Assembly: GCF_016623615.1 (NCBI RefSeq)
Contig: NZ_JAEHFX010000001.1
Location: 682,001 to 746,000 of the forward strand
DNA: 64,000 bases
Reading direction: 5' to 3'
Source: Adhaeribacter terrigena
Lineage (GTDB): Bacteria > Bacteroidota > Bacteroidia > Cytophagales > Hymenobacteraceae
Part shown: positions 1 through 64,000 of the stretch, one piece after another
Layout of the letters: each line of letters opens with the position of its first letter
How positions within the stretch are numbered: position 1 is the first letter of the stretch
The notes under the pieces: model-generated
Databases searched by the model: none
The model's input: only the letters and a program-made list of their open reading frames with translations
What the model was told of the DNA's origin: nothing
Position numbers and translations under genes: made by a program

Positions 1-3000
1 GGGCCTGTAACGTTCACTGTAGTGCCAAATTCCGGACCTTACAACGAACAAGTAACGCTGGCGGCAATAAACGGCGCCAGTGCAACCAATACCGTTACTT
101 TTGAAGGCTCAGGCAATACCGTTTCTGTTGCTCCCGGATCGACCCACCTGGGTATTTTTACCCTGGACGGTGCTGATTTTGTCAAGATCAATAATTTTAA
201 TATTACGCTGCCTGCAGCGGCTACCACCGGCTGGGGTATTCAGTTAAAGAATAATGCCGATAATAATGTCATTTCAAACAATACTGTTAACATACCTTTA
301 ACGTTAACCACATCGGCAGTATTTGGTATTGTGGCAGGCTCGGGTGCTACATCTGCCGGAAATAATGCCAGCAATACAATTATTCAGAATAATATTATTA
401 ACGGAGGCTATGGGGGGATTTCAATTAACGGAAATAGTAGTAACGGAGGTGCAGTTGGAAACCTGATAAAGGATAACCAGATAAAGGATTCATATTTTTA
501 TGGTTTATACCTGAATAATGTAACGAACGTCATTATAGAAGGCAACGATATAAGCCGTGCGGTACGTACGAATGGCACTGCTTATTATGGGGTATATCTA
601 TCCGGTATCTCTATCGGCAACCACATCAAAAAAAACCGCGTGCACAATACCCACGATGCAGCGACCACTAAAACCGGAACTGTTTACCTTTATTATTGCA
701 ATAGTTCAGGTGCCGTAGGTTCTGAAAATATTTTCTCGAATAACCTCGGTTACAACCTGAATAATAACGGCGGACTTTTATACGCATTCTATAATGGTGC
801 TTTCAATAATAACTGGTTCTACCACAATACAATATCAGCAGATGATCCTGCAATATCTTACAGTACACTGCGGGGTATCTGGTTTACCACGGCCTCTACC
901 AATGTACGGGTAATTAACAACAATTTTTCCCTGGCCAGCGCTGCAACCAATAAGTATGCAATTTACCTGGCATTTAGTGGTATTGCGCTGCAGAGCAACG
1001 GCAATAACTTTTATTTAGGCACTTCCGGTAAAATTGGGTATTACACCGCAGACAGAAACACGTTAGCCGACTGGAAAGCCGTAAACGCTGGTGCCTATGA
1101 TCAGAATTCTGTTTCTGTAGATTCATATTTTACCAATCTGCCTGCGGGTAACCTGAGACCAAATGCCGGCCAGTTAAATAACGCAGGGGTGGCTCAGACT
1201 GTCGTAGTAGATGATTTAACCGGTACAACCCGTAGCACAACAAACCCGGACCCGGGAGCTTATGAATTCGTGCCACCTGCAACGGATGCTGGTATCAGTG
1301 CAATTCTTTCGCCGAATACCGGATGCGGTCTTACAAATCAGGAAACAATCTCGGTTACCCTGAACAACTTCGGTGCCGCAGCCCAGAGCAACATTCCGGT
1401 TTCTTACACCATTAACGGTGGTACGCCGGTTACAGAAACTTTTGCCGGACCATTGGCTCCCGGGGCTTCTGTAACTTATAATTTCACAACCAAAGCGAAT
1501 TTAAGCGTTCCGAATAATTACACCATTGCTGCTCAGGCCAACCTGGCTGGAGATATGTTTACTTCAAACGATGGTGCATCTAAAGCAATAATTGCTATCC
1601 CGCTGGTTACAACGTATCCGTACCTGGAAAATTTTGACACCAACCAGGGTGGCTGGATAGCGAGCGGCGCATCTTCTTCCTGGGCTTGGGGAACTCCGGC
1701 TAAGGCAACTATAAACTCAGCTGCATCCGGAACCAAGTCGTGGGTTACCAACCTTACAACAAACCATAATTCAACTGAAAAATCGCAGGTAGTTAGCCCA
1801 TGTTTCAATTTCTCTGGCTTAACGGCCCCGGTAATTGAAATGAAAGTCTGGTGGAATTCCGATTTCAGCAACGACGGTGCCGTTTTGCAATCTTCAATTG
1901 ATGGAGGCTTAACCTGGCAGAACGTGGGTGTTTCCGGCGATCCTAATAACTGGTATAACGACAATTCCATTAATGGTGGTCCCGGCGACCAGCTTCCTCC
2001 CTCAGCGCATGGCTGGACCGGCCGTAACGCTACCAGTAACGGTAGTGGTGGTTGGGTTACGGCAAAACATACTTTGTCTGGTTTAGGCGGTCAGTCTTCC
2101 GTACGTCTGCGCATTGCCTTCGGATCTGATGGTTCAACGAATTACGATGGCTTTGCATTTGATGATGTAACGATCTATGAAACTCCGACCAACGATGGTG
2201 GCGTTACTGCCATTATTACTCCTAATTCAGGGTGTGGCTTAACGAATCTGGAAACGGTAACCATTGCCGTTAAAAACTTTGGTGGAACAACGTTATCAAA
2301 TATTCCGGTTTCCTTTAAAGTAGATGGTGGTTCACCGGTAACCGAAGTTGTAGCTGGTCCGATAGCATCTAACACAACTATTAATTATACCTTCGCCGCC
2401 AAAGCTAATCTGAGTGTTGTAGGGTCGCATACCATTGTTGCAAGAACATTTGTACCTGGCGATAACCTGGCATTTAATGATTCCCTGGTTAAAATTGTTA
2501 CAAACATTCCCGTTGTTTCTTCGCTGCCTTATACCGAAGGGTTTGAAAACGGAAACGGCGGCTGGCTGGCTGGCGGTACTAATTCTACCTGGGCACTGGG
2601 TACTCCTGCAAAAACGGTGATCAACGCTGCTGGTGCCGGTACAAAATCATGGGTAACCAGCCTGACCGGAACCTATAATGCTTATGAGAATTCGTACGTA
2701 GTTGGTCCTTGCTTTAATTTTGCCGGTTTGGCAGACCCTGATTTCGAAATGAAAGCCTGGTGGAACTCTGAATTCAGCTTGGATGGTGCCGTATTGCAAT
2801 CTTCTATTGACGGAGGCCTAACCTGGCAGAACGTAGGCGTGAAAGGTGACCCGAATAACTGGTATAACGATAATACCATTAATGGTGGCCCGGGTGGTCA
2901 GTCGGCGGCTTCAGCACATGGCTGGTCAGGACGCAATTCTACTAATAATGGTTCTAATGGCTGGGTGACTGTAAAACACCGACTTAATGGTTTGGGCGGT

Positions 3001-4221
3001 CAGTCTGCTGTTTTGCTGCGTGTTGCCTTTGGTTCCGATGCTTCAGGCCAGGACAATGGTTTTGCTTTTGATGAAATTAAGATACTGGATAAAAGCAATG
3101 ACCTGGCTGTTAATTCAGTTGTTCCGATCAATAAGCTTTGCGGTTTGACCAATGCAGAGCCGATCACAGCGGTTATTCAGAACCAGGGGCCAGTTGCTGC
3201 TTCGGGTTTTACGTTAACTTATTCCGTGAATGGTGGCTCTCCGGTAACGGAAAACTTTACCGGATCATTGGCAAGTGGTGCTTTAGCTAACTTTACCTTT
3301 AACCAAACTGCAAACCTGTCTGCTTCCGGTAATCAGAATATTGAGGTTACAGTAAACATGACCGGTGATCCGAATGCAACAAATAATTCGGCTACTTATT
3401 CTATTGCGAATTCTACTTTTGCCGGGCTTCCTCCGGTATTCGATTTTGAGCCGGCTGGAAATGGTATTGCTCAGTTACGTACAGTAACCAATTCCAGATC
3501 TGCAGTTGTTGAAAGTGTTGATGCTACAAATGGTGCCGGTTCTACCAAAGGAATTATTATGGATGGTGTGAATCATTCGAGCTGGACGATTCCAACGGGC
3601 ATTACTGATCCTTGGATGAACAACCTGGAAAATATTTCGGCGCTTTACATCTGTTTCGATCCAGGCAGCACTAACCCTAAGGATTCATTATTACTGACTT
3701 TCGATCTGAAGCAGTTGTATAAAACAGCTAATGCTAACACGAACCTGCGCATATTGGCAGATGGCGTTCAGATCGGACAGACATATCGTCCTCCATTTAC
3801 TGGCACGCCAATCAGCTGGAAGAAAATCAGAGTTGACCTGAGCAATTATCAGAACCGTAACGGTCTGCAACTCGTGATCGAATCGAATGTGAAAGAACCT
3901 TATGCAGCTGGTGCTGGTACAGCCAACCTGATCGACAACATCGAGATCAGGCGTGTTGTGTATACCGGTGTGAAAGATGCTACGCTTTCTGCCCAACTGA
4001 ATGTATTTCCGAATCCAAGCAACGGTATCTTCAACGTTGAACTGCCGCAAGGTAAAAACTACGAACTGGTAGTAACTGACCTGACTGGCAAAGTACTGAA
4101 GAAATACCCCGCTAAAGGCGGCGCAAACCAACTGAACCTGGAAGGCACAGCCAAAGGCGTTTATCTACTGAAAGTTAGAGGCGAGAAAGGGGCTGCGGTA
4201 CGCAAGCTGATCGTAGAATAA
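1..4221 (+). CDS. Large T9SS-secreted protein with beta-helix, CARDB-like and MAM/lectin-like modules (5' end cut off)
   Basis: The frame is open to base 1, so the N-terminus and signal peptide lie outside the window; 1406 codons are present. Residues 1 to about 400 are rich in N-N-x-I/V turns typical of a right-handed parallel beta-helix. Next come two rounds of a CARDB-like module (opening DAGISAI or DGGVTAI, with a GCGLTN motif) followed by a roughly 180-residue module with YLENFD/YTEGFE and WWNS motifs, resembling the MAM/lectin-like domains of secreted Bacteroidota proteins. A third CARDB-like unit and a further beta-rich region follow. The last ~75 residues are a type A T9SS sorting domain (FPNPSNGIFNVELP, YELVVTDLTGKV, GVYLLKV, ending KLIVE). 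It is probably a surface-attached or released adhesin-like or carbohydrate-binding protein. No catalytic residues are recognised. A strong terminator follows. Confidence 0.85.
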   Translation, partial: GPVTFTVVPNSGPYNEQVTLAAINGASATNTVTFEGSGNTVSVAPGSTHLGIFTLDGADFVKINNFNITLPAAATTGWGIQLKNNADNNVISNNTVNIPLTLTTSAVFGIVAGSGATSAGNNASNTIIQNNIINGGYGGISINGNSSNGGAVGNLIKDNQIKDSYFYGLYLNNVTNVIIEGNDISRAVRTNGTAYYGVYLSGISIGNHIKKNRVHNTHDAATTKTGTVYLYYCNSSGAVGSENIFSNNLGYNLNNNGGLLYAFYNGAFNNNWFYHNTISADDPAISYSTLRGIWFTTASTNVRVINNNFSLASAATNKYAIYLAFSGIALQSNGNNFYLGTSGKIGYYTADRNTLADWKAVNAGAYDQNSVSVDSYFTNLPAGNLRPNAGQLNNAGVAQTVVVDDLTGTTRSTTNPDPGAYEFVPPATDAGISAILSPNTGCGLTNQETISVTLNNFGAAAQSNIPVSYTINGGTPVTETFAGPLAPGASVTYNFTTKANLSVPNNYTIAAQANLAGDMFTSNDGASKAIIAIPLVTTYPYLENFDTNQGGWIASGASSSWAWGTPAKATINSAASGTKSWVTNLTTNHNSTEKSQVVSPCFNFSGLTAPVIEMKVWWNSDFSNDGAVLQSSIDGGLTWQNVGVSGDPNNWYNDNSINGGPGDQLPPSAHGWTGRNATSNGSGGWVTAKHTLSGLGGQSSVRLRIAFGSDGSTNYDGFAFDDVTIYETPTNDGGVTAIITPNSGCGLTNLETVTIAVKNFGGTTLSNIPVSFKVDGGSPVTEVVAGPIASNTTINYTFAAKANLSVVGSHTIVARTFVPGDNLAFNDSLVKIVTNIPVVSSLPYTEGFENGNGGWLAGGTNSTWALGTPAKTVINAAGAGTKSWVTSLTGTYNAYENSYVVGPCFNFAGLADPDFEMKAWWNSEFSLDGAVLQSSIDGGLTWQNVGVKGDPNNWYNDNTINGGPGGQSAASAHGWSGRNSTNNGSNGWVTVKHRLNGLGGQSAVLLRVAFGSDASGQDNGFAFDEIKILDKSNDLAVNSVVPINKLCGLTNAEPITAVIQNQGPVAASGFTLTYSVNGGSPVTENFTGSLASGALANFTFNQTANLSASGNQNIEVTVNMTGDPNATNNSATYSIANSTFAGLPPVFDFEPAGNGIAQLRTVTNSRSAVVESVDATNGAGSTKGIIMDGVNHSSWTIPTGITDPWMNNLENISALYICFDPGSTNPKDSLLLTFDLKQLYKTANANTNLRILADGVQIGQTYRPPFTGTPISWKKIRVDLSNYQNRNGLQLVIESNVKEPYAAGAGTANLIDNIEIRRVVYTGVKDATLSAQLNVFPNPSNGIFNVELPQGKNYELVVTDLTGKVLKKYPAKGGANQLNLEGTAKGVYLLKVRGEKGAAVRKLIVE

Positions 4222-4222
4222 A

Positions 4223-4251
4223 AAAACGGTATAACTTTTAACTTAAAAACT
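4223..4251 (-). repeat. Bipartite TAGCG element, core TATACCG
   Basis: It starts 2 nt after the stop codon of the preceding gene and points back into it. Its AGTTTTT block is the left base of the terminator stem at 4249-4273. The core starts exactly 18 nt from the leading A. Confidence 0.6.
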
Positions 4252-4278
4252 CCTGCCTCGATAAGGCAGGAGTTTTTT
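4249..4278 (+). terminator. Intrinsic terminator
   Basis: A perfect 9-bp stem (ACTCCTGCC / GGCAGGAGT, loop TCGATAA) is followed by a T-run. It lies 28 bp after the stop codon of the large T9SS gene. Confidence 0.9.
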
Positions 4279-4299
4279 CATGGCTGAGCCTACCGTTTT
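4271..4299 (+). repeat. Bipartite TAGCG element, core CCTACCG
   Basis: Its AGTTTTTT block is the right arm and T-tail of the terminator at 4249-4278, so it mirrors the minus-strand copy on the other arm. Confidence 0.7.
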
Positions 4300-4678
4300 T
4301 TATATTTTTTGAATGTAAATATCTGTTAATAAGATGTGTTAGGTCTATTTCTGAACGTTCAAAGATACATTTTGCCTATTCAGGGATATTCGCTGTTTTC
4401 CAGGGAAAACATAACCTAATTTAGTAATGCATATTAAAGTTGATACTATCTGTTAAAGTCTTCAATAGACCTGAAAAGATGTGGAGCGTGTGAATTATAT
4501 ACTAAGAGTGGTAAAGTGATAAAAATAAACCCGACGAGAAGTTAATTTGCAATCACACGATGAAAAGCCTTGTAAAAGGTAATTCATTTTACTCCGTAAT
4601 CTTTGCCTGGTAATGGGTAAAAACGGTTTATCTGACTATGAGGTAGGTAGTGGAAATAAATGTTGTTTATGTGGAAAG
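4300..4678. other. Intergenic region without a convincing gene
   Basis: About 380 bp of AT-rich DNA between the T9SS gene and a second terminator. Only very short ORFs are present, such as a 17-codon ATG frame near 4560. Because a strong plus-strand terminator ends the stretch, a small RNA or a 5' leader could be encoded here, but I recognise no RNA family. Confidence 0.4.
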
Positions 4679-4708
4679 TCCCCCGAAAGATTTTGGGGGA
4701 TTTTTTTT
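4679..4708 (+). terminator. Intrinsic terminator upstream of the histidine kinase
   Basis: Stem TCCCCC / GGGGGA around a 10-nt loop, followed by eight T. It lies about 155 bp upstream of the kinase start. It could end an unannotated transcript from 4300-4678 or act as an attenuator in the kinase leader. Confidence 0.75.
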
Positions 4709-4862
4709 ACATAACAAATTTAAAAAAGAAGCCTGTGTCTGGAATAAGCTATTTGTAAACAGTTGCCGTTATATGATAAAAAAGCAGATTTTAGTTCTTA
4801 GGGCAGGTGTTTATTTATTCTGCTCAATTTTGCAGGAAGCCTGTGAATCGTTTCTTTTGTAT

Positions 4863-5888
4863 ATGCAAAAAAAAATCTTTTCTTATGCCCTGCATTTTAT
4901 TTTATGGTTCTTCTTTCTGTGCTTTCCTCTGATTTTCTTTATTGAAGGCGATGAATTTGAGATAGAGAGTGTTCTGACATTGCCGTATTACTGGCTGTTT
5001 TCGTTTTCGTACTTATCGTTGTACTACCTTAACTATTACTTTTTTATTCCCAGGTTTTACCTGAAGAAACAATACAACAAATACATACTGACCATTTTTG
5101 GCTTATTCACGGCTTTTTATTTCCTGAAACCTTTCATTCTGATGTTCAGCCATTATTTGAAAGAACAGAATGTTGCTTTGCCTGACTATCCTCCGTTATT
5201 GCCAGATACCATATCCATCATAATTTTTGTTTTTGTAGTTGTTATCGGCCTGGCAATTCAGGTAATTAAGCAAAGAGAAGCCACAGAAAAACGGGCTTTA
5301 CAGGCAGAAACAGACAGAGCAAACGCGGAATTATCGTACCTGAAAGCGCAGATAAACCCGCATTTTTTATTCAATACCCTGAATAATATTTATTCCTTAT
5401 CGGTAGATCAGCACCCGGAAACTCCGGCATCTATCATGAGGCTTTCCAACATTATGCGGTACCTTACCGATGATGCATCCAAAGATTTTGTGCCGCTCGA
5501 AGAAGAAATAAATTGTATCAGGGATTACATAGACCTGCAAAAACTGCGGTTGTACAAGAATATGACCGTAGATTTCTCGGTTACCGGCAATATAAAAGAT
5601 AAGCAGATTGCTCCGCTTATTCTGATGACCTATATTGAAAACGTTTTTAAATATGGCATCAGCAGTCGTGAAGAAGCCCGGATAACCATTAAATTGCAAA
5701 TAGATGATGAGAAGATCAGTTTTTTCTGTCAGAATAGGATTTTTGCCTTGCCGCGGGTAATAGAACGCATCGGTATTGGGCTGGTTAATACTGAAAAACG
5801 GCTTAAGTACCTATACCCGAATAAGCACAATTTAACAATTTCCAACAACAATGGTTACTATACTGTAAACCTTACTTTGTTCGCATAA
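4863..5888 (+). CDS. LytS/YehU-type sensor histidine kinase
   Basis: 341 aa. Four membrane segments (about residues 5-27, 42-61, 73-95 and 115-135) are followed by a short coiled linker and the His_kinase domain. The phosphoacceptor is His167 in the motif INPHFLFNTLNN, characteristic of the LytS family. The C-terminal part has the ATPase-like features IENVFKYG and GIGLVNTEKRL. The frame stays open upstream to 4650, but that extension would translate straight through the terminator hairpin at 4679-4708 and lacks family similarity, so I place the start at 4863 (MQKKIFSYAL). It is followed after 34 bp by its LytTR response regulator, and the two very likely form an operon. The signal sensed is unknown. 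Confidence 0.9.
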   Translation: MQKKIFSYALHFILWFFFLCFPLIFFIEGDEFEIESVLTLPYYWLFSFSYLSLYYLNYYFFIPRFYLKKQYNKYILTIFGLFTAFYFLKPFILMFSHYLKEQNVALPDYPPLLPDTISIIIFVFVVVIGLAIQVIKQREATEKRALQAETDRANAELSYLKAQINPHFLFNTLNNIYSLSVDQHPETPASIMRLSNIMRYLTDDASKDFVPLEEEINCIRDYIDLQKLRLYKNMTVDFSVTGNIKDKQIAPLILMTYIENVFKYGISSREEARITIKLQIDDEKISFFCQNRIFALPRVIERIGIGLVNTEKRLKYLYPNKHNLTISNNNGYYTVNLTLFA

Positions 5889-5922
5889 TATCTTCTATTT
5901 GTAAAAAAAATATCCTGAAAGC

Positions 5923-6621
5923 ATGATCCTTAAATGCATTGCCATTGATGATGAACCTTTAGCGTTAAATCTGATCAGGAATTATGCGGCCAAAATTCCC
6001 GCCTTACATTTAATACAAACCTTTAACGATGCTTTATCCGGGGCCGAATTTCTTCGGCATAACCCGGTAGATGTGTTGTTTCTGGATATCAATATGCCGG
6101 ATATTTCCGGTCTGGATCTGATCCGTTCTTTAAATGAAAAGCCGCAGGTAATTTTTACCACTGCTTACAAAGATTTTGCTTACGAGGGTTTTGAGCTGGA
6201 TGCGCTCGATTACCTTTTGAAACCCATCACTTTTGAACGCTTCGGGAAAGCCTTTCAGAAAGCCCTCGATTATTACTCCGCTAAGCAAATTCAGGCAGAA
6301 TCGCACCCGGAAAGCCTGGTAGTTTCTTCGGAATATCAGCGGATCAAAATTGCCCTTTCCGATATTGAATTTATTGAAAGCTCCGAAAAATACATCAAGA
6401 TCCACCTGGTGAAAGCAAAGCCGGTATTAACCTTGATATCGTTGAATAAAGTGCTGGAAAAGCTTCCGGAAGATAAATTTAAAAGAATTCATCGGCGTTT
6501 TATTGTAAACGTTTTCAAAGTAAAATTTATCTCTAACCAGAAAGTGCAGTTGACATCCGGAGTAAAATTACCGATTGGGAAAACTTACCTGCATTTCATT
6601 GAAGAATGGTTGCATTATTAA
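5923..6621 (+). CDS. LytTR-family response regulator
   Basis: 232 aa. The N-terminal receiver domain has the acidic pair at D9-D10, phosphoacceptor Asp55 in LFLDINMPD, and the conserved lysine in YLLKPI. The C-terminal LytTR DNA-binding domain (about 130-230) contains IEFIESSEKYIKIH and the closing FIVNVFKVKFI region. It is the cognate partner of the LytS-type kinase immediately upstream; such pairs commonly control cell-surface or envelope genes. Direct targets cannot be read from the sequence. A bidirectional terminator follows at 6684-6712. Confidence 0.93.
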   Translation: MILKCIAIDDEPLALNLIRNYAAKIPALHLIQTFNDALSGAEFLRHNPVDVLFLDINMPDISGLDLIRSLNEKPQVIFTTAYKDFAYEGFELDALDYLLKPITFERFGKAFQKALDYYSAKQIQAESHPESLVVSSEYQRIKIALSDIEFIESSEKYIKIHLVKAKPVLTLISLNKVLEKLPEDKFKRIHRRFIVNVFKVKFISNQKVQLTSGVKLPIGKTYLHFIEEWLHY

Positions 6622-6683
6622 TTGTCAACCTGAATTCATTATGCGTTTTCTGACTTTAAGGATCTTGTTTTTGTAAAAAAATA

Positions 6684-6712
6684 AAAAGGCTGGATATTAT
6701 TCCAGCCTTTTT
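6684..6712. terminator. Bidirectional terminator
   Basis: A 12-bp stem (AAAAAGGCTGGA / TCCAGCCTTTTT) lies between two convergent genes, the response regulator and the PNGase F-like gene. A/T runs on both sides let it serve either strand. Confidence 0.88.
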
Positions 6713-6798
6713 ATTTTAATTAACCTGCCTGATTTATTCAGTTTTTTCTGAAGTGTAAGATGCGTATTACAATTATCAATTAACTTTTAATGCCTGCA

Positions 6799-8700
6799 TT
6801 ACTTCTGGATTACGATCTGTTTCTGAACAAATTTATTGGCTACCTGGCATTTTAAGGTGTAAACCCCGGCTGGCAAATGATGTACCGGAACCTGGATATT
6901 CGGGCTCATTTCCTCGAGTTTAGAAACCTGCTGGCCAAGGGCGTTGTAAAGTTCCAGCGAAACAATTTGGTTCTTGCTTTCTACTTTAACGTTCAGGATA
7001 GTTTGAGCCGGGTTGGGGAATACAGACAGATCAAAAGCAGCTTTGTCTTCCTGGGTACCTAAGGTTGTCTGAATACGGAATGCTTCTGTAAAACCACAAC
7101 CGAAATCGCCATTGAAGTAGCCTTTCAGTTTTAAATTGGCGTTGTTAGCTAAGTTTTTAGCAGTTAAAGAACCAGTTCCCTGGCTTTGAGCCGCCCACCA
7201 GGAAAGACCGTTGCAGCCAGTATCAGTTACTTCCAGGCGATAGCATCCTGACGGCAACTGTATTGTATCACGGTAGGTAGTATTGCCGGAAGTTTGCAAA
7301 CGCGATTTTACTGCGTTGCCGGAAGCATCGTAAATGCGCCATTTGGTTTGAGAGCCTGCTCCATTAGTGGTCATGGTTACCAGGAAATTATTCGGCCAAA
7401 CTGCCATTGGCGTAAATTCAGTCTGCATTTCGTTGTTTAAGGCATTTGGGTCGGCTGCGCCGTTTACTTTAGAAATCAGGGCAGTAAATTTTGCTTTGCC
7501 GGTTCCCATGGTCACGAATTCTGAATTGTTCGGTAAAGAAAGTTCTTCGGAACCCCCTGCCGGAATACTAACGCTTAAGGGGTATGTGTGCATCGTTCCT
7601 CCCAGCAGGCCGTAAGTAACTTCCAGGCTGTTGATTGTAGTATTGCCTGTGTTTTTCACCAGGATCTTTGCTTCTTCGCAGGTTGGGTTAGAACGGAAAT
7701 AAGCTTCGTGATCATTTGGTGAAATTATAGTTTCTAATGAAGCATCAGTAGTGTAATGATAGGCACCGTAGTAAATAACCTGGCCTTCCACCGCGTAAGA
7801 GGCTTGGGAAGAACTTACATTATATGCCTGAAAATCTACGTCTACCGTATAGTTGCTGCCTGCGGTAAGGTTGCCCAGCGGGTGATAGTTTGATTGAACC
7901 GCATCGCCGGGGCACCAGTTTGCGCGGTCATAAACCCAAGTACCGGTTTGCGGATAAAGGTTGTTGAGGCCGCAGTTGTTTCGCCAGATATTTTTCTGGG
8001 CAACCATGGCATTGTTTACGTTTACGCGGTAGTATTTGCTGCAGAATTCTGAGCAATTATCGGCAGGGTTAGAGCCGTGGCCGGTTACGTTGAATTTTAA
8101 AACCGCCGCTTGAGTACCGGCAGGTATTTGTTTTGTGCGCGCGTTCATTTTAGCTTCAAAAGCTGCGGAATTTCCATAAGCAAAACTACCATTCCACAGG
8201 CGGTCAATTTTTATTACGTTGCGTGGCGGCGTACCTTCAATCAAAGTAAATTTCACGTTTGCGGTAAAACCGCCCGAGTAGCCACTGTAATGGATCCGGA
8301 TATTGGTGTTGCCTTTTAAATACTGGGCATAATCCGTTACATCAAATTCGTAGCGATGTTGCCAGTTCCACGGAAAGCGGCTTACGTTGGCATAAGGCGT
8401 TATTAAACGCCCGATCTCAAAGGTATCGGTAGGAGTAAACAGAAAGACCTGAACCCCATAATCCCAGTCGCCGCAGTATTGCGGATTGCCCTGGCATTGG
8501 TATTTGCCCAGGGTAAATGTCATGGTAATGTTGCGGTAAGCAGTGTTGGAAGTTGGGAAAACTGCCGGGGAATTATAGTTGCCATAATTAGCCAGCTGCG
8601 TTGCCGTGTGCGACTGCACTACCGTTGTGTCTCCGGGGGCGGCTTGAACACCTGACAATAAAAAAAGACTTAAAAAAAAGAGGAAGTAACAATGTTTCAT
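6799..8700 (-). CDS. Secreted PNGase F-like protein with T9SS sorting domain
   Basis: 633 aa. Signal peptide 1-20. Residues about 55-155 match the N-terminal domain of peptide-N-glycosidase F from memory (CGDWDYG, EIGRLITPY, DVTDYAQYLKGNTN). Residues about 160-310 match its C-terminal domain (TGHG, CSEFCSKYYRV, YDRANWCPGD). Of the three acidic residues I recall as catalytic in PNGase F, Asp60 aligns with Asp80 and Glu206 with the Glu of CSEFC. The position of Glu118 is a serine (IHYSGYSGG), so deglycosylation activity is doubtful. The remainder holds a linker domain and a type A T9SS domain (FPNPAQTILNV, LPAGVYTLK). It is probably an extracellular glycoprotein- or glycan-binding protein derived from a glycosidase. 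Confidence 0.82.
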   Translation of the reverse strand: MKHCYFLFFLSLFLLSGVQAAPGDTTVVQSHTATQLANYGNYNSPAVFPTSNTAYRNITMTFTLGKYQCQGNPQYCGDWDYGVQVFLFTPTDTFEIGRLITPYANVSRFPWNWQHRYEFDVTDYAQYLKGNTNIRIHYSGYSGGFTANVKFTLIEGTPPRNVIKIDRLWNGSFAYGNSAAFEAKMNARTKQIPAGTQAAVLKFNVTGHGSNPADNCSEFCSKYYRVNVNNAMVAQKNIWRNNCGLNNLYPQTGTWVYDRANWCPGDAVQSNYHPLGNLTAGSNYTVDVDFQAYNVSSSQASYAVEGQVIYYGAYHYTTDASLETIISPNDHEAYFRSNPTCEEAKILVKNTGNTTINSLEVTYGLLGGTMHTYPLSVSIPAGGSEELSLPNNSEFVTMGTGKAKFTALISKVNGAADPNALNNEMQTEFTPMAVWPNNFLVTMTTNGAGSQTKWRIYDASGNAVKSRLQTSGNTTYRDTIQLPSGCYRLEVTDTGCNGLSWWAAQSQGTGSLTAKNLANNANLKLKGYFNGDFGCGFTEAFRIQTTLGTQEDKAAFDLSVFPNPAQTILNVKVESKNQIVSLELYNALGQQVSKLEEMSPNIQVPVHHLPAGVYTLKCQVANKFVQKQIVIQK

Positions 8701-8855
8701 GAAAAAAGAATTTGAAGGAAAAAGGGTATAAATAATGTAATAGGGCTCAGTTTAAGGCGATTGTCTTGTAGTGGGTTAATGCGTTGTTTTCTGTTTTCGA
8801 TATGAATTGACAGTATTTAATTTGTTTTTGCGGCGAGGTGTTTTAAAATTAGAAA

Positions 8856-8886
8856 AAGCCCTGCAGGTTAAATTGCAGGACTTTTT
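8856..8886. terminator. Terminator 3' of the Ig-like repeat protein gene
   Basis: Stem CCTGCA / TGCAGG with an 8-nt loop, flanked by A5 on the left and T5 on the right, so it can work on both strands. It closes the minus-strand gene at 8913. Confidence 0.75.
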
Positions 8887-8908
8887 GGGGTGAGATTAAT
8901 AGCGTTTT
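8880..8908 (+). repeat. Bipartite TAGCG element, core AATAGCG
   Basis: Begins in the T-tail of the preceding hairpin (ACTTTTT) and ends 5 bp before the stop codon of the minus-strand gene at 8913. Confidence 0.7.
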
Positions 8909-8912
8909 GAGG

Positions 8913-10904
8913 TTATTCCACGATCAGTTTGCGGGTAGCGGTATTGTTTTCGCTGGTAATTTTGAGCATGTAAACGCCTTTGGCAGTTTTGCTCAGGTCT
9001 ATTTGCGCGGCAGTTGTTTTTACTGTTTTCAGTTCGATCACCTTACCTGTCAGGTCAGTTACTACTAATTCATAGGTTTTTCCTTCCGGTAAATTCAGAT
9101 TGAACAGGCCGGTAGAGGGGTTTGGATAAACTGCAACCTCCAGTTTATTCCTGTCATGGTTGATGCCGGTATTGGTAATGGTTACGGCGTTAGAGGACAG
9201 GGAAGTACAGCCGTTGGCAGTAACTTTTACTGTGTAAACGCCATTGGAAGAAGCATTTAAGCTTTGAACATTTCCGCCAGGAATAGCAGTGCCGTTTTTG
9301 AACCACTGGTTGCCGGCCGGGCTGCTGGAAGTGAGCAAATTGCCATTCCGGGTGATGGTGGGCGTTACTGGGAGCTGCTTAACGGTGATGGCTCTGGCTA
9401 CTGAAGCCGGGCTGGCGCAACCATTAGCTGTCGCAATAGCAGTATAGCTGCCAGCTGCTTTCACCGTTAAGTTTGCCGTAGTTGCTCCCTGTATCAGGTT
9501 ACCATTATTAAACCAGGTAAAGGCAGCGCCTGTAACGGATGAAACAGCAGTTAAAGTTGCCGAATCGCCGGTACAAATAGCGGTTGAACCGGTTAAGTTT
9601 ACACCTGGTGCCGGTGGCGGAGTATTTACAGTAAGGGTAATCGTGGTAGAAACTGGGCTTGAACAGGTTCCAGCAATAATAGCTGTTGCAGTGTAGCTAC
9701 CGGCAGCATTTGCGGTATAAGTTGCATTGGTAGCTCCGCTAATGGCAGTACCATTGTTAAACCACTGATAAGCAACTCCAGTGGTAGTTGAAGCGGCTGT
9801 TAACGTTACTGTGTTGCCGGAACAGATTGAAGAAGCTCCGGAATTTGTAATGGAAGGAGTTGCCGGCGTAGAGCTATTTGTTACCGACTTCGTGAAAGTA
9901 TCGTTCGTTGGCACAACATCACCGGGCATTATAGCTTTAGCTTCTATGGCATAGGTTCCTAAAGCGCTCAGGTTTGCTTTTTGGGTAAAAGAATAATTTA
10001 CTATAGCATTTGCCAAAACGGGGCCAGCTACTACTTCATTTACCGGTGTTCCGGTGGCGCCGATCTTATAGGATACCGGGATGTTGCTCAAAGTGGAAGA
10101 TCCGTTATTCTTTACGGTTACCGTAATGGTTTCCGTACTGGTAAGGGCGCAACCAGAATTCGGTGCGGTGATAGCTGTAATACCGGCGTCGGTAGCAACA
10201 GCTGGAACAATTGTCCGGATAGAAACCCCCATGATGTGCAATACTTCGTTGGTCCCGGTAGAGGTTTTATTGATGGCAATGCTTTGTATCAACTTGCTGG
10301 TATTTGCGGCACTTAGTGCTAATGCTAACTGATAAAGACGCGGGGCATTTGCCGGGTTTTCAAGAATATTTGTTGTTCTTGAAACTCTGCCAATATTTTG
10401 CGCTGCAATGGTTCCGGTGCCAACCATCCACCGATCTACGGTCTGATTGGTAAATGCCTGATTTGTACCATCGGTAAAGTTTACCGTAACTGTTAATGTG
10501 CTGGTATACACCGAGGTGGCTAAAAGATAAATCTGATTTGCAGCGGTAGGAGTGGCCAAGGTAAGCGTACCATTATTGGTAGTGCCAGTCAGGCGCAAAG
10601 AGTTGTTACCGGTGTAAGGCGCTAACTGGAACGTTAAGCCTGAAGTAGCAACACTGTTAATAAGTCCGCTGTTCGGTAAAAAAGCCGCCGGGGTTTGGTT
10701 AGTAGGGCTTACATAGTTCTGAGCAACAAAATTGTAGCCAACAAGGTCAACGTCAGTAGATGTCGAAGCGGTGGCCGAACCGGAGCCATTGGCAATCACG
10801 TCTGCCGTGAAACCAGAAACAGTTACCGGAGCATAAGAATATGTCTGGGCATTTGTGTGTAAGGCAAATGCAGCTGCAAACACAGTGAGTAAAGATTTTT
10901 TCAT
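8913..10904 (-). CDS. T9SS-secreted protein with CARDB-like and Ig-like repeats
   Basis: 663 aa. Signal peptide 1-19 (cut after HTNA). Residues about 20-235 form a beta-rich domain of unknown type. Residues about 240-340 are a CARDB-like module with GCALTSTETITVTVKN, closely similar to the modules of the gene at 1-4221. Two clear Ig-like repeats follow (each with C-S/T-G-N/D-S/T-V/A-T-L-T-A, then WFNNG and GSYTA), plus a degenerate third (NQWFKNG, GVYTVKV) before residue ~570. The last ~75 residues are a T9SS type A domain (VYPNPSTGLFNLNLP, YELVVTDLTGKV, ending RKLIVE) nearly identical in places to the one at 4000-4221. Probably a surface or extracellular adhesin; no enzymatic motif seen. Confidence 0.85.
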   Translation of the reverse strand: MKKSLLTVFAAAFALHTNAQTYSYAPVTVSGFTADVIANGSGSATASTSTDVDLVGYNFVAQNYVSPTNQTPAAFLPNSGLINSVATSGLTFQLAPYTGNNSLRLTGTTNNGTLTLATPTAANQIYLLATSVYTSTLTVTVNFTDGTNQAFTNQTVDRWMVGTGTIAAQNIGRVSRTTNILENPANAPRLYQLALALSAANTSKLIQSIAINKTSTGTNEVLHIMGVSIRTIVPAVATDAGITAITAPNSGCALTSTETITVTVKNNGSSTLSNIPVSYKIGATGTPVNEVVAGPVLANAIVNYSFTQKANLSALGTYAIEAKAIMPGDVVPTNDTFTKSVTNSSTPATPSITNSGASSICSGNTVTLTAASTTTGVAYQWFNNGTAISGATNATYTANAAGSYTATAIIAGTCSSPVSTTITLTVNTPPPAPGVNLTGSTAICTGDSATLTAVSSVTGAAFTWFNNGNLIQGATTANLTVKAAGSYTAIATANGCASPASVARAITVKQLPVTPTITRNGNLLTSSSPAGNQWFKNGTAIPGGNVQSLNASSNGVYTVKVTANGCTSLSSNAVTITNTGINHDRNKLEVAVYPNPSTGLFNLNLPEGKTYELVVTDLTGKVIELKTVKTTAAQIDLSKTAKGVYMLKITSENNTATRKLIVE

Positions 10905-11164
10905 TTCAAGAGTTATAATTTTTATTTAAAATAATGGCCATAGAAATCCACCAAAGCTTCTGTAGGAAGCAGGTAACAACAGGTTTTAATTAAATTAATA
11001 AGTTTGTTTGTTGTGCAGAAAAGCCTGATCAATGTTCAGGCAGAAGCGTAAGGCGTTATATAATATTGTATATACTGAAACTAATATATAATTTAGCTTT
11101 TCTTGTTCTTAAGAAGCATTCATGAACAGGGAAAATGTATGCCTGAACGCAAAACTTTAAAAGC
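10905..11164. other. Intergenic leader of the Ig-like repeat protein gene
   Basis: AT-rich, 260 bp. It contains a 6-bp hairpin (GCCTGA / TCAGGC at 11023-11041) upstream of the minus-strand gene and several TATATA stretches near 11055-11090 that could belong to its promoter. I cannot assign a precise promoter. A degenerate, mirrored copy of the TAGCG element may lie on the minus strand left of the terminator at 11170. Confidence 0.35.
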
Positions 11165-11169
11165 AAAAA

Positions 11170-11199
11170 AGTCCCGCTGTAACTTCAGCGGGACTTTTT
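11170..11199. terminator. Strong terminator hairpin
   Basis: A 10-bp stem (AGTCCCGCTG / CAGCGGGACT, loop TAACTT) with A-run left and T-run right. It lies downstream of the degraded T9SS fragment at 11280. Confidence 0.85.
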
Positions 11200-11221
11200 C
11201 AGTGAAAAACCATAGCGTTTT
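11193..11221 (+). repeat. Bipartite TAGCG element, core CATAGCG
   Basis: The ACTTTTT block coincides with the T-tail of the hairpin at 11170-11199. The element points toward the T9SS remnant on the minus strand. Confidence 0.75.
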
Positions 11222-11279
11222 TTAGTTCATTGTTTCTTTCGTAATCGGGTTGCAATTTTTCCCAGGCCGAATTGTGCAT

Positions 11280-11516
11280 TTAATAAACGCCGGCAGGTAA
11301 ATGCTCATACATCCCGATCGTTATTTTATTGTTGCCTTTCTGCACGTTCATATCCAAAATAGTTTTGCCGGTGAAATTCATTTTAAAACGTTTACCTTTG
11401 CCATTCCGGGAATAAAGCATTTGACCATGGTTTATTCCTTTACTGCGACCAAAAAGCAGGTCCTTTAACCCGGCTATTTTCGCTACCAAATGAAAGTCCA
11501 ATAGTTGGTAAAGCAA
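11280..11516 (-). pseudogene. Remnant of a T9SS C-terminal sorting domain
   Basis: A 78-codon frame without a good start (TTG at best). Its C-terminal part reads like the last part of a T9SS domain (LDMNVQKGNNKITIGMYEHL, then PAGVY) but stops exactly where such domains normally continue into a final strand. No signal peptide or upstream body is present. I infer a decayed 3' fragment of a larger secreted-protein gene. It could be a chance frame, but the LPAGVY ending and the adjacent terminator argue against that. Confidence 0.45.
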
Positions 11517-11750
11517 GTGTTTGGTTTTTGGTAATTATAGTGAAAAGTGCTGATTGATATTTAAAATTATTTTGTTGTAAATATCTGGTATTCAGGGTTT
11601 ATTGCGTTGCCGGTTAGGTTCATTCCTGCCGCTTTGCAAACAGAAACCCGCAATTAAAACTGTGTTTTGTTTAAATATGACTTGTGAGCGGGCTTCTTTT
11701 CTGAAGATCGGTTTTTTGGATTATGCAACTGCCTTAATATTACCTGAAAA

Positions 11751-12467
11751 GTGCTGGAAATACTGTATGAAGACGCGCATTATGTAGCTATTAACAAACC
11801 GAATGGCTTGCTGGTGCATCGTACGCGCATGGCGGAAGAGAAAAACGAATTTGCGCTCCAGTTACTGCGCGACCAGCTCGGATTACGCTTGCACCCCCTG
11901 CACCGCCTGGACCGGGGTACATCGGGGGTGCTGCTGTTTGCCAAAAGTCCTGAAGCGGCCGCCCCCATTGTAAAAGCTTTTCAGGAACGCCAACCCGATA
12001 AAACTTACCTGGCAATTGTGCGGGGTTATGCCCCGGAAGCCGGCACAATCGACTGGCCCATTCGCCCGGACCGGGACAACAACCTGAAAGAAGCACAGGA
12101 GGCCGTTACCCATTTCGAAAGGCTTGGAACGGTTGAGTTACAAATTCCGGTGGGGCGTTACGAAACTGCCCGTTACAGCCTCGTTAAAATTAAACCGGAA
12201 ACCGGCCGCATGCACCAGATCCGCAGGCATTTCGGACACATCCGGCATTATATTATAGGCGATAAAAAACACGGCGACTGGCGGCATAACCTCATGTTCC
12301 TGGAAGAATTAAACAGCGATACACTTTTATTACACGCTGCTGCATTAACGTTCATCCATCCTTTTTCCAGAGAAAAAGTTGAAATAAAAGCTGCGCTTCC
12401 TGCAAATATGCGTCGCCTTTGCGAGCAGTTTTCCTGGGCTCCATTTCTGAAGCAAGCAATTTGGTAG
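11751..12467 (+). CDS. RluA/TruC-family pseudouridine synthase
   Basis: 238 aa with a GTG start. It isomerises specific uridines in RNA to pseudouridine. The hallmark HRLDRGTSGVLLFAK is at residues 51-65, with the catalytic aspartate at Asp54. Other family features are INKPNGLLVHR near the N-terminus and GRMHQIRRHFGHI with the RNA-binding arginines later. The short length and lack of an S4 domain resemble TruC (tRNA U65) more than RluC/RluD, so a tRNA substrate is likely but not proven. It stands alone, between a decayed T9SS fragment and the PKD lipoproteins. Confidence 0.9.
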   Translation: MLEILYEDAHYVAINKPNGLLVHRTRMAEEKNEFALQLLRDQLGLRLHPLHRLDRGTSGVLLFAKSPEAAAPIVKAFQERQPDKTYLAIVRGYAPEAGTIDWPIRPDRDNNLKEAQEAVTHFERLGTVELQIPVGRYETARYSLVKIKPETGRMHQIRRHFGHIRHYIIGDKKHGDWRHNLMFLEELNSDTLLLHAAALTFIHPFSREKVEIKAALPANMRRLCEQFSWAPFLKQAIW

Positions 12468-12645
12468 GAACCAACCAAAAAAATAATTTTATAATTCACC
12501 TGATCAAGCCCGGTCCTGCAAAAAAGATCGGCTCATTAGAGCTGCGAAAATAACTTCAAACCAGAAATGTCCATGTTTTTTTGGAAAATTTTCTGTTATA
12601 GAACAAAATGCATAATTTGCGAGCCTGTTTATTTTTTTTCAGGTT

Positions 12646-13401
12646 ATGCAGAAGGTCCTGTTTTATTTGTGCGTAGTTTTTTTGCTGAACGGCTGTGGCG
12701 GAAAGGAAAAAGATCCGGACCCGATTCAGGGTAATAAAGCTGAATTGCCGGTAGCCTCTTTCGATTTATTTGATAAAATTGTGCCGACCGGATATACCAT
12801 TCGCCCGCAAAATTCCAGCACAAAGGCGGTGCGCTACGAGTGGAAATTTGGCGATGGTGAAACTTCTTCCGACCTGAACCCCAGTCACCATTATAATAAC
12901 CCGGGCACTTATATCATCACGCTAAATGCTTATAACCTTAACCATGAAGTAAGCATAGTTTCCAAAACGATAAAAGTTGGGGAGGTGTATCTGACGGGCG
13001 TTAAACTTAACAAGATCAATTTCATGAATCCGGTAAACCAGCCCTGGGATACCGATGGAACCGGGCCGGATATTGAATTCCGGGTGGCACCTTTGCTTTT
13101 AGGCGGCCAAAATCCGGACTGGATTTTCCATGAACATCTCAGGAATGATTTTACGCCTGCAATGTTGCCATACCAATACAAGCTGAGAACGCCTTTAAAA
13201 GTATTTGGCAATAACCTTAACTACAATTTAGCAAGCGGGCTTTATTACTTTGGCTTATTTGAAATGAACGGTTCGGTTACAAACCGGGAAATGTTCTATA
13301 CCAATAGCTCCCCCAATTATTTTGATACGCAAATAGGTAATTCGGTACTGGATCTGCCAACCCCGGATTACGATATGACCCTTTATTTTGAAGTTTACTG
13401 A
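12646..13401 (+). CDS. PKD-domain lipoprotein, first of three tandem paralogues
   Basis: 251 aa. A short hydrophobic leader ends in a lipobox (FLLNGC), with the lipidated cysteine at Cys17. A PKD domain at about 35-110 shows YEWKFGDGETSSDLNPSHHY and GTYIITLNAYN. The C-terminal half starts YLTGVKLNKINFMNP and has the signature WDTDGTGPDIEF, shared with the two following genes. I infer an outer-membrane lipoprotein with a PKD stalk and a C2-like or otherwise beta-rich C-terminal domain. Function unknown. The gap to the next gene is 18 bp, so the three genes form one operon. Confidence 0.8.
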   Translation: MQKVLFYLCVVFLLNGCGGKEKDPDPIQGNKAELPVASFDLFDKIVPTGYTIRPQNSSTKAVRYEWKFGDGETSSDLNPSHHYNNPGTYIITLNAYNLNHEVSIVSKTIKVGEVYLTGVKLNKINFMNPVNQPWDTDGTGPDIEFRVAPLLLGGQNPDWIFHEHLRNDFTPAMLPYQYKLRTPLKVFGNNLNYNLASGLYYFGLFEMNGSVTNREMFYTNSSPNYFDTQIGNSVLDLPTPDYDMTLYFEVY

Positions 13402-13406
13402 TCTTT

Positions 13407-13435
13407 CCTTTTTTAGCACATGAAGATACCGTTTC
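13407..13435 (+). repeat. Probable TAGCG element spanning a start codon, core GATACCG
   Basis: The first block is CCTTTTTT rather than A[C/G]TTTT, but the 18-nt spacing to the core is exact. It covers the ATG (13420) of the second PKD lipoprotein. Confidence 0.4.
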
Positions 13436-14139
13436 GGAAAAGTTCTCTTTATTTTCAGTTTTTAGTTTTGCTGCTGGTTTTAACCGGCTGCAGCAAAGAT
13501 AACGTTGCTCCCAAAGCAGGCATTATGGCCGATAAATATCAAGCTGAACCGGGAGAGATAATTACTTTTACCAGTACCAGCAGCAACCTCCGCGATTATG
13601 CCTGGGAATTAGATAACGGGGTGAAATCGGATGAAAAAGTTGTAAAAACTTCCTTCGATACGCCCGGTAATCACGTTGTAAAGTTAAAAGTTACCGACAG
13701 AAGCGGCAAAACCAATGAGACCAGCATAAACGTTTATGTTGGCCGGTTTTACTTAACCACAGTTGGGCTAACGGCCATGAATTTCAGAAATCCTGATGGT
13801 AATACCTGGGATGCAGACGGGTCTGGCCCGGATCTGAGTTTTGGCTTAAACACCCCGGGAACTACTAATTATGGCTGGCTGGTTGGCGACAATATTACGC
13901 AGAAAGATATTCCTAAAAGGCTTATAAGTGGTTCACCCATCCTTTTAATAAACAATAATTACACGTTTACTATATACGAAACGCCGGAGCAAGGAAAAAC
14001 GGGAACTTCCCGAACAATAAAAAGCTGGCAGTTTAATCCTGTAAAAGAAGCGCAAAAAACAAAGTATAGTAATAATAATGGCATCATTGTTTTGCCGGGC
14101 CAATATCCGGGTATCTATTTTGAATATACTGTGCAGTAA
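13420..14139 (+). CDS. PKD-domain lipoprotein, second of three tandem paralogues
   Basis: 239 aa. A lipoprotein signal ends in LTGC with Cys24. The PKD domain (about 30-105) is divergent: YAWELDNG replaces the usual FGDG core, but GNHVVKLKVTDRSG is retained. The C-terminal part repeats the family signature as FYLTTVGLTAMNFRNP and WDADGSGPDLSFGL. Divergence from its neighbours suggests an old duplication with different ligands. Located 18 bp after the first and 18 bp before the third paralogue. Confidence 0.78.
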   Translation: MKIPFRKSSLYFQFLVLLLVLTGCSKDNVAPKAGIMADKYQAEPGEIITFTSTSSNLRDYAWELDNGVKSDEKVVKTSFDTPGNHVVKLKVTDRSGKTNETSINVYVGRFYLTTVGLTAMNFRNPDGNTWDADGSGPDLSFGLNTPGTTNYGWLVGDNITQKDIPKRLISGSPILLINNNYTFTIYETPEQGKTGTSRTIKSWQFNPVKEAQKTKYSNNNGIIVLPGQYPGIYFEYTVQ

Positions 14140-14157
14140 TCTGTAATTCTTAAATTA

Positions 14158-14919
14158 ATGAGCGCATATTCCAGTTTAATAACCAGATTTTTAATATTGC
14201 TGTTTGTGGGTTTTAATTTTGCAGCCTGCAAAGGAAATCATTCTGATGAGCCAGCCCCTGCAACTGTTAAGCCGGTTTCGGCTGCAACGGTCGGTTTTAC
14301 CAGTGATCTGCAACTCGCCGATGTGAACCAGACCGTTACCTTTACCAACCTAAGTGCCAATGCAGCCCGCTACACCTGGTATTTCGGCGATGGCGATTCT
14401 GCCCACACGGTAAATGCCAAGCATAAATTTTTACACCCGGGAAAGTACCAGGTAATTCTGAAGGCTTATGATCATCAGAATGTGCCTGCTATAAAATCTA
14501 TGCAGTTTGCAGTAGGGGAGCGGTTTATTTCAGGACTGGTAATAAATAAACTGAAATTTACTGACCCATCCGGCTTGCCTTGGGATAACGGAACAGGGCC
14601 GGACCTTTGGTTTGGCTATATTAAAATAACGCAGGAAAATTATTTATCTATGCGCAGGATTAAGAATAATCTTCAGGCCAGCCAAATACCTTACCGGCAT
14701 ACTTTAGAAACAAACCCGTTTCTAAACGAAGATTATAAATTTGTACTGGCCGAATTCGATTCTACCTCTGCCACTACCTATACCTCCCGGCAAATGACTT
14801 CCTGGATTTTAAACCCGGCGCGGTCAGCAAAATGGGATTCTGTAACGCAAACCGGGTACGTGGAGCTCAAGAATAATGATTATGAGGTCCGGTTCAATCT
14901 CAAGCTTAAGTTAGAATAA
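14158..14919 (+). CDS. PKD-domain lipoprotein, third of three tandem paralogues
   Basis: 253 aa. Lipobox FAAC with Cys24. The PKD domain is canonical (YTWYFGDGDSAHTVNAKHKF, then GKYQVILKAYD). The C-terminal domain has RFISGLVINKLKFTDP and WDNGTGPDLWFGY. It closes the operon; the downstream 380 bp holds two TAGCG elements and a long bidirectional hairpin. Outer-membrane localisation is inferred from the lipobox. Confidence 0.8.
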   Translation: MSAYSSLITRFLILLFVGFNFAACKGNHSDEPAPATVKPVSAATVGFTSDLQLADVNQTVTFTNLSANAARYTWYFGDGDSAHTVNAKHKFLHPGKYQVILKAYDHQNVPAIKSMQFAVGERFISGLVINKLKFTDPSGLPWDNGTGPDLWFGYIKITQENYLSMRRIKNNLQASQIPYRHTLETNPFLNEDYKFVLAEFDSTSATTYTSRQMTSWILNPARSAKWDSVTQTGYVELKNNDYEVRFNLKLKLE

Positions 14920-15192
14920 GCGAACAAGGCCGGCTCATAACCAATTTGCAATAGTTTTCAGGTAGAAAACCATACCGTTTTTCAATCAATAACTCTGAGC
15001 GAAATATAAAGTTGGCTGGTCAAGTTTTAGCGACAGATTTTATTTTAATTTCGGCTTGGCTGCGAGCAGGTTATCTGATTTAGCAGCATGATAGAATTGT
15101 TATTTTGAATTTACTGCGGGCTTCAGGAAAATTGTTCTGCAAATAGGATTGCGTTGTAACGAGTGAATAGACTTTAAAAACGCTAGGATTTT
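14920..15192. other. Convergent intergenic region
   Basis: Lies between the 3' ends of the PKD operon (plus) and the FN3/LamG gene (minus). No gene is seen. It contains two TAGCG elements in opposite orientations, at 14953 and 15177, each pointing at the 3' end of the nearer gene across the gap. Confidence 0.5.
14953..14981 (+). repeat. Bipartite TAGCG element, core CATACCG
   Basis: AGTTTT block, intermediate core CATACCG combining features of the two common cores. Located 34 bp after the third PKD gene. Confidence 0.7.
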
Positions 15193-15205
15193 GAAGCAAA
15201 AAAGT
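15177..15205 (-). repeat. Bipartite TAGCG element, core CCTAGCG on the minus strand
   Basis: Its ACTTTTTT block is part of the left arm of the hairpin at 15193-15233. Points toward the PKD operon. Confidence 0.7.
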
Positions 15206-15233
15206 CAGGCTGTGTGCCTGACTTTTTTGCTTC
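15193..15233. terminator. Long perfect bidirectional terminator
   Basis: An 18-bp perfect stem, from GAAGCAAAAAAGTCAGGC to its complement, with a 5-nt loop, between two convergent transcription units. Confidence 0.9.
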
Positions 15234-15297
15234 TGTCATTTTAGAAATGAATTTTCTGTGTTGGGTCTGCTTCATAAACAGCCGCATATCAGGGATA

Positions 15298-18246
15298 TTA
15301 TTCCATCATCAATTTCAGGGTTTGGCTGGTTTTGCTGCTCTGAACCCGTACCACATATAAGCCTCTTGGCAGGAGCTGGCCTTTTATTTCTGCCGTAAGC
15401 TGGTCGCCGGCCTGAGCATTTCCTTTTTTTAGAACTTTTACCGGGTTGCCTTCCATGTTGTATAAAATAACGGCGTAATCACCCTTGTCTGGCACGGTAA
15501 ATTTAATTTTGGTAGTCAAACGGAACGGGTTCGGGCTGGCTTCCAGGGTGGCGGGCGTTTGCATGGTGGCCGACATTCTGGCTACGGATACGGTAGCTAA
15601 TGCATTTATTTCCGAAGCGGTTAAGGCAATGTTGTAAATCCGGGCATCGTCTAGATAGCCCTGAAAACGGCTGTTACCACTGCTGGTTGCTCCGAAAGAT
15701 AGGGGCTCATTGTTGCTGTTTATTACCGGTGTTGAAGTTAATACCTGGCTATCATCCAGCGTACCGTTCAGGTATATTTTCATAACGGAACCATCATAGG
15801 TAGCAGCTACGTGCAGCCAGGTTTGGCCATTCGTTGGAGCAGTCGCGTTAGAAACTACCTGGTAATTGTTAAGCGCAGAAATTTGATTAAAGCGGAAAGC
15901 AACCCTGGCACTACCAGTTAATGAAATTTCATAACCATCATTCGCCAGCCCTTTTTTCAGGATAAATTGTCTGGAGCCTGAGGTTTCTGGCTTGATCCAG
16001 GCAGTTAGGGTAATGCCACTACCTGGGTTTAGCGTGGTGCTGTGAGGGGCAGTGGCGTATTGGTTTAAGCCGGTCAGATGTAATGCCTGCCCGATTCTGC
16101 CGGTTACAAAACCCGGGTTTCCTGAAGTGGTGGCGTGGTTTCCGTTGCCGGATGCATCTGAAAGCGTAGTACCCGCCGGGTCTTCCATTTGCCAGTGACC
16201 CACTAACGCAACCGGCTGCGGCACAGTAGTGAAATTCCATACCGTAGACCAGTTGCTGGCTCCGGCAGCATTAACCGCTCTTACCCGCCAGTAGTATTGC
16301 GTGTTGTACTCTAAACCTGAAACCGAGACCGATAAAGCTGTAATATTATTAATATCATAAACCGGAGCCTGGAAATTCGAATCTGTGGCTATCTGGAACT
16401 GGTAGCTACGGGCATCGGTGGTGGCATTCCAGCTTACGGTTGTGGCAAGACTGATGTTGGTAGCATTGTTCAGTGGTGAAGCCAGTACCGGAACAGTTGG
16501 AGGCGAAGTTGGCGCCGCAACCGTAGTAAAATTCCAGGTCGATGACCAGTTGCCTTCCCCGTTGTGACTATACGTTTTTACCCGCCAGAAATATTGGGTG
16601 CTATGGTTCAGGCCGGTTAGCTGCTGCGAAAGCGAGGTGATATTGCTGCTATCGGCAACCAGCGTAGAAAAAGTGTTTGAAGTGGCTACCTGCAAACGGT
16701 AAGTAAGGGCGTTGTTTGCTGCATGCCAGCTTAAAGTTGGATTGATATCGATGTTCGTAGCGGTATTGGCAGGCGCTTGCAGGGTTGCTGCATCCGGCAC
16801 AATTATAGGTTCGGCTTCAGTAGTAAAATTCCGGATCACCGACCAGTTACCGAAACCTGCGGAATTACTTGCTCTTACCCGCCAGTAATATGGGGTGTTG
16901 TAAGCTAAGCCAGAAACAGACACCGCACTACCCGTTACATTACTTGAATCTATGATTTTGTTCGAAAAACTGGAGGAAGCCGAAAGTTGAACCTGATACG
17001 AAGTGGCGTTGGTAACAGCGTTCCAGCTCAGCGTTGGTGTAATGCTAACTCCTGTAGCTCCGTTGGCCGGCAGATTCAGGGTTGGAACTCCAGGCGGCTG
17101 CGGTGGGGGTGTACCATCGTCGGTAACCAATACACCAACTGCCTCGCTGGAAGTAGAAGCTAAAATCACCACATGCGGACTAAAGGTGTTTTTTATACTG
17201 GTCGGGTTGTTGTAAGTCCCGGAGATCAGGGTGTATGTCGAGCCGAATGAAATAGCATTTGTCGAGGATTCCTTATACAGAATATCGCCGTCATCTTCAT
17301 TAGAAGCATAAACGATCCTGATTTTAGCACTTTGTTCATTCAGCACCACAATGCCGCGGGTACCAATATTGGAAACGCCATACAGATTATCCCAAGTGCC
17401 GGAGGGCCGCCGAACCAGTAACGCAATTCTCGGGTAATTCTGCGAATCGTAGCTGGTTTTAACGGCGCAATACAGCGTGCCATCGCTGGCAACTTTCAGG
17501 TTCATATGGTCGTCAGCCATTCCGTTGCCTTTGTTAAGGGCAGATTGCGAAGCCGGAATCTCATCTGCTGTCCAGGTACCCGGGTTCGTGCCATCGGTAT
17601 GCATTCTAAAACCAAAGCGTTTGGTAACCTGATTCGACCAGAATACGCCGATCTTATTGAGCATGGGAAATGCAACTACAGCGCCAATATCATCAGGATC
17701 TATTCCCGAAGCAATTGTAATTGGCGAGCTCCAGGAAGAATACGGCGAATCGCTCCAGCGAATAGTAATGCTGGAATCATCGTCGGAAGCCATCCACATG
17801 CGGTTGTTAGTATCCAGATCGATGGTGGCCGTTTCAGAACTCAGGTTGGTGGGTATCCGGATGGTGGAAGTTCTGCTGGTCCAGCGTTTATAGGTACTGC
17901 TGGCTGCCACATATTCTAACGATACCAGATCCGTTTCGCCGGGCCGGAACAGGAGAATGTGCACCAGGTTTCCGTTTACTTTACAGTCGGCCCGGCGGTT
18001 ATCTTTATTTAGAATCGTTAGTATTCTGGTCCAGGTTGTATTATCCAGCCGAAAGACATGCGCACCTGCCCCATCTGATAATACGGTAAAGTGCTTGCCA
18101 TCGTGGATCCAGGCTTTAGATTGAGGTTTCTCCCGGGTATTGGTGGTTATACTTAGCGATTTTAAGTTAGAAACGTTCGGGAACTGGGCAAAAGCGGTTT
18201 GAATACATAGTAAGGCTGCTATCATTAAAGATACTGCTTTTCTCAT
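15298..18246 (-). CDS. T9SS-secreted propeller protein with three FN3 domains and a LamG domain
   Basis: 982 aa. I start at 18246 (MRKAVSLMIAALLC) because it gives a clean signal peptide ending TAFA; the frame extends 25 codons upstream without one. Residues about 20-375 form a BNR/sialidase-like beta-propeller, closely related to the whole body of the next gene. Three FN3 domains follow (each with LSWNA/LSWHA, YWRVRA or FWRVKT, and a closing WNFTT), then a LamG/concanavalin-like domain (VGHWQMEDPAG, ITLTAWIKPE, WLHVAATYDGS, LDDARIYNIAL) and a T9SS domain (NPFRLTTKIKFTVPDKG, LPRGLYVVRVQ). Likely an extracellular carbohydrate-binding or -processing protein. I cannot identify sialidase catalytic residues with confidence. 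Confidence 0.83.
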   Translation of the reverse strand: MRKAVSLMIAALLCIQTAFAQFPNVSNLKSLSITTNTREKPQSKAWIHDGKHFTVLSDGAGAHVFRLDNTTWTRILTILNKDNRRADCKVNGNLVHILLFRPGETDLVSLEYVAASSTYKRWTSRTSTIRIPTNLSSETATIDLDTNNRMWMASDDDSSITIRWSDSPYSSWSSPITIASGIDPDDIGAVVAFPMLNKIGVFWSNQVTKRFGFRMHTDGTNPGTWTADEIPASQSALNKGNGMADDHMNLKVASDGTLYCAVKTSYDSQNYPRIALLVRRPSGTWDNLYGVSNIGTRGIVVLNEQSAKIRIVYASNEDDGDILYKESSTNAISFGSTYTLISGTYNNPTSIKNTFSPHVVILASTSSEAVGVLVTDDGTPPPQPPGVPTLNLPANGATGVSITPTLSWNAVTNATSYQVQLSASSSFSNKIIDSSNVTGSAVSVSGLAYNTPYYWRVRASNSAGFGNWSVIRNFTTEAEPIIVPDAATLQAPANTATNIDINPTLSWHAANNALTYRLQVATSNTFSTLVADSSNITSLSQQLTGLNHSTQYFWRVKTYSHNGEGNWSSTWNFTTVAAPTSPPTVPVLASPLNNATNISLATTVSWNATTDARSYQFQIATDSNFQAPVYDINNITALSVSVSGLEYNTQYYWRVRAVNAAGASNWSTVWNFTTVPQPVALVGHWQMEDPAGTTLSDASGNGNHATTSGNPGFVTGRIGQALHLTGLNQYATAPHSTTLNPGSGITLTAWIKPETSGSRQFILKKGLANDGYEISLTGSARVAFRFNQISALNNYQVVSNATAPTNGQTWLHVAATYDGSVMKIYLNGTLDDSQVLTSTPVINSNNEPLSFGATSSGNSRFQGYLDDARIYNIALTASEINALATVSVARMSATMQTPATLEASPNPFRLTTKIKFTVPDKGDYAVILYNMEGNPVKVLKKGNAQAGDQLTAEIKGQLLPRGLYVVRVQSSKTSQTLKLMME

Positions 18247-18527
18247 AGTAAGGAAGTTTATATAGGTGGTAAATTGAATTCCTGCATCATGGGCTGGATA
18301 TAAAAAAGAGGTGCCAGCCACAAATGCTAAATGACAATTAATGCTAAGTGGTAAGGGTAATTTATTCGGTTTGTTTTATAAGCAAGGGACGTGAAATCCG
18401 GCAGAACAATGTCTTTCAGGAATCATTTTCGATTTTGCGCGGGAGCGTTAATGGCACTGAGTCAGCTCAATGCCTCCCACTAAATCATTATAAATGGAGC
18501 CTGTAAAAGCGAATCCGGACCTGAAAT

Positions 18528-19919
18528 TCAGAGGCGGATCAGTTTTATTGTTTTGCTGCGTTTTTCTGTTTGTAAGCGGACCATATAAAGGCCGTAAGGG
18601 AGATTCTTGGCATCGAGCTCAACGGTATGTTTTTCCCCGTATTTGGTATAGCCTTCTTTTATATTGAAAACCAGGTTTCCCGTTACGTTGTAAAGATCTA
18701 CGGAATACCGGGTATCGCCGGGAACCGAGAATTTTACTTCGGAGGTGGTCATACTGGGGTTCGGATTAACTTCAAGGTGTAAATATACGGCATCGAAAGC
18801 GAGTACGCCCGTACTATACAATGAGTCTGAAGCTATGACCAGGGTGTTGGGGCTGGTATTGTTCTTTATACTAGTGCTGTGATCGAATTCCCCGTTCATT
18901 AGTTTATAAGCCTGCCCGAATGCGATAGGCGCAATGAACGATTCCCGGTACATAATATTTCCGCCGCGTTCTTTGGCCGTGTAAACCACCCTTAGTTTTC
19001 CGGTGACCTCATTTAATAATACAATTCCCTTTGTGCCCGTAGGCGAAACCGGGTAAAGGTTGTCCCAACTGCCGTTTGGCCGCCGCACCAATAGCCCCAG
19101 GTTTGGGTAATCTGACCGGCCGTAATTGGTTTTAACGGCACAATAAAGCGTGCCATCCCGGCCCAGGGTCATGTTCAGGTGGTCGTTGGCCATGCCACCT
19201 CTGAAATTGACCGCAGACTGCGAAGCGGGCACTTCATCTTCGTTCCAGCGTGTGGGGTCGGAGCCGTCAGGATGCGTTCTGAAGCCAAAACGCTGGGAAT
19301 TCTGATTAGACCAGAGTATGCCCACCTTCCCAAAAACGGGCATGGCAATAAGGGCACAGATGTCATCTTTTTTTACTCCCGAAACTACGGTTATCGGGTC
19401 ACTCCAGGTTGAATACGGCGAATCGCTCCAGCGTACATAGATCTTGCTGGTATCGTCGTAGGCGATCCACATGCGGTTCCGGGTGTCAATGTCGATGGTG
19501 GCGGTTTCTGCGCTGTCATCGAGCAGCACCAGTACTCTTTCCGGCCTTGCAGACCATAGTTTGTAGGTAGAAGATTCGGGTACGTATTCTATTGATAATA
19601 AGAAGGACCTTTTTTTTCGATAAAGGATCACGTGTACTACATTGCCTACCACTTTGCAATCGGCCCGGGCATAGGTAGATTTTGCAAGGGTAAGCATCCT
19701 GGTCCAGGTTGTGCCATCTAAACGCCATACATGAGTTCCCGCAGAATCGGTCAGCACGGTCCAATAAAAGTCATCGTGAAACCAGATCTTGGATTGCGGG
19801 CTTTCCTGGGTATCGGTGGTTACTGCCAGGGGGGTTAAGGGAATTGTATTGTAAAACTGAGCCGAAGCACTTTGGATAAAAAGCAAAATAAGGGCCATTA
19901 CAATTAGAAATTTTCTCAT
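18528..19919 (-). CDS. T9SS-secreted propeller protein, paralogue without FN3/LamG
   Basis: 463 aa. Signal peptide 1-20 (SASA). The ~360-residue propeller body matches the gene at 15298-18246 block for block (ESPQSKIWFHDDFYWTVL, RADCKVVGNVVHVILY, IDIDTRNRMWIA, RWSDSPYSTWSDPI, GTLYCAVKTNYG). It then passes directly into a T9SS domain (NPNPSMTTSEVKFSVPG, LPYGLYMVRLQ). So the larger neighbour is this architecture with a ~500-residue FN3x3-LamG insertion before the sorting domain. Tandem duplication followed by domain gain or loss is inferred. Function unknown. Confidence 0.82.
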   Translation of the reverse strand: MRKFLIVMALILLFIQSASAQFYNTIPLTPLAVTTDTQESPQSKIWFHDDFYWTVLTDSAGTHVWRLDGTTWTRMLTLAKSTYARADCKVVGNVVHVILYRKKRSFLLSIEYVPESSTYKLWSARPERVLVLLDDSAETATIDIDTRNRMWIAYDDTSKIYVRWSDSPYSTWSDPITVVSGVKKDDICALIAMPVFGKVGILWSNQNSQRFGFRTHPDGSDPTRWNEDEVPASQSAVNFRGGMANDHLNMTLGRDGTLYCAVKTNYGRSDYPNLGLLVRRPNGSWDNLYPVSPTGTKGIVLLNEVTGKLRVVYTAKERGGNIMYRESFIAPIAFGQAYKLMNGEFDHSTSIKNNTSPNTLVIASDSLYSTGVLAFDAVYLHLEVNPNPSMTTSEVKFSVPGDTRYSVDLYNVTGNLVFNIKEGYTKYGEKHTVELDAKNLPYGLYMVRLQTEKRSKTIKLIRL

Positions 19920-20224
19920 AACGGTTAAGCATTAAGGTAATTCGGCAATCCATTGTTTTCAGGAGTACATTTTATGTTTTTTTAAAGGCTTGGATCGGAA
20001 AACCAATTTTAAAAAATTATAAAAAGGGGGGAATCAGCTTGGTGTAAAGAGTATATATATGGTATAACCTTTTTTAAGTTGTATTATTTCAATTATTTTC
20101 TAAAAATTTCCGTGAACAGGTTATGTTGCTTTCCGAGGACTTGTTGTATTATCCCGTGGCAAGGTTTTCAGGAGTTTTAGCTTAAATAAAAATTGAGTGA
20201 AAGGGCAACCCAAAAAAGGCATGC
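19920..20224. other. Intergenic region, probably holding the promoter of the propeller gene
   Basis: AT-rich 305 bp upstream of the minus-strand gene ending at 19919, with poly-A/T stretches (19975-20020) and a TATATATA run near 20053. No ORF. No exact TAnnTTTG promoter found. Confidence 0.35.
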
Positions 20225-20253
20225 AGTTTTTGCTCCGAAAACCATAGCGTTTT
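20225..20253 (+). repeat. Bipartite TAGCG element, core CATAGCG
   Basis: AGTTTTT block. Located 38 bp from the stop codon of the GT2 gene at 20292 and pointing into it. Confidence 0.72.
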
Positions 20254-20291
20254 GGAAATAAAATAATGGTGTTTACACGTGGTTTAGGATT

Positions 20292-21374
20292 TTAATCAGA
20301 AATCCGCAGGGATTGGGAAAGCATATTTACTTTAGGGTTTACCTGCAGAAACTGAGATTTTGCCTGATCCTGAAATTGTTGTTTGAATAACAAGAGTTCC
20401 CGGAAATTTTGAAGCATGGTACGGTAATTCCGGAAGCTGCCTAGTTTGGCTTTCAGGGAAATATATGCAAGCTCATTGGCCTGTGATGTCCGTAAGCCGG
20501 CTGGCAAAAGGAGGCTTTTTATAAATGCCGGCAGCAGTTTCCGGGTATAATTGGCTACCGTTTTGGCGTATTGAAAATGAAAATCTGCCAGCGAGCGGGA
20601 GCCTTTATTCACCAGAAAACGATAGGGCACAAGGGCAGAGAAGCTTTGCGCACTCTCCCGGAAATACCGTTCGTGATATTCGCGGGTCAGGCGTTTGGCC
20701 GGGATAAAATGGCGGAAAATCAAACGGTCGTGGTACCAGATTGCGTTACCGGCCAGGGCCAAAGCAAAGCAAAGCTCGTAGTCGCCGCCCGAACTCAGGC
20801 TGGCGCCTTTGCGGTCGGTTAACCGGGACCTGAAACCAGCTTTTAATAAGGCCTCAAAAGCTGTTCTTCGCATGACGCTGCCGGCGCCGTAAACCACATT
20901 CGTTTTAACTTTTCCTGATCTTAATGCTTGCGGGCCGCTGGCAAATAAGCGCGAATTTCTGGCCCAATGGGGCGGTTTTTCTTGGAATACCAATTCGCCG
21001 TACCCGCCCAACATCCCTATCTCGGGGTGTTGCATCATTAATTCGTAAGCACGTTTTACATAATCGGGGCAAAGCCAGTTATCGTCGTCGCAGAAAAGCA
21101 CGAACTCGTAACGGGCTTTTGCCAGCCCTAATTCGCGGGCGAAAGTTAAACCCGGCTGGGGCTGATGCAGCAAAGAAAACGGCGTTTTGTTTCCGGAATT
21201 TTCCCAGACAGAAGCCGCCACCGCAGCAGACTGGTCGGTAGAAGCATTGTCGATCACGATCACTTCCCAGGGAATTTCCGGCGGCACATTTTGCCTGGCC
21301 AGGTGGCGCAGCGTGTCAGGTAAAAGCGCTGCGCCGTTATACGTGCAGATAATTACCGATACGCCCGCTTCCAT
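20292..21374 (-). CDS. GT2 glycosyltransferase
   Basis: 360 aa. A GT-A fold at the N-terminus (VSVIICTYNGA, IVIDNASTDQS), the DxD-like FCDDDNW near residue 120, and the acceptor-side region GGDYELCFALAL. It adds a sugar from a nucleotide donor to the polysaccharide repeat unit on the cytoplasmic face; donor and linkage cannot be told. Last gene of the minus-strand locus. Its start overlaps the end of the next upstream gene by 22 bp, so the two are translationally coupled. A TAGCG element match lies inside the gene at 20536. Confidence 0.88.
   Translation of the reverse strand: MEAGVSVIICTYNGAALLPDTLRHLARQNVPPEIPWEVIVIDNASTDQSAAVAASVWENSGNKTPFSLLHQPQPGLTFARELGLAKARYEFVLFCDDDNWLCPDYVKRAYELMMQHPEIGMLGGYGELVFQEKPPHWARNSRLFASGPQALRSGKVKTNVVYGAGSVMRRTAFEALLKAGFRSRLTDRKGASLSSGGDYELCFALALAGNAIWYHDRLIFRHFIPAKRLTREYHERYFRESAQSFSALVPYRFLVNKGSRSLADFHFQYAKTVANYTRKLLPAFIKSLLLPAGLRTSQANELAYISLKAKLGSFRNYRTMLQNFRELLLFKQQFQDQAKSQFLQVNPKVNMLSQSLRISD
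20536..20564 (+). repeat. TAGCG-element match inside a coding sequence, core GCTACCG
   Basis: AGTTT, exact 18-nt spacing, then GCTACCGTTTT. On the coding strand it encodes AKTVANYTRK of the GT2 protein with no frame disturbance. Confidence 0.45.
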
Positions 21375-22417
21375 AATTTATACAGGTTTAGTTTCAGGTA
21401 TAATTTAAGTAGTATAAGGTGCAACAAAGGGCTCCGGTGAAGGTGCAGAATATGCTTTATCTGGGTTTTTACTACCTGCTCGTTATGCAGGCTGTTCCAT
21501 AAACGGTTGGCTATTTTCAGGCCGTAATAGGCATAATACTTTTTAGAACGGGCCAGTATTCCGGTTTTCTGACCTTCGGGTAAATGCTGCTGGATCAATT
21601 TCATGGTCCTGCCAAGGTCTTTTAAATGCCCGCCTTTCAGGAATTTATTGCCCGAAATGGAGTTGGAATGCGTGCGGTATTCTGCCAGGATCTGCGGCGT
21701 ATAAGCAACCGGGTAATGACGCGCAATACGTACCCACATTTCCCAGTCTTCCCCGTAGGTTACCCCAAAAAAGCCGCCCAGTTTTTCGTACACTTCGCGG
21801 CGCACGGTAATGGTGGCATATTGCAGGCGCTGCCGTTCGCTGATCGTTTTGAGCCAATTGGGTAAAATGCCGTCGTGCTGCATTTCGGGCGTTTTATCGT
21901 AGTTTTTCCTACCGTTTTCGTCTATGCAGGTGTAGCGGCAAAAAGCGGCGCCGGCCTGCGGGTTTTGCTCGAAAAGGGTTTCAATTTTGCGGTAATAGCC
22001 ATTTTTAACTTTGTCGTCGCCGTGGAGCAGGTGCACATAATGGCCTTTGGCGCGGATCAGGCAGGTTTCGAAATTTACGAGGCTGCCTACGTTTCTGGGT
22101 TGCCGGAAATACGCAACGCGCCCTTGCCCGATCTGCTTTACCAGGGCTGCCACATCGGCGTCGGTGCTGCCATCATCTATTACTTCTATCTGCATTTCGG
22201 CTGCCGGAATGTTTTGCTGCAATACGCTTTCCAGGGTTTCGGGCAGAAATTGCGCGCAGTTGTAAACCGGGATCATAACCGACCATTTCGGCCGTACACA
22301 ATTTTCAGGTAGCGGTGCAATGCGGGGCGGAGATTTGGGAATGTAAGCCATCGGTTCAGCGGTAAATTGTTTCAGCGGCGGGTTTATGAAGTTTAGAATT
22401 CCGGAGGAAATATGCAC
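21353..22417 (-). CDS. GT2 glycosyltransferase
   Basis: 354 aa from the first start; an alternative start at 22351 (MAYIPKSPPR) is possible because the family domain begins only at WSVMIPVYN near residue 47. Shows IEVIDDGSTDAD, LLHGDDKVKNGYY and YGEDWEMWVRIARHYPVAY, typical of GT2 enzymes that elongate capsule repeat units. A gap of 42 bp to the upstream gene contains a TAGCG element. Confidence 0.87.
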   Translation of the reverse strand: MHISSGILNFINPPLKQFTAEPMAYIPKSPPRIAPLPENCVRPKWSVMIPVYNCAQFLPETLESVLQQNIPAAEMQIEVIDDGSTDADVAALVKQIGQGRVAYFRQPRNVGSLVNFETCLIRAKGHYVHLLHGDDKVKNGYYRKIETLFEQNPQAGAAFCRYTCIDENGRKNYDKTPEMQHDGILPNWLKTISERQRLQYATITVRREVYEKLGGFFGVTYGEDWEMWVRIARHYPVAYTPQILAEYRTHSNSISGNKFLKGGHLKDLGRTMKLIQQHLPEGQKTGILARSKKYYAYYGLKIANRLWNSLHNEQVVKTQIKHILHLHRSPLLHLILLKLYLKLNLYKLWKRAYR

Positions 22418-22445
22418 TTGTTCTTTTCCGGATTTTCCAGTCCGG

Positions 22446-22474
22446 AAAACGGTAGGGTTTCAGCGGGAAAAAGT
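22446..22474 (-). repeat. TAGCG element forming the 3' end of a gene, core CCTACCG
   Basis: The last four sense codons and TGA of the GT2 gene at 22460 (encoding TFSR) lie in the ACTTTTTCCCGC part of the element. It runs in the same direction as the gene, unlike most copies. Confidence 0.7.
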
Positions 22475-23503
22475 AAAGGCCGGTTTTAGTTTACGCATTA
22501 CAAGCTGCTCCCGGATAAAGGCCCGCAAAGATTTTAAACCATCTGACAGCGAATAAACCTGCAGCAGGAAAAGGAACCTGGAAAAGAACGGCAGTTTACC
22601 GGCCAAGGACCAGATGGTGTAATTGCGTTTGTGCAGCGCCGCTTTTTTTATGGCCTTAGCGTTACGATTTACGTTGGGTTTTGCCTGGATGCAAAGCGAA
22701 ATAAAATCAAGCTCTTTTATGCAGGCAACCAAAGCGTTTATGCTGTTTCGGGCTAAAATCGGTCCGAAATTATGACGGTAGCAGAACAGATAACAATCCG
22801 GAACGATGTAGTGCTCGCCGGCGTAGTAGCGGATGTTGCGCAATACCTGTTCCTGTTGGGCGAGTTCGTATTCCGTTTTTTTCAGAACCTGGTTCAGGCT
22901 CTGGCTGGTTTCGCGGTAATCGAGCAGCACTTCGGGCAGGTTATAGAATTTATATCTGCGGGTGAGCTGCCAGAATAATTCGTAATCTTCGGCGTAAGCA
23001 ACAGTGTAATTGTGCACGCTTTCTGAGGCGCTTTTCCGGAACATGATGCTAGGGTGGTAGATCCAGCAAATGAAGGTGAGGTTGTAGTAAAAATGCTCGC
23101 TTTTGAACCGATCCTGCCGGATGAATGTTTTGTCTTCTGAAATTACCCGCACCAGGCAAGATACCATGGCGCAGTCGGGGTTTTGCTGAAGATAAGCGTA
23201 TTGTTTTTCCAGTCGTTCGGGATAGCTGATGTCGTCAGCATCCATGCGGGCAATAATTTCAGTTTGGGCCAGGCCAATGCCTTTGTTTAAGGTTTTAGTA
23301 ATGCCCATGTTCTTTTCATTCTGATAAAACCGAATGCGTGGATCGCCGAAAGTCTTCACAATTTCTACGCTCCGGTCGGTAGAACCATCGTCGATGATGA
23401 TAAATTCGAAATCGCGGAAAGTCTGGTTCAGCATGCTTTGCATGGCTTCGACCAGAAATTTTTCGGCATTATAAACCGGCATCAAAACTGTTACACTAGG
23501 CAT
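22460..23503 (-). CDS. GT2 glycosyltransferase
   Basis: 347 aa. Canonical GT2 (VTVLMPVYNAEKFL, FIIIDDGSTDRS, ARMDADDISYPERL, AEDYELFWQL). The final residues TFSR and stop are supplied by a TAGCG element. Its start overlaps the upstream gene by 8 bp, again indicating coupling. Role: adding one sugar in the exopolysaccharide pathway; specificity unknown. Confidence 0.88.
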   Translation of the reverse strand: MPSVTVLMPVYNAEKFLVEAMQSMLNQTFRDFEFIIIDDGSTDRSVEIVKTFGDPRIRFYQNEKNMGITKTLNKGIGLAQTEIIARMDADDISYPERLEKQYAYLQQNPDCAMVSCLVRVISEDKTFIRQDRFKSEHFYYNLTFICWIYHPSIMFRKSASESVHNYTVAYAEDYELFWQLTRRYKFYNLPEVLLDYRETSQSLNQVLKKTEYELAQQEQVLRNIRYYAGEHYIVPDCYLFCYRHNFGPILARNSINALVACIKELDFISLCIQAKPNVNRNAKAIKKAALHKRNYTIWSLAGKLPFFSRFLFLLQVYSLSDGLKSLRAFIREQLVMRKLKPAFTFSR

Positions 23504-24497
23504 GGGCTGGTTGTTTGGTCAGAATTCCGTTTCTTGTTAAAAATCTGGTAAGCAGGCGCAGAGGTTTTAAAGAAAGTCGCAGCAGTTTTTTCGGCAAGGT
23601 CCGGGAAATAAAAAACCAGTTCGGATTACGGTATGGCAGCAAGGCCTGGTTTAATAGCTTTTTAAGTTTCGCGTCTGAAATGTTGTGATGCTGGAAATAG
23701 TTTTCGAGCCAGTTCAGAAAGTAGGCGCGTACTTTATGGTAATGCCCTTTTTCATTTACCCATTGCACCACCGAGCCCGGCCGTTGGCGGTAAAGGTTAT
23801 TGCATTCCGAAGAGAGGTAAACTTTTTCCCGCAGGTAGATCTTGCATAAAAAAGCCTGGTCTTCATAAAGCTGGTATTCTTTGGTGAACGATTCTTCGAA
23901 ACCGCCAGCTTTAATGATAGCTTTTTTGCTGAGCAACCAGGCACAAGGCCCGGCCGCAGCACCTTTGCTTAGCGGATAAAGACTGTATAATAATTCCACC
24001 GGTCCGAAGACTTTATCCTGATGAGCAGGCAGCCGGATCACGCGGTTTTTTTCGTATAATGAGCCCACCGGAATTTCGATGTCTTCGGCTTTTGGATCGT
24101 TCCAGCTATACCAATGCGTAGAGCCTTCGGCCACTAAACCCAGATCCGGATATTTTTGAAAAATGGCTACCTGCTTTTGTAGTTTTTCCGGCAGCCACAC
24201 ATCATCTGCATCCAGAATAGCAATCAGGTTTCCTTTGGAGTTTTTTACGCCCAGGTTGCGGCTTACGCACACGCCTTTGTTTACATGCCCTTCGTGCTCC
24301 AGGTAAAATATTTTACCTGGATGATCGGCCGCAAACTGTTTTGCAATACCGGTGCTTTGGTTGGTGGAGCCATCGTCTACCAGCAGCAGTTCCCAGTTCA
24401 GATACGTTTGGGCCAGCACGCTTTTTATCGTTTCTGACAGGAATTTTTCTTCGTTCAGAAAGGCGATGATCACGGAAACCAGTGGTTGTGTTTGCAT
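23496..24497 (-). CDS. GT2 glycosyltransferase
   Basis: 333 aa. VSVIIAFLNEEKFL, LLLVDDGSTNQS, AILDADDVWLPEKL and a basic C-terminal tail. The insert between DADD and the acceptor region (GPVELLYSLYPLSKGAAAGP) is longer than in its neighbours. Upstream gap of 193 bp holds two TAGCG elements and no terminator hairpin, so read-through from the deacetylase gene is possible. Confidence 0.87.
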   Translation of the reverse strand: MQTQPLVSVIIAFLNEEKFLSETIKSVLAQTYLNWELLLVDDGSTNQSTGIAKQFAADHPGKIFYLEHEGHVNKGVCVSRNLGVKNSKGNLIAILDADDVWLPEKLQKQVAIFQKYPDLGLVAEGSTHWYSWNDPKAEDIEIPVGSLYEKNRVIRLPAHQDKVFGPVELLYSLYPLSKGAAAGPCAWLLSKKAIIKAGGFEESFTKEYQLYEDQAFLCKIYLREKVYLSSECNNLYRQRPGSVVQWVNEKGHYHKVRAYFLNWLENYFQHHNISDAKLKKLLNQALLPYRNPNWFFISRTLPKKLLRLSLKPLRLLTRFLTRNGILTKQPAHA

Positions 24498-24529
24498 GGC
24501 AGTTAATTTTTTAGTGCGGCTTCATTCTT

Positions 24530-24558
24530 ACTTTTAAACCTTAAATGCCTACCGTTTT
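24530..24558 (+). repeat. Bipartite TAGCG element, core CCTACCG
   Basis: ACTTTTAAACC block, 33 bp before the GT2 start at 24497. One of two direct copies in this gap. Confidence 0.65.
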
Positions 24559-24656
24559 TGATTGCGGATCAGGGGAATTTCAGGATCTAAGGTTCTTGCT
24601 GATATTTCCAGTTTTGCCTTCCGTTGTTTATGGGGCGGCTTCGGGTTGCTTTTCAT

Positions 24657-24685
24657 ACTTTTTGAGGCTCAAACCATAGCGTTTT
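24657..24685 (+). repeat. Bipartite TAGCG element, core CATAGCG
   Basis: ACTTTTT block, ends 6 bp from the stop codon of the deacetylase gene at 24691 and points into it. Confidence 0.75.
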
Positions 24686-24690
24686 TTACT

Positions 24691-25713
24691 TCAACACCAG
24701 CGTTGCGCGGGCAGATATTGTGCGGCAAATTTTTCCGGCGGAAGATCTTTTACCTGGAAACGGCCCATGCGGAATTGTTCGGTCTGGTTGTTTATAAATT
24801 CATCCTGCGTGGTGAAAGCGGCTTTGAACTTTGTCTGGTTTGCGGTCCGCAAGGTCTGGGTATTATAATTGCCGTAGGGGTAGGAAAGCAGCTCGATGTT
24901 CCGGTTGGTAATGTCGCGCAGCAGGTTGCGGTTTTCACTTAATTCCTGTTCCTGAAACTCAGGCGGGTGAAAAGCCAGCGCGGCATGCGAAACCGTGTGT
25001 GCGCCAATTTCAAAAAGGGAGTTCCGGCTGAGTTCCTGCAATTGTTTTTCGGACATGCTTTCGTAACCATTTCTGGGTGCGCTTGTAATAGCAGCCCAAT
25101 CGCGGATTTTTTGTAATTCCTGCTTCTGTATTTTAGGCGGAAGCGGTTTTAAGGTTTGCCACAATTTCAGGAACATGGCGCAGCGGATATTAGGCGGATT
25201 CTCTTCACCGGCTTTCCAGTTGCGGTTAATATGCCGTTGTACGGGCCTGAGTTCCGCTTCCTGTTGCAATTCAAAATTCAGGACCTGACCGTTGATTTTA
25301 CCGGAGAAAACCGGCGGTAATTTTTCTGAAAAAAGGATCAGGCTTTCCAGTTCATCCCACCAGAATTCGGTTTTTTTTCCCAGGTTCGAAGTGGTAATGA
25401 AAAAGGTAGCCGGCAGGTTGTATTTCTCCAGCAGTGGTTTGGCGATCAAAAAATTATCGGCATACCCATCGTCGAAAGTGAGGGCAATGCTTCCGCTTTT
25501 CAGGCGGTTTTTCCTGGCGTTTTGGGTTAGTTCGGTAAGGGAAATTACCCGGCCGGATTGCTGCAGCAACTGGAGTTGCCGCTCAAAATTTTCCGGGCTA
25601 ACGGTTATGTCCCAGATGTCGCTTTTTACTTCGGCCACGCGGTGGTACATCAGCACGGCAGCCTGCGGTGCGAAATACGATCTGAAGATGTGGCGGAAAC
25701 GGAAGTTCATCAT
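24691..25713 (-). CDS. Polysaccharide deacetylase (NodB-like, CE4)
   Basis: 340 aa. NodB fold with motif 1 TFDDGYADN at residues 79-87 (catalytic base and metal aspartates) and motif 2 GAHTVSHAAL near residue 250 (two metal histidines), then LLSYPYGNYN. Removes N- or O-acetyl groups from a glycan. No signal peptide or obvious membrane anchor, so it may act on cytoplasmic lipid-linked intermediates or use a non-classical route. Its start overlaps the stop of the upstream fused GT2-methyltransferase gene by 4 bp. Confidence 0.88.
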   Translation of the reverse strand: MMNFRFRHIFRSYFAPQAAVLMYHRVAEVKSDIWDITVSPENFERQLQLLQQSGRVISLTELTQNARKNRLKSGSIALTFDDGYADNFLIAKPLLEKYNLPATFFITTSNLGKKTEFWWDELESLILFSEKLPPVFSGKINGQVLNFELQQEAELRPVQRHINRNWKAGEENPPNIRCAMFLKLWQTLKPLPPKIQKQELQKIRDWAAITSAPRNGYESMSEKQLQELSRNSLFEIGAHTVSHAALAFHPPEFQEQELSENRNLLRDITNRNIELLSYPYGNYNTQTLRTANQTKFKAAFTTQDEFINNQTEQFRMGRFQVKDLPPEKFAAQYLPAQRWC

Positions 25714-27326
25714 GATAGGGCTTTCTGGGCTTTCAGCGTAATGATTACTTGGTAATGCGGGTCGTGGTGGTCTAGTTTATGGCGCGGAACTTCGGGCAAA
25801 CCCATGCCATATAAAAAAGCAGTGGCCGCAAATACATTTCCGAACGAGCTGATTTTTGCTTTGCCTTCGGGAAAGGTTTTAGTGGTTAATTTCTGCACGG
25901 CCTTATCGGTAAAAGACCAGTACCAGGTTTCTTTCCATTCGCCCTGGTCTATGGGCGTGATGCCGGGAACGGTGAGCAGCAGCGTGCCGCCGGGTTTTAA
26001 AATGCGGTGGCAGGTTTGCATGGCGGCATCAAAATCGTAGATCAGGTGCAGGGTTTGCGTAAGAATGATGCAGTCGAAACTGTTGTCGGCAATCTGGGGT
26101 GCGTGGCTGATGTCGCCAATAATGGTTGCCTGCGGATTTTTATCGTTCACGTGCAGAATTTCGCTTTTGGTAACCCGGGTTTTTCCGAAGGCCATGGTAT
26201 AAGCATTGTCGCCGATCTCAAGCGTTCTGCCTTTTATGTTCTCAGATTCCAGCGCCAGGAAATTTTCGATGTAATACCGGTCCACGGGGCCGCCCCGGTC
26301 GTAGCCAAAGCATTTACTGAACGGCGTGGTGCGGCTGAAATCGCCGAAGGCAACCTGGCCAACTGCCGGAACATGATTTTTGGATAAGCCCATTTTATGA
26401 AGCCATCTTAAACTAAAATCGGGAGCGTTTCGCTTTACAAAGGTCTTTAGCATTGTCTTTCTTCTGGTTACAAGGTGTTTAAAAAGCAGCTCCGGCCGGT
26501 GCCAGATAATGGTGGTGGCCGCCTTGCTTTTATTCGTGCCGGTTTTAAGTTGCTCTAAAAGGGCCTGGCAGTAATAGTTTTTCCAGTTGCGGCGGCCTTT
26601 TTTCAGGGCGTTTTTTTCAGTATCGGTTTTCAGGTGCGGCTTCTGGCGATCGAGTATTTTCAGTACGCCCTGCAGCATACCCGGAATATTGCCAGACATA
26701 TTGCTGTTGTGAAGCCGGTAAGCCGCAATTTTCTCGGTATGGTGCAGAACCGGGTGGTGGCGGGCAATTTTCAGGTACAGATCATAATCTTCGCAGTTAG
26801 GCAAACTTTCATCGAATAGGAACTGGTCGAAAATCCGTCGGTCGTATAAAACGGTGGCGTGCATGCCAATGTAGTTTCCCTGCAATAAATGCTCGTAATG
26901 AGAAGCGCTTACAGTAGTTTTTTCGTCCAGAATCCTACCGTTTGCTACATATACTTTTTCGTGCGCGCCCGATACAAAAGCGAGGTCAGTATATTGCTGA
27001 AGGTAATTTGCGTTGGTTTTAATTGCTCCCGGTAAAAGCCAGTCGTCGGCGTCCAGAAAAAGCAGGTATTGGCCTTTGCTGTGCCTGATCCCGGCGTTCC
27101 TGGCAGCAGATAAACCTTTGTTTGTCTGGTAGATGTACTGCACTTTTGGTGAGTTTTCGGCTACCGTTCTGGTGTTGTCCGTCGAACCGTCGTCTACCAC
27201 AATTATTTCCAGGTTAGGATAATCCTGCCGGCGTACACTTTCGAGCGCATCGGGTAAAAAGGCACCGTGGTTGTAGCACGGTATAATTACCGAAACCAGG
27301 GGAGATCCATGCCGGGCTGTTTCCAT
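25710..27326 (-). CDS. GT2 glycosyltransferase fused to a SAM-dependent methyltransferase
   Basis: 538 aa. Residues 1 to about 235 are a GT2 domain (VSVIIPCYNHGAFL, IIVVDDGSTDNT, LFLDADDWLLPG). From about 330 on a class I methyltransferase of the type-11 sort appears: motif I-like LEIGDNAYTMAFG near 377, then NSFDCIILTQTLHLIYDF and RILKPGGTLLLTVPG. One protein could add a sugar and methylate it or a neighbouring residue; many capsule clusters encode these separately. Two matches to the TAGCG element lie in the GT2 half (26916 and 27142). Confidence 0.87.
   Translation of the reverse strand: METARHGSPLVSVIIPCYNHGAFLPDALESVRRQDYPNLEIIVVDDGSTDNTRTVAENSPKVQYIYQTNKGLSAARNAGIRHSKGQYLLFLDADDWLLPGAIKTNANYLQQYTDLAFVSGAHEKVYVANGRILDEKTTVSASHYEHLLQGNYIGMHATVLYDRRIFDQFLFDESLPNCEDYDLYLKIARHHPVLHHTEKIAAYRLHNSNMSGNIPGMLQGVLKILDRQKPHLKTDTEKNALKKGRRNWKNYYCQALLEQLKTGTNKSKAATTIIWHRPELLFKHLVTRRKTMLKTFVKRNAPDFSLRWLHKMGLSKNHVPAVGQVAFGDFSRTTPFSKCFGYDRGGPVDRYYIENFLALESENIKGRTLEIGDNAYTMAFGKTRVTKSEILHVNDKNPQATIIGDISHAPQIADNSFDCIILTQTLHLIYDFDAAMQTCHRILKPGGTLLLTVPGITPIDQGEWKETWYWSFTDKAVQKLTTKTFPEGKAKISSFGNVFAATAFLYGMGLPEVPRHKLDHHDPHYQVIITLKAQKALS
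26916..26944 (+). repeat. TAGCG-element match inside a coding sequence, core CCTACCG
   Basis: AGTTTTTT, exact 18-nt spacing. Codes for VANGRILDEKT on the minus strand. Confidence 0.5.
27142..27170 (+). repeat. TAGCG-element match inside a coding sequence, core GCTACCG
   Basis: ACTTTT, exact spacing, then GCTACCGTTCT (third T of the tail replaced). Codes for RTVAENSPKV. Confidence 0.4.
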
Positions 27327-27327
27327 C

Positions 27328-28596
27328 TTAGCGGGATAGCTTAGTGTTCGGACGTTTGTTTTTTATATAATAAGCCAAGCCCGATAGAACACCCAGCATT
27401 TCGGCCGCAATGGTGCGGTAACGATACGAGTAATGCGGAAAACCCGAACGGAGCAGGCGCAGATAATGCCTTGGCAATACCCAGAAGATCTGTTTTGCAT
27501 AACCCGCCTGTTGGAGTTGCTGCTGCTGTAAAAGTGCCGCCGCCGTGTAGCCCCGCATATAATAAAAGAGCTGTTTTTTAAGGCCTTCAATTTCTTTGCG
27601 GTGTTCGTGAAAGGCTACCGCCCGTGGGTTGTAATGAATGGTGTGCCCGGCTTTCAGAATGCGGTACCACATTTCCGAATCGCCGTTGCAACCGGCGGCG
27701 CCTACATCCAGGAGCTCATCGAAATAACCCACTTCCTCAAAAATCTCTCTCCGGAAAGCCATGTTGGCTCCGGCCCCGATGTTCCAGACCGGCGGGCCTT
27801 TTCGAAGCGTTTTCCGGAAAAAGTCGGAATCGTATTTCACATCGGTATAGCCCCGGTTAAAACTCCAGTGTTTCTCAAAAATATATTGAGCTTCGGTAGC
27901 CAGCTCGGCTGCAATTACCAAACCGGTCATGGCGGCTACCTGCGGCTTTTCAAAAGTTTGCCAGATCTGATATGTCCAGAGCGGATGCACGGAAACGTCA
28001 TCGTCGGTGAAGGCTACGATCGGGAATTTAGCGTTGCTTACGCCTGTATTGCGGGCAATATCCAAACCCGGCCGCGGTTCTCTTATATATTTTACCTCGG
28101 AGAAAGCTGAAACAACTTCCCGGGTAGATTCGTCGGTTGGGGCGTTATCGATCACAATGATTTCGGCCGGCCTGCAGGTGAGGTTCTGCAGCATGGTAAG
28201 GCAGCATTTTAAATGTGCGGCCCGGTTGCGCGTGCATACTACCACCGATACGGCAACTTTTTCCGGAATAATTTCTGTAGCCGTTATTTGCAGGTTTGCC
28301 GGAAGCCAGCTCTGCAGGTTTTTTAATTTGTCCGGAGAAGTAGTGGCCAGGTAGTTTGCTTTTAATTCAGCAGGATTTTGGGCATAATGGTTTAAAGTTG
28401 GGAGAATTGCCTGGCCCATGGCTTTATAATATTCATCGGTCGAGGTGTTGGTGCCAGGTTCCAGGTACAGGTCGCCTAAGGGTATGGTTTTCCACCAGAA
28501 AACTAAGTAGTTACCCTGGTGGTGATCCAACTCCGGCATTTCCACCGGTTCGTGCAGGCTAATATGGGAGATCCGGTATGGCTGGTGCGTTTTCAT
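27328..28596 (-). CDS. GT2 glycosyltransferase with N-terminal extension
   Basis: 422 aa from 28596 (MKTHQPYRIS). The frame stays open to 28782 but that would overlap the neighbouring wzt-like gene by 100 bp and run through a TAGCG element, so I reject the longer form. Residues about 1-115 are an extension of unknown role (GNYLVFWWKTIPLGD). The GT2 core follows (VSVVVCTRNRAAHL, IIVIDNAPTDES, AFTDDDVSVHPLW, NGDSEMWYRILKAGHTI). Stop is 1 bp from the start of the GT2-methyltransferase gene. Confidence 0.87.
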   Translation of the reverse strand: MKTHQPYRISHISLHEPVEMPELDHHQGNYLVFWWKTIPLGDLYLEPGTNTSTDEYYKAMGQAILPTLNHYAQNPAELKANYLATTSPDKLKNLQSWLPANLQITATEIIPEKVAVSVVVCTRNRAAHLKCCLTMLQNLTCRPAEIIVIDNAPTDESTREVVSAFSEVKYIREPRPGLDIARNTGVSNAKFPIVAFTDDDVSVHPLWTYQIWQTFEKPQVAAMTGLVIAAELATEAQYIFEKHWSFNRGYTDVKYDSDFFRKTLRKGPPVWNIGAGANMAFRREIFEEVGYFDELLDVGAAGCNGDSEMWYRILKAGHTIHYNPRAVAFHEHRKEIEGLKKQLFYYMRGYTAAALLQQQQLQQAGYAKQIFWVLPRHYLRLLRSGFPHYSYRYRTIAAEMLGVLSGLAYYIKNKRPNTKLSR

Positions 28597-28650
28597 GTTT
28601 TCTCTTTTTGGCGCAGTAGCAGAATTTTTATAGAGCAAAAGCAGGTTCAG

Positions 28651-28679
28651 ACTTTTCAGCCCTTTTTTCCTACCGTTTT
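28651..28679 (+). repeat. Bipartite TAGCG element, core CCTACCG
   Basis: ACTTTT block; the terminal T-run abuts the TGA of the wzt-like gene at 28680. Confidence 0.7.
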
Positions 28680-29984
28680 TCAGATTAAATCTACCTGAAG
28701 CTGATCTTGTAAGCAGGTGTTGGTTTGTTTCAGCTGAAAAGGGAATTTTGGCCTTACAGCTCCCCACCACTTGCCATACCATTGAATATCGCCGCGGTAA
28801 TCTTCCAGTTCAAAGGTCAGGCATTCTTCGAAATCGAAAAGCGGCACGGAGGTGTCTTTTAAAAAATGGAGGGAAATGTAGTAAGCCCCATCGTTCAGGA
28901 AATTACCGGGAATGGTACATTCGCCTTCCAGAAGCCCTTTTTGGCCGCGCGTGGCAGGCGAAGGAAGATCGAAAATGCACTCGCCGCCTAAATTGAAAAG
29001 CAAGATGCTTGCACTTATCAAGACATCGTCCTGCAGGTTCCAGAACTGGAATTTTACCTGCAAAGGCGTTCTGATATCCAGGGCAGCTTCCGGATTTTCT
29101 AATTGCGGAATGAGTTCAATTGATTTTACGCGGATCTTATCATTGCCGGGCGCTTCCTCCGGTACTTCCCATTGCTGTTTAAATTTAGACTGCTGCGTAC
29201 TGGAAAGGTATTTATTTACCACTTCCGAAACACCGCCAAAGACCTGCATTTTTCCCTGGTTCAGCCAAAGCGCTTTGTCGCAGAGATTCTTTATGGCCTG
29301 CATGTTGTGGCTTACAAACAAAATGGTCCGGCCACTGGCCTGCGAAACTTCGCGCATTTTGCCCAGGCACTTTTTCTGAAAATCGGCGTCGCCAACGGCA
29401 AGCACTTCGTCTACTATCAAGATGTCGGGTTCCAGGTGGGCAGCTACCGCAAAGGCCAGGCGTACATACATGCCGGAAGAATACCGCTTTACGGGCGTAT
29501 CGATAAATTTTTCAACCCCGGAAAAAGCTACGATCTCATCGAACTTGCTCCGGACCTCGGCTTTGCTCATGCCCAGAATGTAACCGCTGATGTATATATT
29601 TTCGCGGCCGGTAAGCTCCAGGTTAAAGCCGGTGCCCACTTCCAGCAAGCTGCTTACTTTTCCTTTGCCCAATACCCGGCCCTGCGTAGGTCTTACGATC
29701 CGGGAAATAATTTTGAGCAGGGTAGACTTTCCGGAACCGTTCCTGCCGATGATGCCAATGGCTTCGCCCTGGTTTACCTCGAAGCTTACATCATGCAATG
29801 CCAGGAAAAAATCCTTGTTGCCTGCGGCAGTATTTCCGGGTTGCAGCTGAAAGAACGGGTCTTCCTTTTTCAGGAAAGCGGTATTCCACCAGCGCTGCAG
29901 GTCCTGTTTGAACGAGCCGGTGCCAATTGTGCCCAGCCGGTACACTTTTGATAATTGCTCTACTTTAATTACGGTGTCAGGCAT
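28680..29984 (-). CDS. ABC transporter ATP-binding protein, Wzt type
   Basis: 434 aa. Walker A IGRNGSGKST ending at residue 88, signature YSSGMYVRLAF near 176, Walker B ILIVDEVLAVGD. Residues about 270-434 form a Wzt C-terminal beta-sandwich of the kind that recognises the non-reducing end of the O-antigen or polysaccharide (ALDIRTPLQVKFQFWNL, LNDGAYYISLHF). Energises export of a completed, lipid-linked polysaccharide across the inner membrane with the permease 12 bp upstream. Confidence 0.92.
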   Translation of the reverse strand: MPDTVIKVEQLSKVYRLGTIGTGSFKQDLQRWWNTAFLKKEDPFFQLQPGNTAAGNKDFFLALHDVSFEVNQGEAIGIIGRNGSGKSTLLKIISRIVRPTQGRVLGKGKVSSLLEVGTGFNLELTGRENIYISGYILGMSKAEVRSKFDEIVAFSGVEKFIDTPVKRYSSGMYVRLAFAVAAHLEPDILIVDEVLAVGDADFQKKCLGKMREVSQASGRTILFVSHNMQAIKNLCDKALWLNQGKMQVFGGVSEVVNKYLSSTQQSKFKQQWEVPEEAPGNDKIRVKSIELIPQLENPEAALDIRTPLQVKFQFWNLQDDVLISASILLFNLGGECIFDLPSPATRGQKGLLEGECTIPGNFLNDGAYYISLHFLKDTSVPLFDFEECLTFELEDYRGDIQWYGKWWGAVRPKFPFQLKQTNTCLQDQLQVDLI

Positions 29985-29996
29985 GGCAGAGCTGGT

Positions 29997-30851
29997 TTAA
30001 ACGATGTCAATTAATTTATCGCCTTGTTTATTAAAGAGGAGCCAGGCGCCGGTTAAAAGCAAAAAAGTAAAACCCAGGCTATATAATATAGATGGCAGCG
30101 CAATGGTGCCTTCGCCCAGCATGGCCAGCCGGAATAATTCGAACATTGGCGTTAAGGGGTTGAGCTGCACCAGCCACCGCACATTTTCAGGAATGGTGGC
30201 CAGCGGGTATATTACCGGAGTTAAGAACATGAGCAGCCGCACGCCCAGGTTTGCCAGGTTGGTCATGTCGCGGTATTTGGCTGTTAATACTGAAAAGATC
30301 AGGCCCAGGCCCAGGCTGAAGGCGCCCACATTTAATACTATAAACGGTATGGTCAGCAACCAGCTGTTAACCGGAAATGAAAAGCCGCGGGTAAAACTGT
30401 AGAAAACCATTGCGCAGAGCAGCATGATAAACTGAATGGCAAAGCGCAACAGCTGCGTGCTGATTACTGAAACCGGCATGATGATGCGCGGAAAATATAC
30501 TTTGCTGAAAACGTGGGCGTGTTCTTTAAAAGTAGAAGAAGTGCCGGTAAAGCTATCGTTAAAGAAATTCCAGAGGATGATGCCGGCTAAGTAAAATAAT
30601 ACGGGTGGCACCGAGCCGGTAGAAATACCCACCAGTTTATGGAATACCAGCAGATACGTTGCTAATGTGAGCGTTGGCTGAAACAGGATCCAGAGCGGAC
30701 CTAAAACGGTTTGCTGGTAATTAAGCAGAAAATGCCGCCGTACCAATCCCGCCAGCAGGTGCCGGAAAGCCCAGAGTTCTTTCAGGGTGTGGCTCCAGAA
30801 ACTGGTCTTATTGCCAATTTCCCAATCCCAGCTGTTTACAGCCTTTATCAT
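29997..30851 (-). CDS. ABC-2 polysaccharide export permease, Wzm type
   Basis: 284 aa with six predicted membrane segments and the family features RRHFLLNYQQTVLGPLWILFQP and MFLTPVIYPLATIPE followed by LNPLTPMFELFR. Forms the channel for the adjacent Wzt-type ATPase. First gene of this minus-strand group; the 640-bp gap upstream probably holds its promoter. Confidence 0.92.
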   Translation of the reverse strand: MIKAVNSWDWEIGNKTSFWSHTLKELWAFRHLLAGLVRRHFLLNYQQTVLGPLWILFQPTLTLATYLLVFHKLVGISTGSVPPVLFYLAGIILWNFFNDSFTGTSSTFKEHAHVFSKVYFPRIIMPVSVISTQLLRFAIQFIMLLCAMVFYSFTRGFSFPVNSWLLTIPFIVLNVGAFSLGLGLIFSVLTAKYRDMTNLANLGVRLLMFLTPVIYPLATIPENVRWLVQLNPLTPMFELFRLAMLGEGTIALPSILYSLGFTFLLLTGAWLLFNKQGDKLIDIV

Positions 30852-31491
30852 AATCTGGAAGTTAGAATTTTTAGAGTGCTTGATAATGTGTGTGTACCCT
30901 GCTACTGGTTAAGGGTTTTACGGAATGGCGCATTACTGCTTGAACCGTGGGAAATAAATAGTAAAGGCTATCTCTGTGCAGACGAACTGATTTACTCTGC
31001 CCGGAGTGGGTGGGTGTTTTATAGTTTGCTGATATATAATAAAACCAATATTTGCGGCCTTGCCAGGCTGCTGGCTAAGCATTATAGGACAGCTAACCGT
31101 GTTTAGCTGATTTTAGCAGGCCTTGTTTGTGGAAAATTGTATAAGTCATTCATAAACACAATCTTACATTTTAAGTATTTACGGGTAAACGGCAAATGTT
31201 ACCGTTTTTTGGCCTTGTTTTTGTTTGCTTCGCAGACTGTAAATTTTTAAAACATGGCCAACTTCGTAACTTATTCTGTGAATCACCTAAATTTCAGTGT
31301 GTTGGAGTTGCTTTTTCTAGGGAAGGAGGTGTTCTTTCAGAGGGGATAATTCAATATATATGAAATTTAAGTTGTGTTTTTACCCATTTTATTGATATGT
31401 TCACTTACTTTTCTTCAAATATTGCAAAACTATTTCAGAAGGCGTGGATGTTAATAGGGTGTAATTGATTTTTTAACTATTCTAATTTTTT
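30852..31491. other. Divergent promoter region between wzm-like and lyase genes
   Basis: 640 bp without a convincing gene. AT-rich toward the lyase gene. It presumably carries promoters for both directions, but I find no exact TTTG/TAnnTTTG pair. A TTACCGTTTTTT string at 31199-31210 resembles half a TAGCG element but has no partner block. Confidence 0.4.
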
Positions 31492-32832
31492 ATGAAAAAG
31501 AGAATTTTGCCAGTATTATCTTTAGCCTTCTTAGGCGCGTTCGCATCGTGTGAAAAGAAGGAAGTAGAAGAAACGGCACCAACCAGTCTTTCTGCAGCTA
31601 ACAGTGCAAGATCAGCTAACTTATTATATGAAGAAGACCTGGAAAGCTCTTTGTTTTCAACTGCTCACAACATTGAAAATAATGGTACCAGCTGGACACT
31701 GTCTTCTGTAACGAACCCGGTTTACCAGGGTGCTAAAGCTGCCCGTTTCGAGATCCAGAAAGGTCAGACGCTGGTAGGCTCATCTAAGCGGGTACGTTCT
31801 GAAGTAACGATTATTAAAGGAACAGAATATCCGAATTTCCCGAAAGATGTGTGGTATTCTTATTCTATCCTTTTCCCGGCAAAAGGTTTTGAATACGATG
31901 ATACCCGCGACTGTATTAACCAGTGGTTTGAAGATGGTAGCGATGAAACTACGATCCGTGCCCAGAAAGATAAGGCGTTCTTAGAAGTAACTCCTGCCAG
32001 TGGTTCTTCTACCCTGATGAAATACGATTTGTTCGGTACTTCTTCTAATGGAAAGTCGGTTGATGGATTCAATAACATTCCTAAAGATAAATGGACTCAG
32101 TTCGTGTTCCACTTCGTTCACTCGACAGGTTCTGATGGTCTGATCGAGGTATGGAGAGATGGCGTGAAGATCCACACGATCAATGGCCGTAACATGCACC
32201 TGATGATTCCGAAATGGAAAATTGGTTTGTATAAATCTTCTTTCCTGGATGGAAGTTCGTCTAGAAGTTCAAGAGTGGTTTACTTCGATAACGTTCGCGT
32301 AGGTAACTCTAATGCAACTTATGCTGATATGGTAGGTGGTACAACAACTGCACCAACCCCAACTCCTCCTACTACAACTGAGCCAACTACTCCACCTACA
32401 ACTGAGCCAACTCCAACTCCTCCTACTACAACTGAGCCAACACCGCCAACCTCTCCAACTACTCCAGCCCCTGCTACAGGAGTATTGAGCTATACGCTGG
32501 TTAATTCGTCTACTGATAAAGATATTATGACGATTACCAATGGCGCGGTTATTAATCGCAAAACCTTAGGTGTTTCGAAATTTAATATCCGGGCGAACAC
32601 CACTGCCGGAAGCTCTGTAGTGAAGTTTGTATTAAGCGGAAAAGAATCTAAAACAAGAATCGATGATGTGGTTCCTTATGCCTTGTTTGGTGATGACAGA
32701 AATGGTGACTATAATAACTGGTCTGCATCTTCTGGTAACTACCGCCTGGAAGCCAATACTTATTCCGGTACAAAGGATAAGATGGGTTCAGCAACCGGAA
32801 CGCCATACGTAATTAACTTTACTATTCAGTAA
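31492..32832 (+). CDS. Secreted polysaccharide lyase lipoprotein with Pro/Thr linker and C-terminal beta domain
   Basis: 446 aa. Lipoprotein signal with FASC (cysteine about residue 20). Residues about 40-280 match the heparin lyase I/glucuronan lyase-like fold (Pfam Polysacc_lyase, PF14099, from memory): WYSYSILFP, FVFHFVHSTGSDGLIEVW, PKWKIGLYKS. A ~50-residue Pro/Thr-rich linker of repeated TTTEPT/PTPP units follows, then a ~110-residue domain with FNIRANTTAGSSVVKFVLSG and PYALFGDDRNGDYNNW, common at the C-terminus of Bacteroidota glycan-binding proteins. Likely cleaves uronate-containing polysaccharide at the cell surface; substrate unknown. Confidence 0.83.
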   Translation: MKKRILPVLSLAFLGAFASCEKKEVEETAPTSLSAANSARSANLLYEEDLESSLFSTAHNIENNGTSWTLSSVTNPVYQGAKAARFEIQKGQTLVGSSKRVRSEVTIIKGTEYPNFPKDVWYSYSILFPAKGFEYDDTRDCINQWFEDGSDETTIRAQKDKAFLEVTPASGSSTLMKYDLFGTSSNGKSVDGFNNIPKDKWTQFVFHFVHSTGSDGLIEVWRDGVKIHTINGRNMHLMIPKWKIGLYKSSFLDGSSSRSSRVVYFDNVRVGNSNATYADMVGGTTTAPTPTPPTTTEPTTPPTTEPTPTPPTTTEPTPPTSPTTPAPATGVLSYTLVNSSTDKDIMTITNGAVINRKTLGVSKFNIRANTTAGSSVVKFVLSGKESKTRIDDVVPYALFGDDRNGDYNNWSASSGNYRLEANTYSGTKDKMGSATGTPYVINFTIQ

Positions 32833-32870
32833 TTAAAACTGAAGTGATCTAAACAGATCAAAAATCTGAA

Positions 32871-32902
32871 AAGGCAGCTAATTTTTAGCTGCCTTTTTTT
32901 GT
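32871..32902 (+). terminator. Intrinsic terminator after the first lyase gene
   Basis: Stem AAGGCAGCTA / TAGCTGCCTT with a 5-nt loop and seven T. Confidence 0.88.
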
Positions 32903-32938
32903 GCCTTCAACTTTAAGATCTGCAGCGGTAAGCACTAT

Positions 32939-32967
32939 ACTTTTTCAGCAGAAAAACATAGCGTTTT
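32939..32967 (+). repeat. Bipartite TAGCG element, core CATAGCG
   Basis: ACTTTTTCAG block. First of two direct copies 72 bp apart between the two lyase genes. Confidence 0.72.
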
Positions 32968-33010
32968 GTTCGCTTCCGCCGGAAGGGTGTAGGCTGTAAA
33001 TAGGCAACTG

Positions 33011-33039
33011 ACTTTTAGGGCTTAAAACCCTGGCGTTTT
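33011..33039 (+). repeat. Bipartite TAGCG element, variant core CCTGGCG
   Basis: ACTTTT block and exact spacing, but the core A is replaced by G. Confidence 0.6.
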
Positions 33040-33148
33040 CCAGAAATTGAAAACATTTCGGCCCGCGTTTAATTATCTGTTATATAAGTGCATAATCGTA
33101 GCGTGCAGCCTGAAGATGTTTTTGGTTTAAATTGAAAATAGCAGAAAA

Positions 33149-34027
33149 ATGGTTTCATTCCGGTCTTTAAGTTTCATTGCGTTGCTGGGGTCGCTGGCGG
33201 TAACTACCAAACCTGGCGCTTCAGCCAATAAAAATATTGCGGCATTAAAGTGTGCCGGTTTAAGCCGCCCGGAAAAAAGCTCCCTGCTGTATGCCGAAGA
33301 TTTTGAAAGCTCCAATCCTTTTGCTACGGCAGATGGGCTGGAAACCGGGCCGGAATATGCTTTAACTTTTGTCGATTCGCCGGTATTTCAGGGCAAAAAA
33401 GCGGCTCGGTTCGAATTGCGGAAAACGGACGCGCTGGTAAAAGATGGCAAACGCGCCGAAGCGGTGATCGTACCGGCGGTAGAAAATAAAGATCGCTGGT
33501 ATGCTTTTGCTGTTTATTTCCCGGCCAACGATTATCCTTACGATTCTCAGCAGGAGGTAATCAGCCAGTGGCGGCAGCGGCCCGATTACCATTTAGGCGA
33601 AACTGCCGGTAGCCCGGCTACGGCTTTACGCGTTAAAAAAGACCGTTTTCTGCTGGATGTGGGTTTTACGGCCCGGCAGGTAGCCGCTGAAGTAGATGAT
33701 AAAAGCCGTAAAAAAATTGACCTGGGACCGGTTACCAAAAACGCCTGGCACCAGTTCGTTTTCCACTTTATTCATTCTTACCAGGAAGATGGCTTAATAG
33801 AAGTGTGGCATAACGGCGAAAAAGTGCTCACCCATAAAGGCGGTAATATTTACAACAACCAGGTTTTTCCGAAATGGAAGATCGGCCTTTACAAAGCATC
33901 TTTTAAAAACGGCACTTCCGAAGTAGATAAACGCGTACTTTATTTCGATAATATCCGGGTCGGCAACGAACACGCAACTTTTGAACAGATGTCGCCGGCT
34001 ACGGAATTTACCAAGGGCGGAAATTAA
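33149..34027 (+). CDS. Secreted polysaccharide lyase, paralogue
   Basis: 292 aa. N-terminal hydrophobic leader (about 1-26). Aligns along its whole length with the lyase domain of the gene at 31492 (LLYAEDFESSNPF, PVFQGKKAARFEL, WYAFAVYFPANDYPYD, FVFHFIHSYQEDGLIEVWHNG, PKWKIGLYKASF, RVLYFDNIRVGN) but lacks the linker and C-terminal domain, and its leader has no clear lipobox. Probably periplasmic or secreted. Possibly an EPS-trimming enzyme given its place inside the biosynthesis locus. Confidence 0.8.
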   Translation: MVSFRSLSFIALLGSLAVTTKPGASANKNIAALKCAGLSRPEKSSLLYAEDFESSNPFATADGLETGPEYALTFVDSPVFQGKKAARFELRKTDALVKDGKRAEAVIVPAVENKDRWYAFAVYFPANDYPYDSQQEVISQWRQRPDYHLGETAGSPATALRVKKDRFLLDVGFTARQVAAEVDDKSRKKIDLGPVTKNAWHQFVFHFIHSYQEDGLIEVWHNGEKVLTHKGGNIYNNQVFPKWKIGLYKASFKNGTSEVDKRVLYFDNIRVGNEHATFEQMSPATEFTKGGN

Positions 34028-34081
34028 GAATCTGGTAAAGTTTTCAAAATATGCTACCCGTTCACAGTTTCGTAATTGATT

Positions 34082-34121
34082 GCCTGAAAAAAGGCCGGAT
34101 TTTCAGATCAGGCTTTTTTTT
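34082..34121. terminator. Terminator between convergent genes
   Basis: GCCTGA / TCAGGC closing stem with an inner CTGAAAA / TTTTCAG pairing, followed by eight T on the plus strand. Confidence 0.7.
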
Positions 34122-34126
34122 GGCAG

Positions 34127-34155
34127 AAAACGCTATGGTTTCCGGCTGAAAAAGT
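34127..34155 (-). repeat. Bipartite TAGCG element, core CATAGCG on the minus strand
   Basis: ACTTTTTCAG block; points toward the 3' end of the lyase gene. Confidence 0.75.
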
Positions 34156-34205
34156 AACCGGTTCATATTCTGAAAACTTTACCAGATTCTTTTTTGAATT
34201 GATCT

Positions 34206-35591
34206 TTAAAATGCGCTGCTGTGTACTTTGCGGCTGAATACGGTAAGGAAAATAATTTTAAGATCGAGCCCAAGTGTCCAGTTTTCCTGGTACCATAAGT
34301 CGTGGGCAGTACGCTGGGTTCTTTGTTCTTCGGTGTCGGTTGGGCCGCGCCAGCCGTTTACTTGTGCCCAGCCGGTAATACCGGGTTTAAAATAATGCCG
34401 GATCATATAATTGTTCACGCTTTCCTGCAATTGCTGGTTCAGGAAGCTGCGGTGCGGCCGCGGGCCAACCACGCTCATGTCGCCGTAAAGCACATTAATG
34501 AATTGCGGTAACTCATCGAGGCTGTATTTGCGCAGGAATTTGCCGATCCTGGTAATGCGGGCATCGTCTTTCTGGGTAGATAAGCTGCCACCGTTCACCG
34601 CATCGTTTTCGCGCATGCTTCTGAATTTATATACCTTAAACGGCCGGCCACCGCGCCCGATGCGGATTGGGCAATAGAAAACCGGTCCCGGAGAATCCAG
34701 TTTTATGAGCAGCGCAAGCAATAAGAATACCGGGGAAAGGAACAACAATACGCCGGCCGAAAAGAGCTTATCGAAGGTGTTTTTCAGGAAAAAAGCATAG
34801 CGTTCGTCGAGCGGTAATTGCCGTACCTTTACGGCATCTATGTGGGCATACTGGGTGGCTTTGTAGTTTTTACCCAACAGGTTGCCGTAGTCGGGAATAT
34901 AGGTTACGCGCACGCCGTGGTAATCTGCCGCCCCGATAATGTTGCGGATCTTTTTAGAGGGCTTTACCGGTAAGGCGATCACAATTTCATCTACCGGGTT
35001 GTCTTTCAGATACTGATGGATGTCTTTCAGATCGCCAACCACTTTGTTTTGCGGTACCTGGCAGGTTTCTTTTTTGCAGTTTATAAAACCTTTGATCCGG
35101 TAACCCTCGTTTTCGCGCTCAGAAAAATGCTTTTCCACGTTTTCGGCCAGATTTCCAACCCCGGCAATAAGCGTAAATTTAACGTTGGCTTCCTGGTTTT
35201 TTAAAGTCGTTAGCAAGGTTATGATCAGAAAATTTACCGTGATGCTCAGCACCGGGAAACCGATCACAAAAGCCGCTACCACATCTTTATCGGGGGATGG
35301 AATGCGGAACAAAATGAAAATAATAAAAACCAGGACCAGTATGATGAAATACGTTTTAAGGTAATTGAAAATCCGGAGCCCGAAATCGTGATCTAAATTC
35401 AGATTATAGAGTTTTCGCCAGTAGCTGACCAGGAACCATAAAATGACAAAGCCAGGCAGAATGGTCCACTCAGATTGGAAATGATCCTTGTTACTGAAGA
35501 AATAAATAGAAATAAAAGAAGTAAGAACGAGTGTTAGTACATCTCCGCCAATGTAAAGGGTCGGGAGATTGCGTTGTACAGTTTTGAACAT
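34206..35591 (-). CDS. Undecaprenyl-phosphate sugar phosphotransferase (WcaJ/WbaP type)
   Basis: 461 aa. Five membrane segments: four in the N-terminal 140 residues and one near 280. A central Rossmann-like region (LIAGVGNLAENVEKHF) is followed by the C-terminal catalytic domain: LDSPGPVFYCPIRIGRGG, FKVYKFRSM, KYSLDELPQFINVLYGDMSVVGPRP, FKPGITGWAQVNGWRG. Transfers a sugar-1-phosphate to undecaprenyl phosphate, the first committed step of exopolysaccharide repeat-unit assembly. A good promoter lies about 100 bp upstream. The coding stretch for DERYAFFLKNTF matches the TAGCG element. Confidence 0.92.
   Translation of the reverse strand: MFKTVQRNLPTLYIGGDVLTLVLTSFISIYFFSNKDHFQSEWTILPGFVILWFLVSYWRKLYNLNLDHDFGLRIFNYLKTYFIILVLVFIIFILFRIPSPDKDVVAAFVIGFPVLSITVNFLIITLLTTLKNQEANVKFTLIAGVGNLAENVEKHFSERENEGYRIKGFINCKKETCQVPQNKVVGDLKDIHQYLKDNPVDEIVIALPVKPSKKIRNIIGAADYHGVRVTYIPDYGNLLGKNYKATQYAHIDAVKVRQLPLDERYAFFLKNTFDKLFSAGVLLFLSPVFLLLALLIKLDSPGPVFYCPIRIGRGGRPFKVYKFRSMRENDAVNGGSLSTQKDDARITRIGKFLRKYSLDELPQFINVLYGDMSVVGPRPHRSFLNQQLQESVNNYMIRHYFKPGITGWAQVNGWRGPTDTEEQRTQRTAHDLWYQENWTLGLDLKIIFLTVFSRKVHSSAF
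34778..34806 (+). repeat. TAGCG-element match inside a coding sequence, core CATAGCG
   Basis: TGTTTTTCAGG in place of A[C/G]TTTTT, exact spacing, perfect core, tail TTCG. Encodes DERYAFFLKNTF. Confidence 0.4.
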
Positions 35592-35686
35592 AGCTTTAAA
35601 GGACTTAAGTGCGAAATGTTTGTTTTGTTAGGTGAGCCGGCTTTTAATGGGCGGTTTTACAGTAGTAGCAGGTCGTGGGGAAGAAG

Positions 35687-35717
35687 CAAAATTAGATTTT
35701 GCTGATTTTAGTTGAAA
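35687..35717 (-). promoter_or_regulatory. Bacteroidota-type promoter for the sugar phosphotransferase gene
   Basis: On the minus strand TTTC, 19 nt, then TAATTTTG, a perfect TAnnTTTG -7 box; about 95 bp upstream of the start codon. Confidence 0.6.
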
Positions 35718-36188
35718 TATTCTGATATTATTATTCTTTTATATAGAATATTTAGAAATATTTATAGTTTTATTTTGGTTGTTTATTCGCAGTTTGCCAA
35801 TTTTTAATAAGCGAAAACAAAGCTTCGCCACCTGAAAACCACCTTGTGGTGATTTAAAGCGTAATTGTTCGTTAATCTTTAAAGATTTAAGGATATTATT
35901 ATGAAATTGTTAAGTTATTATATGGCAAAAACAATAAATAGTTACATTTTATACATAATAATGGTCCGTAATTGTAATAAATATGGTTTTCGCATCGAAA
36001 AAGGGGGTGAGTGTTTTTGTATGTGAAGGCCAATGAAATAAGATCAACTGGCGGGCGAATTTCGGGCGGTTTTGGCAGGCGCAGCGAAACGTAAAAGAAA
36101 CAGTTTTGTTTCAGGTAAATGCGAAACAAACTGCCTTGAAAAATGAAAATACCGGAAACTTTTGTGCAGCTTCGGTATTAACTGGAAA
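35718..36188. other. AT-rich intergenic region
   Basis: About 470 bp, strongly AT-rich. A 76-codon minus-strand frame at 35899-36129 has no recognisable features and looks spurious. Likely upstream regulatory DNA for the sugar phosphotransferase gene and 3' flank of the DUF354 gene. Confidence 0.4.
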
Positions 36189-36217
36189 AAAACGGCAGGA
36201 AAAATCAAGCTAAAAGT
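36189..36217 (-). repeat. Bipartite TAGCG element, variant core CCTGCCG on the minus strand
   Basis: ACTTTT block and exact spacing; 12 bp from the stop codon of the DUF354 gene, pointing away from it. Confidence 0.6.
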
Positions 36218-36229
36218 ATAAGTAGTTTG

Positions 36230-37264
36230 TTAAGCATACTTAAGTACTTCGTTTATCATAAACTGGGTAGTATCGATGCACTCGTTCAGCATTTTATGAC
36301 GGGTTTGCCGGAACTGCGTTTTTACGTCTTTATTCCGGATTATTTCAATGGCTTTTTCAATGGCTTTTTCCTGATCTTCGGGGCTTTCGGTAAAATTGAA
36401 AACAATGCCGTATTTTCGTTCCTCTTCGTCAGTATAGCCCCGGCCATCGTTGTCCATAAAAATAGATGGCGTACCTAGAACCGCTGCTTCCGAAGCCATG
36501 GTAGCACTTTCGCCGAAAAGCAAGCTGCTATAGTAAAGCGCATCGTGCATTTTATGGAACGGGATCCGGATGCGGTATTTCTCCAGGTCGGTAGGTAATT
36601 CGCCTTCGGCGGTAATAAATACTTTGGCGTGTTCCGAGAGGGCTTTTATGGCTTTCCGTTTGTTCACCAAACTCATGCCCGCATGCCCGAAATCGTGGGC
36701 TGCCCCCCAGGAAACAAACCGGACAATGGCGTATTTTTCTTCTGGTTTTACCTGGAGCAGATCTAAAATTGCCGGGTCAGGAGTAAAATAATTCGGGTGC
36801 AGGTAGGCCAGCTCCATGTAACTGTTAAAACGCACGTGTTTTTTGCCCAGGTTTATGCGGTAGCAGGCCGGCGTAAAAACTTTGGTGGCAAAAGGTACGG
36901 TAAGTTTGTGGTGCAGCTTCGCGTGTTCGGTATCGCTGAAAACGAGGGAAACCTTGCCCAGTATTTTTGCTACCTGCGAAGGGTAAGGATGCAGGAAATT
37001 CAGAAAAACATCGGGCTTGAACCTGGAGGCGATCCCGATCAGTTTGGCATCGGCGTAAAGCATATACAGGAATTTGCCGATCTTGCCGTTCTGCCCTTTT
37101 CCGCGGTTAATGTAGGGGAAATTATACAGCTTCAGTAAATTATGCTCGATCTCTTTGTTGCGGGAAACGAACAGGATTTCGTGCCCGTTTTTTTGCATAA
37201 TGCTGGAGAAATTCCGGAAATAATGCACATGGGCCGGGTGGTTTATATCGATCAGGATCTTCAT
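36230..37264 (-). CDS. DUF354-family protein (GT-B-like), copy 1
   Basis: 344 aa from 37264; a longer frame to 37339 has no family similarity. It opens with the family signature MKILIDINHPAHVHYFRNF and shares VFSDTEHAKLHHKLTVPFATKVFTPACY, IRIPFHKMHDALYYSSLLFGES and TMASEAAVLGTPS with the gene at 38563. DUF354 proteins are predicted GT-B-fold enzymes of archaea and bacteria, related to UDP-GlcNAc 2-epimerase/glycosyltransferases. Exact reaction unknown. The two copies flank a polysaccharide deacetylase. Confidence 0.82.
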   Translation of the reverse strand: MKILIDINHPAHVHYFRNFSSIMQKNGHEILFVSRNKEIEHNLLKLYNFPYINRGKGQNGKIGKFLYMLYADAKLIGIASRFKPDVFLNFLHPYPSQVAKILGKVSLVFSDTEHAKLHHKLTVPFATKVFTPACYRINLGKKHVRFNSYMELAYLHPNYFTPDPAILDLLQVKPEEKYAIVRFVSWGAAHDFGHAGMSLVNKRKAIKALSEHAKVFITAEGELPTDLEKYRIRIPFHKMHDALYYSSLLFGESATMASEAAVLGTPSIFMDNDGRGYTDEEERKYGIVFNFTESPEDQEKAIEKAIEIIRNKDVKTQFRQTRHKMLNECIDTTQFMINEVLKYA

Positions 37265-37455
37265 AGTTTCTTCTGATGAATAATTTAAACTTAATGGTAC
37301 GCCTGTCGTTAAGCCGCGTGGCAGCATCAGAATGGGCATGGAGCTACCCTGAAATGGAGCTGTTTGCTACGAATGAGTACCATATTAACGTAAACAAGCC
37401 CGCCTTGTTTCTGAAAACATGGAATATCTGTATTGGAAAAGTAATATTTTTTATT

Positions 37456-38466
37456 TCACAGATACAGACCTAAAGGACGTAAAACAGTATTTCTGAAAAC
37501 GGGTATAGCTGTGAACCAGAATTGACTTTTAACCTGCTCCTGTTCCATTTTGTCTCTTTCCCAGATTTTGTTGCGCAGGTTATTGGTTAAGTTACTTTTA
37601 GTGCCTAGCAGGATCTTATAAGCCCCGGCTTGTAAAATTTCTGATTCTACAGCTTTGTTGGGTACCCGCTTACCATAAGGATAGGAAAAATACCGGACCT
37701 CGGTATTGAACGTTTCGGCCAGGATCTTTTTAGAACCAAGCATTTCAATTTTTGCTTCAGTATCCGTCAGTTTCGAAAATTCCGGATGAGACATGGAGTG
37801 AGACCCAAGAGAATAACCGAGGCCTAACAATTCGCTTACTTGCTTATTGGTAAGATAAGGCTGGATTTCTGCCAGGTATTGTTTTAGGGGCGGCATACCA
37901 GCAAGTTCCCAAGCCCGGTTGGTTATTGCTTCTTTGGCGGCCATGGGGAAGTAGTTGCTTAAAGCAATTATGCTTTTCTGGTCTGGCGGGAGGTGGTATT
38001 GTTGCGCTAATTCCCGGCAAAGTGCAGCTTCCTTTTCTTTAGAAATTTTATTCTGGATTAAGTAAATCTTATTGTTCCACATCAGGTCATTATTATCCAG
38101 GCAGTTGCTTAGCAGAAACAGGGTAGGTTTTATATTGAATCTGGAAAAGACCGGGGCCATTACCGAATAGTTTTCCTGAAAGCCATCATCCGTTGTGAAG
38201 GCAATTGTTTTGGTAGCTTTTTCATTGTTTTCTACCAGCCACACAGCTTCGTCGAGGGTTATGAAAGTATATCCGTTTTTTTTATACCAGGTAAGTTGTT
38301 CGTTCAGAATGCGTTCTGTGAACACATTCTTTTTATAGTAATAAGGTATGTGGCAGGAATTGCTAACCAGGTGGTAATATACTATTCTGGGCAAACCACT
38401 TTTATAAGATAAGAGGGGTTTTTGAACAACACCAGCATTCAGCAGTTTCATGATCGTATTTTTCAA
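37456..38466 (-). CDS. Polysaccharide deacetylase (NodB-like) between two DUF354 genes
   Basis: 336 aa. Motif 1 reads TTDDGFQEN (residues 91-99) instead of the usual TFDDG, retaining both aspartates. Motif 2 is LGSHSMSHPEFSKL near 220 with both histidines, then YFSYPYGKRV. No signal peptide. Related to but clearly distinct from the deacetylase at 24691. Likely acts with the flanking DUF354 proteins on the same sugar residue. Confidence 0.85.
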   Translation of the reverse strand: MKNTIMKLLNAGVVQKPLLSYKSGLPRIVYYHLVSNSCHIPYYYKKNVFTERILNEQLTWYKKNGYTFITLDEAVWLVENNEKATKTIAFTTDDGFQENYSVMAPVFSRFNIKPTLFLLSNCLDNNDLMWNNKIYLIQNKISKEKEAALCRELAQQYHLPPDQKSIIALSNYFPMAAKEAITNRAWELAGMPPLKQYLAEIQPYLTNKQVSELLGLGYSLGSHSMSHPEFSKLTDTEAKIEMLGSKKILAETFNTEVRYFSYPYGKRVPNKAVESEILQAGAYKILLGTKSNLTNNLRNKIWERDKMEQEQVKSQFWFTAIPVFRNTVLRPLGLYL

Positions 38467-38562
38467 TTTTCCGGAAGTTTAGCAGGTTGACCAGATTTTT
38501 TTATTGCGGGTAGATTTCGGGATCGCATATTGCTTCGGTATAATGGTTTTGAGAATATATGT

Positions 38563-39621
38563 CTAAACATCAGCACTTGCCGGTTGCTTATCATATTTCA
38601 ACACTTCATTCACCATAAACTGCGTAGTGTCTATGCATTCATCTAAGAGATGCTGACTTTGGCGCCGGTACTTTTCTTTCCCGTTTTCTTCCTGAATAAT
38701 TGTCAAGGCTTTTTGAATGGCTGATTCCTGATCCTGGGCACTTTCCCTGAAATTAAAAACCAGGGCGTATTTTTTTTCCTGTTCATCCAGATATCCTAAA
38801 CGGTTGCTGTTAAGAAAAATGGCCGGCGTACCCAGTATAGCAGCTTCTGAAGCCATGGTGCCGCTTTCGCCGAATAATAAGGCGCTGTAATACAACGCAT
38901 CGTGCATTTTATGGAAAGGGATCCGGATGCGGTGTTTTTCCAGGTCTTCCGGCAATTCGCCTTCTGAGGAAATGAATACTTTGGCGTGCCTGGATAGTTC
39001 CTGTACGGTTCTCCTTTTATTTTCCATAGTTATGCCGGCCTGGCCGAAATCGTGCACCGCTGCCCAGGATACAAACCGGACGATCACGAATTTTTCGGTT
39101 TCCTTTACCCCGAGCATCTCCAGCACAGCTGGGTCCGGCTTAAAATAGTTGGGATGCAAATAGGCTACCTCCATGTAGCTGTTAAACCGACATTGTTTTT
39201 TACCAAGGTCTAGACTGTAGCAGGCAGGGGTAAATATTTTAGATGCATACGGCACCGTAAGCTTATGATGCAGGCTGGCATGTTCGGTATCGCTGAAAAC
39301 CAGGGAGGTTTTGCGCAGGAAATTAGCCACCTGCGAAGGGTAGGGATGCAGGAAATTAAGGAAGACATCGGGCTTGAATTTTCTGGCAATGGCCCAGATT
39401 TTTACGTCGGCATAAAGGAGGTATAAGAACTTACTAAATTTGCCGTTTTTGCCTTTTCCCCGGTCTATGTAAGGGATGTTGTAAGAATCCAGTAAGGTAT
39501 GCTCTATCTCCTTGTTTCTGGAAACGAACATAATTTCATGCCCCATCTGTGTCATTAGCTTGAAAAAATTCCGGAAGTAATGCACGTGGGCCGGGTGGTT
39601 GATATCGATCAGAACTTTCAT
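38563..39621 (-). CDS. DUF354-family protein (GT-B-like), copy 2
   Basis: 352 aa. By eye well over half identical to copy 1 over the full length, including the N-terminal MKVLIDINHPAHVHYFRNF and the C-terminal LLDECIDTTQFMVNEVLKY. It differs mainly in scattered substitutions and a slightly longer tail. A duplication that kept the deacetylase between the copies, or insertion of the deacetylase, would explain the order. Confidence 0.82.
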   Translation of the reverse strand: MKVLIDINHPAHVHYFRNFFKLMTQMGHEIMFVSRNKEIEHTLLDSYNIPYIDRGKGKNGKFSKFLYLLYADVKIWAIARKFKPDVFLNFLHPYPSQVANFLRKTSLVFSDTEHASLHHKLTVPYASKIFTPACYSLDLGKKQCRFNSYMEVAYLHPNYFKPDPAVLEMLGVKETEKFVIVRFVSWAAVHDFGQAGITMENKRRTVQELSRHAKVFISSEGELPEDLEKHRIRIPFHKMHDALYYSALLFGESGTMASEAAILGTPAIFLNSNRLGYLDEQEKKYALVFNFRESAQDQESAIQKALTIIQEENGKEKYRRQSQHLLDECIDTTQFMVNEVLKYDKQPASADV

Positions 39622-39684
39622 AGTAGATTGTGGTAGGGAAGGTGGAAAATGTTTTTTAGTTTTTTGTAGAAGTTTTCTTGCAGG

Positions 39685-39713
39685 TAAACGCTATGGGTTC
39701 AGGATTAAAAACT
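39685..39713 (-). repeat. Bipartite TAGCG element, core CATAGCG on the minus strand
   Basis: AGTTTTT block, exact spacing, tail GTTTA. Lies 50 bp downstream of the GT4 gene and 64 bp upstream of DUF354 copy 2. Confidence 0.65.
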
Positions 39714-39762
39714 CTGCAATCCCTGACTTTCTGAAATCAGGAAGTTAGTAACCGGAATGGCT

Positions 39763-40734
39763 TTAGCGCAGTGCCAGCTGGTAAATGCCTTTCACGCGTT
39801 GGGCAATGGTTTCGGCATCTAAACCCAGATCTAAAATGCGTTTTTCACCCTCGGTGCGGCCTTTCCGTTCGGAAAATTCCAGCGCCTGTTTTATTTTTTC
39901 GGCAAAATCCTGGGGTTTGAAAGAAGAAAGGTAACAACCTTCGGTATTGCCAAAAACCCAGCCGGCATCGCCCATATCGGTAGAAACGATCGGGCAGTTG
40001 CAGGCCATGGCTTCTTTGAGTACGTTTGGCGAACCTTCCATAAGCGAGGGCACCACCAACACATGGGCTGCGTTCAGGTATTTGGGTATCATTTCGTGCG
40101 AAACCGGGTAGGGATTGATGAGTTCCACATCGGTGCGGTTCAGGTGTTCGAGCGCATCTTTTACCAGGGCAAAATTCTTCCGGACGTTGGTGCGGCTGCC
40201 CAGGAACAGGATCTGCTTTTTTTCGGGGTCCAGGCCAAGTTCGGAGCGGAAATCGGTAGTAGCCGGTTTGAATTTTTCTTTGTTGATGCCGTTGGGAATG
40301 ATGTAGGATTTATGCTTCAGGTACACGTAATCTTCGATGTTCTGCGATTTGGAAATAATAGCTTTGGTGAACGGCTGGATCAGGTACGTAAGCAGGGTGT
40401 TGGCCCGGCTCTTCAGCTGCACTTTGTTTACGCCAATGTATTCGCCGTAGGCATCGCTGCCCATTAACGACAGCACTACCGGCGTGCGGCCCGAAGCCAG
40501 CACTGCCGACCAGCCGGAATGCGTAAAATGCGCATGGATCAGATCGTATTGGTTAACCTTAAGGTGTTTACGTAGTTCAAGACTTGCCTTGAAATAACCA
40601 TGCAAACCTTTCCCGACTATCGGAAAATAATCTACATCGATACCCACTTTTTTCAGCGATTCGCCCTGTTCTTTAATGAACGGGATCACCTCGAAACCTT
40701 TAATATTACCGCTGCAAACAAACAGGACTTTCAT
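39763..40734 (-). CDS. GT4 glycosyltransferase
   Basis: 323 aa, GT-B fold. N-terminal acceptor domain (MKVLFVCSGNIKGFEVIPF, DLIHAHFTHSGWSAVLA) and C-terminal donor domain with ILFLGSRTNVRKNF and the E-x7-E-type signature PSLMEGSPNVLKEAMACNCPIVSTDMGD. Retaining transfer of a sugar from a nucleotide donor in repeat-unit synthesis. Confidence 0.9.
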   Translation of the reverse strand: MKVLFVCSGNIKGFEVIPFIKEQGESLKKVGIDVDYFPIVGKGLHGYFKASLELRKHLKVNQYDLIHAHFTHSGWSAVLASGRTPVVLSLMGSDAYGEYIGVNKVQLKSRANTLLTYLIQPFTKAIISKSQNIEDYVYLKHKSYIIPNGINKEKFKPATTDFRSELGLDPEKKQILFLGSRTNVRKNFALVKDALEHLNRTDVELINPYPVSHEMIPKYLNAAHVLVVPSLMEGSPNVLKEAMACNCPIVSTDMGDAGWVFGNTEGCYLSSFKPQDFAEKIKQALEFSERKGRTEGEKRILDLGLDAETIAQRVKGIYQLALR

Positions 40735-40790
40735 ATTTTTTCTGGATTACATAAAAGAGATCGTTACAAGTAGCATTACCGGAAGGCCGC

Positions 40791-40819
40791 ACTTTTTCTG
40801 GTCAAAAGCATAGCGTTTT
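40791..40819 (+). repeat. Bipartite TAGCG element, core CATAGCG
   Basis: ACTTTTTC block, 25 bp from the stop codon of the Wzy-like gene and pointing into it. Confidence 0.75.
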
Positions 40820-40843
40820 ATCAGCTTATGCCCTAAGACTTGC

Positions 40844-42109
40844 TTAGTTCATCGAAACAGAATACTGCGTTAAGGCGGGTTCCGGCTCATCTTTAGCCAG
40901 GCTGGTAACCCTGCCGAATTTTGTGGTGCTCAGCAAAAGCATAAGCAGTGGGGCGAAAGTTAAAGTGCCCACAAAACGGCCGGGAATAAGTACAATGAGA
41001 AACATAAACAGGAACGGGTAGAATAATTTCCGGTTCGGGCCGGGAATCTTCAGGTTTTGTTTCAGGAAATAATGACTGAAGAATATTGTGAAAAACAGTA
41101 CCCCTATTAACCCAGTGCTGAAAAAGATCATGTTTATATCTGAGTGGATGGGCCGGGCGTGGTTAAAATATTTGGCTCCAAAACTATAGGAATCGAAGAA
41201 TTTAATGCCGAAAAATACTTCGAACATACTGGCTCTCCGCTCATGATAATCCATCAGGTATTTGGTTTCAAGATAGCGGCCTTCTTCCTCGTAGGTATCT
41301 AAATTCCGGATGCGGTCGCGTTTTTCGAGCTGGGCATCCAGCCGGTCCTGATAAAGCGGATAACTCACTACCAAACCGCCCACGGCAATGAAAAGGAACA
41401 AGACCATTTTGAACATTAGTTTCGGGTTCAGCAAAGCGTAGATCACGATAGCCCCTAACAGCATGCCGAAAGCCGTACGGCGCGTATTTAAAATCAGAAT
41501 GCTGATGTTTATCAGGATCAGCGTCATATCGCTGAGCTTCACCAGTAAATTTTTATGCGGATTAGCCAGCAGGTAATGAACGCTCAGAAAAACCACGATC
41601 GGTACAATGTACATGCGAGAAGTGATCAGAAAACCGGTAGAAAAGGCTTCGGTATAATAGCCGCCGATGCCGAGCACATTCACTACAAAAATGTAGGCCG
41701 GAATCGTGTAAAGTAACAGGCGGTTATAAGGTTCAAATTCTTTTATAAAATCAACTTCGGCTCCCAGGTGTTTGCCAACCGGGATCATGAGCAGCGTGAT
41801 CAGTACCGATAGAAAGGCCCGCGTAGAAACCACCATGTCGCCGGAATTTATTACGAGCAGCAGCAAGAGGTAAAGTACCAGGGCAATAAAAACGGCATCC
41901 GATTTTTTCAGGGCCTGGTACTTGAAAACGTAGATCAGCCCGAGGCTAAGCGGCACGATGTAGCGGATGGCGGCATAGACCTTGTTTTCTTCGTAAAAGC
42001 CATCAAACATATCGAAGAACACGAAATATGCGATCAGGGCGAAAACGAAGGTTCTGGTATCGTAAAAAAACAGAATGATCAGCAGGATTGTAAGGCCAAG
42101 TAAAATCAT
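40844..42109 (-). CDS. O-antigen polymerase/ligase-like membrane protein (Wzy candidate)
   Basis: 421 aa, with about 10-11 hydrophobic segments and a large periplasmic-type loop near residues 235-310 (RLDAQLEKRDRIRNLD, HERRASMFEVFFGIKFFDSYSFG, HSDINMIFFSTGLIGVLFF), the layout of Wzy/WaaL proteins. Sequence is too variable in this family to tell polymerase from ligase. In this locus, between a GT4 and a P-loop kinase, polymerase is the more likely role. Confidence 0.75.
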   Translation of the reverse strand: MILLGLTILLIILFFYDTRTFVFALIAYFVFFDMFDGFYEENKVYAAIRYIVPLSLGLIYVFKYQALKKSDAVFIALVLYLLLLLVINSGDMVVSTRAFLSVLITLLMIPVGKHLGAEVDFIKEFEPYNRLLLYTIPAYIFVVNVLGIGGYYTEAFSTGFLITSRMYIVPIVVFLSVHYLLANPHKNLLVKLSDMTLILINISILILNTRRTAFGMLLGAIVIYALLNPKLMFKMVLFLFIAVGGLVVSYPLYQDRLDAQLEKRDRIRNLDTYEEEGRYLETKYLMDYHERRASMFEVFFGIKFFDSYSFGAKYFNHARPIHSDINMIFFSTGLIGVLFFTIFFSHYFLKQNLKIPGPNRKLFYPFLFMFLIVLIPGRFVGTLTFAPLLMLLLSTTKFGRVTSLAKDEPEPALTQYSVSMN

Positions 42110-42125
42110 AATCGGGTAGGTTTAG

Positions 42126-42872
42126 TTAGTTAAATGGAAGCACAGGCGCTAAGAGCTTTAAGAACAATTCGCCGTTCTGGGAAGGGCTTTGTTTGGTGGA
42201 GAGGGTATGTTTCTGGCGGCAATCTGCATGCTGGTATAACCCGTGCAGATAGGCATTGTATTTCTTCATTTCGGCCAGCCGTTTTTCGGGCGTCATGCGG
42301 TCGAAGCGGCTGCGGTTTGTGCTGCGGTTCTCAATCCGGTCGGCGGCAGTTTCTACATCCAGATCGAAATAAAAAAGATAATCGGTTTTGAAGTAGAACT
42401 GCTTTAGTTCGGTTTGCAGTTTTTCTACCCGATCGGTTTTAAAGATCGTAGCCGACCAAAGCTCCTGGATCATCCATTGATCGAGCAATACCAGGTTTAC
42501 TTCTCTGCTCTTCAGCATTTTATCTAAGGCCGCCTGAAATACCGAAAGCCGCAGAAAACGGTAAACCGAATTAAGACTGTAAATTCGGTAGCGGGCTAAA
42601 GTAGCCGTGTATTGCACCAGGGTAAAAGCCTTCAGAAAAAGGGTGTTAAGGTAGAGCTGAAGTTTCTGCCGGCGTCCCAGATTTCTGAAATATGTTTTCA
42701 GGTCTTCGGATTGGCAAACCTGCAGGCCTTTGGCTTGCAGCATTTCGGCGAAACAATTGCAACTGGTAGTTTTGCCCACGCCCGGTGAACCTACAAATTC
42801 CACGATGGTGGCTTTTTGCTGGGTGCGGGTTGGTTTAGAAGTGGGTGCTGCGGTAAACGTTTTCACCATCAT
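42126..42872 (-). CDS. P-loop nucleotide kinase-like protein in the EPS locus
   Basis: 248 aa. Walker A VGSPGVGKTT near residues 27-36. Later LVLLDQWMIQELW and a helix-rich lid region (YFKTDYLFYFDLDVETAADRIENR, RSRFDRMTPEKRLAEM) resemble thymidylate/deoxynucleoside kinases. Substrate unknown; not a housekeeping tmk by length and sequence. Located 16 bp before the Wzy-like gene. Confidence 0.7.
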   Translation of the reverse strand: MMVKTFTAAPTSKPTRTQQKATIVEFVGSPGVGKTTSCNCFAEMLQAKGLQVCQSEDLKTYFRNLGRRQKLQLYLNTLFLKAFTLVQYTATLARYRIYSLNSVYRFLRLSVFQAALDKMLKSREVNLVLLDQWMIQELWSATIFKTDRVEKLQTELKQFYFKTDYLFYFDLDVETAADRIENRSTNRSRFDRMTPEKRLAEMKKYNAYLHGLYQHADCRQKHTLSTKQSPSQNGELFLKLLAPVLPFN

Positions 42873-42914
42873 TGCTGCTTTTAAGCTTCCTGGGTATATT
42901 TTTTTGTTTGTTAT

Positions 42915-43943
42915 TCAGATTTTTAATAATGGCCCCGGTGAAAAAGGCACCCGAAAAAAGGATTTCCGGGGCGGCCTGGGTTGCCGGGCAAGAACCGGTT
43001 TTTTGGCGGCCACCTGCTGGTAAAAATTCCGGAGCATATTTTTCAGAAAAATGAGCTGAATCACCAGTTTTATTCCCGGATCGGGCAGGCGGTTAAGCAG
43101 AAATAAGATCCGCCATTTGTTTGCCGAAAGCCGGGTATAACTGAAATCGGTTTCCATTTTCAGGCTTTTTACCCGGTTAAAACTAAGCGCGTACCGGATG
43201 CCGGCTTTTAAAGCTTTTCCGGCGATGAGTTCGTTGCGGTAAAAATCGCCGTCGGCATAAAGGTCCAGCCAGCATTCGCGGCAACTGTCCATTTTTGCAA
43301 AACGCTGCGGCAAGCCGCTGAATTTTTTATTGTAGATCACCAGCGGCTTAGGTGTGTAGGCCACCGGGAATTCACGGGCGATGCTGGCACAGAAAAAATT
43401 ATCTTCGCCGCTGATCATGCCTTCCGGAAACCCTTTTATTTTTTCGAAAACTACCGGATCTACAATGGTGGCCGAAAGCCGGGTAATGTGATGGGTCCAT
43501 TCGCAGCGGAAATAATCTTCTACAATTCCTTCCGGCATGGTGCCGCCTTCTATAAAGGTGCGGTGGTTCTCTAAAACGGTATGGGCCGCGCCGTAAAAAC
43601 CACAACCCGGATACGTTAAGAGCAGCTTGCGCATTTCGGCCAGGTACTGCGGCTCCCAAAGATCGTCGGCATCCAGAAAGGCAAGGTAGCGGCCTTTGGC
43701 GCGTTTTATGCCATGGTTGCGGGCTGCCGAAACGCCGGCGTTTTTCTGATGAAAAACCTGCAGACGGTGATCGTGGAACAAACCCGCTATGGTGGCACTT
43801 TGGTCGGTAGAGCCATCGTTTATCACCAGCAGTTCGTAATCCGGAAAAGTCTGGTGGAGTACCGATTGCAGGGTATTGGCGATGTGTTCCTGCTTGTTGT
43901 ATAACGGGATCACGATGCTGAAAAATGGTCTGGCTGCACGCAC
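42915..43943 (-). CDS. GT2 glycosyltransferase
   Basis: 342 aa. FSIVIPLYNKQEHIA, LLVINDGSTDQSA, LAFLDADDLWEPQYL, GEDNFFCASIAREFPVAYT. The strongly basic, Pro/Arg-rich tail (VLARQPRPPRKSFFRV) may bind membrane phospholipids. Specificity unknown. Confidence 0.88.
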   Translation of the reverse strand: MRAARPFFSIVIPLYNKQEHIANTLQSVLHQTFPDYELLVINDGSTDQSATIAGLFHDHRLQVFHQKNAGVSAARNHGIKRAKGRYLAFLDADDLWEPQYLAEMRKLLLTYPGCGFYGAAHTVLENHRTFIEGGTMPEGIVEDYFRCEWTHHITRLSATIVDPVVFEKIKGFPEGMISGEDNFFCASIAREFPVAYTPKPLVIYNKKFSGLPQRFAKMDSCRECWLDLYADGDFYRNELIAGKALKAGIRYALSFNRVKSLKMETDFSYTRLSANKWRILFLLNRLPDPGIKLVIQLIFLKNMLRNFYQQVAAKKPVLARQPRPPRKSFFRVPFSPGPLLKI

Positions 43944-44016
43944 GGGAATAGGGTTTAAGGCATTGCTAATTAATTTTGTTAAGCGATTATCCGGAGATTT
44001 TTAAAAGGCCGGGCCG

Positions 44017-44045
44017 ACTTTTTCAGACTAAAACCATAGCGTTTT
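44017..44045 (+). repeat. Bipartite TAGCG element, core CATAGCG
   Basis: ACTTTTTCAG block; its final T is the last base of the TAA stop of the gene at 44045. Confidence 0.78.
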
Positions 44046-45565
44046 TAAGGACAATTCTCCCAGATATTCTGCTTCACGGAAGTAAGCACCTGTTGCAGCG
44101 GCTGGGTAGCGTCTATGGTTATGGTTTTGCAGCTTTTTCCGAATTGTAGTTTTTTAATGCCGGCTATTTTGGTTTCCAGTTTTTCCAGTGAAGTTTCGCC
44201 AGGTTTGCGGGCTTCTACCACTTCGGCATCGGCAATCAGTTTAATAATGGCATCGGGCGGCGTATTTTCGGCGCGGGCATACACCCGGGCTTCGTAGGCA
44301 GCAATCCTTTTAAAAATTGGGTTTCCGGAATTGCGCAGGTGGTGGAGTAAGGGGCCGTCATTGTAACCCATCAATTGGTTTTGCGGGAACCGGTCGCAGA
44401 TCACAAGCATGCCTTTGGCCCGGGCTTTTTGCATGCGGTTCAGGTTGCTGCTTTTCTCATGGGCTACCAATAGCGCTTCCAGGCACTGATAAATATTGGC
44501 AACCAGGCCACTTTTTTTGCCTGAAACCCTACCGTTTTTTACCTGGCTTTCCTTCGAAGCTGCTTTGGGTTTCGCGGTTTTTTTGAAGGCCTGCAATACT
44601 TTTCTGGGGAAGGAAATCCTGCCGTCGCCGCGGCCGTAGTAAATGCGGTACACATCCAGTTTCTGCCGGAAAGTTGCCTGCAGATTAGCCGTAACCGTAG
44701 ATTTACCGGAGCCGTCGGCGCCAATTACGGCTACTACCATGCCGCCGCGCGGATTGATGCGCTGGGCCAGAATGGGCTGGTTTAATAGGCGTGCCAGCTT
44801 GCGGGAAACTTTTACGGTTACTTCGCGGTACCAGCGCAGCACCAGGGCTTCGAGGGGCGAATGCAGCCGGTTATCGCGGAATTCGTTTCGGATCAGATCG
44901 GCCAGTTTAAACAATTCGCGGCGGTTGAAAGACCCGGTAATGAATTGATAAATTGGTTCGTAGTTTTGGAAAATGCCTTTCAGTATTCGCTCGATGTCTT
45001 CGTTTTTTGCCTGTTTGCGCAGCCATTCGTATTCCGTTTGGGTGTTGCCGGTGTATTTTATTTTATTGAACACGTACATCAGCCCCTGGTCGCGGTGGCG
45101 GAGTTTCAGGGCTTCGCGGATATAAAGCAGCACCAGTTCAAAAGCCGGGCTGCTGCAATAAATGCCGAACGTTTCGTTGAAATACCGGGTTTCGAGGATC
45201 TTGTTTTCAAAATTGAGCTGGTAGCCTTTCAAATACATTTCGCCCATGGTAAGCCGGAAATGCGCATGCACGTGGATCACTTTCCCCGATTCCAGATCCA
45301 GACCCAGGAAATCTTCGATGTCTTTGTATTCTTTCTGGCTGATGGAATGAAAGCGTTTGAAACCAAGTTCATGCAGAATTTCAATGGTTTTTTCTTTCTG
45401 GTTTTCATCGAAGAGTACATCCAGGTCGGTGTCGCCGGTCATGGAAGCGGCCAGGTGTTCGTTGCTTTTCCAGTGGCAGTAAAGTATGTTGTTTTCATGC
45501 CAGGCGGCCACCAGGTTTTTTACCAGGGGGAGGGTGACTGCCGGTTTGGTTATGAATTGGTCCAT
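44045..45565 (-). CDS. Fusion of nucleotidyltransferase-fold and thymidylate-kinase-like domains
   Basis: 506 aa. Residues about 25-240 resemble a nucleotidyltransferase-fold domain (ILYCHWKSNEHLAASM, GDTDLDVLF), a type recurrent in polysaccharide loci. A P-loop domain begins near residue 279 with VIGADGSGKST and continues with MLVICDRFPQNQ and a C-terminal KKLQFGKSCKTITIDAT, like thymidylate kinases. Its linker (about 342-352, VKNGRVSGKKS) is encoded by a TAGCG-element copy. Function unknown; perhaps phosphorylates a sugar or nucleotide used in the pathway. Overlaps the flippase gene by 16 bp. Confidence 0.75.
   Translation of the reverse strand: MDQFITKPAVTLPLVKNLVAAWHENNILYCHWKSNEHLAASMTGDTDLDVLFDENQKEKTIEILHELGFKRFHSISQKEYKDIEDFLGLDLESGKVIHVHAHFRLTMGEMYLKGYQLNFENKILETRYFNETFGIYCSSPAFELVLLYIREALKLRHRDQGLMYVFNKIKYTGNTQTEYEWLRKQAKNEDIERILKGIFQNYEPIYQFITGSFNRRELFKLADLIRNEFRDNRLHSPLEALVLRWYREVTVKVSRKLARLLNQPILAQRINPRGGMVVAVIGADGSGKSTVTANLQATFRQKLDVYRIYYGRGDGRISFPRKVLQAFKKTAKPKAASKESQVKNGRVSGKKSGLVANIYQCLEALLVAHEKSSNLNRMQKARAKGMLVICDRFPQNQLMGYNDGPLLHHLRNSGNPIFKRIAAYEARVYARAENTPPDAIIKLIADAEVVEARKPGETSLEKLETKIAGIKKLQFGKSCKTITIDATQPLQQVLTSVKQNIWENCP
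44510..44538 (+). repeat. TAGCG element inside a coding sequence, core CCTACCG
   Basis: ACTTTTTTT, exact spacing, then CCTACCGTTTTTT, as good as any intergenic copy. Codes in frame for KNGRVSGKKS of the kinase fusion. Confidence 0.65.
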
Positions 45566-47058
45566 GCGCTTTGGGGGGAAAGTTTCTTAAATCGTTTCAG
45601 CAGCAGTTTGTTCAATAGTTCTTTCTGGTCATCGCGGATAAAAAGGGCCGGGAATTGCCAGATGGTGAGGGCAGAAAGCAGGCCGAGGCCCAGCACAGTA
45701 AGCAAAAGCGTAAGAAAGCCGGAACCAAAATACATCCGGCTCCAGGTGGATAAAGCGTACGTTATAGTGCCGGTAAGCAAGCCCAGGCTCAGGCCAGGCA
45801 GGTGCGCTTTCAGCATATCGAGCCAGGTAATGGTGGTAAGCTGAATACTTAAATGGGCCATTAGCAGGAAATTGAAAACCAAGGCCCCGGCTACGCCAAC
45901 GGCTACGCCCGGTAAACCCCAGAACTGCCCGAGGTAAGAACCAACTACTACAAACAGCGCGTATAAAAACTGCCGCCAGGCCCGGCGGTAAACCGCACCG
46001 GTAGCTCTTGCCAGCGAGTCGCTCATTTTGTAACTCATCCGGAAAAGCAGGCTGCAGGCCAGGATCTGGAACGGGAAAACGACCGCGTTCCATTTCGGGC
46101 CGAGCAGAAGCAACACAATTTCCGGGGCCAGGATCATGAAAACTATGCTTAACGGAATGGCTACCAATGCTATGCTGCTTACGCCGGTTAAATATGCTTT
46201 GCCCAGCCGGGCTTTATCGTCCTGCACTTTGGCCATGGCCGGGAATAAAGATTTGTCTAAGGCGTTGCCGAAGAGGCTGGCCGGCATAACCATGAATTGA
46301 TAAGCGCGGCCGTAAATACCCAGCGCCCCGGCGCCCAGCATCCGCCCGATCACCAGGTTATCGCCCTGCACCGCCAGGAAATTGCCTAAACGCGCCAAGG
46401 TCATGCCGCCGCCAAAATTGATGAGTTCTTTAAAAGCCGCTTTTTCGAAACCGGGTTTCTTCGGAAATGGCTGAATGATAACTACCAGCAGCGCGTGCAA
46501 TACGGCCTGGGTAATTAACGCGGCCACCAAAGCCCACATGCCCCAGCCTAAATATGCCAGTACAATACCCACCGCCCCGTAGCCAATGGCATAAGAAGCA
46601 ACTTCTACGGCGGCAATGGTTTTAAAATTCATGTTCCGCTGCATTAATGCCTGGCCTACCAGGGTGAGCGAATCTACCAGGAAAATCAGCGAAACCATGC
46701 GCAGCACTGAAACCAGACCCGGCATCCGGAAAAAATCGGCTAAAAGCGGGGCGGTTAAGATGAGCAGACCGGCAAAGAAAAGGCCCATGAAAATCGATAA
46801 GGTAAGACCGGTGGTTAAATGACGGTTTTCCAGTTCTTTACGCTGCACAATTGCCGGACCCACGCCCATCTGCGAAAACATTTTTGAGAAGTCAACCGCA
46901 ATTACGGCCATGCCCACGATCCCGAATTCTTTTGGCGAAATAAGCCGCGCCAGAATTGCCAGCACGCCAATTTTTAAACCTACCTGAATGCCGCTACCCG
47001 TGATCATCCAGAGAAAGCCGGAAAGGGTACGTTCGGTTAGTTTTTTTTCAGCGTTCAT
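45550..47058 (-). CDS. Wzx-type polysaccharide flippase (MOP/MATE superfamily)
   Basis: 502 aa, with about 12-14 membrane segments and the WzxC-like opening TLSGFLWMITGSGIQVGLKIGV, then ARLISPKEFGIVGMAVIAVDF and the later GRAYQFMVMPASLFGNALDKSLFPAM. Flips undecaprenyl-linked repeat units to the periplasm. Start lies 84 bp after the epimerase stop codon. Confidence 0.9.
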   Translation of the reverse strand: MNAEKKLTERTLSGFLWMITGSGIQVGLKIGVLAILARLISPKEFGIVGMAVIAVDFSKMFSQMGVGPAIVQRKELENRHLTTGLTLSIFMGLFFAGLLILTAPLLADFFRMPGLVSVLRMVSLIFLVDSLTLVGQALMQRNMNFKTIAAVEVASYAIGYGAVGIVLAYLGWGMWALVAALITQAVLHALLVVIIQPFPKKPGFEKAAFKELINFGGGMTLARLGNFLAVQGDNLVIGRMLGAGALGIYGRAYQFMVMPASLFGNALDKSLFPAMAKVQDDKARLGKAYLTGVSSIALVAIPLSIVFMILAPEIVLLLLGPKWNAVVFPFQILACSLLFRMSYKMSDSLARATGAVYRRAWRQFLYALFVVVGSYLGQFWGLPGVAVGVAGALVFNFLLMAHLSIQLTTITWLDMLKAHLPGLSLGLLTGTITYALSTWSRMYFGSGFLTLLLTVLGLGLLSALTIWQFPALFIRDDQKELLNKLLLKRFKKLSPQSAWTNS

Positions 47059-47094
47059 GGTAAGGGCTTGTGAGAGGGTGAAAACTTAGTGATG

Positions 47095-47123
47095 ACTTTT
47101 AGGGCCGGAAAGCATAGCGTTTT
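47095..47123 (+). repeat. Bipartite TAGCG element, core CATAGCG
   Basis: ACTTTT block; 20 bp from the epimerase stop codon and pointing into it. Confidence 0.75.
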
Positions 47124-47142
47124 ACTTCGAATCTTTCAGTTT

Positions 47143-48339
47143 TTAAGCCGCCGTTTCCGGAGTTGTTTCCGATTGGTTTTGCAATGGGATGTTTTCGGGC
47201 AGGGTGGCCAGAGTCATGTGCAGGTTTGAAGCGAGCTGCTCGGGGGTATCGGTCTGGTAAGATATTTCTGTGGTAGCAGTTGTTTGGGCGGGCGAGTAAT
47301 AGGCTTTGAACCAGTCGGTGAATTTTTTAAGACCGTCCTGGATGGTAGTGTCGGGTTTGTAGTTGAAGTGGTGAAGCAGATCATCTACGTTGGCCCAGGT
47401 GGCTACCACATCGCCGGCCTGTATTCCCTGCATTTCCAGCAAGGCTTTTTTGCCCAGGTTCTTCTCGATTTCCGAAATAAAACTCATGAGCTCTACCGGG
47501 TTGTTGTTGCCGATGTTGTAAATGCAATAAGGCGCGGTGGAGCGGGATGGATCGGGTTCGTGTGCATTCCAGTCGGCGCAGGGCTCGGCGGGTTTGTCCA
47601 TCACGTTCACGATGCCGTTCACAATATCGTCTATGTAGGTAAAGTCGCGCTGCATTTTGCCTTCGTTAAAAACCTTGATCGGCTTGTTGTTCGAAATGTC
47701 TTCGGCAAAACTGTAATAGGCCATGTCGGGGCGGCCCCACGGACCGTAAACCGTGAAAAAGCGGAGCCCGGAAGTTGGAATGCGGTATAAATGGCTGTAA
47801 GTGTGCGCCATGAGTTCGTTGGCTTTTTTGCTGGCGGCGTAAAGCGAAACGGGGTGTTCGGTATTGTGTTTTACCGAGAAAGGCATTTTTTCATTCAACC
47901 CGTAAACGCTGGAAGAACTTGCGTAAACCAAATGCTGAATTTTATGATGGCGGCTGGCTTCCAGAATATTGAGAAAACTTACCAGGTTACTCTGGGCGTA
48001 GCAATCGGGGTTGGTAATGGAATAACGCACGCCGGCTTGTGCTGCCAAATGCACAATTATGTCGAAATTTTCGCGGTCGCAGAGCTCCATGAGCTCTTTT
48101 TTATCTTCCAGATTCATCCGGATAAAGCGGTAAGCGGCATGTTTCTGACTTTGCACTTCCTGGTTCCAGGTTACTTCCGCTTCCGGAATTCCGCTTTCTT
48201 TCAGTCTGGCAAACTTGAGTTTTATGTCGTAATAATCGTTTATGTTATCTACGCCCACCACTTCGTCGCCGCGGGAAAGGAGCTTTTCCGCAAAATGAAA
48301 ACCAACAAAGCCAGCAGTTCCGGTTACTAATATTTTCAT
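47143..48339 (-). CDS. NAD-dependent epimerase, UDP-glucuronate 4-epimerase type
   Basis: 398 aa, extended SDR family. NAD-binding GTAGFVG at residues 7-13 and the catalytic pair Tyr167/Lys171 in YAASKK, with SSSVYG at 143-147. Overall pattern (DNINDYYDIKLK, AAQAGVRYSI, GPWGRPDMAYYSF) is that of enzymes interconverting UDP-glucuronate and UDP-galacturonate. The last ~55 residues (from YYSPAQTTATTE) are a Thr/Glu/Gln-rich, probably disordered tail beyond the usual ~345 aa. Supplies an acidic sugar donor for the locus. Confidence 0.9.
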   Translation of the reverse strand: MKILVTGTAGFVGFHFAEKLLSRGDEVVGVDNINDYYDIKLKFARLKESGIPEAEVTWNQEVQSQKHAAYRFIRMNLEDKKELMELCDRENFDIIVHLAAQAGVRYSITNPDCYAQSNLVSFLNILEASRHHKIQHLVYASSSSVYGLNEKMPFSVKHNTEHPVSLYAASKKANELMAHTYSHLYRIPTSGLRFFTVYGPWGRPDMAYYSFAEDISNNKPIKVFNEGKMQRDFTYIDDIVNGIVNVMDKPAEPCADWNAHEPDPSRSTAPYCIYNIGNNNPVELMSFISEIEKNLGKKALLEMQGIQAGDVVATWANVDDLLHHFNYKPDTTIQDGLKKFTDWFKAYYSPAQTTATTEISYQTDTPEQLASNLHMTLATLPENIPLQNQSETTPETAA

Positions 48340-48360
48340 CGTTTCGGGTTTTTAAAATGT

Positions 48361-48389
48361 ACTTTTTTAGCCGCCAGCCATAGCGTTTC
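48361..48389 (+). repeat. Bipartite TAGCG element, core CATAGCG
   Basis: ACTTTTTT block, tail TTTC. First of two copies 80 bp apart between the epimerase and NusG-like genes. Confidence 0.68.
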
Positions 48390-48440
48390 GGGCTTTAAAA
48401 TTGTTGGTTCAGATTGCGAGTTCACGCTTTTGGTTTTATA

Positions 48441-48469
48441 ACTTTTTGGGGTCAGAATCCTAGCGTTTT
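48441..48469 (+). repeat. Bipartite TAGCG element, core CCTAGCG
   Basis: ACTTTTT block; ends 8 bp from the stop codon of the NusG-like gene. Confidence 0.72.
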
Positions 48470-48476
48470 GGGGAGG

Positions 48477-48989
48477 TTAAGCTGCCACCGCTTCGAGGCA
48501 GGTTTTGGGGAGTTCTACATAAAGCATGCAGCTTAAAGAGGGGAGCGCCACTTTTACGGTCTGGTTTTTAACGGCCACTACGGTGCCGTGCTGTTCCATT
48601 AAAGGACCGCTGGTTACCCGCACCGGATCGTTTATATTAAGGGCGGCGGCTTGCAGTTTTACATCGGAATATTCGCGTAAAAAATGCCGGATAATGGTTA
48701 TTTCGCTTTCGCGGATGGTAGCCGGTTTGCCCTGCCAGGTTACATAATGCAGAATGCCGGCGAGGCGTTTTAAAGCCGGCAGCTGTTTTTCAGTAACTTT
48801 TACAAATACATACGAGCTGAAAAGCGGCTCATACACTACTTTTTTGCGGTCGCTCCATTGGCGCACTACCCGGTTCAGGGGACAATAATTCTGAATGCTG
48901 TGCAGGGAAAGCAGATCGGCTACTTTTTTTTCCCACCGCGGTTTGGTGTAAACGGCATACCAATTCTCGGATATCAGGTTTTCATTCAT
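48477..48989 (-). CDS. NusG-like transcription antiterminator (RfaH/UpxY type)
   Basis: 170 aa. NGN domain at the N-terminus (WYAVYTKPRWEKKVADLL, YEPLFSSYVFVKV, LKRLAGILHYVTW) and a C-terminal KOW domain (DPVRVTSGPLMEQHGTVVAV). Specialised NusG paralogues of this kind promote elongation through long capsule operons. Position just upstream of the epimerase/flippase/GT genes fits that role. The housekeeping nusG is normally beside rplK, so this is an extra, locus-linked copy. Confidence 0.88.
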   Translation of the reverse strand: MNENLISENWYAVYTKPRWEKKVADLLSLHSIQNYCPLNRVVRQWSDRKKVVYEPLFSSYVFVKVTEKQLPALKRLAGILHYVTWQGKPATIRESEITIIRHFLREYSDVKLQAAALNINDPVRVTSGPLMEQHGTVVAVKNQTVKVALPSLSCMLYVELPKTCLEAVAA

Positions 48990-49208
48990 CGGGTAGAAGT
49001 TTAAAGGGTTTAAATAGCAAAAGGGCAGGGCTTCGCCTTCCTGGGTTACAAATTATTTAAGCGGGTATTTGCTGAAGGCTTGATCAGGTCCGGGAGGTTG
49101 TAAAAGAAACTAAAGCGAATTCAACGGTCTGATGATCAGAAGATTGGTTTGCGCTTTAGTCTCAGTTGGTCAGGCGATAAGTATGAGTGAAGGAATATCG
49201 CAGGGCCG

Positions 49209-49235
49209 GCTTTTGTGCCCGTACCCTACCGTTTT
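49209..49235 (+). repeat. Degenerate TAGCG element, core CCTACCG
   Basis: Perfect core and tail, but the GCTTTT block is 16 rather than 18 nt upstream. Confidence 0.4.
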
Positions 49236-49281
49236 GAATTTGTTCGTTTCAAGGAAATGTGCTGGTCGCAAACCGCAGGAA

Positions 49282-51687
49282 CTATACCTGCGGATCCAGG
49301 TCTGGCGTGGCTTTACTGGTGTTGTAGTTTATCAGTTTTTTCAGATTTAAGCCCAGACCTTCGGTTTTAGGAGCCTCTTTCCGCTTAAATTTAGCGCCGT
49401 ATTTGTAGCCATAGGCAGAGCCGTAACCGTAGCCGTAGTCGCCTTTAATAAAGCCCCGGGCTTTTACCCCGGTAAATACAATACCTAGGTTACTTACTGC
49501 TCTTAATTGGGTGTTCTGGTTCAGGTGCTTGATCTTGCTTTTTGGGGTAAAAGCGTGGCGCATCACAAACAAGGTAGCATCGCAATATTCGGCGAGCAGG
49601 TAGGCGTCGGAAACTAGTTCAACCGGCGGCGTATCGATAATGATGTAGTCGAAGGTTTTTTCTACGTATGCAAAGAAGGTTTCCAGTTTTCCGTTCAGCA
49701 GCAGTTCGGTGTGGTCGCCAATGGAAGTTCCGGCTGGTATAATGCTCAGGTTACTGAAGCCGGTTTCGCATACAATGCTTTGCGGATCAATGTCTTCGGT
49801 TAAATATTCGGTAAGGCCCGTTTGTCTGAAGCAGTTGAACAATTGCGAGGCGTTCGGGCTTCTTAAATCGAAATCGATCAGGACCACTTTCTTGCCCGAA
49901 GAGGCCAGGCTGTACGCCAGGTTGCTGCTTACAAAGCTTTTTCCTTCGCCGGCAATGCTTGAGGTTACCATTATTTTTTTCCGGTTAAAAGACCGTCCGA
50001 ACAAGCCCATGGTAGCGCGCATTTGCCGGAATTGCTCAATCACGTACACTTCGCCCGGTACGGTAAACAAGGCCCCTTCCTTGCGTTTCACATCCGAAAG
50101 TTCGGTAATGATCGGAATAGTAGTATTGTCTTCTATATCGGAACGGAAAAGCAGTTTGCTGGTGAGTTGTTCCTTGGTAGTTACAAAGCCGATGCCTAAG
50201 GCCAGCGAAAGAAACATCGCTACCGCATATACCTGGATCGGTTTGGGGTTAACCGGCATTACCGACGACTGGGCCATATCTACTACCCGGCTGGAATTAG
50301 CAGTGGGAGCATGGGCCAAAGCGGTTTCTTCTCTTTTCTGCAGCAGGAAGCTGTAAGCGTTATTTTTAATGGCCATTTCGCGGCTGATCTCGAGCAATGC
50401 CCGCTCTTTTTGCGGAATGGTCTGCAAAGCGCTGCGGTAGGAGTTGTTGGTAGCCATCAGGTCTGCACGGCTGGCAAGCAGGTTGGCTCGCTGGTTGCGG
50501 ATATTTTCCAGAATGCTTGGGCGGGCTTTATTTATTTCGTCCTGCGTGGCCAGCAACAGTGGGTTGTTTTCAGCGGTAGTTTTGCTTAAAGCCTGGTATC
50601 TCAGTTCGGCTTCGTAGAGTTTTTGCAGCAGTTGCGATAAAACCGGCTCACTTACACCCAGCGTAGAAGGCACTGTGCTTACCGTATTCCGTTTCGAAAT
50701 TACGTAGGCTTCCACGTTTTTGAGTACGGCCAGTTTCATGTTTATGTCAGAAAGTTTCCGGTCGTTATCGCCTACGTTCTGCAGGTATAGTTTGCCTTGC
50801 TCGTCCAGGTTTACCACCCCGGCCGACGATTTAAATTGTTCTACCTGGTCTTCTACCGAAGTAAGTTCGTCTTCTACCACTTTTATGCGGCCTTCTATAA
50901 AATTCATAGTATTGGCGGCCAGTTCGTTGCGGTCGGCTATGGCTACATCGTTGTATGCATAGATCAGGTGGTTCAGGATATCTTCGCCGCGTTGCGGTAC
51001 CTGGTCTTCCAGCGCCAGGTTTATTACCGTAGAAAGCTTGCTGGATGGTTCCACGGCCAGGTTCATAAGTAATTCGTTGGCTACGCGGCGCGGATTTACA
51101 ATGGCAAAATACAGCGGTCCGGCCGGCATGGCAGATTTAGCAGGGTTTTCGGTAAAAAGCATTTCTCCGTACGGCGTAGAAACCCATTCATTGAGCGCAT
51201 AAGCGGTGCTTCCGATAATTACCTGGTTTTTCTCTTTGTTAAAACGGAAATTGATCTGCGGGTATTCAAGCGCTTTATTCGGGTTGCGGAGGGAAATTCT
51301 TACCGGTGAAGTAGTGTATGCCGAACTCACTTTGAACTGACCCTGCTCGTAAATTGGGGCGTAGAGTTTCAGGCTATCTACCACTTTATTCATCAGAATG
51401 CGGCTCTGGATCACTTTCATCTCGTTGTCTACCAGTTTGCTGGAAGTAAACCCGTCTATTTCTTCCATCATTTTGGGGTCATTTATACCTTTTTTCTCGT
51501 CTTTAATGAGCAAAGTAGCGCTGATCTGGTACGTTGGCGAGGCATAGTATTTCAGGTAAGCCCAGGCTGCGCCGCCGGCAAACAGCAGCAAAATGAGGAA
51601 TAAGGGCCAGTAAGGCAGAAACCGAAAGGTTAATGCAGCGAATAAATTTTCCTCGGATCTTGGTTTATCTTTATTTATGGATAGCAT
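49282..51687 (-). CDS. Wzc-type polysaccharide co-polymerase and tyrosine kinase
   Basis: 801 aa. Membrane segment near 27-45, large coiled periplasmic region with the Wzz-like fold, second membrane segment near 485-505. Cytoplasmic BY-kinase domain with Walker A SSIAGEGKSF near 575, Walker A' VVLIDFDLRSP and Walker B YIIIDTPP near 682. A Tyr-rich cluster (about 749-761, GYGYGSAYGYKYG) provides autophosphorylation sites. Controls chain length and export with the Wza-like lipoprotein 11 bp upstream. Confidence 0.93.
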   Translation of the reverse strand: MLSINKDKPRSEENLFAALTFRFLPYWPLFLILLLFAGGAAWAYLKYYASPTYQISATLLIKDEKKGINDPKMMEEIDGFTSSKLVDNEMKVIQSRILMNKVVDSLKLYAPIYEQGQFKVSSAYTTSPVRISLRNPNKALEYPQINFRFNKEKNQVIIGSTAYALNEWVSTPYGEMLFTENPAKSAMPAGPLYFAIVNPRRVANELLMNLAVEPSSKLSTVINLALEDQVPQRGEDILNHLIYAYNDVAIADRNELAANTMNFIEGRIKVVEDELTSVEDQVEQFKSSAGVVNLDEQGKLYLQNVGDNDRKLSDINMKLAVLKNVEAYVISKRNTVSTVPSTLGVSEPVLSQLLQKLYEAELRYQALSKTTAENNPLLLATQDEINKARPSILENIRNQRANLLASRADLMATNNSYRSALQTIPQKERALLEISREMAIKNNAYSFLLQKREETALAHAPTANSSRVVDMAQSSVMPVNPKPIQVYAVAMFLSLALGIGFVTTKEQLTSKLLFRSDIEDNTTIPIITELSDVKRKEGALFTVPGEVYVIEQFRQMRATMGLFGRSFNRKKIMVTSSIAGEGKSFVSSNLAYSLASSGKKVVLIDFDLRSPNASQLFNCFRQTGLTEYLTEDIDPQSIVCETGFSNLSIIPAGTSIGDHTELLLNGKLETFFAYVEKTFDYIIIDTPPVELVSDAYLLAEYCDATLFVMRHAFTPKSKIKHLNQNTQLRAVSNLGIVFTGVKARGFIKGDYGYGYGSAYGYKYGAKFKRKEAPKTEGLGLNLKKLINYNTSKATPDLDPQV

Positions 51688-51698
51688 ACCTTTAAATT

Positions 51699-52487
51699 TT
51701 AACGGGTTAAACGATCTACACTAATTACTGCCAGGGAAAGCGCACTCAGGATAACCGGTAGCCATTGCCGGGTGGCGCTTGCGTTCGCGATCTTGGTTTT
51801 GTTGGGCTCGACATAAATAATGTCGTTGGATTTGAGGTAGTAGTAGGGCGAGGTAAAGATCTGGTTTGAAGTGAGATCGATGCGGTTGAGTTTCTTTTTG
51901 CCGTCTTCTTCCCGGATAAGCAGAATGTTGTCGCGGCTGCCGTAAATGGTCAGGTCGCCGGCCAGCCCGAGGGCTTCGAGCAGCGTAATTTTTTCGTTCG
52001 GAACGGTAAGTACAGCCGGCCGGGCAACTTCGCCCAACACCGAAACCTTGTAATTCATGTACCGGATATCGACAATGGGATCCTTGAGCAGCTTCCGTTT
52101 TACAATTTCGGTTCTGATTACATCCTGCAGGGCTTTTTTGCTTAAACCGGCTGCGTGTATACTGCCCAGATAGGGAAATTTGATGTTGCCTTCGGTATCT
52201 ACCAGGTAACCGGCGGCATTGGAAATGTTGTTGGTAGCGCTGGTAGGCCGAACAGAATTACTGTTGAGGGAATTAAATACTTCGGATGCCTCGGGGTTTA
52301 AACTCGTGACGGAAATACTTAACAGGTCGTTGCTTTGAATAACAGGCTCGAGGCTCTCGAGCTGGGCCGTAAATTCAGCCTTGTTAATGTCGTTGAAATA
52401 GATTGCCTTTTTAGAACTGGTACAGGCAGAAATGATGAGAAAGGTAAGGCCCACAGCTAGGGAGCCCAGATTTTTAAAGCTTTTCAT
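51699..52487 (-). CDS. Wza-type polysaccharide export lipoprotein
   Basis: 262 aa. Lipobox ISAC (cysteine about 22). Poly_export domain (IQSNDLLSISVTSLNPEA, GYLVDTEGNIKFPYLGSIHAAG) and SLBB region (VSVLGEVARPAVLTVPNEKITLLEALGLAGDL). A single C-terminal hydrophobic stretch (LPVILSALSLAVIS) suggests a membrane anchor. Forms the outer-membrane export channel with the Wzc-like protein encoded immediately downstream. First gene of the EPS locus; the 1.2-kb gap upstream would hold the main promoter. Confidence 0.92.
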   Translation of the reverse strand: MKSFKNLGSLAVGLTFLIISACTSSKKAIYFNDINKAEFTAQLESLEPVIQSNDLLSISVTSLNPEASEVFNSLNSNSVRPTSATNNISNAAGYLVDTEGNIKFPYLGSIHAAGLSKKALQDVIRTEIVKRKLLKDPIVDIRYMNYKVSVLGEVARPAVLTVPNEKITLLEALGLAGDLTIYGSRDNILLIREEDGKKKLNRIDLTSNQIFTSPYYYLKSNDIIYVEPNKTKIANASATRQWLPVILSALSLAVISVDRLTR

Positions 52488-52871
52488 ACGTATCGGAGGT
52501 TTAGAGTGGTGGCTTGGTAACTTGTTCGTGCTTTATGGAAACGGAATAATAACGCATAAACAAAGTGCAATAAATTATTAATTTACTTCAATACGTTAGC
52601 TTTTAGGGGTGAGTTGTTGAAATGCCGGGCTAAGTTGAGAACGGGTTATCTTTCATGGTAAATGGATGCTTTTTGTAAGGCAGAGCACTATGAGGACTTA
52701 AAATCGTCCTGTAAAATATAGGAATATGCAAGTATTTAGGATGATTGAGGTGCTTTTCAGGATATTTTGACTTTTAATTTCAGACTTTGAAGCAAGCATT
52801 TTAGACGTTTCCCCGAAGGTAAATGAAGGCCTTTTTTAATATCAGGGGTCTTTTTTGCATGCAGAGATGTG

Positions 52872-52910
52872 GTCATCTCGGGGTAAGGATAAATCTGATT
52901 AAGTTGGCAG
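52872..52910 (+). repeat. Degenerate GTCATCTCG-type intergenic repeat, unit 1
   Basis: GTCATCTCGGGG ... AAATCTGATTAAGTTGGCAG. Shares its outline with units at 52960, 53052 and 53126. Confidence 0.4.
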
Positions 52911-52922
52911 GAATTGGTTTTG

Positions 52923-52951
52923 ACTTTTTAAGGTCCAAAGCATAGCGTTTT
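52923..52951 (+). repeat. Bipartite TAGCG element, core CATAGCG
   Basis: ACTTTTTAAGG block, directly after repeat unit 1. Confidence 0.75.
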
Positions 52952-52959
52952 TATTGCTT

Positions 52960-52995
52960 CATTCCGAAGATAAGAGGGTCTTATCGAATTGGTAG
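52960..52995 (+). repeat. Degenerate GTCATCTCG-type intergenic repeat, unit 2
   Basis: CATTCCGAAGATAAGAGGGT, then TTATCGAATTGGTAG; directly after the TAGCG element at 52923. Confidence 0.3.
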
Positions 52996-53000
52996 TTTAT

Positions 53001-53030
53001 TATTACTATTACTATTACTATTACTATTTA
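53001..53030. repeat. Hexanucleotide tandem repeat (TATTAC)
   Basis: Four exact copies of TATTAC and a fifth degenerate TATTTA. Copy number could vary by slippage. Confidence 0.85.
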
Positions 53031-53051
53031 TATTCTGGTTTGCTTTGTCCT

Positions 53052-53084
53052 GTCATCCGGAACGCTGATGAAGGACCTTGTGGA
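53052..53084 (+). repeat. Degenerate GTCATCTCG-type intergenic repeat, unit 3
   Basis: GTCATCCGGAACGCTGATGA, then AGGACCTTGTGGA; it precedes the TAGCG element at 53094. Confidence 0.35.
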
Positions 53085-53093
53085 CTGAGAAGC

Positions 53094-53122
53094 AGTTTTT
53101 CTGCTACAAAGAATAGCGTTTT
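53094..53122 (+). repeat. Bipartite TAGCG element, core AATAGCG
   Basis: AGTTTTTCTG block. Confidence 0.72.
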
Positions 53123-53125
53123 CTT

Positions 53126-53164
53126 GTCATCTCGACGTTAGGAGAGATCTCATCAGGTTGGTAG
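53126..53164 (+). repeat. GTCATCTCG-type intergenic repeat, unit 4
   Basis: GTCATCTCGACG, AGGAGAGATCTCATCAGG, TTGGTAG. The best conserved unit; similar GTCATCnnGA...GATCTCATC sequences recur between genes in many Bacteroidota genomes, from memory. Confidence 0.5.
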
Positions 53165-53178
53165 AAAGCTTGCTATTG

Positions 53179-53207
53179 AGTTCTTGAGCCTAAAAGGATA
53201 GCGTTTT
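53179..53207 (+). repeat. Bipartite TAGCG element, core GATAGCG
   Basis: AGTTCTTGAGCC block with one T changed to C; exact spacing. Confidence 0.65.
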
Positions 53208-53255
53208 TATAGCTTGCTTTAGTTTTTAATTCTTAATTTTTAATTATTAATTAAG

Positions 53256-53425
53256 CTTTCTCCCTCAAGCCGGGCGGCTTCGTTTCTGCGTTCGCGGCTG
53301 CAACCCTTCCTGCCCTTGCGGGCTGCCTGTGGCACCAGAAGTCTTGAAGGCCGCTCTCACAGAAACTGGTGTCAGCTTCCCTTCGTAGCTGGCTTCTTTT
53401 TAGTCTACTCTCTCAGATAGCGTGA
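53256..53425. repeat. GC-richer block, possibly a dispersed repeat
   Basis: 170 bp clearly richer in GC than its surroundings, without a start codon-led ORF. The abrupt composition change suggests an inserted or widely copied intergenic segment; I have no second copy in this window to prove it. Confidence 0.35.
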
Positions 53426-53718
53426 TTTTCAGGAAACGCTGCGCTGGCGATATGTGTGTGAAATCAAACTAAAAATAATCCTGTCTATCTTTTAATCCCT
53501 AAAATCGTGTTCAGACAAGAATCCTTAAATCCCCTAATCTGATAAATCCAAATTCAGACAAATATTCATTTCCGTCTGTTTTAGCTGACGGTATATACTT
53601 CCTTCCTGGATAGTCGCAGATCCCGGAGACTTTCGGGGGGAGGGCCACGTTACCCGATCGAAGCAACAGGTTTAGCTAATTAAAAACAACTATTTCCCCG
53701 ATAAGAAAGCAGCAATTT

Positions 53719-55581
53719 TTACTGATACGGCGATATGGTTGGCTGCGAGTAATAAAAATCCTGGAAATCGTAAAAGCGGCGGGAGTTTTCGTAGAATTTA
53801 ATGTTGTTAAAACTGTCGCCTTCGGGAATACGTGGGTAATAGGCCAGCAACAGTTGAATGGTATTAAAGCCCATGTATTCGTTCCGGAATCGGATGCCTA
53901 CGCCAAAAGCCTGGTAGGGCTTGTCTTTGAAAGGCGAAACATCGTCGGTGCGGGATAGCCAGGCAAAATCGGCAAAAACTACGCCCGCCAGCCGGAAACC
54001 GACAAAGGAAATGGGGGTGAAAAGGTTGCTTTCCAGGTTCAGGGTAAACCGGTTCTGGCCTACCAGCGTGCCCGAACTGAAACCGCGCAGGCCTTCATAA
54101 TTATTCACGCGCAGCACTTCTCCGGGGTCGCGGTTCAAGCCGTAGGTCATGCGGTTCCAGACAAAGTTACGCAGCAGCCAGCCATTCAGATTATAGAGTT
54201 TGGTAAAATACAGGATGTTGGTATTTATTACGCCCTGCGCCCTTTTACCTTCCTGGTAAAAAGTGCCGAATTCGCCGCTGGCGTATAAGTAGCCGAAGTT
54301 CAGGTTGTATTTCCCGAAATCGTTCCGGATGCCGATGTATTGCCGGATGCGGCTGGTGGCATATTCGTAGCCCATTGTAAGGGTCATTAAATTGCCGGCA
54401 GGAATATCTTCGGTGCGGCCAAAGCCGAACAGGTATTTGTCTTTATAGTATTTACGGTAGCTGTAACCAATACTGGCCAGATAAAGCGTGGTGTTCAGGT
54501 AACCGCCTTCGGTAGGTGTTTTCGTAAAATTAATATTGCTGATGCGCGTGCCTACAATTAAGCGGCCCGGATTATCGTAACCTAAATTATAGGTCTTCAA
54601 TTTAAAAGATCGGGCCAGCCACAGGTCTTTGGCGTTAAAGCGCAGATCCTGGGTGCTGTCGCGGGTAAAGGTGCGATTCTTGAACCAGTTTACCGTGAGG
54701 CCGCCGGCATATTTGGTAGTAGGCGTATAAAAGTAGCGGTTAAAAGTAAAGCCCCGCTGATCGTTGCGGTAATCATTTAAATAATTGAACTGGGCGGAAA
54801 TATAAGAGCGGTAAATATTTTCGATCAGGTAACTGCCCTGGTATTGCCATGACTGCGGCAGATCATCTATTCCGAGCCATATTTTATTGCGAATCTGGTG
54901 GCCGAGACCAAGAAAGTTAACGTCGCGGAGGCCGATTACGGACATGGTTTTAGATGCATTGTAGCCAAACGAACCGCCAATACTGAAAACATCGCGGGTA
55001 GTAACTATAATATCTACGCTGTCGGCAGTGGTGGTTTTTTCATTTACGCGAATGCGGGCATCCAGAATGTGGTCGGTCTGGCGCAGCAAACGTTCCGATT
55101 CTAAAATAGCCTGTGGTTCGAGTTGTTTGCCTTTCCGGAATAATAATTTGTTGCGCACGCGGCCGCGGTGAGTTTTTATGTGCAGGTAGTTGCCGCTTTT
55201 TTCCAGAAAGTTATCCGGTACGGAAGCCGTATCGGTAAGCGAATAACCAAAGGGATCGAGGGTTTGAATATCGATTCGGCGGACGATCTTGTAATCGTGC
55301 TGCGAAAACTGGTAATTGATCAGCTCCGGGTCAATGCCGCTTTCGGTGGGTTTTTTCCGGTTGAAATTAAAAAGCTTGCTCACAGCGCGGGCCGGTAAAC
55401 TTTTGCGCTTCGAATATTCCTGCAGGCCTTTCAGAATGCGGTCAGAAGAAGTGCCTTTCCGGGTCGTATCGGCCGGAACCGAATCGGTTTTAGTTGGCGT
55501 TTGCGCATGCGTTTGCATTGGTTGCAGCAAAACCACAACCGGTAGGAAGAGAAAAAGAACCCAGCGAAAAATAAAAGGCAT
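53719..55581 (-). CDS. BamA/TamA-family outer-membrane beta-barrel protein
   Basis: 620 aa from 55581 (MPFIFRWVLFLFLP), with a signal peptide ending THAQ; a 15-codon upstream extension is open. Residues about 80-200 contain a POTRA-like domain (IVRRIDIQTLDPFG, LEPQAILESERLLRQTDHILDARI, DSVDIIVTTRDVFSIGGSFGY). The rest is aromatic-rich alternating beta strands of a 16-stranded barrel type, with GYEYATSRIRQYIG and NNYEGLRGFSSGTLVGQNRFTLNLE near the end. Too short and with too few POTRA domains for the housekeeping BamA. A surface-antigen paralogue of unknown client. Confidence 0.85.
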   Translation of the reverse strand: MPFIFRWVLFLFLPVVVLLQPMQTHAQTPTKTDSVPADTTRKGTSSDRILKGLQEYSKRKSLPARAVSKLFNFNRKKPTESGIDPELINYQFSQHDYKIVRRIDIQTLDPFGYSLTDTASVPDNFLEKSGNYLHIKTHRGRVRNKLLFRKGKQLEPQAILESERLLRQTDHILDARIRVNEKTTTADSVDIIVTTRDVFSIGGSFGYNASKTMSVIGLRDVNFLGLGHQIRNKIWLGIDDLPQSWQYQGSYLIENIYRSYISAQFNYLNDYRNDQRGFTFNRYFYTPTTKYAGGLTVNWFKNRTFTRDSTQDLRFNAKDLWLARSFKLKTYNLGYDNPGRLIVGTRISNINFTKTPTEGGYLNTTLYLASIGYSYRKYYKDKYLFGFGRTEDIPAGNLMTLTMGYEYATSRIRQYIGIRNDFGKYNLNFGYLYASGEFGTFYQEGKRAQGVINTNILYFTKLYNLNGWLLRNFVWNRMTYGLNRDPGEVLRVNNYEGLRGFSSGTLVGQNRFTLNLESNLFTPISFVGFRLAGVVFADFAWLSRTDDVSPFKDKPYQAFGVGIRFRNEYMGFNTIQLLLAYYPRIPEGDSFNNIKFYENSRRFYDFQDFYYSQPTISPYQ

Positions 55582-55688
55582 TTTAGAAAATTGAACCAAC
55601 CGGTAAATTACAAACGTATGCCGCAAATCAAAAATGCCATTTTTATATAGTTAAATTATTGGGTGCATTAACGCAAATCCTGCTTCGG

Positions 55689-55717
55689 AGTTTTTCAGGC
55701 CTTTTACCTACCGTTTT
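55689..55717 (+). repeat. Bipartite TAGCG element, core CCTACCG
   Basis: AGTTTTTCAGG block, in the divergent gap between the barrel gene and the radical SAM gene. Confidence 0.72.
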
Positions 55718-55760
55718 CTTTAGCATCTGTAGTTTGCTTTGCAGGAATATTTTAAATAGA

Positions 55761-55799
55761 TACTAAATAAATTAGTTTAAAATGCTTGTTTATTTAGTA
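55761..55799. promoter_or_regulatory. Palindromic operator-like site upstream of the radical SAM gene
   Basis: Perfect 11-bp inverted repeat TACTAAATAAA / TTTATTTAGTA with a 17-nt spacer, ending 21 bp before the start codon. Position and symmetry suggest a repressor site; regulator unknown. Confidence 0.55.
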
Positions 55800-55801
55800 A
55801 A

Positions 55802-55831
55802 ACGTTCGTAAAATTACGTCATGAACGAACG
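55802..55831 (+). promoter_or_regulatory. Inverted repeat spanning the radical SAM start codon
   Basis: ACGTTCGT / ACGAACGT, 8 bp, enclosing the ATG at 55821. Could be an operator half-site pair or an RNA stem masking the start. Confidence 0.45.
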
Positions 55832-57086
55832 TATTCAGGAAAAGCTAAAAATATTAGCCGATGCGGCCAAGTACGATGTTTCCTGCTCCAGCAGCGGAGG
55901 CAAACGGAAAAACAGCAACAAAGGCCTAGGCAATGCTGAAGGCATGGGCATTTGCCACAGCTATACCGAAGACGGCCGTTGCGTTTCGTTGCTGAAAATC
56001 CTGCTTACCAATTTCTGTATTTACGATTGTGCTTACTGCGTAACCCGCAAAAGCAACGATATAAAACGCGCTGCCTTTACCATAGAAGAAGTGGTAGACC
56101 TGACCATAAACTTCTACCGCCGCAACTACATCGAAGGCTTGTTCCTGAGTTCGGGCATTTTCAAGAACGCCGATTATACCATGGAACGTTTGGTACGAAT
56201 CGCCAAAAAACTGCGCACCGAGCATAAATTCAACGGTTACATTCATCTCAAAACCATTCCCGGGGCGTCGGAAGAATTAATTAAAGAAGCCGGTTTGTAT
56301 GCCGACCGCCTGAGCGTGAACATTGAGCTGCCTTCGGAAGTAAGTTTGAAAAATCTGGCTCCGGAAAAGAACTATGCCGAAATTTTAACGCCCATGGGCA
56401 ATATTTCGGATCAGTTGCAGCTAAGCAAAGACGAACGGAAATTATTTAAAGCTGCACCCGCGTTCGCGCCGGCCGGCCAAAGCACGCAACTGATCATTGG
56501 TGCTTCAAAAGAAAACGACCAGCAGATCTTAACGCTTTCGAGCAACCTTTATAATAGCTATAATCTAAAACGGGTTTATTATTCCGGCTACGTGCCGGTG
56601 AGCGAAGACAGCCGCTTGCCTTCGCTCGTAAACCCGCCCATTATCCGCGAAAATCGCGTTTACCAGGCCGATTGGCTCATGCGTTTCTACGGTTTCCAGG
56701 TAAACGAAATTGTAGACGACCAGAATCCGGACCTTGACCTGGAGATCGATCCGAAACTGGCCTGGGGGCTGCGCAACCTGAGCGTTTTTCCGGTAGAAAT
56801 AAACACCGCCGATTACGAACTGATCCTGCGCGTACCGGGCATCGGGGTAAAATCGGCAAAGAAAATTGTGGCTGCGCGCCGGTTTGCACCGCTAAGCCTG
56901 GAACATCTGCACAAATTCGGCGTGGTTTTAAAACGGGCGCGTTACTTCATAACCTGCAAAGGCCAAAGCCCCGAAAGCAAAGACTTCACTGCCGAAATCA
57001 TCCGCCGCCGCATTCTTTTTGGTGAAGGCTCCGTGCGGAATGCGCTGGTAAAGCAACAACTTTCGCTCTTTGCCATGGCCGGCTGA
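55821..57086 (+). CDS. Putative DNA modification/repair radical SAM protein
   Basis: 421 aa. The [4Fe-4S] cluster motif is Cys66-x3-Cys70-x2-Cys73 (FCIYDCAYC). Further family features are RRNYIEGLFLSSGIFKN, GYIHLKTIPGAS and NIELPSEVSLKNLAPEK. A helix-hairpin-helix DNA-binding motif sits near 335-347 (VPGIGVKSAKKIV). From memory this is the family annotated as putative DNA modification/repair radical SAM protein (TIGR03916), nearly always beside a DUF4130/TIGR03915 gene, as here at 57383. Reaction unknown. Two inverted repeats overlap its promoter and start; the stop codon overlaps a TAGCG element. Confidence 0.9.
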   Translation: MNERIQEKLKILADAAKYDVSCSSSGGKRKNSNKGLGNAEGMGICHSYTEDGRCVSLLKILLTNFCIYDCAYCVTRKSNDIKRAAFTIEEVVDLTINFYRRNYIEGLFLSSGIFKNADYTMERLVRIAKKLRTEHKFNGYIHLKTIPGASEELIKEAGLYADRLSVNIELPSEVSLKNLAPEKNYAEILTPMGNISDQLQLSKDERKLFKAAPAFAPAGQSTQLIIGASKENDQQILTLSSNLYNSYNLKRVYYSGYVPVSEDSRLPSLVNPPIIRENRVYQADWLMRFYGFQVNEIVDDQNPDLDLEIDPKLAWGLRNLSVFPVEINTADYELILRVPGIGVKSAKKIVAARRFAPLSLEHLHKFGVVLKRARYFITCKGQSPESKDFTAEIIRRRILFGEGSVRNALVKQQLSLFAMAG

Positions 57087-57114
57087 AAACGGTAGGGTTT
57101 TAAGCTGAAAAACT
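57086..57114 (-). repeat. Bipartite TAGCG element, core CCTACCG on the minus strand
   Basis: Its terminal base is the A of the TGA of the radical SAM gene. AGTTTTTCAGC block at 57114. Confidence 0.75.
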
Positions 57115-57129
57115 AGAATGAAAGCCGCA

Positions 57130-57158
57130 AAAACGGTATCAAAATCAACCCAAAAAGT
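57130..57158 (-). repeat. Bipartite TAGCG element, core GATACCG on the minus strand
   Basis: ACTTTTTGGG block; second copy in the same orientation 44 bp from the first. Confidence 0.65.
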
Positions 57159-57208
57159 AAAAATAATTTTTCCTGAAAACATAGTTAAACCCTTTGAATT
57201 AAAATGCT

Positions 57209-57373
57209 ATGAAAAATTCTGCAAAAGTTAACCCGGTTTCCTGCCGCTGCAAATTAAGCAAACTGGTGCTGCACTTAAAGCAAATGAACGGCCTGATCTC
57301 GGTGCCGGCGCCCAAAGGCAACGGCCGCATTAATCTGCGTGCCGCCGAAGCCGTGTTTGTGCAATACATTTAA
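57209..57373 (+). CDS. Small hypothetical protein between the radical SAM and DUF4130 genes
   Basis: 54 aa, ATG to TAA. Short, basic, with CRCKLSKLVLHLKQMNGLI in the middle and APKGNGRINLRAAEAVF after it. Two cysteines in CRC. It ends 9 bp before the DUF4130 start and has no frame conflicts. I do not recognise a family. Its place between two functionally linked genes suggests either a real small partner or a translated leader for the downstream gene. Confidence 0.5.
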   Translation: MKNSAKVNPVSCRCKLSKLVLHLKQMNGLISVPAPKGNGRINLRAAEAVFVQYI

Positions 57374-57382
57374 AAACCGGGA

Positions 57383-58159
57383 ATGCATTATTATACCTAC
57401 GACGGTAGTTTTGAAGGCTTGCTTTCGGTTATTTTCGAAGTGTATGAACACAAAGCCTGGCCCGATAAAATTGACAAACAAGGGCAGGAGCAACCCGGTA
57501 TTTTTGCCAGCTCCCACCATGTGCTAACCGACGAAGCTAAAGCGGCCCGCGTGTGGAACGGTTTGCAGAAAAAACTTTCGGAAAGCGCCTGCACCGATCT
57601 GTATAAAACCTATTTGTGGGAGCAGCCGGGCTTTGAAATGCTGATCTTCCGGTATGTAGAGCTGGTTTTTGCAAGCAAAACGAATATTGAAGAGAATTTT
57701 GCCGAAGATTGCGTGCGCCATATCTCTCAGATCAGCAAGCAAATTTTCCGCGAAAAGCACCGCATGGAAGCCTTTATTCGCTTCCAGAAAACTGAAGATG
57801 GACTTTTTTACGCCACCATTTCGCCGGATTTTAACGTGTTGCCGCTTTTAAAAACGCATTTTCAGAAGCGTTATGCCGATCAGGCCTGGCTGATCTACGA
57901 CGTGAAACGCCGCTACGGCCTGCACTACGATCTTGAAAACGTCAGCTTTATTTGTCTGGAAGAAGCCACCGTACACGCTAAAACCGGAGCGTCACCGGCA
58001 AACATTTTGTCAGAAAAAGAGCCGCTTTACGAGATGCTTTGGCAAACTTATTTCGATCACGTCAATATCCCGGAACGGAAAAATAAGAAGCTGCACCTGC
58101 GCCACATGCCCGTTCGCTACTGGAAATACCTCACCGAAAAGCAAGCCCGTTTGCAGTAA
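57383..58159 (+). CDS. DUF4130-family protein linked to the radical SAM enzyme (uracil-DNA glycosylase-like)
   Basis: 258 aa. Opens with the family signature YTYDGSFEGLLSVIFEVYEHK and has FRYVELVF, MEAFIRFQKTEDGLFYATISPDFNVLPLL and KRRYGLHYDLENV. From memory these are DUF4130/TIGR03915 proteins, tied to the radical SAM family as a probable DNA-metabolism pair; some bacteria fuse the domain to a uracil-DNA glycosylase. Together with the gene at 55821 it likely repairs or modifies an unusual DNA lesion. Confidence 0.85.
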   Translation: MHYYTYDGSFEGLLSVIFEVYEHKAWPDKIDKQGQEQPGIFASSHHVLTDEAKAARVWNGLQKKLSESACTDLYKTYLWEQPGFEMLIFRYVELVFASKTNIEENFAEDCVRHISQISKQIFREKHRMEAFIRFQKTEDGLFYATISPDFNVLPLLKTHFQKRYADQAWLIYDVKRRYGLHYDLENVSFICLEEATVHAKTGASPANILSEKEPLYEMLWQTYFDHVNIPERKNKKLHLRHMPVRYWKYLTEKQARLQ

Positions 58160-58256
58160 AGTGAATACCCGAAGCTGGCAAAATGGTACTCTTGCACTTA
58201 TTGAGAACAGCGACGGCATTTAAGAAACCAAGAAAAATTTATAAGCAGTAACAATT

Positions 58257-58343
58257 ATGGACGAAATGAAATTAATAAAGCTTTGCATTTATCTGAGCTT
58301 AATTCTGGAAGAAAGCGGTAGCGCTACAATACAGAACGCATAA
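58257..58343 (+). CDS. Very small ORF, doubtful
   Basis: 28 codons (MDEMKLIKLCIYLSLILEES at the start), lying between the DUF4130 gene and a terminator. A hydrophobic stretch could form a short membrane helix. Nothing beyond its position supports it. Confidence 0.2.
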   Translation: MDEMKLIKLCIYLSLILEESGSATIQNA

Positions 58344-58354
58344 GTTATAAACTA

Positions 58355-58382
58355 AAAAAGGCTGAATTACTTCAGCCTTTTT
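58355..58382. terminator. Bidirectional terminator
   Basis: 12-bp stem AAAAAGGCTGAA / TTCAGCCTTTTT with a TTAC loop, between the plus-strand DNA-metabolism genes and the minus-strand glycosyltransferase gene. Confidence 0.9.
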
Positions 58383-58424
58383 AATTAAAAGATATTTCCC
58401 GTTCAGCCATTCAAGCCATTCAAT

Positions 58425-59483
58425 TTAACAGGAAAGAGTAGGTAAAAGCTGGTTTAACAGGTTGAAAAGCTCCTGATTGCCGTTCTGGTGGTAGTTTTGC
58501 AGGTTCATCCGGAAACTGTTGATGTCGTAGAGAAAGGCGCGCAGGTTATCCGGGGTAATTTCTTCGAAATGGCGGCCGTAACCCAGTTTGTCTACATAAG
58601 CCGCGTTCATAAACTGCTCGAACTGGTTTTCTAAGGGAACAGAGCAAACGGGTTTATGCAGATATATGGCTTCGCTGATTAATGAGAAACCGCCGTTGGT
58701 AAGCACGGCTTTTGCGCTGCTCAGATCGTCTATAAAACCTTGTTCGCTGAAAGATTTTAGTTGCACATTCCCATGCATTTCGGTTTTGTTGAAGCCATAT
58801 ACCCGGAAAGTTTCCAGCGGCAATTGCTGCAAGGTATTTACCAGATTTTTTTGCGAAGTGGAAGATTGATAAACCAATACGTGCGGACCATTCGTGGGCG
58901 AAGCATTCAGGATGGAATCGCGCATGATGGGCGGCACCAGCGTGGTCTGGTCTTTCTCCAGAAGCGCCGGAAAAAAAGAGGTGATGAGGTAATGCTGGCA
59001 GCGCGGAACTTTGGCTTGTACAATTCTCTTCCCGATCAGAAAGTTCTGTTTCTGATTTTCCGGAATTTTGATATCGAGTTTACCACGGCTCATAACCTGC
59101 ATGTTATCGATGCTGATAATGGGTAGTTTGTGGTGTTTTGCAAAAAAGTAGCTGAACGATTCGAAATCAGAAATAACCAGGTCCGGGGCAAAACTTTCTG
59201 CAATCTTGCGGTATTTGGCAAAGTTGGTTTTCAGGTTTTCAGGCGCCGTTTTTAACGTGCTGGTAAAGGTTTTCAGTTTCGAAACGGCCGCATTTTTATA
59301 TGCCAGGTGGAAGCCTTTTATTTCGTGCACCCGCTCCGGAAAACTCTGGTTGAGCAACGTAAATGCCCGCGAGCTTGAAACTACCTGCACATCGTGGCCA
59401 CTTTGCAAAAGATAGCGGATTATTACCTGGCTGCGGGTTGCGTGACCCAGGCCTTCGCCGGGAACGCCGTAAAGTATTTTCAT
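58425..59483 (-). CDS. GT28/MurG-like glycosyltransferase family protein
   Basis: 352 aa, GT-B fold. N-terminal MKILYGVPGEGLGHATRSQVI with the Gly-rich loop of MurG-type enzymes, DLVISDFESFSYFFAKHH, and C-terminal SEQGFIDDLSSAKAVLTNGGFSLISEAIYLHKPV, the donor-binding signature. Matches the uncharacterised Bacteroidota family with an MGT-like fold. Likely transfers a sugar to a lipid or glycan; substrate unknown. Confidence 0.83.
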   Translation of the reverse strand: MKILYGVPGEGLGHATRSQVIIRYLLQSGHDVQVVSSSRAFTLLNQSFPERVHEIKGFHLAYKNAAVSKLKTFTSTLKTAPENLKTNFAKYRKIAESFAPDLVISDFESFSYFFAKHHKLPIISIDNMQVMSRGKLDIKIPENQKQNFLIGKRIVQAKVPRCQHYLITSFFPALLEKDQTTLVPPIMRDSILNASPTNGPHVLVYQSSTSQKNLVNTLQQLPLETFRVYGFNKTEMHGNVQLKSFSEQGFIDDLSSAKAVLTNGGFSLISEAIYLHKPVCSVPLENQFEQFMNAAYVDKLGYGRHFEEITPDNLRAFLYDINSFRMNLQNYHQNGNQELFNLLNQLLPTLSC

Positions 59484-59543
59484 AGTGCCGGATTCTTGAT
59501 TCTTGAGAGGTGGAATTTACTAAAAATTGCCGGGGTATCAGTT

Positions 59544-60398
59544 TTAAAACTTGTAATCTTTATACGTTTTGGTAAACTCGGCGCCTTGTATAACCGGATT
59601 TACCTGTAGGTTATGGTATTCGTATTGTTCGAATAAACCTTTCTCGTCGTACACTTTTATGACCACCGGCAAGCCCGTTTTCTGGTCTAAGAGCATCCAG
59701 ATCTTCCTGGCATAATCGGTTGGAATCTTTATTTTCTGGCCGGCTTTTACATCGGAATAATCATCCAGGGCCGGATTTTTCTCCAGGATCATGTATTCGC
59801 TGAGCCTGAATTTAGTTGCAATATTGAGCACGTTTTCGTTCGGCCCAACGGTATGCTCTATGTACCGGAAATTCGGGTTTTCGAGCGTCAGCGGGTAGCA
59901 TTTTAAGTTGTTCCAGTTTACCGGTTCGCCCGTTTGCAGCATGCCGGCGGCTTGTTTGCCGTATTTTTTCAGTATAAAGTCAGTAATGGCCAGAATCTGG
60001 CTGAAACCCATTTCGTGAATGGTGTGGTGTTGCCCGCTGCGCATGGTGCTGCTGTTCGGGTTCAGGCTGATCGTGGTCCACGGGAAACTGCTGGGCCGGA
60101 TAAAAGCTTCGTTATTATTCTGCCCGGAAACAAATAAAACCTCCATGCCCGGGTTGGGCGTTTGGTACCTGAGGTAAACTTTAAACGGTTTTTGCTGCAG
60201 TTTTACGTTTGCTTTTTCACTCGTAAGTTTTCCCTTTATCCGTTCCTGTTTCTGTAAGGTGAATTTCAACGTTTGTACGTCTTTGCCCGCCTCCAGCATT
60301 TGGCTTACTAACTGGCTTGCCGTGGGTGTTGCCTTCTGAAACGAAAGCAAACAGCCGAGGGCTAGTAAAAAATTCAAAAGCAAAAAGCACTTTTTCAT
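59544..60398 (-). CDS. DUF1571-family secreted protein with an inserted LysM-like domain
   Basis: 284 aa. Hydrophobic leader about 1-22. The body has a LolA-like outer-membrane lipoprotein carrier-type pattern (ERIKGKLTSEKANVKLQQKPFKVYLRYQ, MEVLFVSGQNNNEAFIRP, TGLPVVIKVYDEKGLFEQYEY) which I assign to DUF1571. Between its two halves, about 182-232, sits a LysM-like unit (VGPNENVLNIATKFRLSEYM, LKAGQ-like DVKAGQKIKIP), which usually binds peptidoglycan. Insertion in the middle of the fold is unusual. Start codon lies within the TAGCG element at 60389. Confidence 0.78.
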   Translation of the reverse strand: MKKCFLLLNFLLALGCLLSFQKATPTASQLVSQMLEAGKDVQTLKFTLQKQERIKGKLTSEKANVKLQQKPFKVYLRYQTPNPGMEVLFVSGQNNNEAFIRPSSFPWTTISLNPNSSTMRSGQHHTIHEMGFSQILAITDFILKKYGKQAAGMLQTGEPVNWNNLKCYPLTLENPNFRYIEHTVGPNENVLNIATKFRLSEYMILEKNPALDDYSDVKAGQKIKIPTDYARKIWMLLDQKTGLPVVIKVYDEKGLFEQYEYHNLQVNPVIQGAEFTKTYKDYKF

Positions 60399-60417
60399 AC
60401 GTAAACCATAGCGTTTT
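60389..60417 (+). repeat. TAGCG element overlapping a start codon, core CATAGCG
   Basis: The ACTTTTTCAT block is the reverse complement of the start ATGAAAAAGT of the DUF1571 gene. Confidence 0.75.
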
Positions 60418-60439
60418 TAAGCAGCAAAATATATTGGGA

Positions 60440-61117
60440 TTATTTGCCCTTATCCATCGGATTTTTCAGGCCTTTATCCAGTTTTGCGATCGTTTCCAGC
60501 ACCCTTTTTTCGCGGGTTTCTTCGCGTTTGGCGCTGGTTACCCAATGCACATATTCTTTCCGGTTCGTAAAAGAAAGCTTTTCGAAAAACACGAACGCCT
60601 CTTTGTTTTCCGCCAAAGCCTGTGCCAGATCTTCCGGCAGATTTACCACGCGGTTTACCGTATCAATATAAGGGTTTTCCGGTTTAATAACCGTTTCAAC
60701 AGACATATCGCGCAAGGCCCGCCGCACTTTGGTGGGTTTGTCGCCCGCCTTTCTAAAGCTGAAAGCCGACCATTTGTCATCGAGCGAGATCAGGTTCAGA
60801 AACTGCCATTCTTCCGCCGAAACGCTTTCCCAGCCTTTGTCGCGGGTCAGGTCGGTTTGCATCTTCGATGAACCCTTCGGATAAGCCACCCAAACCACGC
60901 CCTCCGGCGTGACCACATTTTTAACCACCGGTACCAGTTTATCTAAAGTAGCTTTATCGGGCGCAAAAAATAAGATCAGGTCCGCGGTGCTTTCCGGGAG
61001 GATGGAAACGGTATGGTTTTGGGCAAAAAAAGTCTGCCATTCCGGGCTGCCATTCAGCAACAAAATTTGCTGTCCGGGCTGCAAACGCATTTTCTTCAGG
61101 AGGGAATTATCTGGCAT
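60440..61117 (-). CDS. YdeI/OmpD-associated-like protein
   Basis: 225 aa from 61117 (MPDNSLLKKMRL); the frame is open to 61273 but would overlap the next gene and lacks similarity. N-terminal ~135 residues resemble the DUF3052/methyltransferase-like fold (LLLNGSPEWQTFF, DLILFFAPDKATLDKLVPV, VVWVAYPKGSSK). The C-terminal part has the YdeI helix pattern (LPEDLAQALAENKEAFVFFEKL, TNRKEYVHWVTSAKREETREKRV). Function unknown. The coding stretch for TFFAQNHTVS is a near-perfect TAGCG element. Confidence 0.8.
   Translation of the reverse strand: MPDNSLLKKMRLQPGQQILLLNGSPEWQTFFAQNHTVSILPESTADLILFFAPDKATLDKLVPVVKNVVTPEGVVWVAYPKGSSKMQTDLTRDKGWESVSAEEWQFLNLISLDDKWSAFSFRKAGDKPTKVRRALRDMSVETVIKPENPYIDTVNRVVNLPEDLAQALAENKEAFVFFEKLSFTNRKEYVHWVTSAKREETREKRVLETIAKLDKGLKNPMDKGK
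61005..61033 (-). repeat. TAGCG element inside a coding sequence, core CATACCG
   Basis: ACTTTTTTTG, exact spacing, CATACCGTTTCC. Read in the coding direction it encodes TFFAQNHTVS. Confidence 0.55.
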
Positions 61118-61175
61118 AGCCGCGTAAGTTGGAAGTAGTTGAAAGGCTGAAATTCGGTTTCGGAAAGAAAGATAG

Positions 61176-62933
61176 CTATTTTTTCGGCACGTAGGCGCGC
61201 ACCAGTTCGTCTTTATAAACTTCCTGATAAAGGCTATCAGCAATATTTTCCGGAAATTTCTTTTGAAGTTCAATCATCACGTAATCATATTTTTCACTTG
61301 CAACCGGAGCAACATTATCGATCTGAATTTTTTTACCAAAGCGCGCATACTCGTATTCCAGGAAAAGCTGGTAAAACGGTTCTTCCACGTAAACTTTCTT
61401 CGCCTCGCTTTTCTGAATCTGTTTTACCAGGGCCGGGAAATTATAATACGGCTGCGGATAATCTTTCAGAAAAAACTCTGCTGCCAAAACCTGGAAACCG
61501 GCAAAAATCAACACGCCAAAAAGCATCAGCGGGACTCTCAGATTATTGTTCCGGATCAAGAATTTCAGCAGGAAACCGATTATCAAAGCAGCACCCAGGT
61601 AATCGAAAAAGCTTTTGAAAAACAATACCCTCGGCGGCGGCAACATTAACTGGAAACGCATGAAAGCATAAACCACCAGGCTGGTCGCCAAAGCAAATCC
61701 AATGAGCCAATTGCTATGTTTCGGCAATTGTTTTTTCAGAAATGGCCGGTTCCGGAATAGAAAAAGCGCCAGCAATGCGCCCATCGTAACGTAGAAAAAC
61801 AGAATGCCGCCGCCGAACTTTCCGCCCATCAAAAAGCCCTGGCTTTCGCGCAGGTAAAGCGGTAACTGTTCCCAAAATTGTTCCGGCGTTAATCTCCGTA
61901 AATACTTATTCCCGAAAAGTGCTTCCGGACCGCTTACCAGCAATAAAGGCATATACAGAAGCAATGTTCCGCTCAATACTGTAGCTCCAGCCAAAGTCAT
62001 TTTCGGAATTTTCTGCCATTGCTTTTGGAAAAGAATATAAATTCCCGCCACAAAAACGCAAACCGCAAACGGGTAAAGAAAGGTTGGAACGGTATAAAAA
62101 CCCAGAACTGAAAGCAAGCTGAAGATCGACCAGTAACCAGCTTTTCCGGTCTGCAGCGCACGCATGATGCTTGCAAAAGCCAGCACCGCCAAAAGCGTAA
62201 GCAACATGTAGCCCCGGCCTTGTGTGGCCATAAACAACGTAAAACAGCTAAAGCCAAACAAGCCGGATGCCAGGTAAGCCGTGGTGAAATCCGAAAACCG
62301 CCTGGTGATCAGGAACCCGGAAAACGTTAACAGCAAACTAAACAGCAGCGGCGGTAATCGTAAGATCCAGAAAGGCTCCGAAAAAAAAGGCGTTAAAGCC
62401 GAGGCCAACAGATTTTGCAGCAAATGATTGTTCGGAATAGGATAGAAGGTAGCCGTAGCCCAGATTCCGTTTTGAATAAACAGGAAATAACTAGCTGCTT
62501 CGTCGGTATGAATCGGGAATTGAAACAGGTAGTAAAACCGCTCGGTAATAATTAATATGAAGGTAAGCCCGGCTACAATTCTTTCAGTCCGGTTCAGGCT
62601 ACCAAGTTCAGACTTCATAAATCTGATGATCTTTTTGAAAAGCAGGCTAAATTTGCCTGGCATTCGAAAGAAAGCATCCCGGAAAAACGCTAGGGAAAAG
62701 GCCGTAAAAAGTATGAGTAAAACCGGGTATGCGAGCCGGATCAGGTTGAAGCTACTCTGTGGAACCGGTTTAACCGGAAAGGTTAGTTTCTGGTCAAGTT
62801 CAAAATAAGTGATTTTCCTCAAAGCAGTAATATCTTCCGGCCCGTGGAAAAGGAAAAGCAGCCAGACGAAACTACCAAACAGAAACAAGCCGGTCAGGCT
62901 GTAGAAAAACTGCAGCCGCAGGGAATTAAGCAT
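61176..62933 (-). CDS. GT39-like polytopic membrane glycosyltransferase
   Basis: 585 aa. About 12 hydrophobic segments. The acidic motif IHTDEAASYFLF near residue 140 and YPIPNNHLLQNLL nearby resemble the Asp-Glu and His positions of the ArnT/PMT (GT39) clan. C-terminal soluble region with FPALVKQIQKSEAKKVYVEEPFY. Likely uses a polyprenyl-phosphate sugar to modify an envelope component. The coding strand near the start (encoding LFTAFSLAFF) matches the TAGCG element. Confidence 0.78.
   Translation of the reverse strand: MLNSLRLQFFYSLTGLFLFGSFVWLLFLFHGPEDITALRKITYFELDQKLTFPVKPVPQSSFNLIRLAYPVLLILFTAFSLAFFRDAFFRMPGKFSLLFKKIIRFMKSELGSLNRTERIVAGLTFILIITERFYYLFQFPIHTDEAASYFLFIQNGIWATATFYPIPNNHLLQNLLASALTPFFSEPFWILRLPPLLFSLLLTFSGFLITRRFSDFTTAYLASGLFGFSCFTLFMATQGRGYMLLTLLAVLAFASIMRALQTGKAGYWSIFSLLSVLGFYTVPTFLYPFAVCVFVAGIYILFQKQWQKIPKMTLAGATVLSGTLLLYMPLLLVSGPEALFGNKYLRRLTPEQFWEQLPLYLRESQGFLMGGKFGGGILFFYVTMGALLALFLFRNRPFLKKQLPKHSNWLIGFALATSLVVYAFMRFQLMLPPPRVLFFKSFFDYLGAALIIGFLLKFLIRNNNLRVPLMLFGVLIFAGFQVLAAEFFLKDYPQPYYNFPALVKQIQKSEAKKVYVEEPFYQLFLEYEYARFGKKIQIDNVAPVASEKYDYVMIELQKKFPENIADSLYQEVYKDELVRAYVPKK
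62684..62712 (-). repeat. TAGCG element inside a coding sequence, core CCTAGCG
   Basis: ACTTTTTACGG, exact spacing, CCTAGCGTTTTTCC. Encodes LFTAFSLAFF in frame. Confidence 0.55.
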
Positions 62934-62946
62934 GCAGCAAGCTACA

Positions 62947-62975
62947 AAAACGGTAGGGATTTTAAAACAAAAAGC
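62947..62975 (-). repeat. Bipartite TAGCG element, core CCTACCG on the minus strand
   Basis: Begins GCTTTTTG (G instead of A) in the T-tail of the rplS terminator and ends 14 bp before the GT39-like start. Confidence 0.65.
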
Positions 62976-63004
62976 CTGTTCCTAAAAGGAAACAGGCTTT
63001 TTGC
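62969..63004 (-). terminator. Terminator of rplS
   Basis: AAAAAGCCTGTT...AACAGGCTTTTT hairpin with a one-base bulge, about 20 bp after the rplS stop. Confidence 0.85.
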
Positions 63005-63025
63005 AACATGGGGAATTTATGAAAA

Positions 63026-63382
63026 CTATTTTCTTTTTTCCTTGATACGGGATGCTTTACCAGAAAGACCACGCAGATAGAACAGACGCGCACGACGTAC
63101 AACACCTCTTCTTACCAGCTCGATCTTCTCGATGTTTGGCGACAATAAAGGGAAAATTCTTTCCAGACCGATCTGGTTAGAAACTTTACGTACTGTGAAC
63201 GTTTCACCGTTGGTGTTAACGTTACGACGCTGAATCACCACGCCCTGGAACTGCTGGATTCTTTCTTTGTTACCTTCACGAATCTTTACGTGAATGTTTA
63301 CAGTATCGCCCGCTGAAAAATTTGGAATAGAGGCGCGTTTTTCGTTGAATTCTTCTTTAACTAAATCTAACAGTAGGCTCAT
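63026..63382 (-). CDS. rplS: Large-subunit ribosomal protein L19
   Basis: 118 aa, full length. Diagnostic [52 protein letters not shown], and [20 protein letters not shown]. Component of the 50S subunit at the subunit interface. In many bacteria it ends the rpsP-rimM-trmD-rplS operon; here it lies 118 bp after trmD with its own promoter at 63427-63458. Confidence 0.98.
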
Positions 63383-63426
63383 GGCTCTTTAAAATATAAA
63401 AAATTCTTATTTCTGATTTCGGACTG

Positions 63427-63458
63427 CAAATATAAAACAATCTTACAAGTAAGACAAA
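63427..63458 (-). promoter_or_regulatory. Bacteroidota-type promoter of rplS
   Basis: On the minus strand TTTG, 20 nt, TATATTTG: both boxes match the Bacteroidota housekeeping consensus, 45 bp upstream of the start codon. Confidence 0.75.
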
Positions 63459-63500
63459 TGCAATCAATTAAAATTTATTAATACGCTTATAGTCAGCGTA

Positions 63501-64000
63501 TTAATCGTTTAAAAGGTCGGGCCGGCGGGCTTTGGTACGGGCCAATGCCTGCTCAAAACGCCATTCCTCAATTTTTGGCTGGTTTCCGGAAAGCAAAATC
63601 TCCGGCACTTTCAAGCCTTCATACTCAGCCGGACGGGTATAAACCGGCGGCGCCAGCAAGCCATCCTGAAAAGAATCCGTCAGGGCAGAAGACTCATCGT
63701 TCAAAACGCCCGGAATGATCCGGATCAGCGCATCGGCTAAAACTGCCGCTCCCAATTCCCCACCCGAAAGCACATAATCACCGATGCTGATCTCGTGGGT
63801 AATGAATTTTTCGCGTACGCGTTCGTCCACCCCTTTGTAATGCCCGCACAAGATGATCACATTTTCCAGCAGCGATAAACGGTTTACCAGCGGCTGTTTC
63901 AGTTGCTCGCCATCGGGCGTCATGTAAATAACCGCGTCGTAGTTCCGTTCGGCTTTTAAACCGGCCAGGCACTTATCGATCGGTTCGATCATCATCACCA
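63501..64000 (-). CDS. trmD: tRNA (guanine-37-N1)-methyltransferase, N-terminus beyond window
   Basis: 165 codons shown, about the C-terminal two-thirds of the usual ~230. Trefoil-knot SPOUT signatures [30 protein letters not shown] and [17 protein letters not shown]. Methylates G37 of tRNAs to prevent frameshifting. The frame continues off the window (reading MMMIEPIDK), so the true start is outside. Confidence 0.97.

Follow-up and report, generated by a model that had tools for sequence, protein, structure and literature searches.

We consider it fairly likely, mainly from sequence comparison, that the locus described here is a LexA-controlled SOS unit of the Hymenobacteraceae, which would combine a radical SAM/DUF4130 enzyme pair docking on the sliding clamp with a small SOS protein separable from that pair. 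The evidence obtained by comparing relatives consists of the conservation of the boxes, the constraint on the codons of an intragenic box, selection acting on the small ORF, a conserved clamp-type tail, and retention of the small gene where the enzymes have been lost. The radical SAM gene (55821-57086) and the DUF4130 gene (57383-58159) are both on the forward strand, at the positions given in an earlier sequence-only reading of the window, i.e., the whole stretch of 64,000 nt analysed here. The features are as follows.

55761..55799, +, 11-bp inverted repeat, arms 55761-55771 and 55789-55799, not conserved
55763..55775, +, predicted LexA box 1, CTAA-N5-TTAG, CTAAATAAATTAG, 58 bp 5' of the start codon (conservation)
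55802..55832, +, 8-bp inverted repeat across the start codon, not conserved
55821..57086, +, radical SAM protein, 421 aa, TIGR03916 (rSAM_link_UDG), with HhH motif (family profiles)
55845..55857, +, putative LexA box 2, CTAAAAATATTAG, inside the radical SAM frame, codons 9-13 (Leu-Lys-Ile-Leu-Ala)
56016..56039, +, CX3CX2C radical SAM cluster motif, C66, C70 and C73 (43 aligned sequences)
56793..56882, +, helix-hairpin-helix motif, residues 325-354 (PF12836)
57057..57071, +, C-terminal QLSLF, predicted beta sliding clamp-binding pentapeptide (tail comparison)
57209..57373, +, small protein gene, 54 aa (conservation among relatives; no known family found)
57383..58159, +, DUF4130 protein, 258 aa, TIGR03915 (family profiles)
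58355..58382, strand not assigned, perfect 12-bp hairpin with 4-nt loop and with A and T runs at the ends of its arms, possibly the operon's terminator

No known RNA family was matched in 55600-58450 at the gathering threshold.

Genomes compared

The family set is composed of 37 genomes of Hymenobacteraceae. The class set was used without its four family members, and boxes, tails and codons were read in 26 of the 35 non-family TIGR03916 carriers (30 loci minus the four of the family). Of 591 relatives, the best 80 form the named set; tails were examined in every one of them, and intragenic codons in 73 of its 74 non-family members. L114 is probably the same genome as L021, and the locus L194 is cut at a contig end.

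Predicted control elements

Judging from the comparison among relatives, the conserved control element of this locus is the CTAA-N5-TTAG box of the non-canonical LexA of Bacteroidetes. The exact box was found no more than 150 bp from the start codon in 34 of the 37 family genomes, against a mean of 0.45 and a maximum of 3 in shuffles, and a looser pattern was found in all 37, the shuffle background referring to the exact form only. The box inside the radical SAM frame is exact in 21/37 family genomes, against 0.26 expected from leucine codon usage; it was found in 2 of 109 control L-x-x-L pairs and, outside the family, in 0/26 members of the class set and 1/73 of the named set.

We weighed whether this intragenic CTAA-N5-TTAG might be no operator and only a by-product of codon choice or mRNA-structure selection near the start. 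Codon use near gene starts is often unusual, the box occupies codons 9-13, and in 16 of the 37 family genomes the site is TTGG rather than TTAG, with TTG replacing TTA. Against this, codon 9 is fixed as CTA in all 37 genomes over a GC span of 0.41-0.64, even though CTA is a rare leucine codon (estimated at 0.01-0.12 of the leucine codons in the radical SAM genes compared), and two loci that have lost the radical SAM gene (L195 and L197) still carry a perfect box at the intragenic position; we regard the by-product explanation as unlikely. The sequence-only reading had assigned the control to two palindromes, and both are indeed present: a perfect 11-bp inverted repeat with a 17-nt spacer (55761-55771 / 55789-55799), and a perfect 8-bp repeat, ACGTTCGT / ACGAACGT, across the start codon (55802-55809 / 55825-55832). 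The conservation check that it had proposed went against them as control elements, because the 11-bp repeat was found anywhere in the compared stretch in only two of the 37 family genomes (its own and L023) and the 8-bp repeat across the start in only one (its own), and they were rejected as operators on account of this non-conservation. That they are sites of a separate regulator, as their perfection and the rarity of the longer one might suggest (among 1000 dinucleotide shuffles of the upstream 195 nt, 10 contained a perfect repeat of at least 11 bp with a spacer of 0-30), is already largely refuted by the same counts and seems to us very improbable. A perfect repeat of at least 8 bp was present in 129 of 500 shuffled versions of a 150-nt stretch around the start. 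Both palindromes are mostly incidental, but the conserved operator (55763-55775) coincides in part with the left arm of the longer one.

Returning to LexA control, we presume that COG4277 is the radical SAM/HhH protein. According to PMC8565304, COG1573-COG4277 is among the predicted members of the LexA regulon, and CTAA-N5-TTAG is bound in EMSA by the regulator of Pontibacter actiniarum, this binding being abolished by changes in the dyad, which counts against the intragenic site in the 16 family genomes that have TTGG there. Two features of a Bacteroidetes LexA regulon were found here, namely the promoter box conserved in 34/37 genomes and an XRE-S24 repressor gene preceded by two boxes of its own (L112: HTH_3 + Peptidase_S24), which was placed by its domains and boxes. 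In the same genome, boxes were found upstream of recA, umuDC and a topoisomerase IV/gyrase-type pair, and in the interval separating a DNA polymerase IV-DnaE pair from an HTH gene (the UmuC, topoisomerase-pair and truncated DnaE matches are below the curated cut-off). Three exact boxes (L065:474, L066:2636 and L070:1768) adjoin no recognised SOS gene in the stretches compared, and an extended pattern with up to 2 mismatches is not enriched in the genome (26 matches versus 33 for the reversed control). The window contains two exact boxes, which does not exceed the chance level (35 of 100 shuffles reached or surpassed this count), so that only the place and the conservation of the boxes speak for them. 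LexA would be expected to bind the boxes of the radical SAM locus. Because a conserved LexA box coincides with published binding to this box in P. actiniarum, the operon is probably damage-induced, as the sequence-only reading had supposed, and this has in part already been published (PMC8565304).

Small protein between the enzyme genes

A 54-aa ORF containing Cys-Arg-Cys and ending 9 bp before the DUF4130 start had been pointed out, and we found it at 57209-57373. Its conservation among relatives, for which a check had been recommended, is high: the small protein was found 3' of the radical SAM gene in 37/37 genomes of the family set and, by profile search, in 149 of 150 family genomes (112 of the 113 outside the profile) and in 0 of 391 class genomes outside the family, with the reservation that in many genomes only part of the first-look candidates (at most 16 or 44) were scored and a diverged copy may be missed. 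Whether it adjoins the radical SAM gene was determined for the 37 genomes; the two were also seen side by side in L113-L118 and L199, and in L035-L037 another ORF is located between them. The core of the protein is K-V-x-x-V-S-[CFL]-x-C-K-L-x-x-L, in which only the second cysteine of Cys-Arg-Cys is invariant, and the tripeptide as such is not a conserved motif. The pN/pS of the core, calculated from raw proportions uncorrected for multiple hits, is 0.03-0.20 in five of six genera (the value for g1 coming from one pair) and 0.47 in genus g5. By these comparisons, the small ORF is a genuine gene on which purifying selection acts.

Searches over the 37 members gave best E values of 0.0084, 0.0083 and 0.094 against Pfam, NCBIfam and PHROGs, respectively; each match concerned one or two members and carried an unrelated name, and these were taken as chance. 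There was no match for the 37 members in PADLOC, for the profile against PDB (E <= 1), or for the small protein of the window in tblastn against phages and plasmids (E <= 1).

Three genomes of 99-100% completeness, all from one genus (G497, G521 and G537), keep the small protein without any match to TIGR03916 or TIGR03915 in the genome. Their small gene has the same neighbours on both sides and follows LexA boxes that have been kept, the intragenic box position being retained in two of the three (L195 and L197). Because the boxes and the small ORF persist where both enzymes are gone, the small ORF probably counts as an independent SOS gene, and the earlier description of it as part of the pair does not hold for these genomes.

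Other roles have to be weighed against the same observations. A subunit or chaperone of the pair, used for example in cluster delivery or complex assembly and having no function of its own, would suit a gene lying between both enzyme genes in the window and 3' of the radical SAM gene in 37/37 genomes; the three enzyme-less genomes argue against it, as do 35 non-family class genomes that carry TIGR03916 above the cut-off, the small protein having been detected in 0/391 non-family genomes, and we find this role rather improbable. Still more doubtful, and in our estimation improbable, is a role as a leader or coupling peptide whose translation serves only to set that of DUF4130: the 9-bp distance in the window is suggestive of it, but DUF4130 starts about 1 kb behind the small ORF in three Hymenobacter loci (L115, L116 and L118), the ORF is kept where DUF4130 is gone, and its core is conserved at the amino-acid level. 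A RiPP precursor peptide, conceivable for a small cysteine-containing protein beside a radical SAM enzyme, was set aside because the radical SAM gene is widespread without a detected small gene and the small gene is present in three genomes without the radical SAM gene. Beyond the separable SOS gene preferred here, we give an even chance to a stronger reading, in which the small ORF represents a new SOS effector family, near-universal in Hymenobacteraceae and acting as a checkpoint or replication modulator, and the enzymes are dispensable passengers of its LexA promoter with the intragenic operator.

Radical SAM and DUF4130 proteins

The radical SAM protein matches TIGR03916 of NCBIfam over its full length with 674.3 bits (cut-off 343.5), and its HhH motif matches PF12836 with 30.9 bits (cut-off 27). 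In 43 aligned sequences, C66, C70 and C73 of CX3CX2C are invariant, and likewise C22, C45 and C54. The strict C-terminal clamp-type motif, Q[LMI]xLF, was found in 37/37 family genomes, 20/26 of the non-family class set and 67/80 of the named set (best 80 of 591), against a background of 1 in 1304 mechanical ORFs; this count refers to the strict form only, the looser patterns having been drawn up after the tails were inspected. The protein may therefore be a clamp binder, with QLSLF as the predicted contact. The structural model is only of fair quality (pLDDT 77.7), with low confidence in the cysteine loops and in the tail (below 50 at 405-414 and 416-421), and its fold neighbours are ordinary, namely HydE (Z 11.6, 3.5 A over 211 residues) and biotin and lipoyl synthases, with no substrate clue among the matches listed. 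Spore photolyase (SplB) was found neither in the 14 NCBIfam rows at E <= 0.1 nor among the 50 structure matches listed. A link to uracil-DNA glycosylase, as in a UdgX-type repair operon, was rejected because TIGR03914 has no match in the genome.

The DUF4130 protein scores 288.7 bits against TIGR03915 (cut-off 112.25) and 180.3 bits against the Pfam DUF4130 model (cut-off 27). Neither enzyme matched a solved structure by sequence (E <= 0.01 and <= 1). The DUF4130 model has a pLDDT of 92.9, and Foldseek gave three matches below 1e-3, weak and of the DHH superfamily, the best with a TM to query of 0.41. The 50 VIA matches listed appear to belong to the DHH superfamily throughout, as judged by titles and chain ranges, and are also weak (best Z 8.9, 5.1 A over 188 residues; others listed <= 7.9). 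An alignment of 54 sequences shows no Asp-His-His catalytic triad in its conserved columns, and in the neighbourhood of the first strand only D7 and G12 approach invariance. The structural scores, weak as they are, suggest a degenerate DHH/RecJ/Cdc45-like fold. A second clamp motif, Q-x-x-L-F in a loop, is present in only 26/54 sequences and is not claimed.

The sequence-only reading had stated that the chemistry of the pair is not established, in agreement with our literature search: one paper was found to name DUF4130, and among the papers listed one contains COG4277 and none TIGR03916 or TIGR03915.

Proposed mechanism

In the resting cell, the non-canonical LexA, i.e., the XRE-S24 repressor, would occupy the upstream box and the second box in the first radical SAM codons, and its self-cleavage upon damage would allow the unit to be transcribed, presumably as one transcript. 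The radical SAM/HhH protein would then dock on the replication sliding clamp through its QLSLF tail, and the DUF4130 protein, with its putative degenerate fold, probably works on single-stranded DNA or a nucleotide without cutting it; together, the pair probably reverses or modifies a damaged base near the replication fork. The small protein (about 40-75 aa), as the product of an SOS gene itself, would probably regulate or inhibit some other target within the SOS response.

Comparison with known systems

The SOS response of the phylum Bacteroidetes was described only in 2021 (PMC8565304). A conserved small protein retained after enzyme loss is a direct candidate for a missing SOS effector, and its retention by nearly all sampled family members suggests an unrecognised player in the DNA-damage response. 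With the non-canonical LexA regulon of Bacteroidetes (Sanchez-Osuna et al. 2021, PMC8565304) the locus has the CTAA-N5-TTAG box in common; the passages retrieved mention neither the small ORF nor the intragenic box, both of which are features of the present locus. With the TIGR03916/TIGR03915 pair (rSAM_link_UDG and SAM_7_link_chp; DUF4130) it shares both members, well above the cut-offs, and differs in the extra gene and in a genome without TIGR03914 uracil-DNA glycosylase. DUF4130 has been listed as an SOS-linked protein (PMC3765255, Biol Direct 2013), with neither a fold assignment for DUF4130 nor a clamp motif in the retrieved part of that paper, and both features are proposed here.

The present small protein resembles the small SOS effectors in size, probable LexA control and narrow distribution, and differs from them in having no sequence family match. 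DinQ, SulA, YneA and SidA are such effectors; DidA, which appears alongside DinQ in the literature, is SOS-independent. Repair proteins that bind the sliding clamp, such as Pol IV and UmuC, have the consensus QLxLF or QLxLxF. The present protein shares the QLxLF-type extreme C-terminus with them and differs in being a radical SAM enzyme, radical SAM having no occurrence in the sliding-clamp papers listed. The clamp-type tail, together with the RecJ/Cdc45-like model of its partner, offers a concrete hypothesis for this widespread pair, namely radical chemistry at the replication clamp.

A conserved small gene within the operon

The radical SAM gene and the DUF4130 gene enclose a small ORF, and the locus comprises the following features.

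55763–55775, LexA box 1, beneath the left arm of an 11-bp repeat
55821–57086, radical SAM protein gene, same direction as the DUF4130 gene (TIGR03916, 674 bits)
55845–55857, putative LexA box 2, codons 9–13 of the radical SAM gene
57209–57373, small ORF of 54 aa, between the two genes
57383–58159, DUF4130 gene, same direction as the radical SAM gene (TIGR03915/DUF4130, 289 bits)

The sequence-only reading had pointed out a 54-aa ORF between the pair, with its stop 9 bp ahead of the DUF4130 gene, and this was borne out. The ORF is conserved in relatives: all 37 genomes of the family set, that of A. terrigena included, have it behind the radical SAM gene. A first pattern found 33, and the remaining four, which have Arg for Lys, were spotted by eye before a wider pattern also matched them; in three of these four another ORF intervenes. 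In the alignment two columns are invariant, the second Cys of C-x-C and one Leu; the CRC motif noted earlier is as such not conserved, its first Cys being Phe or Leu in some genomes. Five genera had a core pN/pS of 0.03–0.20 (in one of them from just one pair) and the sixth had 0.47; full-length values were 0.16–0.64. To judge from the low core values, the core is under constraint at the protein level, and the remainder less so.

A profile of the small protein matched 149 of 150 family genomes (112 of the 113 outside the profile-building set), the sole miss being G543, which is 87% complete. In 391 genomes sampled from the class beyond the family it was not detected; 35 of these 391 score above the cut-off for TIGR03916. 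Among 80 named loci, the ORF was found in the six of Pontibacter, Rufibacter and Hymenobacter, genera by which we identify the family as the Hymenobacteraceae, and not in the other 74. There was no convincing match in Pfam, NCBIfam, PHROGs, PADLOC or PDB. Judged from sequence, the small protein is very probably translated and under selection.

A second, short copy of the core, followed by an early stop, lies between other genes in one genome (L198; G004, 1131169–1131267). In three Hymenobacter loci (L115, L116, L118) the distance from the radical SAM gene to DUF4130 is about 1.2–1.6 kb. Where other family loci have this arrangement, the small gene is followed by an ORF that by eye resembles an alpha/beta hydrolase. 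A perfect 12-bp hairpin with arms ending in A and T runs (58355–58382), about 200 bp behind the operon, is a possible terminator.

Probable LexA control

An 11-bp palindrome and an 8-bp palindrome across the start codon had been proposed to give tight, damage-induced control. Both are present in the window, and as control elements they were rejected, because they are kept in 2 and 1 of the 37 family genomes, respectively. Common to the relatives is a 13-bp dyad, CTAA-N5-TTAG. In 34 of the 37 genomes its exact form occurs no further than 150 bp from the start, versus 0.45 on average and 3 at most in shuffles; all 37 match a looser pattern, which has no shuffle background. The radical SAM protein is presumably COG4277. 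According to PMC8565304, the dyad is the box of the non-canonical Bacteroidetes LexA, to which the purified Pontibacter actiniarum regulator binds, and altering either dyad or the spacer length abolishes this binding. Since the box is conserved and the same source lists COG1573–COG4277 among predicted LexA regulon members, damage control of the operon is likely and has in part been predicted in print already. LexA itself is, on the evidence of the box, highly likely to control the operon.

In the 64-kb window the exact dyad occurs twice, which is no more than chance (shuffle mean 1.3; at least two in 35 of 100 shuffles), and both occurrences are at the radical SAM promoter, 82 bp apart. Within the second, codon 9 is CTA in all 37 family genomes, the share of CTA among Leu codons of the same genes being estimated at 0.01–0.12; codon 12 varies, with TTA in 21 genomes and TTG in the other 16. 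This gives 21 of 37 genomes with an exact intragenic box, versus 0.26 expected from codon usage, a comparison among related genomes and so not a probability. The box codon pair was found in 2 of 109 other Leu-x-x-Leu pairs in the same genes and, outside the family, in 0 of 26 (class set) and 1 of 73 (named set). Of the three genomes without the radical SAM gene, which they have lost, two (L195, L197) retain the intragenic box in perfect form. It is probably a second LexA operator, with the TTG variants as a weak point.

In the A. terrigena genome, 12 stretches around degenerate-pattern matches were surveyed. Boxes occur upstream of recA, umuDC and a topoisomerase IV/gyrase-type pair. Boxes also separate a DNA polymerase IV–DnaE pair from a divergent HTH gene, and two lie just upstream of an XRE-S24 repressor gene, the candidate LexA. 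Because the degenerate pattern (up to two mismatches) shows no overall enrichment in this genome (26 matches versus 33 in the reversed control) and three exact boxes in fetched stretches adjoin no recognised SOS gene (L065:474, L066:2636, L070:1768), only the sites adjacent to SOS genes were used. The genome possesses a CTAA-N5-TTAG LexA regulon. The HTH gene divergent from the polymerase pair (contig C18, L064:3441–3716) encodes a 91-aa, RstR-like, HTH-only protein without the S24 domain, possibly a LexA relative minus its peptidase half; three boxes lie between the genes and a fourth inside the HTH gene.

In two genera, g2 and g6, at least two 9-mers resembling the DnaA box consensus (TTATCCACA / TGTTGATAA type) are placed between the LexA boxes or next to them, about 84–111 bp ahead of the radical SAM start codon. 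Of the 14 g2 and g6 genomes, 12 have them (g2: L007, L008, L012, L013, L024, L027; g6: L021, L023, L026, L028, L029, L032), and of the 23 other family genomes none. The 9-mers form TTATCCACAGACTGTGGATAA in L023 and are absent at the window's own promoter; DnaA input into the SOS promoter of the g2 and g6 genomes is possible. Ahead of the radical SAM gene, nine loci (L154, L163, L165, L169, L171, L172, L174, L182, L184) have a series of three or four GGA-N5-TCC boxes whose spacings, about 22–23 and 18 bp, hardly vary; GGA-N5-TCC is the second type of LexA box in PMC8565304.

Genomes that lost the pair

TIGR03916 was not found in four of the 150 family genomes, namely G543 (incomplete) and G497, G521 and G537 (99–100% complete), and TIGR03915 was absent in the same four; it is present in G495, an intact control of the same genus. 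The three near-complete genomes all belong to one genus, and their loci have the same flanking genes as an intact neighbour, L199 (59–66% and 75–78% identity), keep the small ORF, and are read as retaining a remnant of the radical SAM gene's first codons. LexA boxes are kept as well: L195 has two exact boxes and a TTGG form, L196 one of each kind, and L197 two exact boxes. Since the small ORF and its LexA boxes persist without the pair, the small protein is hardly a mere accessory of it, and the simplest reading of these loci is an SOS gene in its own right. Functional independence from the pair appears rather probable, and a regulator or inhibitor would be our guess from its size and control.

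Predicted properties of the two enzymes

The radical SAM protein has CX3CX2C (C66, C70, C73), and C22, C45 and C54, also invariant among 43 aligned sequences, suggest a second iron-sulphur cluster; the structure model is poor in this region. At its C-terminus is QLSLF; QL[SD]LF is the consensus for sliding-clamp binding. The strict form Q[LMI]xLF was found in the last 22 residues of 37/37 family proteins, in 20/26 class proteins (six others having related forms of five or six residues) and in 67/80 named proteins (12 more with related forms; one, L191, outside them with QGDLF). The related forms were defined after the tails were seen, and the background, 1 of 1304 other mechanical ORFs of at least 100 aa in the same loci, covers the strict form alone. 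Docking on the sliding clamp by this tail is likely from its conservation; no paper joining radical SAM with sliding-clamp terms was found among the matches listed in the open-access literature. A viral contig (L193, IMGVR_UViG_3300006947_003566) encodes a TIGR03916-like protein, 52% identical in the best segment, that also ends in a clamp-type motif, QLELF; DUF4130 was not found in the stretch examined.

The DUF4130 structure model is confident (pLDDT 92.9). Three Foldseek matches were below 1e-3, to PAP phosphatase 8a8k (two of its chains) and to PggH 7d62, which we take to be DHH proteins; further down that list, beyond rank 12, matches were mostly unrelated. The 50 VIA rows listed (best chain per entry) were of the DHH superfamily, to judge by title or, in replisome complexes, by what is presumably the Cdc45 chain, and covered mostly residues 1–214: Z 8.9 and 5.1 Å over 188 residues for 8a8k, Z 7.9 and 6.1 Å over 199 for RecJ, and Z up to 7.4 and 5.8 Å over 194 for Cdc45. 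As VIA Z below 8 can reflect a common arrangement, the DHH-like fold, which we give somewhat better than even chances, is a lead. The DHH triad is absent among the conserved residues in the alignment, and those of the second half include R163, W169, D173 and R176; we prefer to read the modelled protein as a Cdc45-like, non-cutting DNA-binding protein.

Comparison with known systems

The pair would repair or modify a base, a reaction that we hold moderately probable. The small protein, intragenic box, clamp motif and DUF4130 fold were not found in the main texts of the open-access literature among the matches listed, as far as these were available. Already known, from PMC3765255 and PMC8565304, are both enzyme families, their SOS link and the LexA box.
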